Part shown: piece after piece, positions 1 through 28,370 of the stretch | Layout of the letters: each line of letters begins with the position of its first letter | Position numbering within the stretch: position 1 is the first letter of the stretch | Source of the DNA: a bacterium | Lineage (GTDB): Bacteria; UBP15; UBA6099 | Direction: 5' to 3' | NCBI GenBank assembly: GCA_029564595.1 | Contig: JAKQPS010000147.1 | Span: 1-28,370, forward strand | DNA length: 28,370 nt | The notes under the pieces: generated by a model | Database searches by the model: none | Told to the model about the DNA's origin: nothing | What the model saw: only the letters and a program-made list of their open reading frames with translations | Position numbers and translations under genes: made by a program

Positions 1-1
1 C

Positions 2-127
2 ACGATTCTACAGATTTTGAGTGTCACCATTTTTGAAAAAACGCCCATTTTAGAAACGTTTTCAGATGCGTCGCTCATCAGCAACGTGGGCGATTTCAAA
101 AAACAGCTTGATTTGTGGGATATTTAA
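2..127 (+). CDS. IS4-type transposase, C-terminal end only (partial at window edge)
   Basis: An open frame enters from the left window edge and stops with TAA at 125-127, leaving 41 residues. The visible peptide contains the run QILSVTIFEKTPI and ends in QLDLWDI. This resembles the extreme C-terminus of IS4-family DDE transposases, which often carry a 'QILS(L/V)TLFEK.P' segment just before the end. The catalytic part lies outside the window, so whether the gene is intact cannot be judged. The AT-rich sequence after it would be where the right terminal repeat lies; I could not identify that repeat. Family call is from memory of the motif, not an alignment. Confidence 0.55.
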   Translation, partial: TILQILSVTIFEKTPILETFSDASLISNVGDFKKQLDLWDI

Positions 128-409
128 CCGGACAGTAGTGATGCGAAATATATTATAATGCTAATAGATATATAAAGAATCCAGCGTAGCGTGTTTTTAT
201 TCAATCCTCGCACCATCTTCACTCAATTTATTTCGCTGACATCAATTATGCAACATATCTTAATAATCATTATAAAATTGCCCTATTCTTATTCTATGCA
301 TATTATTTTACATATTCCAAAATTAAAATCAATGGAGAGAAACGCCAGCTATCGCAACCCCGCTCGTCGCGCAAACGACATGAAATAGCAAAGTCGAAAA
401 AACATTTGG
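128..409. other. AT-rich gene-free stretch left of the tRNA-Glu repeat
   Basis: This stretch is strongly AT-rich, unlike the GC-rich chromosome further right. The only open frame over 60 codons (191-388, plus) is rich in I, L, H and S, has no SD site, and looks like a by-product of base composition. A TATAAT-like string lies near 155-160 but serves no visible gene. It may include the non-coding end of the IS4 element. Confidence 0.4.
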
Positions 410-462
410 ATTGGGTATAGCCCCTAGGGGAGTCGAACCCCTGCTTTCGGACTGAGAATCCG
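410..462 (-). repeat. Orphan 3' fragment of tRNA-Glu (distal att-like repeat)
   Basis: Identical over 53 bp to 2567-2619. Read on the minus strand it gives the 5' anticodon stem, the CTC anticodon loop, the T arm and the 3' acceptor strand of tRNA-Glu, then eight bases past the discriminator. The D arm and 5' acceptor strand are missing: identity stops abruptly at 462, so no tRNA can form here. Confidence 0.9.
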
Positions 463-984
463 GTCGGGCGATTTTATGAATGCTTGTTCATAAAGGTTTT
501 ACGTTGCGATGCGGTTTTTTTTGATGCTGTGTTTCCTTGCGTTTGCTTGTTTTCATGGGTTTTACACTGTCATAGCTAATGCATAGTTTTGGCCTCGGAT
601 ACGGACCGTTTTAGCCAATTCAACACAAGCAAGATGTGTATTAGGGCGAGTTCGCTTGGAAACAGCCCGCTTACGAATATGCATACGAAAAACTGCCCAT
701 TGCCTGATATTCGAAACCGACTCAATAATAAAAAAGATCTCGACGCCTGACGAGACCGCCTCATAGCGAAAGGAAGAAGAAGAATTCAAGCGCATGCGCT
801 CCAGTAATCTACAAAATCAAACACGTTTATTATGCTCTGAACAAACATGGCGAATCCTTGACATCTAAGAGCATAACGCTCATTTGGCATATAGAATTTC
901 GTATTGAGGGTGGCGCCCGGCGCTCGTAGGAAGCGGAATAATATTTTTCTCGCGGCGCCGCGGCGCTCAAAATCAACGACGACG
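463..984. other. Gene-free stretch inside the island
   Basis: I find no recognisable gene. An 8-bp inverted repeat (TTTATGAA 473-480 / TTCATAAA 487-494) directly follows the tRNA fragment. A 25-codon plus-strand frame at 509-586 reads like a signal peptide (MRFFLMLCFLAF..., ending TVIANA) but has no SD site and stops at once. A 77-codon minus frame at 562-795 shows no family resemblance and no SD site. The stretch is probably decayed coding DNA. Confidence 0.35.
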
Positions 985-2034
985 CTAGTCAGCTAATGAG
1001 CTTCTTAGTTCTCTGAAAAGAACTTCCGCTATTATTCGATGGGCTTCGGCATTTAAATGAAAATCGTCCGACGAAACCCAGAACTGGCGAATGTTTCCGC
1101 GTGACATTAGTTCGGGAGTGACATCAACGTAATTGAGTCCCTCTTTCCGGAGCGCGTCTTTGACCTGATTGTGGATGCAATAATACGGATATGCTTTTCC
1201 TTCGTCCATCCCCGCATATATCGGCCACGGAAAAATCACGAAAAGGGTCGGCGTTCCCGATCTGTTAAGCTCTCCGAATTTTTTAATCTGCGACGTCCAT
1301 TGATTAAAGTAAGGAGCGGTCGGGTCAAAAATAGCATTAAAAAATTCTAGACTTATCGGCGCTGTTTGCGGGTCAATGTTTATAAGCTCGGTTGTCTGGT
1401 TCGCTTTGATGCCGCGCTTCAAAAAAGATAGGAAATTATACAAGCGCAAATGGTCGCCTAGAAATGCTTTGAGCTTGCCGATAGAAGATTCGCCCTGATA
1501 GACGGGATATGAATATGTTAGATCGTTCATTAAGAACTGAACCATAATAAGATCGGGGTTGTATTTCTTGGCTTTATGCTCGTAAACAAGCCATTGCTGC
1601 GCTGTGTTGTATCCGCCAACCGCCATGTTTTGGAACTCGACTTTTTGTTCTGTGGCGTCAAACATTTGTTCGAGCACATTCAAATACAACGCGTCAAGCG
1701 GGAGAGCCACGCCTGCTGTCATTGAATCGCCGAGACACACAACGCGCAAACTATTTTTCATTTTTTTTACAGTGAATTCGGCGTCTCTGAACCCCTCGCT
1801 GTTGAAGCGTATTGTGTTTTCTCCGTTGTCAAAAACAAACCCGTTTTTCATTTCGAAACCGAGACCGGGAATTGCGCTTTTTTTATAGGCCGTAGGGACG
1901 AATCTCCCAGTGGCCCGAAAAAATAGTTCCGCGCAAAGCAACGCGAGAAGAACTGCTATAAGCATGGTTATAAACGCATAAACAAATCGTTTTCCGGAGC
2001 TGATTTCTTTTGAATTTGTATTATTCTTTATCAA
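985..2034 (-). CDS. Membrane-anchored SGNH/GDSL-type hydrolase
   Basis: A 349-residue protein with a short basic N-terminus, one hydrophobic segment (about residues 17-40) and a periplasmic or external SGNH hydrolase domain. The family blocks are visible: GDSMTAG with the nucleophilic Ser, a Gly-containing block at VGGYNTAQ, the Asn of LMNDLTYS, and DDFHLNAEAH carrying the Asp-x-x-His pair. SGNH enzymes are serine esterases; members anchored this way often add or remove acyl groups on envelope polysaccharides, but the substrate cannot be told here. The start is TTG at 2032-2034 with only a weak SD; the next Met lies inside the membrane segment, so TTG is preferred. It is the only convincing gene in the tRNA-Glu island and is visibly more AT-rich than the genes after 2971, in keeping with horizontal acquisition. 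Confidence is high for the fold and low for the substrate. Confidence 0.8.
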   Translation of the reverse strand: MIKNNTNSKEISSGKRFVYAFITMLIAVLLALLCAELFFRATGRFVPTAYKKSAIPGLGFEMKNGFVFDNGENTIRFNSEGFRDAEFTVKKMKNSLRVVCLGDSMTAGVALPLDALYLNVLEQMFDATEQKVEFQNMAVGGYNTAQQWLVYEHKAKKYNPDLIMVQFLMNDLTYSYPVYQGESSIGKLKAFLGDHLRLYNFLSFLKRGIKANQTTELINIDPQTAPISLEFFNAIFDPTAPYFNQWTSQIKKFGELNRSGTPTLFVIFPWPIYAGMDEGKAYPYYCIHNQVKDALRKEGLNYVDVTPELMSRGNIRQFWVSSDDFHLNAEAHRIIAEVLFRELRSSLAD

Positions 2035-2566
2035 TGCTGTTCGCCGACAATTCCTATATCAAGTCTTGAAACTGGCTTCAACTGACCCTGAGTCTCCGAA
2101 AATCGAGCGCCACCACCTGTCAGGTTGTCTGAATGCCAATTACTGACGATCATTCTACCTGAAGACCTCGCTAAAATCGAATCGCAAGCAGAAAATACGT
2201 CCGCAAGACGTAGTTGTTTATTAAACATCATCGCAGTTAGGGCTTTCATGCCGGACATCATCGCAATCGATTGATTCGCGCCACGATTAGCTAAAATAGT
2301 TCTTTGGTCACAACGACTTCTGCCATCTGTAAACAGACATATTGTTTGCTATAAACACACGGCACATATGTGGGGGCTTCTAGGCCGTCAGAATCAGGCA
2401 ACAACTGAGCGGCACGCGCATCTTTCGGACGTCTATCATGCGACCCCGCGCAACATGCTATTAGGCCATTCTCGGAGATTACTGCACGCCTACTGTTAAG
2501 CATGAGCAAAAAAGAATAGACGGTTGAAAATGTAAAAAACTATAAAAGCTTGTAGATAAAAGCTTT
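2035..2566. other. Island sequence without a convincing gene
   Basis: Two minus-strand frames fill part of this stretch: 76 codons at 2031-2261, overlapping the hydrolase start by 4 bp, and 72 codons at 2291-2509. Neither has a good SD site, a recognisable domain or coding-like composition. They share the hydrolase's direction, so one could be a decayed upstream gene. I see no clear promoter for the hydrolase. Confidence 0.35.
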
Positions 2567-2619
2567 ATTGGGTATAGCCCCTAGGGGAGTCGAACCCCTG
2601 CTTTCGGACTGAGAATCCG
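2567..2619 (-). repeat. tRNA-proximal copy of the 53-bp att-like repeat
   Basis: Perfect match to 410-462. It lies mostly inside the intact tRNA-Glu gene (2575-2647) and runs eight bases beyond its 3' end. The inner edge falls at the 5' side of the anticodon stem, a usual crossover region for tRNA-targeting integrases. Confidence 0.9.
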
Positions 2620-2647
2620 ACGTCCTGGGCCACTAGACGAAGGGGCC
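2575..2647 (-). tRNA. tRNA-Glu (anticodon CTC)
   Basis: A 73-nt cloverleaf on the minus strand. The acceptor strands GGCCCCT and AGGGGCT pair with one terminal G-U. The anticodon stem TCGGA/TCCGA closes the loop TTCTCAG, giving anticodon CTC. The T arm is AGGGG/CCCCT around TTCGACT, and the discriminator is A. CCA is not encoded (TAC follows), so a CCA-adding enzyme is needed. It decodes GAG; another tRNA-Glu with TTC is expected elsewhere. It lies 12 nt after tRNA-Gln and probably shares its promoter. Its 3' half is duplicated at 410-462, marking it as an integration target. Confidence 0.95.
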
Positions 2648-2659
2648 TTGCTTTTTGTT

Positions 2660-2730
2660 CTGCGGGAGGAGGATTCGAACCCCCACCAGATGGTCCAGAG
2701 CCATCTGTCCTGCCATTAGACGATCCCGCA
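2660..2730 (-). tRNA. tRNA-Gln (anticodon CTG)
   Basis: A 71-nt cloverleaf on the minus strand. The acceptor is TGCGGGA/TCCCGCA, the anticodon stem GATGG/CCATC closes the loop CTCTGGA (anticodon CTG), the T loop is TTCGAAT, and the discriminator is G. CCA is not encoded. It decodes CAG. It is the first gene of a two-tRNA unit with tRNA-Glu(CTC); both carry C at position 34 and so read the G-ending codons that a GC-rich genome favours. Confidence 0.95.
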
Positions 2731-2741
2731 ATGCGCTGTAA

Positions 2742-2769
2742 ATTATAATGGATGAAATCGAAAAGTCAA
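2742..2769 (-). promoter_or_regulatory. Promoter of the tRNA-Gln/tRNA-Glu unit
   Basis: On the minus strand a -35 TTGACT (2764-2769), a 16-bp spacer and a perfect -10 TATAAT (2742-2747) lie 11 bp before the tRNA-Gln 5' end. This is among the best promoter matches in the window and sits where a tRNA promoter should be. Confidence 0.85.
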
Positions 2770-2874
2770 CTTCATTTGTGAGCTATTTCGGGGCGATCCG
2801 CAAGGTTTTTTTCGCGCGCGCGATGAGCAAATCAAAAGAGCCGACGCGACGGCGAAGACGAGAAGTTTCCTCAT
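2743..2874 (-). CDS. Signal-peptide-only small protein, probably a gene stub
   Basis: A 43-codon frame starts at ATG 2872-2874 behind a strong SD (AGAGGTGA, 6 nt before the start). Residues 1-20 read as a secretion signal (MRKLLVFAVASALLICSS...): a basic tip, a hydrophobic core and a small-residue end. The remaining 23 residues are basic and low-complexity, and the frame stops inside the -10 box of the tRNA promoter. Initiation and export signals therefore look real while no mature domain exists. The likeliest reading is the 5' end of a secreted-protein gene cut off by a deletion next to the tRNA island. A short secreted peptide or a leader peptide remains possible. A run of seven A near 2808-2814 (minus) could mark an old frameshift. 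Confidence 0.4.
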   Translation of the reverse strand: MRKLLVFAVASALLICSSRARKKPCGSPRNSSQMKLTFRFHPL

Positions 2875-2970
2875 AACGAATCACCTCTCATAAATTGCAA
2901 TAAGTATGAAACAAATGATACCCGCTGCGGACGGGCCGCGCAAGAATTGACGCTTCAGCCGGGCGGCGCG

Positions 2971-4701
2971 CTAGCGCGCGGGCACGGGCAACAGTAGATG
3001 CGACGGCTTGTCCTTGCTTAGATGTATCGTAGTGTTGGCTATCTTATAGTCATCCGGCAACTGCGGAGTGGAGGCGTATTTGCGGAAGCTTTTCGCGGAT
3101 TCTTCCAGCGGCTCCGGCCGGATGTCGATGAGGCGTCCGTTGTGCATATTGACGTCGAAGCGCGGGAAGCTTGAGCCGGACACGACGGCGCGCAATTTGT
3201 GGCCTTTGTTGATAATGATGCTGGTCGACCACAAATCTACTTCAACCTGATACGTCTGGCCGGGCTTCAGAGGGACGCGGTATCTGTCGCTCTCGCGGCT
3301 GGACGCGCGCAGGAACCCGTCGGTGATTAGCATGGAGCGTCCGTCGGGATAGACGTCGGTAAGGCGCACCGCGATGTCGGTGTCCACTACATCCGTTGTG
3401 AAATGGACGACGGCTTTGACGCGGCCTGTGATTTCAAGCGGCTCGGAGAGAACGGGAGTCGAGAAAACAAGGACATCGTCGCGGCCCTCGATAGGGCTTT
3501 GGTCTCTCGGCCCTGCGGGCAGCATCAGGTTAGCCCCGCCGATAGACGGCACGGGGTTGGCGGGATCGTCAACGAATGAACGTGAAGCTTGGGCGTCGCC
3601 GGGGAGCGAGGCGGATAGCGAGCCGTCCGAGTGGAAGTAATAGGAAACTGAGTTGTCATGCACGGGCCAGTTGTCGGCGGTTCGCCACTCATTGCCGGGG
3701 GCGGTGGGGTCGTCAACATCGCCCATCACGTAGTAGCGCACTTTAGGCCCTCGGATATATCCTTTGTCTCTACCGAGCAGGCATTCCTGAAACCATTCGG
3801 GCAGTTTGAAGATGTCGTACACGGAGTTTACCGGATAAACGAGGTCGCCCTGTTTTGCGCCCCCCAGACCGAGGAAGCCCATGTGAGTCCATGGGCCTAT
3901 GACCAGAAGTTGCGTGTCGCGCGCGGCGGGGCCGCCGTTTTTGCGTATGCCGACATAAGCGTCCAAATTGCCTTGAAGGAACATGTCGTACCAGCCGGCC
4001 ATGTGCATGACGGGGATATTGACTTTGCCGTAATCCGGCGTGAGGTCGATGCGCTCCCACACTCCGTTGTACTCGGTGTTGGACACCATCATTTGCAGAG
4101 TGTGGAGCGGGAATTTATTGTCGAGCAGCCAGCCGAAAATCAGATAGCGCTTGAGAGCGCCGCCCTGATACGCGGCTGTATGGTACAGGCTGGCCGGGGC
4201 CGCCATCACATGCTGGCACACAAGGCTGTCCGGGGGATTTTTCGCAAGCGTGAACTGGGTGATGCCCATCGCCGAAACGCCCGCGGTTCCAATTTTCCCG
4301 TTGCTCCACGGCTGAGCCGTTATCCAGTTGAGCGTATCCAATCCGTCGTCGGCGTCGTCGAGGAAAGAGGAAGACACGCCTTCGGAGGCGTTTCTGCCGC
4401 GTGTGTCCTGAATAATCCATATAAAGTTCTTGCTGGTGAAAAACGGGGCGAGCATGGCTCCCATTCTTACCCTGCCGTATGGTGTGCGCACGATGACGGC
4501 CGGGCGCTTCATTTTCTTTTCGCTTACGGGAAAATACACATCGGTGGCTAGCCTTACGCCGTCCCTCATCGGAACCATCTCGGTGACGATGTTGAACTGT
4601 GCGAAAGAGCGCGACGCCGCCACAGCCACAAATAACGCGACAACGGCCGCCGAACAGAAAAACTTGATAGATAATAGTATTAGCGTCTGAGTGGATTTCA
4701 A
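2971..4701 (-). CDS. Secreted CocE/NonD-type alpha/beta hydrolase (S15 family)
   Basis: A hydrolase of the X-Pro dipeptidyl-peptidase/CocE family, which cleaves esters or amides of acyl groups. I place the start at TTG 4699-4701 because a GGGGG SD lies 8 nt upstream and the protein then opens directly with a signal peptide (KSTQTLILLSIKFFCSAA...SRSFA). A longer in-frame TTG start at 4762-4764 adds 21 residues. Counting from that longer start, the triad is visible: nucleophile Ser164 in GVSAMG, Asp260 in GWYD and His294 in GPWTH, in the order of cocaine esterase. The C-terminal half holds the jelly-roll domain typical of the family (DVYPDGRSMLITDG). Length is about 576 residues, normal for the group. 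Export suggests a periplasmic or extracellular substrate, which cannot be named. A palindrome, GCGCGCTAGCGCGC, overlaps the stop codon. Confidence 0.88.
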   Translation of the reverse strand: MKSTQTLILLSIKFFCSAAVVALFVAVAASRSFAQFNIVTEMVPMRDGVRLATDVYFPVSEKKMKRPAVIVRTPYGRVRMGAMLAPFFTSKNFIWIIQDTRGRNASEGVSSSFLDDADDGLDTLNWITAQPWSNGKIGTAGVSAMGITQFTLAKNPPDSLVCQHVMAAPASLYHTAAYQGGALKRYLIFGWLLDNKFPLHTLQMMVSNTEYNGVWERIDLTPDYGKVNIPVMHMAGWYDMFLQGNLDAYVGIRKNGGPAARDTQLLVIGPWTHMGFLGLGGAKQGDLVYPVNSVYDIFKLPEWFQECLLGRDKGYIRGPKVRYYVMGDVDDPTAPGNEWRTADNWPVHDNSVSYYFHSDGSLSASLPGDAQASRSFVDDPANPVPSIGGANLMLPAGPRDQSPIEGRDDVLVFSTPVLSEPLEITGRVKAVVHFTTDVVDTDIAVRLTDVYPDGRSMLITDGFLRASSRESDRYRVPLKPGQTYQVEVDLWSTSIIINKGHKLRAVVSGSSFPRFDVNMHNGRLIDIRPEPLEESAKSFRKYASTPQLPDDYKIANTTIHLSKDKPSHLLLPVPAR

Positions 4702-4792
4702 TTCAAATTCCCCCGTCTCTTTTCGTTGAAGCGATATTCTATCCCCGCCGCTAAATATTTTCAAATATAGTTAAACCGGACATGCCGCAGAT

Positions 4793-4820
4793 AAAAACCG
4801 AATCCGTTATTATGATTCGG
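4793..4820 (-). terminator. Intrinsic terminator after the EamA transporter gene
   Basis: Read on the minus strand: a 7-bp stem CCGAATC (4820-4814) / GATTCGG (4804-4798), a 9-nt loop, then TTTTT (4797-4793). It lies about 50 bp past the transporter stop and before the hydrolase start, so it separates the two genes. Confidence 0.75.
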
Positions 4821-4869
4821 GTTCAAAATCGGCATTTATTAAAGAAATTGAGATGAAAAATAAGAGCGC

Positions 4870-5727
4870 TCAGCCAGCGGCGGCGATATACCCGCAGATG
4901 GCGGCGGCGGCGAATATAAAAATCATTCCCAGCCAGTTGCGGCGCAGGGGATTTTCCTTCAGGAATATTATCGACAGAACGAAGCCGAAAGGAATCGTGG
5001 TGGCGAACAGAGGAGCCCATACGGAAGCCGGCAACCCGTCCAGCCCTGCCATCAGAAGGGTGTCGCCAAATACGAGGGTAGTCGCGGACAACAGGCAGAT
5101 TAGGAAAGTTTTCCGGGTGACTTTTCCGCCCACGAAAGGATACATCGCGCCGAGCGCGACCGCCGCCGCCGTCAGCTTGATAAACACGAAGGTGGCGTAT
5201 GGGACGCCCGCCACGGCGATTTTCGTGATGATTATGCCGACAGCCCAGAGGATGGATACCAGCAGAGCGGCGGGGATCGCAGGACGCCAGTTGTGAGCGC
5301 CGTTCTTGGGAGCCGGGCCCATGCACGCCACGCCTATCCCCAGAAGGATTATCACGGGGATGAACATGGGCAGAAATTTTTCTCCGAGGAAAATGACGCT
5401 CAACAGCACCGTCCAGATTCCAATGGAGTTCGAGACGGGAGCGACGCGGTGCATCCCGCCTTTGTTCATTGCGGTGAAAAAGATGATTGCTCCGACCACC
5501 CAAGATATCAGCCCGACGAGGGCGGTCATGGAGTACTGCCGCAGGGTGAGGTCGGGAACGGCGTCGCCCGTCATAGCCACGCTCAGAACGTAGCACATGG
5601 GTGCGGCGAGACCGAACCGGAAGAAGCAGACCTTAACGGGATGCAGATCGCGAGTGGCGGCGGTTCCCGCCACTTGCGCTATCGCGCAGATGAAGCAGCC
5701 GAGGATGGTGTAAAAGATATATATCAA
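4870..5727 (-). CDS. EamA/DMT-family membrane transporter
   Basis: A 285-residue, almost wholly hydrophobic protein with about ten predicted membrane helices arranged as two EamA repeats, the normal size and layout for the drug/metabolite transporter superfamily. Recognisable features are the opening TILGCFICAIAQVAGTAATRDL and the second-repeat segment ASVWAPLFATTIPFGFVLS, followed by FLKENPLRRNWLGMIFIF, where a conserved Glu-rich helix end precedes the last membrane helix. These carriers export or import small metabolites; the substrate cannot be predicted. The start is TTG at 5725-5727 with a weak SD; the first membrane helix begins at once, so no later start is likely. A terminator follows, so it is transcribed separately from the hydrolase. 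Confidence 0.85.
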   Translation of the reverse strand: MIYIFYTILGCFICAIAQVAGTAATRDLHPVKVCFFRFGLAAPMCYVLSVAMTGDAVPDLTLRQYSMTALVGLISWVVGAIIFFTAMNKGGMHRVAPVSNSIGIWTVLLSVIFLGEKFLPMFIPVIILLGIGVACMGPAPKNGAHNWRPAIPAALLVSILWAVGIIITKIAVAGVPYATFVFIKLTAAAVALGAMYPFVGGKVTRKTFLICLLSATTLVFGDTLLMAGLDGLPASVWAPLFATTIPFGFVLSIIFLKENPLRRNWLGMIFIFAAAAICGYIAAAG

Positions 5728-5883
5728 GTTGTCACGCGAGCGGACGCCGCGCTGGAACAGTCACGAACAGCGGCGACAAAAGACAGTTGCGGAAGCCGCG
5801 CCGCGCGCCCGGCGTCCGCCGGAATCAATTCGATGAAGATAATGCCGCAGCTCCGGGCGTCGCCCTGAGAGCCGCCGCGCGGT

Positions 5884-6162
5884 TCAGTCGTCTTCCTCGT
5901 CGCGCTTTATAAGCCCGACGATTGATTCGCCAGTGTCCACGATGGCGCGGGTGACGCTCTTGATGACGTCGGCTGTTCCGTCCGCCACGTCTTTGCGCAC
6001 TCCGGCTATCTTGTCCACCAGTTTCTCGACGCGTTCGCTGTCCGAAGCGTCCTTGACGATTTCGACGACTTTCTCGTTGAACTCGTCGAGCAACTCGTTC
6101 ATCTTGTCCACAGTCTCTTCGACTAGGCCCTTGATGCGGTCCGGATAAGATTCTTTAGACAT
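5884..6162 (-). CDS. Small charged alpha-helical protein of unknown function
   Basis: A 92-residue protein starting at ATG 6160-6162 behind a very good SD (AAGGAGAG). An upstream TTG that would add five codons lies inside that SD and is rejected. The sequence is almost entirely amphipathic helix rich in D, E, K and V (for example VEETVDKMNELLDEFNEKVV), with regular 3-4 spacing of V/I/L suggesting a coiled coil or an apolipoprotein-like surface helix. It ends in an acidic DEEDD tail. There is no signal peptide, membrane segment or cysteine. It lies 63 bp after aspS in the same direction and may be co-transcribed. I do not recognise a family; phasin-like or YtxH-like helical proteins look similar in composition, but nothing specific supports either. 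Confidence 0.75.
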   Translation of the reverse strand: MSKESYPDRIKGLVEETVDKMNELLDEFNEKVVEIVKDASDSERVEKLVDKIAGVRKDVADGTADVIKSVTRAIVDTGESIVGLIKRDEEDD

Positions 6163-6225
6163 TTTTCTCTCCTTCAACTTAGCAATCCTTTTATTAATGC
6201 CGCGCGGGAGAAAACCCGGCGGAAA

Positions 6226-8070
6226 TCAAACTTCATCGTTCGAGGCCGGGGTCGCCGGAGCCTCGCCGACGGCGCGTTGCTTGATAATCTGGACGCCGGC
6301 TTCTTTCAGAGCAAGGCGGTCGACCGTGGACGGCGCGCCGGTCAGCAGGCACGTGCCGGCCTGTGTCTTCGGGAACGTTATCACGTCCCTTATGGAGGTC
6401 TCGCCAAGCATGGCAGTGAGCAGGCGGTCAATGCCGAGGGCGATGCCGCCGTGAGGAGGCGCGCCGTGCCTGAACGCTTCGAGCAGGAACCCGAACCGGT
6501 CTTCCGCCTGTTCGTCCGTCATGCCTATAATGTTGAACACCCTTTTCTGAAGAACCGGGTCGTGTATTCTGAGGCTGCCGCTGCCGAGTTCGACGCCGTT
6601 CAGGACGAGGTCGTAGAGTCTGCCGAGGATTTCGCCGGTGTGGGTTTCGAGCCTGTCGAGGTCGCAGTCCCTCGGCATGGAGAACATGTGGTGCATGGGA
6701 GACCATCTCTTTTCCTTCGGGTCCCACTCGAACAGCGGGAACTCCGTGACCCAGCAGAATGAGAATTTTTTCAGAGGGGGCATTTCCATGACGCGGGCAA
6801 TTTCGACGCGAGTCTGCGCGAGAATCGGAAGCAAGTCGGTCAGTTGTCCGGCGAGGAACGTGAGCAAGTCGCCCGGTTGAGCGCCGAACGCGGCTATGAG
6901 CGCCTTCTGTTTTTCCTCGTTGAAGTATTTAACGATATTTGATTCCAGCCCGGTTTCCGTCACTCGCATCCAAGCCATACCGGTCGAGCCGAGTTTTTGC
7001 GTAAAAGCGATAAGGTCGTCAATCTGTTTTCTGGAAAGAGACTTGCCGCCTCCGGGAGCGCGTATGCCGCGAATGACGCCTCCGCCAGCAATGACGCCCT
7101 CGAACACTTTGAAGTCCGAGCCGCGAATGACTTCCGTGACGTCCGTGATTTCCAAAGGGAATCGCAGGTCGGGTTTGTCAATCGCGTACTTTAGCATTAC
7201 TTCTTCGTATGAGAAGCGAGGAAAAGGCGTCTCCAGTTTTTCACCGAGAGCTCCTTCGAACACCGAACTGACGAGGCCTTCAATGAGCGCGTAGATGTCC
7301 TCTTCGGTGACAAAGCTGAGTTCGAGGTCGATCTGAGTGTGTTCCGGCTGGCGGTCTGCGCGAAGGTCTTCATCCCTGTAGCATTTCACTATCTGGAAAT
7401 ATTTGTCGAAGCCGGAAGCCATGAGAGTCTGCTTGAAAAGCTGAGGCGATTGAGGAAGGGCGTAGAACATGCCGGGATTGAGCCTGCTGGGAACGAGGAA
7501 GTCGCGCGCTCCTTCGGGAGTCGATTTTGAGAGCACGGGGGTGTCAATTTCGAGGAAACCGCGCTCGAAGAAATAGTCTCTGATAATCCTGTTGACGTTG
7601 CTGCGGAAGATGATGTTGCGCTGCATCCGGGGCCGCCGCAGGTCAAGGTATCTGTAGCGGAGCCTGACGCGTTCGTCTTCCGCGCCCTCCTCGCTCACCA
7701 TAATCGGAGGCGGCTCGCTTACGCTGAGGATTTTGACCTCGCCGACGAGAACCTCGATCATGCCGGTGGCCAGTTTGGGGTTTTCCATCCCTTCCGGCCT
7801 TCTGCGCACTTTCCCCTTTACCGCGACCACGAATTCATTGCGGAGCGATTCGCCGACCGGGAAAACGTCTCCCGCCGCGCCCGGATCGAATACGGCTTGA
7901 GTCAAGCCGTACCTATCTCGCATATCAACGAAAATGACGCCGCCATGGTCCCTGCTGCGGTTTACCCATCCCATCAGGCAAACTTCCGCGCCGATATCGC
8001 TCTCTCTGAGGTCTCCGCACGTGTGCGTCCTTTTCCAGTCCCCCATCGGTTCAACTTTCAAGATGTCCAC
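6226..8070 (-). CDS. aspS: Aspartate--tRNA ligase
   Basis: Class II aminoacyl-tRNA synthetase that charges tRNA-Asp (and possibly tRNA-Asn) with aspartate. The 614-residue protein has the bacterial-type layout: an N-terminal OB-fold anticodon domain opening with RTHTCGDL...GWVNRSRDHGG, the catalytic core with motif 1 and motif 2 (CYRDEDLRADRQPEHTQIDLE), the GAD insertion domain of bacterial AspRS (about residues 290-420), and motif 3 near the end (GGIALGIDRLL). The start is uncertain: GTG 8068-8070 has AAAGGG upstream, TTG 8059-8061 has GAGGTG at good spacing, and ATG 8044-8046 matches the usual family start best. The last ~17 residues (rich in A, P, E) extend past motif 3 as a short tail. 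A promoter with a hairpin-bearing leader lies upstream, divergent from asd. Whether this AspRS also charges tRNA-Asn cannot be decided here. Confidence 0.96.
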   Translation of the reverse strand: MDILKVEPMGDWKRTHTCGDLRESDIGAEVCLMGWVNRSRDHGGVIFVDMRDRYGLTQAVFDPGAAGDVFPVGESLRNEFVVAVKGKVRRRPEGMENPKLATGMIEVLVGEVKILSVSEPPPIMVSEEGAEDERVRLRYRYLDLRRPRMQRNIIFRSNVNRIIRDYFFERGFLEIDTPVLSKSTPEGARDFLVPSRLNPGMFYALPQSPQLFKQTLMASGFDKYFQIVKCYRDEDLRADRQPEHTQIDLELSFVTEEDIYALIEGLVSSVFEGALGEKLETPFPRFSYEEVMLKYAIDKPDLRFPLEITDVTEVIRGSDFKVFEGVIAGGGVIRGIRAPGGGKSLSRKQIDDLIAFTQKLGSTGMAWMRVTETGLESNIVKYFNEEKQKALIAAFGAQPGDLLTFLAGQLTDLLPILAQTRVEIARVMEMPPLKKFSFCWVTEFPLFEWDPKEKRWSPMHHMFSMPRDCDLDRLETHTGEILGRLYDLVLNGVELGSGSLRIHDPVLQKRVFNIIGMTDEQAEDRFGFLLEAFRHGAPPHGGIALGIDRLLTAMLGETSIRDVITFPKTQAGTCLLTGAPSTVDRLALKEAGVQIIKQRAVGEAPATPASNDEV

Positions 8071-8092
8071 CTCTGCCCTTTAAGTTGGCGGC

Positions 8093-8111
8093 GCGGGGAG
8101 CCATGCCCCGC
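8093..8111 (-). other. GC-rich hairpin in the aspS leader
   Basis: GCGGGG (8093-8098) pairs with CCCCGC (8106-8111) around a 7-nt loop. It lies between the predicted aspS transcription start and the start codon, with no U-run after it on either strand. It is likely an mRNA leader structure rather than a terminator; any regulatory role is unknown. Confidence 0.45.
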
Positions 8112-8126
8112 TAACGCCAAATGAAT

Positions 8127-8155
8127 ATGATAATAAAAAACAGCTTCATATTCAA
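8127..8155 (-). promoter_or_regulatory. Predicted aspS promoter
   Basis: On the minus strand: -35 TTGAAT (8150-8155), a 17-bp spacer and -10 TATCAT (8127-8132). Transcription would start near 8120 and give a leader of about 50 nt containing the 8093-8111 hairpin. Confidence 0.5.
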
Positions 8156-8293
8156 TCATCGCGCGACAGTCGCCTTTGCGCCCGCGAATCCGCCCCGGTT
8201 TCTTCCCGCCAACCTGTTTTTTTACGTTCGAAATCTTCTCTTTTTTCGCTCTATCCTCATAATATATATCGACTTTGTTTAAGGAGGCGCGAC

Positions 8294-9415
8294 ATGCTGA
8301 AAGTAGGATTCGTAGGCTGGAGAGGAATGGTCGGGTCCGTTCTCATGGAGAGGATGGAGGCGGAAGGCGATTTCAAAGGATTCGAGCCGGCGTTTTATAC
8401 TACTTCGCAAAAAGGCTCAGAAGGCCCTAAGCTGGGCGGGTTCAATTCCGCGCCTCTCGAAGACGCTTTTGATATCGAGAGCCTGTCTCGCAACGACATA
8501 GTCGTCACCTGCCAAGGCGGAGACTACACGAAGAAAGTATATCCGGCCATCCGCAAATCCGGCTGGAACGGGTATTGGATAGACGCGGCGTCAGCGCTGA
8601 GGATGGAAAAAGACGCCGTTCTCGTTCTGGACCCGGTGAACCGGAAGGTAATCGACGCCGCGCTCGGCTCCGGTGTGAAGAACTACATCGGAGCCAACTG
8701 CACAGTGAGCCTGATGCTGATGGGGCTTGCGGGGCTGTTCGAGCGCGGGCTGGTCGAGTGGATGATATCGATGACATATCAGGCGGCTTCCGGAGCGGGA
8801 GCTAACAACATGAGGGAGCTTGTCGCCCAGATGGGAGCCATTCATGGAGCTGCGGGCGCGATGCTCGACAACCCGGCGTTCGGAATTCTGGACATCGACC
8901 GCAAAGTGGACTCCGTCATCAGGAGCGATGGTTTTCCGACAGCAAATTTCAAGGCCCCTCTCGCGGGCAGCATAATCCCGTGGATAGACAGCCTTATGGA
9001 AAACGGCCAGACCCGCGAGGAATGGAAAGGTTTCGCCGAGACGAATAAGATACTCGGCCTGAACCCGCCGATCCCCGTGGACGGGTTATGCGTCAGGGTG
9101 GGCGCGATGCGCAGCCACAGCCAAGCGATAACCGTCAAACTTAAAAAAGACGTCCCGCTCGACGAGTTGACCGGAATCATCGCGTCCGCCAACGAATGGG
9201 TCAGCGTGGTTCCGAACGAGCCGGATGAAACAAGAAAGAATCTGACGCCCGCCGCAGTGTCGGGAACGCTGGGAGTTCCTGTGGGACGAATCAGAAAACT
9301 CAACATGGGGTCTGAATACCTCGGGCTATTCACCGTTGGAGACCAGTTGCTGTGGGGAGCCGCGGAACCGATAAGAAGGATGTTTAAGATAGTCCTCGAA
9401 CGGCTTGACGGCTGA
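8294..9415 (+). CDS. asd: Aspartate-semialdehyde dehydrogenase
   Basis: Reduces L-aspartyl-4-phosphate to L-aspartate 4-semialdehyde with NADPH, the branch point to lysine/diaminopimelate, threonine and methionine. The 373-residue protein matches the E. coli-type subfamily in length and sequence: an N-terminal nucleotide-binding motif ([12 protein letters not shown]), the catalytic Cys136 in [13 protein letters not shown], the [10 protein letters not shown] segment, and the substrate/catalytic His region GAMRSHSQA. The start ATG has a textbook SD, AAGGAGG at 8281-8287. It is divergent from aspS. Downstream on the same strand lie hom and a likely homoserine kinase, the later steps of threonine synthesis, though separated by carA-purF-pckA. 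I see no clear terminator before carA. Confidence 0.97.
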
Positions 9416-9521
9416 GCGGAGTAGCTGAAAGAAATTCTCGCAGCGAATAACGGCAATCTTTTTTTCGCGCCCGCCGCCGCAGAATCATATTCTACATAGG
9501 CTAACAAATCGCTTTTGGCGG

Positions 9522-9558
9522 CTTGCCGTTTATTATTTTTGGCACATCTTGCCGTTTA
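9522..9558. repeat. Two 11-bp direct repeats upstream of carA (possible operator)
   Basis: CTTGCCGTTTA occurs at 9522-9532 and again at 9548-9558, 26 bp apart, each followed by T/A-rich sequence. A near copy in reverse (TTGCCGTTA on the minus strand) lies at about 9449-9457. The pair ends 22 bp before the carA -35 box. The placement suggests binding sites for a regulator of the carA unit, but the sequence matches no operator I know. Confidence 0.4.
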
Positions 9559-9580
9559 ATTTTAATGTGAGGCGCGGATG

Positions 9581-9608
9581 TGGACACGCCCCGCGCGGGC
9601 CGTATAAT
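9581..9608 (+). promoter_or_regulatory. carA promoter placed at the start codon
   Basis: -35 TGGACA (9581-9586, one mismatch to consensus), a 16-bp spacer, and a perfect -10 TATAAT (9603-9608). Transcription should start about 9613-9616, only a few bases before the carA ATG at 9619 and near an in-frame GTG at 9613. The mRNA would thus have almost no leader. Confidence 0.7.
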
Positions 9609-9618
9609 AGCGGTGACT

Positions 9619-10710
9619 ATGAAAGCGATTATTGCTCTAGAGGACGGAACGGCCTTCCACGGCGAGGGCTTCGGAGCGCGGGGCGAAAGCTTCGGAGAGG
9701 CCGTTTTCAACACCAGCATGACCGGCTATCAGGAGGTGCTCACCGACCCTTCCTACAGAGGCCAGATCGTGGCTATGACGTATCCGCTTATCGGCAATTA
9801 CGGGATAAACGAGGAAGACCACGAGTCGTCCCGGATATGGATGAGCGGTTTCGTGGTGAAGGAATACAGCAAGATAGTCAGCAACTGGCGCGCCACCTGC
9901 TCGCTGGGAGATTTCCTGATAAAACAAAATGTGGTGGGCATTGAGGGGATCGACACGCGGGCGCTTACGAAACATATCAGAGACGCCGGAGCGATGACTG
10001 CCGTCATATCTACCGAAGACCTCAACGTGAAGAGCCTTGTGAAAAAAGCGAGGACGGCCCCGAACATCGTGGGGCGCGATTTGGTGCGCGAAGTGGTTCC
10101 CGAAGGCCCTTACAAGTGGTCGAAAAAAGGCAAATATAAAATAGCGGCGCTCGATTGCGGCATAAAGAGGAACATTTTGCGGCTGCTGGAATCCCACGGC
10201 TGCGCTGTGACAGTCTTTCCCGCCGGGACCGAGCCTGAAGTGATACTCGCTTCCAAACCTGACGGATTTTTCCTGTCGAACGGCCCCGGAGACCCCAACC
10301 TGCCCTATCTTGTGAACACAGCGAAAGAGATGCTCTCGCGGGAGTTGCCGCTGTTCGGAATCTGCCTCGGCCACCAGATTCTGGGGCTGGCCCTCGGCGG
10401 CAGCGCGTTCAAACTCAAGTTCGGCCACAGGGGGGCAAACCATCCGGTGAAGAACCTCCTGACCGGCTCGGTGGAGATAACGGTTCAGAACCACGGCTTC
10501 TGCATCGACCCGGCCTCGCTCGACCCGAAAAAAATTGAAATCACTCACATAAACTTGAACGATGGAACGCTTGAAGGGTTCAGACACAAAAAACTTCCCG
10601 CGTTCTCTGTGCAATATCACCCCGAAGCCGCCGCCGGGCCTCGCGACTCGGAATATTTGTTCGGGGAATTTATCAAACTTCTGGAAAAGAACGTTGCCGA
10701 AAAGAACTGA
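9619..10710 (+). CDS. carA: Carbamoyl-phosphate synthase small (glutaminase) subunit
   Basis: Hydrolyses glutamine and channels ammonia to the large subunit for carbamoyl phosphate, the precursor of pyrimidines and arginine. The 363-residue protein has the CarA-specific N-terminal domain ([14 protein letters not shown]...[10 protein letters not shown]) and a class I glutamine amidotransferase domain with nucleophile Cys249 in GICLGHQ and the His/Glu pair in VQYHPEA. I chose ATG 9619 because the protein then opens as CarA proteins usually do; a GTG at 9580 lies upstream of the -10 box and cannot be used if that promoter is real. There is no SD, in keeping with a leaderless mRNA. It overlaps the half-length carB by 17 nt, so the two are translationally coupled. 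Confidence 0.96.
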
Positions 10711-12358
10711 CATAAAATCGATACTGGTGATCGGGTCCGGGCCGATAGTTATCGGGCAGGCGTGCGAGTTCGACTACTCCGGAACGCAGGCGTGCAGGGT
10801 GCTGAAGGCGGAAGGATTCCGCGTCGTGCTAATCAACACGAACCCCGCAACGATAATGACGGACCCGATGATGGCGGACGCCACTTATATTGAACCGATA
10901 ACTCCTGAAGTGATAGAGAAGATAATCGAGAGGGAGAGGCCGGACGCGCTGTTGCCGACTCTGGGCGGGCAGACGGCGCTCAACGCGGCGGTCGCGGTGG
11001 CCGAAAGAGGCTCTCTCGACAGGTTCGGAGTCGAGGTCATCGGAGCGAAAATCGACGCGATAAAAAAAGCCGAAGACCGTGACCTGTTCAAGAAGGCGAT
11101 GAAAAAAATCGGCCTCGACCTGCCCCGCTCTTCCCAAGTAGGCAGCCTCAAGGAAGCGATGGCCGCGATCAATCGCGTCGGGTTCCCGGCGATAATCCGC
11201 CCATGCTTCACAATGGGCGGAGTGGGCGGCGGCGTCGCTTACAACATGGACGAATTCAAGGCGCAGGTTCAGGCCGGGCTTGCCGCCAGCATGACTCATG
11301 AAGTCCTCATCGAGGAGTCTCTGCTCGGCTGGAAAGAATACGAACTGGAAGTGATGCGCGACTGCAAGGACAACGCGGTCATAATCTGCTCGATAGAAAA
11401 TTTCGACCCGATGGGGGTTCACACCGGGGACAGCATAACGGTGGCTCCGACGCAGACTCTCACCGACAGGGAATACCAGAAGATGAGGGACGCGGCGATA
11501 GCGTGTCTGAGGGAAATCGGCGTGGACACGGGAGGCTCGAACGTTCAGTTCGCGCTCAATCCTGCGAACGGCAGGATGATCATAATCGAGATGAACCCGC
11601 GCGTGTCGCGCAGCTCGGCGCTGGCCTCTAAAGCCACCGGGTTCCCGATAGCGAAGATAGCCGCGAAACTGGCGGTCGGGTACACCCTCGACGAGATAGC
11701 CAACGACATAACGAAAAAGACGCCGGCGTGTTTTGAGCCGACCATAGACTACTGCGTGGTTAAGATTCCGAGGTTCACGTTCGAGAAGTTTTCGGGCGCG
11801 TCGCAAATTCTCACCACACAGATGAAATCGGTCGGCGAAGCGATGTCGATAGGCAGAACCTTCAAGGAAGCCCTGCAAAAGGGATTGCGCTCGATGGAAA
11901 CCGGGCTGCGCGGGCTGGACGACCTGAAAACCGAGCCGTCGGACGAGCAGATTGAGGAAAAGCTCCGAATGCCCGGCCCGGACAGGATGCTTTATGTGAA
12001 GCATGCGCTAAAAAAAGGGATGAGTCTGGAAAATATTCACAAATTGAGTTGGATTGACCCTTGGTTTCTTTATAATATGCGGGAGATTGTCGATTTTGAG
12101 GCGGAAATCGAATCAATCGCGAACAAGGGCGTCGCCGCTCTGACGAAAGAAACGCTGACAAGAGCGAAACAGTTTGGATTCTCGGACGCGCAGCTCGGAC
12201 GGATTTTCGGCGTGGACGAAATCCAGATGCGGAAGATTAGAATAAAAAAGAATGTGCTGCCGACGTACAAGCTTGTGGACACATGCGGCGCGGAGTTCGA
12301 AGCGATGACCCCTTATTTCTATTCGACCTACGAGGTAGAAGATGAAAGCAGGGTTTGA
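10694..12358 (+). CDS. carB: Carbamoyl-phosphate synthase large subunit, N-terminal half only
   Basis: Full CarB is about 1070 residues: two homologous ATP-grasp halves plus an allosteric domain. This gene encodes only the first half, 554 residues from TTG 10694 (reading [17 protein letters not shown], the canonical CarB start). It covers the carboxyphosphate ATP-grasp domain ([32 protein letters not shown]) and the oligomerisation domain, then stops at [14 protein letters not shown], the point where the E. coli protein passes into its second half. Nothing of the carbamoyl-phosphate half or the MGS domain follows; purF begins inside the last codons. Split carB genes (carB1/carB2) are known in Aquifex and Methanocaldococcus, so a carB2 elsewhere is the simplest reading. 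A true deletion, or a homodimer of this half doing both phosphorylations, are alternatives. ATP-grasp residues look intact, so it is probably functional. Confidence 0.93.
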
Positions 12359-13853
12359 GCAAGACAAAATGAAGGACGCCTGCGGCGTCTTCGCGATACA
12401 CGCTCCAGACAAAGACGTTGCCAGACTGGCATATTTCGCGCTTTTCTCTCTTCAACACAGGGGACAGGAGAGCGCGGGCATAGCCGTTTACAGCGACAAA
12501 GAAATCGTCTGTTACAAGAACATGGGCCTAGTTACCCTCGTGTTCGATGAAAAAATACTCAGGCTTCTCAAAGGGAGAATGGCGGTGGGCCATGTGCGGT
12601 ATTCCACCACCGGCTCCAGCAACGAAGTGAACGCCCAGCCGATTCTTGCCGGCTCGGATACGATAAGACATTCAAAAAGTTGCGGCGCTAAATACCGCCG
12701 TCAGGTGGCGGTCGCCCACAACGGCAATTTGGTGAACACGGCGACCCTCCGCGAAGAGCTTCAGGAACAGGGCGTCGAATTCGAGACATCCTCGGACACC
12801 GAAGTGATAGCGGAGATGATAGCGATGTCGGACAAGCCGACCGCAGAAGAAGCGGTCGCCGATTCGCTCAGGCAAGCGCGCGGGGCGTTCAGCATCGTCG
12901 CGCTCTGCGAAGGGAAGATATTCGCCGCCCGCGACTCTTTCGGCATCCGGCCGCTATGCCTCGGAAAGCTCGGAGACGGCAACTGGGCGGTGGCGTCAGA
13001 GACCTGCGCGTTCAGCATAATCGGAGCGCAGTTTGAAAGAGAAATCAGACCCGGCGAATTGGTCATCATAGACGATTCAGGAGTCAAATCCGTCGATTAC
13101 ACGAAGCCTCAACGAGAGGCTCTCTGCATATTCGAGTTCATTTATTTCGCGAGGCCGGACAGCGTGATGCTCGGCCAGACTCTCTACACGGTGAGAAGGA
13201 ACTTGGGGGCGATACTCGCCGCCGAGTCACAAGTGGAAGCGGATGTAGTTATAAGCGTGCCTGACTCCGGGACGCCCGCGGCGATCGGTTTCGCTCAAGC
13301 GTCCGGCATTCCTTTTGTGGACGGGCTGATAAAAAACCGTTACGTGGGCCGGACTTTCATCCAGCCGAATCAGGAGATGCGCGAACTTGGCGTCAAAATG
13401 AAACTGAACCCGCTTTCGGACAACATCAGGGGAAAGCGGGTCGTTATGGTGGACGATTCAATCGTCCGCGGGAGCACCAGCAGCAAGATCGTCAGCCTGC
13501 TGAGGGCCAACGGGGCGACGGAAGTGCATGTGAGGGTCAGTTCGCCGCCAGTTAAATTCCCCTGTTTTTACGGAATCGACACCGCTTCGCGGGAGGAGCT
13601 TGTGGCCTCTCAGTTGAGCGTGGAACAGATAAAGGAAATGCTGGGGGCTGACAGCCTCAGCTATATCAGCGAGGAGGGGATGTTCAAGGCGACGAGCATG
13701 GACAGACATAATTTCTGCTCGGCCTGCTTTACCGAGGAATATCCCATCCCGATTCCCCAGCAGCTTCATCTGGAAAAGTTGATGTACGAAAACGGGAAAA
13801 AACAAGAGAACCGGGTTCCCACCTGCCTGCGCGAGAATAATCCCCGCTCCTGA
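12342..13853 (+). CDS. purF: Amidophosphoribosyltransferase, [4Fe-4S] type
   Basis: Catalyses the first step of purine synthesis: PRPP plus glutamine to phosphoribosylamine. The 503-residue protein starts at ATG 12342 behind GAGGTAGAAG, overlapping the half-carB gene by 17 nt. A 13-residue propeptide precedes the Ntn nucleophile Cys14 (DA/CGVFAI), so it should be self-processed as in Bacillus PurF. Cysteines 262, 408, 459 and 462 match the four ligands of the Bacillus-type Fe-S cluster ([20 protein letters not shown]). The PRPP loop is [13 protein letters not shown] (about residues 367-379). One oddity: the segment at about residues 104-121, between NAQP and AHNGN, is around a dozen residues longer than usual and basic. 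It closes the carA-carB-purF unit, a grouping of two glutamine amidotransferases that feed nucleotide synthesis. Confidence 0.96.
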
Positions 13854-13934
13854 GCGGGATTATCCGAACCCTACGCGGCGGTCCTTATCGGGTCGTTATT
13901 TCCGCAATAATCTCGCGAAAACGCTGCTGTGGAA

Positions 13935-13959
13935 ATGTCTCCACCGGGAGATATTTTTA
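13935..13959 (+). terminator. Intrinsic terminator after purF
   Basis: An 8-bp stem with one G-U pair (ATGTCTCC 13935-13942 / GGAGATAT 13947-13954) around the loop ACCG, followed by TTTTAG. A second, bulged hairpin (about 13838-13864) overlaps the purF stop codon but has no T-run. Together they probably end the carA-purF transcript before pckA. Confidence 0.55.
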
Positions 13960-14033
13960 GAATATGGCAATTTACGATTCTGTAACTACAATAATGGTCT
14001 AGGCTAAAAGCCTCAGCATAAAGGAGAAAGGCG

Positions 14034-15830
14034 ATGGTAAAAAGCGAGCACACGAATCACAGGGAACTGATCGAATGGGTCAACAAGATGGCGGCCATGT
14101 GCAAGCCGGACGACATCATGTGGATCGACGGCTCGGACGAACAGAAGAAACGACTCGAAGAAGAAGCGATAAAGACCGGTGAAATAGTCAGGCTCGACCA
14201 GAAAAAGCTGCCCGGCTGCGTGTATCACAAGACGGCTGAGAACGACACCGCGCGGACGGAGCATCTTACTTTCATATGCACTTCTAAGAAGGACGACGCG
14301 GGCCCGAACAACAACTGGATGGACCCCAAAGAGGCGTACTCGACGGCGTCGAAGTATTTTTCCGGCTCGATGCGAGGACGGACGATGTATGTGATACCGT
14401 TCTCGATGGGGCCTGTTGGTTCTCCGTTCAGCAAAATAGGAATCGAGCTGACGGACAGCATATACGTCGTCCTAAACATGATTATCATGACAAGGGTGGG
14501 AACCCGCGTCCTAGACGCTCTGGGCACAGACGGCGCGTTCACCAAGTGCCTGCACGGAAAGGCTCAGCTCGACATTGATAAAAGGCTTATTCTGCACTTC
14601 CCCGAAGACAACGCCATCTGGAGCGTGAACTCAGGCTACGGCGGAAACGTGTTGCTGGGCAAGAAATGCCTCTCTCTGAGAATCGCCAGCTATCTGGCGG
14701 CGCAGGAAAGCTGGCTTGCCGAACACATGCTAATCCTCGGCGTCGAAGACCCTGAAGGGCGCATAATATACGTGGCGGGCGCATTCCCGAGCGCCTGCGG
14801 AAAAACCAACCTCGCCATGCTTATCCCTCCCAAAGCCCTGAAAAAGAAGGGCTACAGGGTGTGGACGGTGGGCGACGACATAGCGTGGATGAGAATTGAC
14901 ACCGACGGCCAACTCTGGGCGGTGAACCCGGAGACCGGCATGTTCGGCGTCGCTCCCGGAACCAACTCGAAAAGCAACCCGAACGCTATGGCGACGGTGT
15001 CGAAGAACACAATCTTCACGAATGTGCTTCTGAAAAAAGACGGAACGGTGTGGTGGGAAGGACATGACGACCCACCGCCTGCGGAGGGCGGAATCAACTG
15101 GCAGGGACTTAAATGGAAACCGGGGATGAAGAACGAAAAGGGAGAACCCGTTCTGGGAGCGAACGCCAACAGCCGATTCACCGCTCCGCTTTCGCAGTGT
15201 CCGTCCATCACGAACCGCATCGAGCATCACCACGGAGTGCCTATCTCTGCGATACTATTCGGAGGCAGGCGGGCGCATGTGGCTCCGCTGGTGTACGAAG
15301 CTTTCACATGGCAGCACGGAGTTTACATGGGAGCCACTATGGCCTCCGAGCGCACCGCCGCACAGTTCGGCCTTCAGGGCGAGGTGCGCCGCGACCCGAT
15401 GGCTATGCTGCCCTTCTGCGGATACAACATGGCCGACTACTTCCGCCACTGGCTGAACATGGGCAACAGGATGTTGAGAACGCCGCGCATCTTCCACGTC
15501 AACTGGTTCCGCACCGACGACAACGGCAAGTTCATCTGGCCGGGATTCGGCGACAACCTCAGGGTGCTCGCGTGGATTGCGGAGCGCTGCAGGGGCGTCC
15601 GCGAGGCGGCGGAGACTCCCATCGGCTATATGCCTCATCCGGGCGACATCGACATGACCGGACTCAACCTGTCCCCGGCAGAACTTAAGGGACTGCTTGA
15701 AATAGACAAAGAGGAATGGAAGCGCGAAGTGAAGGACATTGACAAGTTCTTCGACACGTTCGGCGACGCGATCCCGAAACGGATACTCGCCGAGCACGAC
15801 GCGCTTCGGCGGCGGCTGAGAAAGATGTAG
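14034..15830 (+). CDS. pckA: Phosphoenolpyruvate carboxykinase (GTP)
   Basis: Interconverts oxaloacetate + GTP with phosphoenolpyruvate + GDP + CO2, linking the TCA pool and gluconeogenesis. Its 598 residues match the GTP-dependent family, which is unrelated in most of its sequence to the ATP enzyme of E. coli. The P-loop with the reactive Cys255 reads FPSACGKTN, the metal/kinase-2 motif is TVGDDIAWM (about residues 278-286), and the C-terminal substrate segments LFGGRRAH and GATMASE are present. The start ATG has AAGGAGAAAG upstream. The 180-bp leader holds the purF terminator and a small AGGCT/AGCCT hairpin just before the SD; a TACAAT -10 candidate lies near 13987 with a poor -35. GTP-type PEPCK is scattered among bacterial phyla, so it is only a weak taxonomic hint. 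Confidence 0.97.
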   Translation: MVKSEHTNHRELIEWVNKMAAMCKPDDIMWIDGSDEQKKRLEEEAIKTGEIVRLDQKKLPGCVYHKTAENDTARTEHLTFICTSKKDDAGPNNNWMDPKEAYSTASKYFSGSMRGRTMYVIPFSMGPVGSPFSKIGIELTDSIYVVLNMIIMTRVGTRVLDALGTDGAFTKCLHGKAQLDIDKRLILHFPEDNAIWSVNSGYGGNVLLGKKCLSLRIASYLAAQESWLAEHMLILGVEDPEGRIIYVAGAFPSACGKTNLAMLIPPKALKKKGYRVWTVGDDIAWMRIDTDGQLWAVNPETGMFGVAPGTNSKSNPNAMATVSKNTIFTNVLLKKDGTVWWEGHDDPPPAEGGINWQGLKWKPGMKNEKGEPVLGANANSRFTAPLSQCPSITNRIEHHHGVPISAILFGGRRAHVAPLVYEAFTWQHGVYMGATMASERTAAQFGLQGEVRRDPMAMLPFCGYNMADYFRHWLNMGNRMLRTPRIFHVNWFRTDDNGKFIWPGFGDNLRVLAWIAERCRGVREAAETPIGYMPHPGDIDMTGLNLSPAELKGLLEIDKEEWKREVKDIDKFFDTFGDAIPKRILAEHDALRRRLRKM

Positions 15831-15851
15831 CGCCCCGCCGCGCCGACCGAC

Positions 15852-16154
15852 ATGGAAGAAGAGCCGATCGTCATAACTAAACTGGCTGTGTCGCGCCTGA
15901 AGGACGGAGACGCCCGGCTGGTCGGGGCCGCGCGCAATGTCTCTGACGGGAACGTTCCCGCGTACAGGCTTCTCGTCTTTCTCCACGACTCGGAATCCCG
16001 CGTGCGCGACAGGCTATACGTGAAGCTGAAACCATTCGCGCCGGGCGAGTCTCAGGACTTCTCGCTAGTCTTCCGGCTCAAGAGCTTGGAGTTCGTCGCG
16101 AGCGACGTACGCCTTGAAAAACTAGAGGGAACGGACTATAGTGAGGCCGTCTGA
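15852..16154 (+). CDS. Small beta-rich protein, FxLYD-like
   Basis: A 100-residue protein 21 bp after pckA, with no signal peptide, membrane segment or clear SD. Its middle reads as a single immunoglobulin-like beta sandwich of the FxLYD/DUF3426 kind: a 'GAARNVSDGNVPAYRLLVFLHD' type strand pattern, then 'FAPGESQDFSLVF', the usual order for domains that describe modified versus unmodified strands. Such domains normally sit outside the membrane or in multi-domain proteins, so a cytoplasmic stand-alone copy is uncommon. Position suggests co-transcription with pckA; function is unknown. The domain resemblance is by pattern only. Confidence 0.6.
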   Translation: MEEEPIVITKLAVSRLKDGDARLVGAARNVSDGNVPAYRLLVFLHDSESRVRDRLYVKLKPFAPGESQDFSLVFRLKSLEFVASDVRLEKLEGTDYSEAV

Positions 16155-16157
16155 AAA

Positions 16158-16190
16158 CGCGGGCGGATAGCTGAAAAGCGCCCGCCCGCG
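16158..16190. other. GC-rich hairpin between the small protein gene and hom
   Basis: CGCGGGC (16158-16164) can pair with GCCCGCG (16184-16190), with an alternative register one base inward. No T-run follows directly; TTTTTT appears only 30 bp later. It may end transcription in a Rho-assisted way or shape the hom leader. Confidence 0.35.
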
Positions 16191-16288
16191 CCGCGCTATC
16201 CCGATAAGCGTTAACCGGTTTTTTCTCCCGAAGATTCCGGGCAGACCGCTAATCCGGGCGCGACACCATGAATTGTGAGGCTGCGCAG

Positions 16289-17572
16289 ATGGATGCGAAA
16301 GAAGTCAAGGTAGGGCTGTTCGGTTTCGGAACCATCGGCGCCGGGGTCGTCCGCGCGCTGAAGGCAAACTCGGACGTTATTGCGTCCAAAACCGGAATCT
16401 CCCTGTCTCTCACTAAAATCGTCGACATAGACACTAAGACGAACAGGGGCGTTGACTTCAGTCCGGCTACTCTAGGCTCGGATGCCTCGGCTATCATCGA
16501 AGACCCGGAAGTATCCATCGTCGTGGAACTTATAGGCGGCGCGGGCGTCGCGCGCCAAATCGTCTCGGACTGCCTCAAAAAAGGCAAACACGTTGTCACC
16601 GCGAACAAAGAACTGATAGCGAAACACGGGCCGGAGCTTTCAGCTCTGGCTCGCGAAAACGGAGCGCGGCTCCTGTTCGAGGCGAGCGTCGGCGGCGGCA
16701 TCCCCATCCTGCATCCCCTGCTCTCCTGTCTTCGCGGCAACAAGATTAAGCGCGCTCTCGGAATAGTCAACGGCACCACAAACTTCATCCTGTCGCAGAT
16801 GGCTGAAACCGGCGCATCTTTCGACGACATCCTCGCCGAGGCTCAGGCCAGAGGCTACGCCGAGGCCGACCCCACAAACGACGTGGAAGGCTTCGACGCC
16901 GCATACAAAGCCTCTATCCTTTCTACCGTCGCTTTCGGCAAACATGTGGACGCGGCGTCGATGTTCAGGCAAGGCATCACCAACGTGAGCCGGGAAGAAA
17001 TGAGGTTCGCTTCCGGGCTGGGATATGTCATAAAGCTTCTGGCGGTTCTTGAAGACAGGGAAAACGGAGTGGACGCGCGCGTGCATCCCGTGCTGCTTCC
17101 GAAGAATCACCCGCTGGCTGCGGTGAACAACGTGCTGAACGCCGTTTACATCGAGGGAGAGCCTATTGGGCCGCTGATGTTTGTCGGCGAGGGAGCAGGC
17201 CCTTCCGCCACTAGCAGCGCCGTCATCGGAGACATTATCACAGTGGCGACCGAAGGAAACTGCCCGAATGCCCCTGATATTTTCAACAAAGCCGAACTCG
17301 TTCCGGTGTGCGACGTGGACAACGCGTTCTACATCAGGATGCGGGTCGAAGACAGGCCCGGAGTCATGGCCGAAATCAGCCATTGCCTCGGCGACAAAGG
17401 CGTCAGCATCGCGCAGGTCGCCCAAGACACCATCGACGGCGACAAAGCGGAAATCGTGTGGCTCACCCACAAGGTCTCCGAGGGCAACATGATGGACGCT
17501 CTGGAACAGATCGAAGCTCTCGGCTGCGTCTTCAGCGTGCTGTCCGTGATCCGCGTTTTCGGAACGAAATGA
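16289..17572 (+). CDS. hom: Homoserine dehydrogenase with C-terminal ACT domain
   Basis: Reduces aspartate semialdehyde to homoserine with NAD(P)H, committing carbon to threonine and methionine. The protein (427 residues from ATG 16289, or 434 from ATG 16268) has the Rossmann motif GLFGFGTIGAG, the catalytic region with ANKELIAKHG, EASVGGGIPI and DVEGFDAAYKA, and a C-terminal ACT domain (about the last 80 residues, from FYIRMRVEDRPGVMAEI), the usual site of feedback inhibition by threonine. I favour 16289 because GTGAGG lies 8 nt upstream, while 16268 has no SD. Its stop codon overlaps the start of the next gene (ATGA), so the pair is coupled. Asd, the preceding enzyme, is at 8294. Confidence 0.95.
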   Translation: MDAKEVKVGLFGFGTIGAGVVRALKANSDVIASKTGISLSLTKIVDIDTKTNRGVDFSPATLGSDASAIIEDPEVSIVVELIGGAGVARQIVSDCLKKGKHVVTANKELIAKHGPELSALARENGARLLFEASVGGGIPILHPLLSCLRGNKIKRALGIVNGTTNFILSQMAETGASFDDILAEAQARGYAEADPTNDVEGFDAAYKASILSTVAFGKHVDAASMFRQGITNVSREEMRFASGLGYVIKLLAVLEDRENGVDARVHPVLLPKNHPLAAVNNVLNAVYIEGEPIGPLMFVGEGAGPSATSSAVIGDIITVATEGNCPNAPDIFNKAELVPVCDVDNAFYIRMRVEDRPGVMAEISHCLGDKGVSIAQVAQDTIDGDKAEIVWLTHKVSEGNMMDALEQIEALGCVFSVLSVIRVFGTK

Positions 17573-18795
17573 CAGGCGAAATGACACGCGACCCCAGAAT
17601 AAATAAAGTCGTTGTGCTAATCGGCGACGGCATGGCGGACTTGCCAATAGAAGCGCTCGGCGGGGCAACTCCGCTTGAGGCCGTAGAGACTCTGAACATG
17701 GACGCTCTCGCTCGCGCCGGCGCTGTCGGGCTGTCCCGCAACGTGCCGCCCGGCATGGAGCCGGGCAGCGATGTCGCCATAATGTCCATCATGGGCTACG
17801 ACCCCGGAGAATGTTACACCGGGCGCGGCCCCATCGAAGCCGCAAGCATCGGAGCGCGCATCCCGGACGGTTTCGCCGCTTTCAGGTGCAACCTGATAAC
17901 GATAGACGGCGAAACTCTCCACGACTACAGCGGCGGCCACATCTCGACGGAGGAATCCGGCGAGCTGATTTCCGCCCTGAAATCCGAACTCGATTCACCC
18001 GACGCGGAATTCATTCACGGCGTCAGCTTCCGCAACCTGCTGATGGCGCGGGGAGATTTCTCGAAGTTGCGCTCCCACGCGCCTCACGACCACCTCGGAG
18101 AGCGCTGGGCGGACTGGCTTCCGTCCGGCCCCGGCGCGGACGCTCTGCTGACCCTGATGGAAGAATCCCGCGATGTCCTTGAATACCACGAAATTAACAA
18201 AGCGCGCAAGGCCGCAGGCAAACAGCCGGCGAACATGATATGGCCGTGGAGCGGCGGCGGCTCTCCTTCCGGCGCTCCTTATTCCAAAAAGTTCGGCCTC
18301 TCCGGCGCGGTTATTTCAGCAGTTGACCTCGTTCAGGGGCTTGGCGTCATCGCCGGCCTCGAAATAATCAAAATCCCCGGCGCTACTGGCATGGTTGACA
18401 CCAACTATGAGGGAAAAACGGAAGCCGCTCTCGAAGCGCTCGAACGCCTCGACTTCGTTCTGGTCCACGTGGAAGGGATTGACGAAGCTGCGCACATGGC
18501 CGACCTTGAGATGAAGATGGAAGGCATCCGTAGATTCGACCGGCTAGTGGTCGGCCCGATAGCTGAACACGCAAAGGAGCGCGGCGATTGCGCCCTGCTC
18601 GTCCTGCCGGACCACCCCACCCCGATAAGCATCCGCACTCACACGTCCGACCCGGTTCCGTTCATCGCCGCCGCGCCCGGAATCGCGCCATGCGGAGCGG
18701 CCTCTTTCTCCGAAAAAACCGCCTCCGCCTCAGGCCTCTACGTTCCCGGCGGACACAATCTCCTCGAACTCCTCATTTCTGGCTCCATCGTCTGA
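17569..18795 (+). CDS. ApgM-family protein, probable homoserine kinase (alternative ThrB)
   Basis: A 408-residue alkaline-phosphatase-superfamily protein of the archaeal-type cofactor-independent phosphoglycerate mutase group. Landmarks are the metal-binding opening VVVLIGDGMADLPIEALGG, Ser67 in PGSDVAIMS (the expected phosphoryl-carrying nucleophile), YTGRGPIEAASIG, FRCNLITI, VISAVDLVQGLG, GATGMVDTNYEGK and LPDHPTPISIRTHTSDPVPF. Within this group a subfamily found beside hom genes has been proposed (TIGRFAM 'proposed homoserine kinase') to replace ThrB. The ATGA overlap with hom here, the asd gene nearby and the absence of a GHMP-type thrB in the window support that role. Phosphoglycerate mutase activity remains the alternative. 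A second in-frame ATG at 17581 is also a possible start. Product would be O-phosphohomoserine for threonine synthase, which is not in the window. Confidence 0.88.
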   Translation: MTGEMTRDPRINKVVVLIGDGMADLPIEALGGATPLEAVETLNMDALARAGAVGLSRNVPPGMEPGSDVAIMSIMGYDPGECYTGRGPIEAASIGARIPDGFAAFRCNLITIDGETLHDYSGGHISTEESGELISALKSELDSPDAEFIHGVSFRNLLMARGDFSKLRSHAPHDHLGERWADWLPSGPGADALLTLMEESRDVLEYHEINKARKAAGKQPANMIWPWSGGGSPSGAPYSKKFGLSGAVISAVDLVQGLGVIAGLEIIKIPGATGMVDTNYEGKTEAALEALERLDFVLVHVEGIDEAAHMADLEMKMEGIRRFDRLVVGPIAEHAKERGDCALLVLPDHPTPISIRTHTSDPVPFIAAAPGIAPCGAASFSEKTASASGLYVPGGHNLLELLISGSIV

Positions 18796-18865
18796 CTGTT
18801 GCTTTTTAGCTATTACGCCAGATAGGCTTCAGGTTTCCGGCCAAACGGATAAGTATTTGTTTGCT

Positions 18866-18894
18866 TTGTCGATTGAGCGGCATTAGGTTAGAAT
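18866..18894 (+). promoter_or_regulatory. Promoter predicted to give a leaderless radical SAM mRNA
   Basis: -35 TTGTCG (18866-18871), a 17-bp spacer, and -10 TAGAAT (18889-18894). Only six bases separate the -10 box from the ATG at 18901, so transcription should begin at or next to the A of the start codon. There is no SD sequence. Confidence 0.6.
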
Positions 18895-18900
18895 ATTCTC

Positions 18901-19980
18901 ATGCTCGAGCTTGCGAGAAGATATCCGCTTTACCTCATGTTCCGACAGTTCGGCTTTCCGGTGATCGAACCGCTGAGTTTGGCTGTTAGCGTGACGAACC
19001 GGTGCAACTTCGCCTGCGCCACATGCAACGTGTCGCGGAAGAAACCGGACGAGATGTCGGCGCGCGAATACGACGCGGTGTTCAAATCGTTCAGGAACAC
19101 TCCGCGGTGGATAACGCTTACGGGCGGCGAGCCGTTCATGAGGCGGGACATCGAGGAGGTGGCGACGGCGATAATCGAACGGGCGCGGCCCGACGCCGTA
19201 ACCATCGCCTCGAACGCGTCGTTCCCGGACAGGCTGGTTTCCTTCGCGCGCGCCGTCGCCGCGACTCATCCCAACACGTCTTTCATCGTTAACCTATCGG
19301 TGGACGGCATAGGGCCGAAACATGACAAGATTCGCGGCCACGACGGCAGTTTCTCTCTGGTTCTGGAATCTCTTCAGGCGCTGAAGGAACTTGAGATTAA
19401 AAACATGAGCGTCGGGTTCCACACTGTGATATCGCGGTTCAACAGCGACGGGGTTCCGAAACTGATAGAGTACCTGAAAAATTTCGAGCCTGATTTTCAC
19501 CGGTTCGAACCGGCGCAGCGGCGCGCGGAACTAGGCGTTCAGAACAAAGACGTCGAGCCTGCCGTCGAGGATTACGAGATGATAACCGACGCTATAACGT
19601 CGGCGACAAGGCCCCCGAAAACCGGCTCTGCCATCATCGACGCCATAGACGATTTCAGAAGGAGCTACTATGAGCTTTCGACGCGCATCATGAAAGAAAA
19701 GACTCAGGTCGTTCCATGTTACGCGGGAATGGCATCCGGGCACATCGCGCCGAACGGCGATATCTGGGCTTGCTGCACGCTCGCGAAGTCTCTGGGCAAT
19801 GTGCGGGAGAAGAACTACAGTTTCAGCAAAGTATGGGGAGGCCCGGCCGCGGCGGAGGCCCGGCGCTTCATTCGCGACAACCGTTGCTATTGCCCTATGG
19901 CAAACGCCTGCTACACAAACATGTTCCTTAACATCGGCTCTCTCGGCAGGATCGCGGCGGGCTATTTCTTTAAATTCTGA
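18901..19980 (+). CDS. Radical SAM protein with SPASM-like C-terminal cluster domain
   Basis: A 359-residue radical SAM enzyme. The S-adenosylmethionine cluster motif is Cys35-x3-Cys39-x2-Cys42 (RCNFACATCN), followed by LTGGEPFMRRD (residues 73-83), the SAM-contacting GGEP. The C-terminal part holds further cysteines: 273, 291, 292, 329, 331 and 337. They fall in the pattern CYAGMASGHIAPNGDIWACC...CYCPMANAC, which fits a SPASM/twitch domain binding one or two auxiliary [4Fe-4S] clusters. Family members modify peptides, sugars, lipids or other small molecules; no precursor peptide gene is visible beside it. The N-terminus (YPLYLMFRQFGFP) and the last residues are hydrophobic and aromatic, suggesting membrane association. 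The next gene is a membrane glycosyltransferase 49 bp on, so an envelope-glycolipid role is my guess. Confidence 0.9.
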   Translation: MLELARRYPLYLMFRQFGFPVIEPLSLAVSVTNRCNFACATCNVSRKKPDEMSAREYDAVFKSFRNTPRWITLTGGEPFMRRDIEEVATAIIERARPDAVTIASNASFPDRLVSFARAVAATHPNTSFIVNLSVDGIGPKHDKIRGHDGSFSLVLESLQALKELEIKNMSVGFHTVISRFNSDGVPKLIEYLKNFEPDFHRFEPAQRRAELGVQNKDVEPAVEDYEMITDAITSATRPPKTGSAIIDAIDDFRRSYYELSTRIMKEKTQVVPCYAGMASGHIAPNGDIWACCTLAKSLGNVREKNYSFSKVWGGPAAAEARRFIRDNRCYCPMANACYTNMFLNIGSLGRIAAGYFFKF

Positions 19981-20029
19981 TTTCGGGGCGGGAGTCTCCG
20001 CGGCCTCGCGGCCTCCTGAAAAGGCGGAT

Positions 20030-21724
20030 TTGACACCTCTTAAAAATCTCGCAACCGCGGCTGCCGCCGCAATAATGCTCGCGTGCTTCGCCGCTCTAGG
20101 CGCGGGGTTCATCCGAAACAACTCCGCGACAGTCGACGAGTTCACCCACATCCCTATCGGTTATTCCATTCTGAAGTCGGGCAGCTACGCGGCGGACTTC
20201 ATGGGCAATCCGCCCCTGCTGCGTCGGTGGCTCGCGATTCCATTGCTGAAACACAATCCTTCATACATCGTCGACGAGCGGCCTGAAGACCTTCAGAGCA
20301 TGAAGACCCAATGGCATTTCGCGATAACGAACGCGCCCGTGTACCATCAACTCGTCGAGGCTGCCAGAAAGCAGACGCTCATCCTCGGCGTTCTTCTCGG
20401 CGCGCTGCTCGCGGCGGCGGCGTGGGTTTATTACGGCTCGGCGGCGGCCCTCCTTTCCGCGGCGCTTTATTGTTTTTCATCAAACATGCTCGCGCACTCG
20501 TCTCTTGCGACTCTCGACGCCGGGCTGGCTCTGTTCTGCTTTGCCGGTATATTGGCGTTCAACGCGCTCGTCAGTTCTCCCGGATTTAAGACCGCCGCGC
20601 TGTGCGGCGCGATTACAGGACTTGCGGTGTCCGCAAAATTCACCGGCGCGCTTCTTCCGCTGACGCAGGCAATCTGTTTGGCTGTCGTCTTCGTCCCTCT
20701 AATCTTCAAACTTAACGTTGTCGCGGACGCGCCCTCAAAAGCGGCTGCCGCAAAAACGCTTCTCTGGTTGGCGGCGTCTTTTGTTTTCGCGGCGCTGGCC
20801 CTGAACGCTTCTTACGGTTTCGACGGCTGCCTCATCCGTTTCTCGGATCTCGATTTCAGGAGCGGCGCTTTCAGGGCGGCGGCCGAGACCGCGCCTTGGC
20901 TCCGAGTTCCTTTGCCGAAATACTACATCCTCGGCATCGACGCCCAGATGGCGGCGGCGGGCAAGGTCCATGTCTTCTACCTTATGGAAAAACTTTCCTC
21001 CGAAGGATGGCGCGGCTACTATGTCTGGACGTATATCCTCAAAGAATCCATACCCGCAATAGCTATAGCGGCGGTGGCCGCCGCCTCTTTTGTCGCAAAG
21101 CGTCCGCGCGCGCTCGAACTCTATTTCGCCGTCTCCGCCGTCATGGTTTTCTTCTTCTATTCGTTCGTGTCAAAAGTGGACCTCGGCGTCAGATACCTTC
21201 TTCCCGCGCTTCCGGCGATATATTTTCTGTGCGGAAGACTGGCTGAAAAAGGAATCGCGGGAATGAACGGAAAAAAGGCAGCCGCCGCGTGCGCCATCGC
21301 GCTCGCGCTCGTCTGGCATGCAAACGGAGCGGTCCGGCAGTATCCATACTTCATATCATATTTCAACGAGGCCGCCGGCGGCCCCGAAAAAGCGAGCCGG
21401 ATGCTTCTGGAATCCAACCTCGATTGGGGACAGAACCTCATCGCCCTGAAAACATACATGAATGAGAACGGGCTTGAGCGCGTCATGCTGTACAACTACG
21501 GCGTTGCCCCCCCCGCGCTGTACGGAGTCATGCACGACTGGGTTCCCTGCGGGCCGACTCAAGGAATTATCGCCGTCAGCTACAACTACATATACGGTAT
21601 AAATCCCTTCGAGCGGGCGCGCGGAGGCGACTGTTTCTCATGGCTGAAAGATGTCGAACCGACAGCCATTGTGGGCCGCAGCCTCCCGGTGTTCGACACC
21701 AGAGACAATCCCGCCGCAAAATAG
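20030..21724 (+). CDS. PMT/GT39-like integral membrane glycosyltransferase
   Basis: A polytopic membrane protein that resembles phospholipid-carrier-dependent glycosyltransferases (PMT/ArnT-type GT-C fold), which move a sugar from a lipid carrier to protein or lipid outside the membrane. I place the start at TTG 20030 (564 residues) behind AAAAGG; the frame is open further upstream but overlaps the radical SAM gene. Just after the first membrane helix comes the expected acidic pair Asp36-Glu37 in ATVDEFTHI, then GNPPLLRRWLAIPLL, the conserved 'N-PP' loop. The C-terminal soluble part has LDWGQNLIALKTYM and APPALYG, typical of this group. It follows the radical SAM gene by 49 bp in the same direction and is probably in one operon with it. 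The substrate is unknown. Confidence 0.85.
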   Translation: MTPLKNLATAAAAAIMLACFAALGAGFIRNNSATVDEFTHIPIGYSILKSGSYAADFMGNPPLLRRWLAIPLLKHNPSYIVDERPEDLQSMKTQWHFAITNAPVYHQLVEAARKQTLILGVLLGALLAAAAWVYYGSAAALLSAALYCFSSNMLAHSSLATLDAGLALFCFAGILAFNALVSSPGFKTAALCGAITGLAVSAKFTGALLPLTQAICLAVVFVPLIFKLNVVADAPSKAAAAKTLLWLAASFVFAALALNASYGFDGCLIRFSDLDFRSGAFRAAAETAPWLRVPLPKYYILGIDAQMAAAGKVHVFYLMEKLSSEGWRGYYVWTYILKESIPAIAIAAVAAASFVAKRPRALELYFAVSAVMVFFFYSFVSKVDLGVRYLLPALPAIYFLCGRLAEKGIAGMNGKKAAAACAIALALVWHANGAVRQYPYFISYFNEAAGGPEKASRMLLESNLDWGQNLIALKTYMNENGLERVMLYNYGVAPPALYGVMHDWVPCGPTQGIIAVSYNYIYGINPFERARGGDCFSWLKDVEPTAIVGRSLPVFDTRDNPAAK

Positions 21725-21773
21725 AATCAACTTTGTTTACAAACTAACAAGTGTTATTTGCTGTACAGCTAAT

Positions 21774-21793
21774 AAAAACGCGGATTATCCGCG
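21774..21793 (-). terminator. Intrinsic terminator overlapping the stop of the GH2-like gene
   Basis: A near-perfect palindrome CGCGGATTATCCGCG (21779-21793) followed on the minus strand by TTTTT (21778-21774). The TAA stop of the minus-strand gene lies inside the stem. In the plus direction it could slow transcripts coming from the glycosyltransferase gene, but the T-run favours the minus strand. Confidence 0.75.
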
Positions 21794-24007
21794 CGAAGGC
21801 CTGCGGCGTTTTCTGCGGAATATATCGCCTTTTTTCAGATGGAGAAACAGAACTGCCCACGGAAGCCACTGAATAACTATATAAAGAGCCGCGACAGGCG
21901 CGGGGAAGAACCACAGCAGATAAATGAATCCCAAAGCCGCCGACGCGGCGACAACGAGAAGCGGTTCGATGGGAACGAACAGCAACGGCAAAACTGCAGC
22001 CCAAGAGAACGTGGAAAGCATTGCCGGCCATGCAGTTTGTGAGAATGGCGCGCCCTCCGCGACCGACAAGGCGACCGCCCCCGCGAAAAACAGATACGCC
22101 TGCGCCGACGCGGCGACTCCGGCTCTTAAAATAAAACTGTTCTGCAGCGCGAGCAAGACGCGGAACCCCAGAGAAGGAGCCGCGCCCGGCAGCCAGCCCC
22201 GATTCCACTCCGTCAAAAGCGCCGCCGAAAACGAAAACGCGACGAGCATCGCCGCGGCGAGCGCGGCGGCTGTGAGCGGCCCGTGGAAACACATAAAAAC
22301 TTGCGGCGAAGCAAAAAAGAACTCCCTCGACGCGGGATAGGCTATAAGCGCGAGAGCAAAAACGACAGCCAGAATCGGAACCGCCCTGAGCGGCAGATTG
22401 GGAGGCGGGGCCGGCCTTGCCGGTTCGAGCATCCCGCCCGACCTCAAATATTCCTTTATAGCTTCGACGGACGATTTTTTCTGTCTGTTGATAGATAGCG
22501 CGCCTTGGCTTATCCCCCAAGTGAAAAGAGAACCGACGAAGAAAACGGAGACTCCCGCGCTGTCCGCCGCTTTGAGAGCCGAGGCGTCGGCGGATGTCTT
22601 GCGCATCTCCCGCAGCCTGCGGTCGTCCCTGCCGCAGCGCGTGTCTATGAAATCCAGAGCGAGCGCGCCGGGGCCGCCGCCGAACGCCTCGACAGTCTCG
22701 CGCGCCGCTCCGTCCCGCCAGAGGTCGAAGCGCGCTGTTTCGACGCTGAGAGGCTCGCCTGTGAAACAGAGGAAAGAAGGATGAGAGCGCGCCGCCCTGC
22801 CCGCCCGCTTGCGCGCCGCTTTCGCTTCCTCTTCCCCGGCCGACCTCCGCGCCGCCTCCCATGGAAAATCTGAAATCACGCACAACCCCGCGCGGTCGCA
22901 GGCCGATAAAAAATCCTCGCCGGGAGGCATGCCGTCGCAATATACCGCGTTAAGCCCCATCTCCTTTATGCTTCTTGCGTCGTTCGCGCAGGCCCACGCG
23001 GGCGCCCCCGCGCCGTACGGCGGATAGTTCGCGCTCCTTATGACTCCCCTAAGCCTCGCCTCGCCTCCATCGCATTCGACCCGGCCGCCCCGCGCTTCGA
23101 TGCCCCTAACTGCCGTCTCAACCGTCGCCGTGTGTCTGATGTCTTCACAGATCAGCGTCGCGGACACCCTGCAAAGGACTGGCGACTCCGGAGTCCACCT
23201 TGGCAGAGAGCCGCCCTCAAGCTTGACGCTCGCTGTCGTCGCCCCGCTGAACGGCGGGATAATGACTTCGCCCGCCGCCGCTCCGCCGGAAACGCCCTCG
23301 ACCTTGTGCGCCAACGCCGAAGGCGACGCGGTTTCTCCTTCAAGTTCAATATCTATTATGTCCTTGCCGCCCGCCGAGCGGACGGCTATCGAAGATATCG
23401 ACGCCCTGTCCCTGACTTCAACGCGAATATCTCCGTACACGCCGCCCGCAAACGGCGGAGCCATCCCTGACCGCCCGCCGGGGTTCTCGGAAACGCGCGG
23501 AGCCTTGATGACAATACGCAATTCAGCGGCGGTCTTTGCGCCTGCCGCCTCCGTTATGTCCAGTTCTACCGGAGAAAGCCCGAACGCGCGCGCCGCCTTA
23601 TCCCCGTCGATGTATATGTCAGCCGTCCCCCCCATCCCGTCGCACATCAGAAACAGCCTCTGCCCGGGTTTCAAGGCCGGAAAATCCGCCCGTCGGCGGT
23701 ATTCTATTCTCCTTAGCGGACGCAATCCTTTTGCGACTGTCGCCACATCCGCCGGAACTCGGACGGACACCCACTCCCCGCCGTTGAACCTCGCCTCCCA
23801 AGACCCCGCGAGGCTTGCGCCTCGCGCTTTTCCACGCGCTCCGCCGGGCTTCAACTCGGACAACTCTTCTTCTCTCGGAGGCGGAACCGTCCACAGCAGA
23901 GCCGCCGCGAGCGCCGCCGCAGGGACGAGCGCGACCGGAAGCCACGGAGCCGCAAACCATGAGGCCGCCGCCGCAAGCGCCGCTATTGCCGTTATCGCCG
24001 CTTTCAT
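21785..24007 (-). CDS. GH2-like ectodomain fused to a multi-pass membrane domain
   Basis: A 740-residue protein with a hydrophobic N-terminus (residues 1-40), then a region laid out like a family 2 glycoside hydrolase: a sugar-binding jelly roll (about 68-200; RRIEYRRRADFPAL, CDGMGGTADIYIDGDKAA), an Ig-like strand domain (about 200-305), and a shortened TIM-barrel part (about 306-525) with LRGVIRSANYPP, GLNAVYCDGMPPGEDFLSACDRAGL and RSHPSFLCFTGEP. In GH2 enzymes the last motif ends in Asn-Glu, the acid/base; here it is Gly417-Glu418. I cannot place the second catalytic Glu, so activity is doubtful. From about 538 to 726 follow roughly six membrane helices, then a basic tail. This join is unusual and may represent a carbohydrate-sensing or -binding membrane protein. 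Start ATG 24005-24007 has no SD. It faces the GT39-like gene tail to tail. Confidence 0.75.
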   Translation of the reverse strand: MKAAITAIAALAAAASWFAAPWLPVALVPAAALAAALLWTVPPPREEELSELKPGGARGKARGASLAGSWEARFNGGEWVSVRVPADVATVAKGLRPLRRIEYRRRADFPALKPGQRLFLMCDGMGGTADIYIDGDKAARAFGLSPVELDITEAAGAKTAAELRIVIKAPRVSENPGGRSGMAPPFAGGVYGDIRVEVRDRASISSIAVRSAGGKDIIDIELEGETASPSALAHKVEGVSGGAAAGEVIIPPFSGATTASVKLEGGSLPRWTPESPVLCRVSATLICEDIRHTATVETAVRGIEARGGRVECDGGEARLRGVIRSANYPPYGAGAPAWACANDARSIKEMGLNAVYCDGMPPGEDFLSACDRAGLCVISDFPWEAARRSAGEEEAKAARKRAGRAARSHPSFLCFTGEPLSVETARFDLWRDGAARETVEAFGGGPGALALDFIDTRCGRDDRRLREMRKTSADASALKAADSAGVSVFFVGSLFTWGISQGALSINRQKKSSVEAIKEYLRSGGMLEPARPAPPPNLPLRAVPILAVVFALALIAYPASREFFFASPQVFMCFHGPLTAAALAAAMLVAFSFSAALLTEWNRGWLPGAAPSLGFRVLLALQNSFILRAGVAASAQAYLFFAGAVALSVAEGAPFSQTAWPAMLSTFSWAAVLPLLFVPIEPLLVVAASAALGFIYLLWFFPAPVAALYIVIQWLPWAVLFLHLKKGDIFRRKRRRPSRG

Positions 24008-24224
24008 AAAAACTTAATGGTCTCTTTCCGCGAACACCGGCGACATTCCTTCATTGCCGGGCCGTCATCGTCTTGTGATTCCGCAAGCATCGACCGCCCG
24101 CTGTTTTTCCTAATCGCCGGGTTCATAGTTCACGCGTTCATTTTAGCAGACCGCCGCCGTATGACAAACCACCCGACCGCCTCGCGCGTTCAATCAGCCG
24201 GCGCCGCCCCGCATTCGCCCCCGC

Positions 24225-24254
24225 TTTACAACGCCCGCCGCGCGAATCTACAAT
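24225..24254 (+). promoter_or_regulatory. Predicted promoter for the PLDc_N-like gene
   Basis: -35 TTTACA (24225-24230), an 18-bp spacer and -10 TACAAT (24249-24254), about 30 bp before the start codon at 24284. It lies in the 276-bp gap divergent to the GH2-like gene, which otherwise holds no recognisable feature. Confidence 0.5.
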
Positions 24255-24283
24255 GAAGCTTAATGGGAGACTCGTAGCGCGCG

Positions 24284-24499
24284 ATGCATTTCGAAACAGT
24301 TTTGAAAATCACTGCCGTTACCGCTACATCGCTGTTCGCGGTGTTCTGGATTTACCATCTGGTCGAATGCCTCAGAAGAAAAGATTTCGGGCTGATGGAC
24401 AAACTGTTCTGGTTCGTTTTGCTGCTTGTCCCTGTTCTGGGATTGATAATGTATCGCGGAATAGGCAACGAGTTCTATCGAAAGAAAGGCGGCGGGTAA
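24284..24499 (+). CDS. Small two-helix membrane protein, PLDc_N-like
   Basis: A 71-residue protein with two membrane helices (about 7-28 and 38-59) joined by a basic, charged loop (ECLRRKDFGLMDKLFW). The pattern of a charged loop, a second helix LLLVPVLGLIMY and a short polar tail is that of the PLDc_N domain, found at the N-terminus of cardiolipin synthases and as stand-alone small membrane proteins. Stand-alone copies lack any catalytic part. The start ATG has only a distant GGGAGA (14 nt away). The DUF2723-like gene begins 24 bp downstream, so the two are probably co-transcribed. Confidence 0.75.
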   Translation: MHFETVLKITAVTATSLFAVFWIYHLVECLRRKDFGLMDKLFWFVLLLVPVLGLIMYRGIGNEFYRKKGGG

Positions 24500-24523
24500 C
24501 AACCCGATCCGGAGTTGCGCGGA

Positions 24524-26551
24524 ATGAAAAGCTCTAGGTTCGCGGTCGCTCTGGCGTTCATCGCGGGATACGCGATGGCGCTTACGCGCGCGGCGTCATT
24601 CTTCGGCTGGGGAAACGGCCCTGAGTTCGGCCTTGGCTCCGCCGTTCTCGGTAAAATCTCATTCTTCGGTTACCCGCTTCCACAGGTTCTGGGCCGCGCG
24701 GCCGGAACGCTCCCTATGGACACCTTCGCGTTCGCCTCCGCAGTGGCCGCTTCGATTGTTTTCGCGATGTCGGCTGTTCTCATTTTCGCTGCGGTGAACA
24801 AGGCCGCCGGTGAAGGTTTCGCGGGAATCGCGGGCGGGGCAGTCGCCGCCGCCGCCTTCTGCGCTTCCCCTGAAATCGCCGCTCAATTCAGAACGATGTC
24901 AGCCGGAGGGTGGTCGGTTTTCATTGCCGCCGTGTCGCTTGCGGCGTGTATGTGGGCCGCCCGTGAACCGGGCCCGCGGCCGCTGGCCCTGCTTGTCTTC
25001 GCCGCCGCCGCAGGCTCTTTCCACCACGGGATTCTTCCGCTTCTCGCGCTTGGCGCGGCCCTCCCGACAGCGCTTCGCGGCAGATTCGGCCCGGCAAAAC
25101 CTGCATATATCGCGGCTGCAGTTTTCATGGCCCTCGCCGCTCTTTCTCCTATGATTTTTGCCGCGTTCAGGCCGCCTATCTACGTAAACTGGGATGCGCC
25201 TCTGGCCCCGTGGCTCGGATACGACGCCCCTATCGCAAATCCCGCGCCGCTCATATTCAGAGGCGTCGAGGCGTCGAACTTCCTGTACGGCGGCAGCTCG
25301 CTGCTGCGGCTCGCTTTCTCGTCCTTCCCTCCCATAGTCGCGCTGGGAGCTATAGGAACTGCGCTCCGGAGGGATAGAGCCGACGCTTCCATCCCCGGCC
25401 TTTGGGCCGCCGCCGGCATAGCCGCCATTGCCGCCCTTGCCTCGCCAGAAAACGTCAGAGAAGCCCATCTCGCCCTTGTCGCCACAGCGCTCGTCGCCGC
25501 AGGCTCGGCAGGCCTCGCAGAACTCGTCAAACTCGCCGCCCCGCGCTCCTCCGCGCTAAAAACAGCCGCCGTCTGCGCCGCGTGCGCCGCCGTCGCCGCC
25601 TTCCCCTTCGCCGTCAATTCAAACAGACTGGCGGACATGAGACATGACGGCTCCGCCCCTTTCGCCGAAACCATCCTCAAAACCGCCAGACGCGACGCCG
25701 TCCTCATCATCGACCACAAACCCGACCCGCTCTTTTCTCTCGAATACTTTCAGGGCGCGCGCAACCTCAGGCCCGACATCGTGGTAGTTCGCCCGCCATT
25801 CATCATCAATGAGCCTTACAGAAAATCGATACGGCTCCTTGCCGCCGGGCAGGAAATCATCCCCTCGGAAGTTCACTACAAAGCCCTGCTTGAACAACTA
25901 GCCGGCATCGCGCCGTCCACTCAAAAACCATCCCGCGTCGTCAGGGAACGCCTGCTGGACGGCCTCGTTTCCATAATGCACGAGACGCTCCTCTTTATGA
26001 ACTACCCGGCAAGACCCGTGTATTACAATAAAATTGAAAAACTGGTGACTTCCCGCCTGTATAAACTCATGCAGTTCCACCCGGAAGGGTTCCTGTTCAA
26101 ACTATCTTCCGAACCGCAGTTGATATCAATGGAGGAGTTGGCCGCGCTAGGAAAACATCCCGCCGCCGCCGGAAACGCCGGGAGCGCCATCGTCTCCGAT
26201 TTTATATCGGAAACAGCGCAGAATTTCTGGTCGCAGAAACGCATAGCGCCCGCTCTCGAACTTTTCAGGACATGCACGTCGCTTCATCCGCGCAACATCG
26301 AATGCGGGTTCTTCACCGGGCTGATTCTCAAACAGCAGGGCGACTACGCCGAGAGCGAAAAGCATTTCTATCAAACGCTGAAGTTGCTGGATGAAAAGAG
26401 CATGACAGGCCCGACAGAGACCATCGACATGTTTATGTATGAAAGAATATACACAGAACTGGGGATGCTGGACGAAGCGGAGAAATACAGGAGGCTGTCT
26501 CAGCCGGGGATGCCCGCCAATATCGTTCCGCCTGTGGCGCCCCCGCGCTGA
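24524..26551 (+). CDS. DUF2723-like polytopic membrane protein with C-terminal TPRs
   Basis: A 675-residue protein starting at ATG 24524 behind CCGGAG (an earlier in-frame TTG at 24515 is less likely). The N-terminal ~370 residues form many membrane helices. The opening resembles DUF2723/GT-C-like proteins: a first helix, then GNGPEFGLGSAVLG and FFGYPLPQVLGRAAGTLP, the family's 'Asp/Glu loop then H-P-G-Y-P' layout with an altered first part. A soluble region follows, starting near residue 380 (DAVLIIDHKPDPLFSLEYFQ), and the last ~120 residues contain TPR-like helix pairs (FWSQKRIAPALELFRTC; GDYAESEKHFYQTL; GMLDEAEKY). Such proteins are thought to be lipid-carrier glycosyltransferases or O-glycosylation components, not proven here. 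The 3' end lies 14 bp from the convergent cupin gene. Confidence 0.75.
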   Translation: MKSSRFAVALAFIAGYAMALTRAASFFGWGNGPEFGLGSAVLGKISFFGYPLPQVLGRAAGTLPMDTFAFASAVAASIVFAMSAVLIFAAVNKAAGEGFAGIAGGAVAAAAFCASPEIAAQFRTMSAGGWSVFIAAVSLAACMWAAREPGPRPLALLVFAAAAGSFHHGILPLLALGAALPTALRGRFGPAKPAYIAAAVFMALAALSPMIFAAFRPPIYVNWDAPLAPWLGYDAPIANPAPLIFRGVEASNFLYGGSSLLRLAFSSFPPIVALGAIGTALRRDRADASIPGLWAAAGIAAIAALASPENVREAHLALVATALVAAGSAGLAELVKLAAPRSSALKTAAVCAACAAVAAFPFAVNSNRLADMRHDGSAPFAETILKTARRDAVLIIDHKPDPLFSLEYFQGARNLRPDIVVVRPPFIINEPYRKSIRLLAAGQEIIPSEVHYKALLEQLAGIAPSTQKPSRVVRERLLDGLVSIMHETLLFMNYPARPVYYNKIEKLVTSRLYKLMQFHPEGFLFKLSSEPQLISMEELAALGKHPAAAGNAGSAIVSDFISETAQNFWSQKRIAPALELFRTCTSLHPRNIECGFFTGLILKQQGDYAESEKHFYQTLKLLDEKSMTGPTETIDMFMYERIYTELGMLDEAEKYRRLSQPGMPANIVPPVAPPR

Positions 26552-26565
26552 CATCGCGCCGCTTC

Positions 26566-26904
26566 TCAACTCTTCGCTTTTATCATTATCAGCGCCATCT
26601 TGAATCTCGACACCGCGTTCAGCGAGTGCGGCACGTTCGCGGGCATGATTATCGCCTCCCCGCTCCCCACCAAATTCCGTTCGCCTCCCACGAATATCTC
26701 AGCCTCCCCGTCCAGCACGTGAACCATCGCGTCGAACGGAGCCGTGTGCTCGCTCAACCCCTGCCCCGCGTCGAACGCGAAAAGCGTCACATTCCCAGTG
26801 TCCTTCTTTATGACTTCCCGGCTGACAACCGACCCTTCCGCGTACTCCACGAAATCCGCCAGTTTCACCGGGGCCGCGAGCGGCTTGCTTTTTTCCTCTG
26901 TCAT
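26566..26904 (-). CDS. Small single-domain cupin protein
   Basis: A 112-residue conserved-barrel (cupin_2) protein starting at ATG 26902-26904 behind GGAGAG. Motif 1 is degenerate: GLSEHTAPFDAMVHVLDGEAEIFVGG keeps one His but lacks the second His and the Glu. Motif 2 is well kept: GEAIIMPANVPHSLNA. With two His ligands left, metal binding is possible but a full dioxygenase-type site is not. Such stand-alone cupins are common, often of unknown role in stress or small-molecule binding. Its gene is divergent from the NTF2-like gene across 190 bp. Confidence 0.88.
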   Translation of the reverse strand: MTEEKSKPLAAPVKLADFVEYAEGSVVSREVIKKDTGNVTLFAFDAGQGLSEHTAPFDAMVHVLDGEAEIFVGGERNLVGSGEAIIMPANVPHSLNAVSRFKMALIMIKAKS

Positions 26905-26993
26905 GGTTTCTCTCCAGATAAATATTCAAGAACCGGAATCCCTGATAACGCGTCTAATAATAGCGCGCTCCGGCCCCCCGCGCAACAACGCGC

Positions 26994-27019
26994 CTGACAC
27001 GCCCCGCGTGTGCTATAAT
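26994..27019 (+). promoter_or_regulatory. Candidate promoter for the NTF2-like gene
   Basis: A perfect -10 TATAAT at 27014-27019 with CTGACA (26994-26999) upstream, but a spacer of only 14 bp, short for a sigma70 promoter. A 13-bp string (GACACGCCCCGCG, 26996-27008) is shared with the carA promoter at 9583-9595. The rest of the 190-bp gap between the two divergent genes shows nothing clear. Confidence 0.45.
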
Positions 27020-27094
27020 CAAATTGTAACGGCCCGGACGCCCGCGGCGGCGGCCCGCGCCGATTCAGTCTTTGACCATTGGAGACATATTGCT

Positions 27095-27514
27095 ATGATG
27101 ACGAAAGAACAGGCCCGCGAGTTCGCCTTTCGATGGCTCCCCGCATGGACAGGCAACGACCCCGCAAAACTCGCGTCATTCTATTCAGACGACGCCCTCT
27201 ATCTCGACCCCGCCATCCCCGGCGGCGTCAAGGGCAAGGAAGCCCTGCTGAAATACTTCGCAAAACTCCTCGCGCAGAACCCGGATTGGGTGTGGACCCA
27301 GATAGAAGGCATCCCAATGGAAGGCGGTTTCCTCAACAAATGGCGGGCGGATATCCCGGTGGGAGCCGAAACCCTCGTCTGCGTCGGCGTCTGTTTCGTC
27401 CAATTCGACGACTCCGGAAAAATCCGCCGCAACGAAGTCTATTTCGACAGAACCCCACTCGTAAAAAAAATTAACGAACTCTCCCGGAATAAGTTCGAGA
27501 TTTCGAAGGAGTAG
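27095..27514 (+). CDS. NTF2/SnoaL-like small protein
   Basis: A 139-residue protein starting at ATG 27095 with GGAGA 9 nt upstream (a second ATG follows directly). It has the layout of SnoaL-like proteins of the NTF2 fold: an N-terminal helix (REFAFRWLPAWTGNDPAKLASFYSDD type pattern), the loop ALYLDPAIP, GKEALLKYFAKLL, and curved sheet strands ending FDDSGKIRRNEVYFD, a close match to the 'F-D-x-x-G-K-I-x-x-x-x-x-Y-F-D' family signature. Members are enzymes (isomerases, hydrolases) or ligand binders; the substrate cannot be told. It is transcribed alone and no strong terminator was seen after it. Confidence 0.85.
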   Translation: MMTKEQAREFAFRWLPAWTGNDPAKLASFYSDDALYLDPAIPGGVKGKEALLKYFAKLLAQNPDWVWTQIEGIPMEGGFLNKWRADIPVGAETLVCVGVCFVQFDDSGKIRRNEVYFDRTPLVKKINELSRNKFEISKE

Positions 27515-28198
27515 TTCTATGACCCCCGACTGAAATCCAGAAATTATCTCAATTAAACTCAAAAACAGATAATCCGAATGTTCACCAATGCGGGTTTAAA
27601 TCGAAGAAAGGCATGAGATACGAGGCGAATCAAGCGAGAACAAGGGAGCATACTGTTTCGTATGTGACAGCAGTTCGAGTCGATAATTTAACCAGAATCC
27701 TTCATTAGGATTCGGGAGCGATTGTTCAGAGCGGATGAAACGCGGAACGCAAGACGAGTTTTTGCAGTAGGGGCGAGGTTGCCCCGCCCTGAATACTCGC
27801 AGTCATTGGGCGCGGAAACAGCGCCCCTACTGAACAAAAATATGCGGCGGCAACGAAGCAGTTCGCCGCTATGAAATCGCCCCGGTTCGTCAGATCTATG
27901 GACGAATCCGAATTCAACGACGTAGACCGCCCTATATTCGATTTCTCGCATTTCTCTCGTGAAAAATCCGGGATAACCCCTTTACCCTCCCACAGCCGCG
28001 TTTCCGTGCGTAGCAAAATTCCGCCACCCCGCTTTCCTTCTACAAAACTGTCCAGTTTTTTTGAGAGGGAACCAAACCGCTAAAGGAGATCAGACCGCGC
28101 TCGCGCTGAGCGTCCCCCACTCATCCACGGCGCGCGCCATCTATGTTAATAAACAATATGAAGACACACTAGGACACACATTCCCGCTTCCCGCCCCC
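27515..28198. other. Long non-coding stretch with several hairpins
   Basis: No protein gene is convincing here; the frames of 70-96 codons have no SD and no family signal. Visible structure includes a hairpin GAATCC/GGATTC near 27691-27712, CATAC/GTATG near 27649-27665, the palindromic element at 27765-27832, and AAAACT/AGTTTT plus a T-run near 28044-28062. An SD-like AAGGAG at 28083-28088 has no start codon behind it. The stretch looks like accumulated intergenic repeats beside tRNA-Asn. Confidence 0.45.
27765..27832. repeat. 68-bp palindromic intergenic element
   Basis: An 11-bp perfect terminal inverted repeat, CAGTAGGGGCG (27765-27775) and CGCCCCTACTG (27822-27832), encloses sequence that can also form internal stems: GGGGC/GCCCC (27770-27774 / 27781-27785) and GGGCGC/GCGCCC (27808-27813 / 27821-27826). 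The layout resembles REP/REPIN or MITE-type repeats with GTAGGGGCG ends that occur many times in some bacterial genomes. There is only one copy in this window, so its repetitive nature is inferred. Confidence 0.6.
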
Positions 28199-28226
28199 TT
28201 GACACACACAATAAACCGAATAAAAT
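28199..28226 (+). promoter_or_regulatory. tRNA-Asn promoter
   Basis: A perfect -35 TTGACA (28199-28204), a 16-bp spacer and -10 TAAAAT (28221-28226). Transcription would begin near 28233, about 60 bp before tRNA-Asn. The 16-bp spacing matches the tRNA-Gln/Glu and carA promoters. Confidence 0.75.
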
Positions 28227-28236
28227 TACACAGTTG

Positions 28237-28272
28237 AAAAAAGCCCGGACAGCAGACCCGTCCGCTCCGGGC
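28237..28272 (-). terminator. Minus-strand intrinsic terminator within the tRNA-Asn leader
   Basis: On the minus strand, GCCCGGA (28272-28266) pairs with TCCGGGC (28249-28243), with a 16-nt loop that can pair further, followed by TTTTTT (28242-28237). It would end a transcript arriving from the right of the window. In the plus direction the same hairpin sits in the tRNA leader without a T-run. Confidence 0.65.
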
Positions 28273-28294
28273 CATAGAAAAGAAACGCCGCAAA

Positions 28295-28366
28295 TCCTCG
28301 GTAGCTCAAAGGTAGAGCAAGCGGCTGTTAACCGCTAGGTTGCTGGTTCGAATCCGGCCCGGGGAG
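28295..28366 (+). tRNA. tRNA-Asn (anticodon GTT)
   Basis: A 72-nt cloverleaf. The acceptor TCCTCGG pairs with CCGGGGA (one U-G). The D arm reads GCTC..GAGC, the anticodon stem AGCGG/CCGCT closes the loop CTGTTAA (anticodon GTT), the T loop is TTCGAAT and the discriminator is G. CCA is not encoded (CTTT follows). It decodes AAC and AAT. It is complete inside the window, which ends four bases later, so downstream integration at its 3' end cannot be checked. Confidence 0.95.
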
Positions 28367-28370
28367 CTTT

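Follow-up and report, generated by a model that had tools for sequence, protein, structure and literature searches.

Carbamoyl phosphate is needed for arginine and pyrimidines. Split carbamoyl phosphate synthetases (CPSases) are known, but we know of no account of the route by which an enzyme with two fused halves becomes split. The locus described here raises this question in the form of a carB gene of half length, set between carA and purF in an uncultured bacterium of the candidate phylum UBP15: where is the other half of the enzyme encoded, and with what would the remaining half work? The window, meaning the whole stretch of DNA analysed (28,370 nucleotides), takes up all of contig C133 in a metagenome-assembled genome (MAG; G000) of 4.4 Mb and 97% completeness. 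The UBP15 sample comprised seven genomes, all of them MAGs, and the named relatives of the genus are ADurb.Bin236, UBA6099 (labelled UBP15), and USCA_metabat.19.

The Half-Length CarB and Its Locus

The genes at this locus are arranged as follows:

9619..10710, + strand: carA1, the glutaminase subunit, its Cys269/His353/Glu355 triad complete (E. coli numbering)
10694..12358, + strand: carB-N, a stand-alone N-terminal CarB half (carboxyphosphate and oligomerisation domains; no C-half)
12342..13853, + strand: purF, amidophosphoribosyltransferase; its first 17 nt lie within carB-N

The carA1 frame is open from GTG 9580, and homology places its start at ATG 9619. The carB-N frame is open over 10562-12358, with its stop at 12358; TTG 10694, which overlaps the carA1 stop by 17 nt, matches the start of E. 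coli CarB (MPKRTDIKS...) and is taken as the start of a product of 554 aa. This product matches the Pfam domains CPSase_L_D1, D2, and D3 only (pre-ATP-grasp, ATP-grasp, and oligomerisation), aligns to residues 1-553 of E. coli CarB with 62% identity, and ends (...YEVEDESRV) in the linker that precedes the C-half. A complete CPSase large subunit, as described by the TIGR01369 profile, contains two ATP-grasp halves and an MGS domain and scores above 1027 bits, whereas CarB-N scores 874 bits, covers only positions 1-548 of 1052, and falls short of a complete large subunit. With the D1, D2, and D3 domains and the N-half catalytic residues, it has what defines a CPS.A protein. A chance short open reading frame is ruled out by the profile match (E = 2e-279). 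The purF gene is readable from ATG 12342, the next in-frame ATG being 12366, and G002 differs between these two positions at three codons, each change being silent in the purF frame, an argument for translation from ATG 12342.

The preliminary description of this locus, a half-length CarB that ends at the inter-domain boundary and overlaps purF by 17 nt, is thus borne out, as is its statement that the window holds no second CarB half. A frameshifted or read-through C-half downstream is ruled out, since none lies on C133 and purF begins within the last codons of carB-N. The half recurs, with the same inter-domain end, in six independently assembled UBP15 genomes, five from one family (G000-G004) and one from a second (G006); a genome of a third family, G005, has an ordinary carA and a full carB. 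After carB-N comes purF in all five genomes of the first family, but not in G006, and the same junction is found in four same-genus genomes. Assembly error is ruled out as the source of the half by this recurrence, which upholds the earlier argument that so clean a boundary speaks against a deletion or misassembly.

A Second Gene Pair With Complementary Losses

A search of G000 with the E. coli CarB C-half returned two C-halves, one in CarB2 on contig C68 and one in CarB3, and none beyond these in this 97%-complete genome:

Contig C108, L005 8138-11338, - strand: CarB3, full length, both halves intact

The genome therefore has three CarB-like genes, two of which have lost a part. The search found no separate C-half gene of ~500 residues, for which the preliminary description had proposed to look. 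Its suggestion of a carB2 elsewhere holds insofar as a C-half is encoded on C68, but this is no plain half gene: the C-half is part of a full-length CarB2 whose N-half lacks catalytic residues and which adjoins a CarA2 without a triad. A separate full-length carB had been named there as refuting its reading, and taken literally it exists, one of the two further CarB-like genes being full length; yet the half is conserved and is no remnant.

Two genes were also found by a CarA search of G000, CarA1 of the window and CarA2, which lies immediately upstream of CarB2. CarA1 has the complete Cys269-His353-Glu355 triad of an active class-I glutaminase. CarA2 has lost that triad in G000-G003 (C269G, H353E, and E355D) and scores below both NCBIfam cut-offs; Cys269 and His353 are essential in E. 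coli CPSase (PMC6245113). The N-half of CarB2 carries Q285R, E299Y, and N301V, its nucleotide loop is altered, and its ammonia gate has changed to A/I/A. The residues Q285, E299, and N301, which we take to form part of the N-half metal site, do not vary among the CarBs of other lineages (24 of 24). In G004 the losses are partly different (CarA2 C269G/H353D/E355K; CarB2 N-half R129W, Q285R, E299S, and R303T). The C-half of CarB2 keeps all examined residues in four of five genomes, the exception being E841K at the C-half metal site of G001, seen in this one MAG only. With residues essential in E. coli CPSase lost, CarA2 and the CarB2 N-half are probably catalytically dead.

In CarB-N, all of the N-half catalytic residues that were examined are in place (R129, R169, E215, H243, N283, Q285, E299, N301, R303, and R306), as are I18, A23, and M378, presumably carbamate-tunnel positions. 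Its position 207 is Glu, compared with Asp in E. coli, and is Glu in 23 of 24 CarBs of other lineages. Also kept are C232/A251/A314, the gate residues to which a role in ammonia passage has been assigned (PMC4655335). The frames of all CarA and CarB parts are open in all genomes. As read from these residues, the window pair looks like a live glutaminase and a live N-half and the C68 pair like a live C-half only, which together would make one complete enzyme.

The C-terminus of CarB2 is a tail rich in lysine and alanine (...HKAPAKKIAAKKTMAKKSKK; L004 378-480, - strand) that is absent from the other CarBs here, and the stand-alone C-half of G006 begins with a similar lysine-rich stretch.

Class Membership and Selection

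Identity to E. coli CarB is 68-71% for CarB-N (residues 1-400) and 63-66% for the CarB2 C-half (554-935), compared with about 66-73% (N) and 57-69% (C) in a survey of canonical bacterial CarBs, and these two parts look like the halves of one canonical CarB. The only canonical-class C-half in G000 is the one within CarB2. CarB3 is 54-55% identical to E. coli in its N-half region and 57-58% in its C-half region. In the N-half tree, CarB-N sequences form a clade (100/98) outside CarB3, which forms a separate clade (100/100), and the dead N-half of CarB2 appears as a very long branch meeting the outgroup. The UBP15 C-halves likewise form a clade (100/99), and constraining C-halves to group with CarB3 was rejected (p-AU 0.036). 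Both the CarB-N and C-half trees place G006 outside G004 and G004 outside the genus; vertical descent alone predicts such matching topologies, which therefore speak for co-inheritance only.

Among same-genus genomes, CarA2 had pairwise dN/dS values (NG86) of 0.09-0.17 and the dead N-half of CarB2 had values of 0.09-0.12, compared with 0.005-0.03 for the live C-half of CarB2, 0.03-0.05 for CarB-N, and 0.03-0.06 for CarA1. Constraint on the dead parts is thus relaxed about threefold or more, yet is far from neutral, which marks them as pseudo-subunits rather than pseudogenes. Judging from this selection, they probably have a function.

Other CarB Arrangements

The C-half of G006, from family f3, is an ordinary stand-alone gene without an N-half or a CarA2, and by its gene content the G006 set is an Aquifex-like three-part CPSase. 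Two genomes of another phylum, G044 and G060, encode carA, a carB-N (571- and 609-aa frames), and one full CarB, and have no free C-half and no CarB2 of the dead-N kind; their halves are sister to the UBP15 halves with weak support (93/88). Their full CarB follows immediately on a glutamate dehydrogenase gene:

L097 3893-8647 (G060): glutamate dehydrogenase and full CarB
L087 15-4592 (G044): glutamate dehydrogenase and full CarB

This neighbourhood suggests an ammonia-fed CPSase. The N-half of the full CarB is 77% identical to CarB3, and its C-half is 64% identical to CarB3 and 68-71% identical to CarB2 and canonical CarBs, a pattern suggestive of a chimera produced by domain swap, although trees in which the C-half was kept with CarB3 gave p-AU values of 0.14-0.20. 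If the chimera is right, it would be a second instance in which a canonical C-half has become attached to an N-half of another kind.

CarB3 itself sits in a vitamin and cofactor neighbourhood, next to coaX, nadC, nadA, panC, and panB, with no CarA adjoining. Its class also occurs in G003, G004, G006, G030, and G041, and in G030 and G041, which belong to other phyla, the gene likewise has no CarA of its own on the same contig; G002, which is 67% complete, has no CarB3. CarB3 is possibly an ammonia-using CPSase.

Further variants were seen among the genomes. G046 carries a second carA-carB pair (L092 3504-8019, - strand) in which the CarA triad is lost (C269S, H353Y) and the CarB residues examined are kept in both halves; the allosteric domain of this CarB is the closest to that of CarB2 outside the family (58%), and the pair may possibly represent an earlier stage of UBP15-type decay. 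A third CarB in G041 (L089 2874-6122) has lost metal-site residues of the C-half (E841G, N843T, R675H, and R848Q) and keeps most N-half sites, a mirror image of CarB2. The carB of G010 is split between contigs C49 and C53 into 554-aa N-half and 555-aa C-half frames, and CarB of G059 lies in two pieces (C1/C32), the match of the N-piece containing one TGA.

A Proposed Split CPSase and Its Alternatives

The explanation that we favor, with a probability of roughly 60%, is that two carAB operons decayed in complementary ways, leaving a split CPSase in which the C-half of CarB2 acts in trans. Its architecture is well supported; its biochemistry we infer. CarA1 would hydrolyse glutamine to ammonia, CarB-N would convert ammonia, ATP, and bicarbonate to carbamate, and the carbamate would pass to the CarB2 C-half, which would phosphorylate it and would contribute the allosteric (MGS) domain. 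Two carbamoyltransferase-family genes are present in G000 to use the carbamoyl phosphate. Historically, one carAB operon would have lost its C-half and the other its glutaminase and N-half chemistry, with the decayed CarA2 and N-half domains retained as scaffold or regulatory parts. The small subunit of E. coli contacts the carboxyphosphate and oligomerisation domains of its partner (PMC6245113), which are exactly the domains that CarB-N keeps.

Several points are difficult for this explanation. The dead N-half of CarB2, tethered to the C-half, could occupy the interface that CarB-N would need; it may have been retained because the oligomer depends on it for cohesion, or it may have a regulatory effect through competition. 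CarB-N and CarB2 lie on different contigs and share no operon, and in G001 the CarB2 C-half has its metal site altered by E841K. Because G044 and G060 lack a free C-half and a dead-N CarB2, a half can also exist with only a full CarB. A more specific form of the two-operon reading, which we hold tentatively and at somewhat less than even odds, is an obligate mixed holoenzyme of CarA1-CarB-N and CarA2-CarB2, in which the dead CarA2 and N-half would be structural or regulatory pseudo-subunits around the sole live C-half. If true, it would represent an intermediate between a pair of complete carAB operons and the sister family's simple split.

It is unlikely that CarA1 and CarB-N instead partner CarB3, for example as an extra glutamine-fed module, with CarB3 as the main CPSase and CarB2 doing something else. 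CarB3 has its full length, keeps both halves intact, and lacks a CarA of its own, so that it would use ammonia or borrow CarA1, and a half plus a full CarB is also the set found in G044 and G060. However, CarB3 belongs to another class than CarB-N (54% vs. ~70% identity to E. coli; a separate clade at 100/100), and the full CarB of G044 and G060 couples a CarB3-type N-half to a C-half that lies nearer the canonical class, so that CarB-N may have a canonical-class C-half there too.

Improbable as well is a complete minimal CPSase of CarA1 and CarB-N, in which a homodimeric half would run both ATP-dependent steps and CarB2 would be either a leftover with no part in it or an enzyme in its own right that depends on ammonia. 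Halves of other CPSases, when isolated, are able to carry out both partial reactions (reviewed in PMC6022934), and the half of G044 and G060 stands without a free C-half. Against this, every UBP15 genome that has the half keeps a canonical-class C-half elsewhere, G006 retains a dedicated C-half gene without an N-half, the CarB2 C-half is more constrained than its own dead N-half, and CarB-N keeps its residues at the carbamate-tunnel positions. The remaining reading, that CarB3 makes carbamoyl phosphate while the half and the C68 pair drift as decaying remnants, would account for two of three CarB-like genes having lost a part, but it is very improbable and largely refuted by purifying selection, given that dN/dS is far below 1 in every part, inactivated ones included, no frame is interrupted in any genome, the retained halves have all their catalytic residues except for G001 E841K, and the half has persisted in two families of the order.

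Implications and Comparison With Known Systems

If the split-enzyme explanation is right, stages in the coming apart of a CPSase would be readable in living relatives, from two pairs with complementary losses in the genus and family of the window to the simple three-part enzyme of G006, as a case of domain-level complementary decay after duplication in which inactive enzyme parts are kept under selection. In E. coli the unstable intermediate carbamate travels through a tunnel, and a complex acting in trans, if real, would be a test of carbamate transfer between separate polypeptides. CarB2 is also an annotation trap, passing NCBI cut-offs as a normal CPSase large subunit. No report of a complementary two-pair CPSase was found in the literature searched, which took in a minority of subscription papers.

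As in E. coli CarAB, the catalytic residues are conserved, in halves that are 62% (CarB 1-553) and ~66% (554-935) identical to it; unlike E. coli, one enzyme would be spread over two paralogous gene pairs, and there is an additional full-length CarB3. Vertebrate CPS1 has an inactive glutaminase domain in which the catalytic Cys is replaced by Ser294 (PMC4655335) and resembles the present system in retaining a glutaminase-type domain without this Cys, but here the bicarbonate-phosphorylating domain is predicted to be dead too, and the inactive glutaminase forms a subunit of its own, CarA2. A single CPS half is active in the 41-kDa dimeric CPS of Methanobrevibacter smithii, according to the account of Popa et al. 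(2012) given in PMC6022934, whereas the window genome keeps a live C-half of the same class elsewhere. In Aquifex aeolicus, an active complex forms from GLN, CPS.A, and CPS.B that were produced separately, as PMC6022934 relates from Ahuja et al. (2001). The system described here shares with it a separate glutaminase, CarB halves on separate polypeptides (the N-half in the window and the sole canonical-class C-half on another contig), and a boundary at the inter-domain linker. A free-standing CPS.B is found in G006, which corresponds to Aquifex gene for gene, but not in G000-G004, all of which have it fused to an inactivated N-half. Unlike Aquifex, the genus of the window has its C-half fused to an inactivated N-half behind an inactivated CarA, and it is this arrangement that makes the losses of the two gene pairs complementary.
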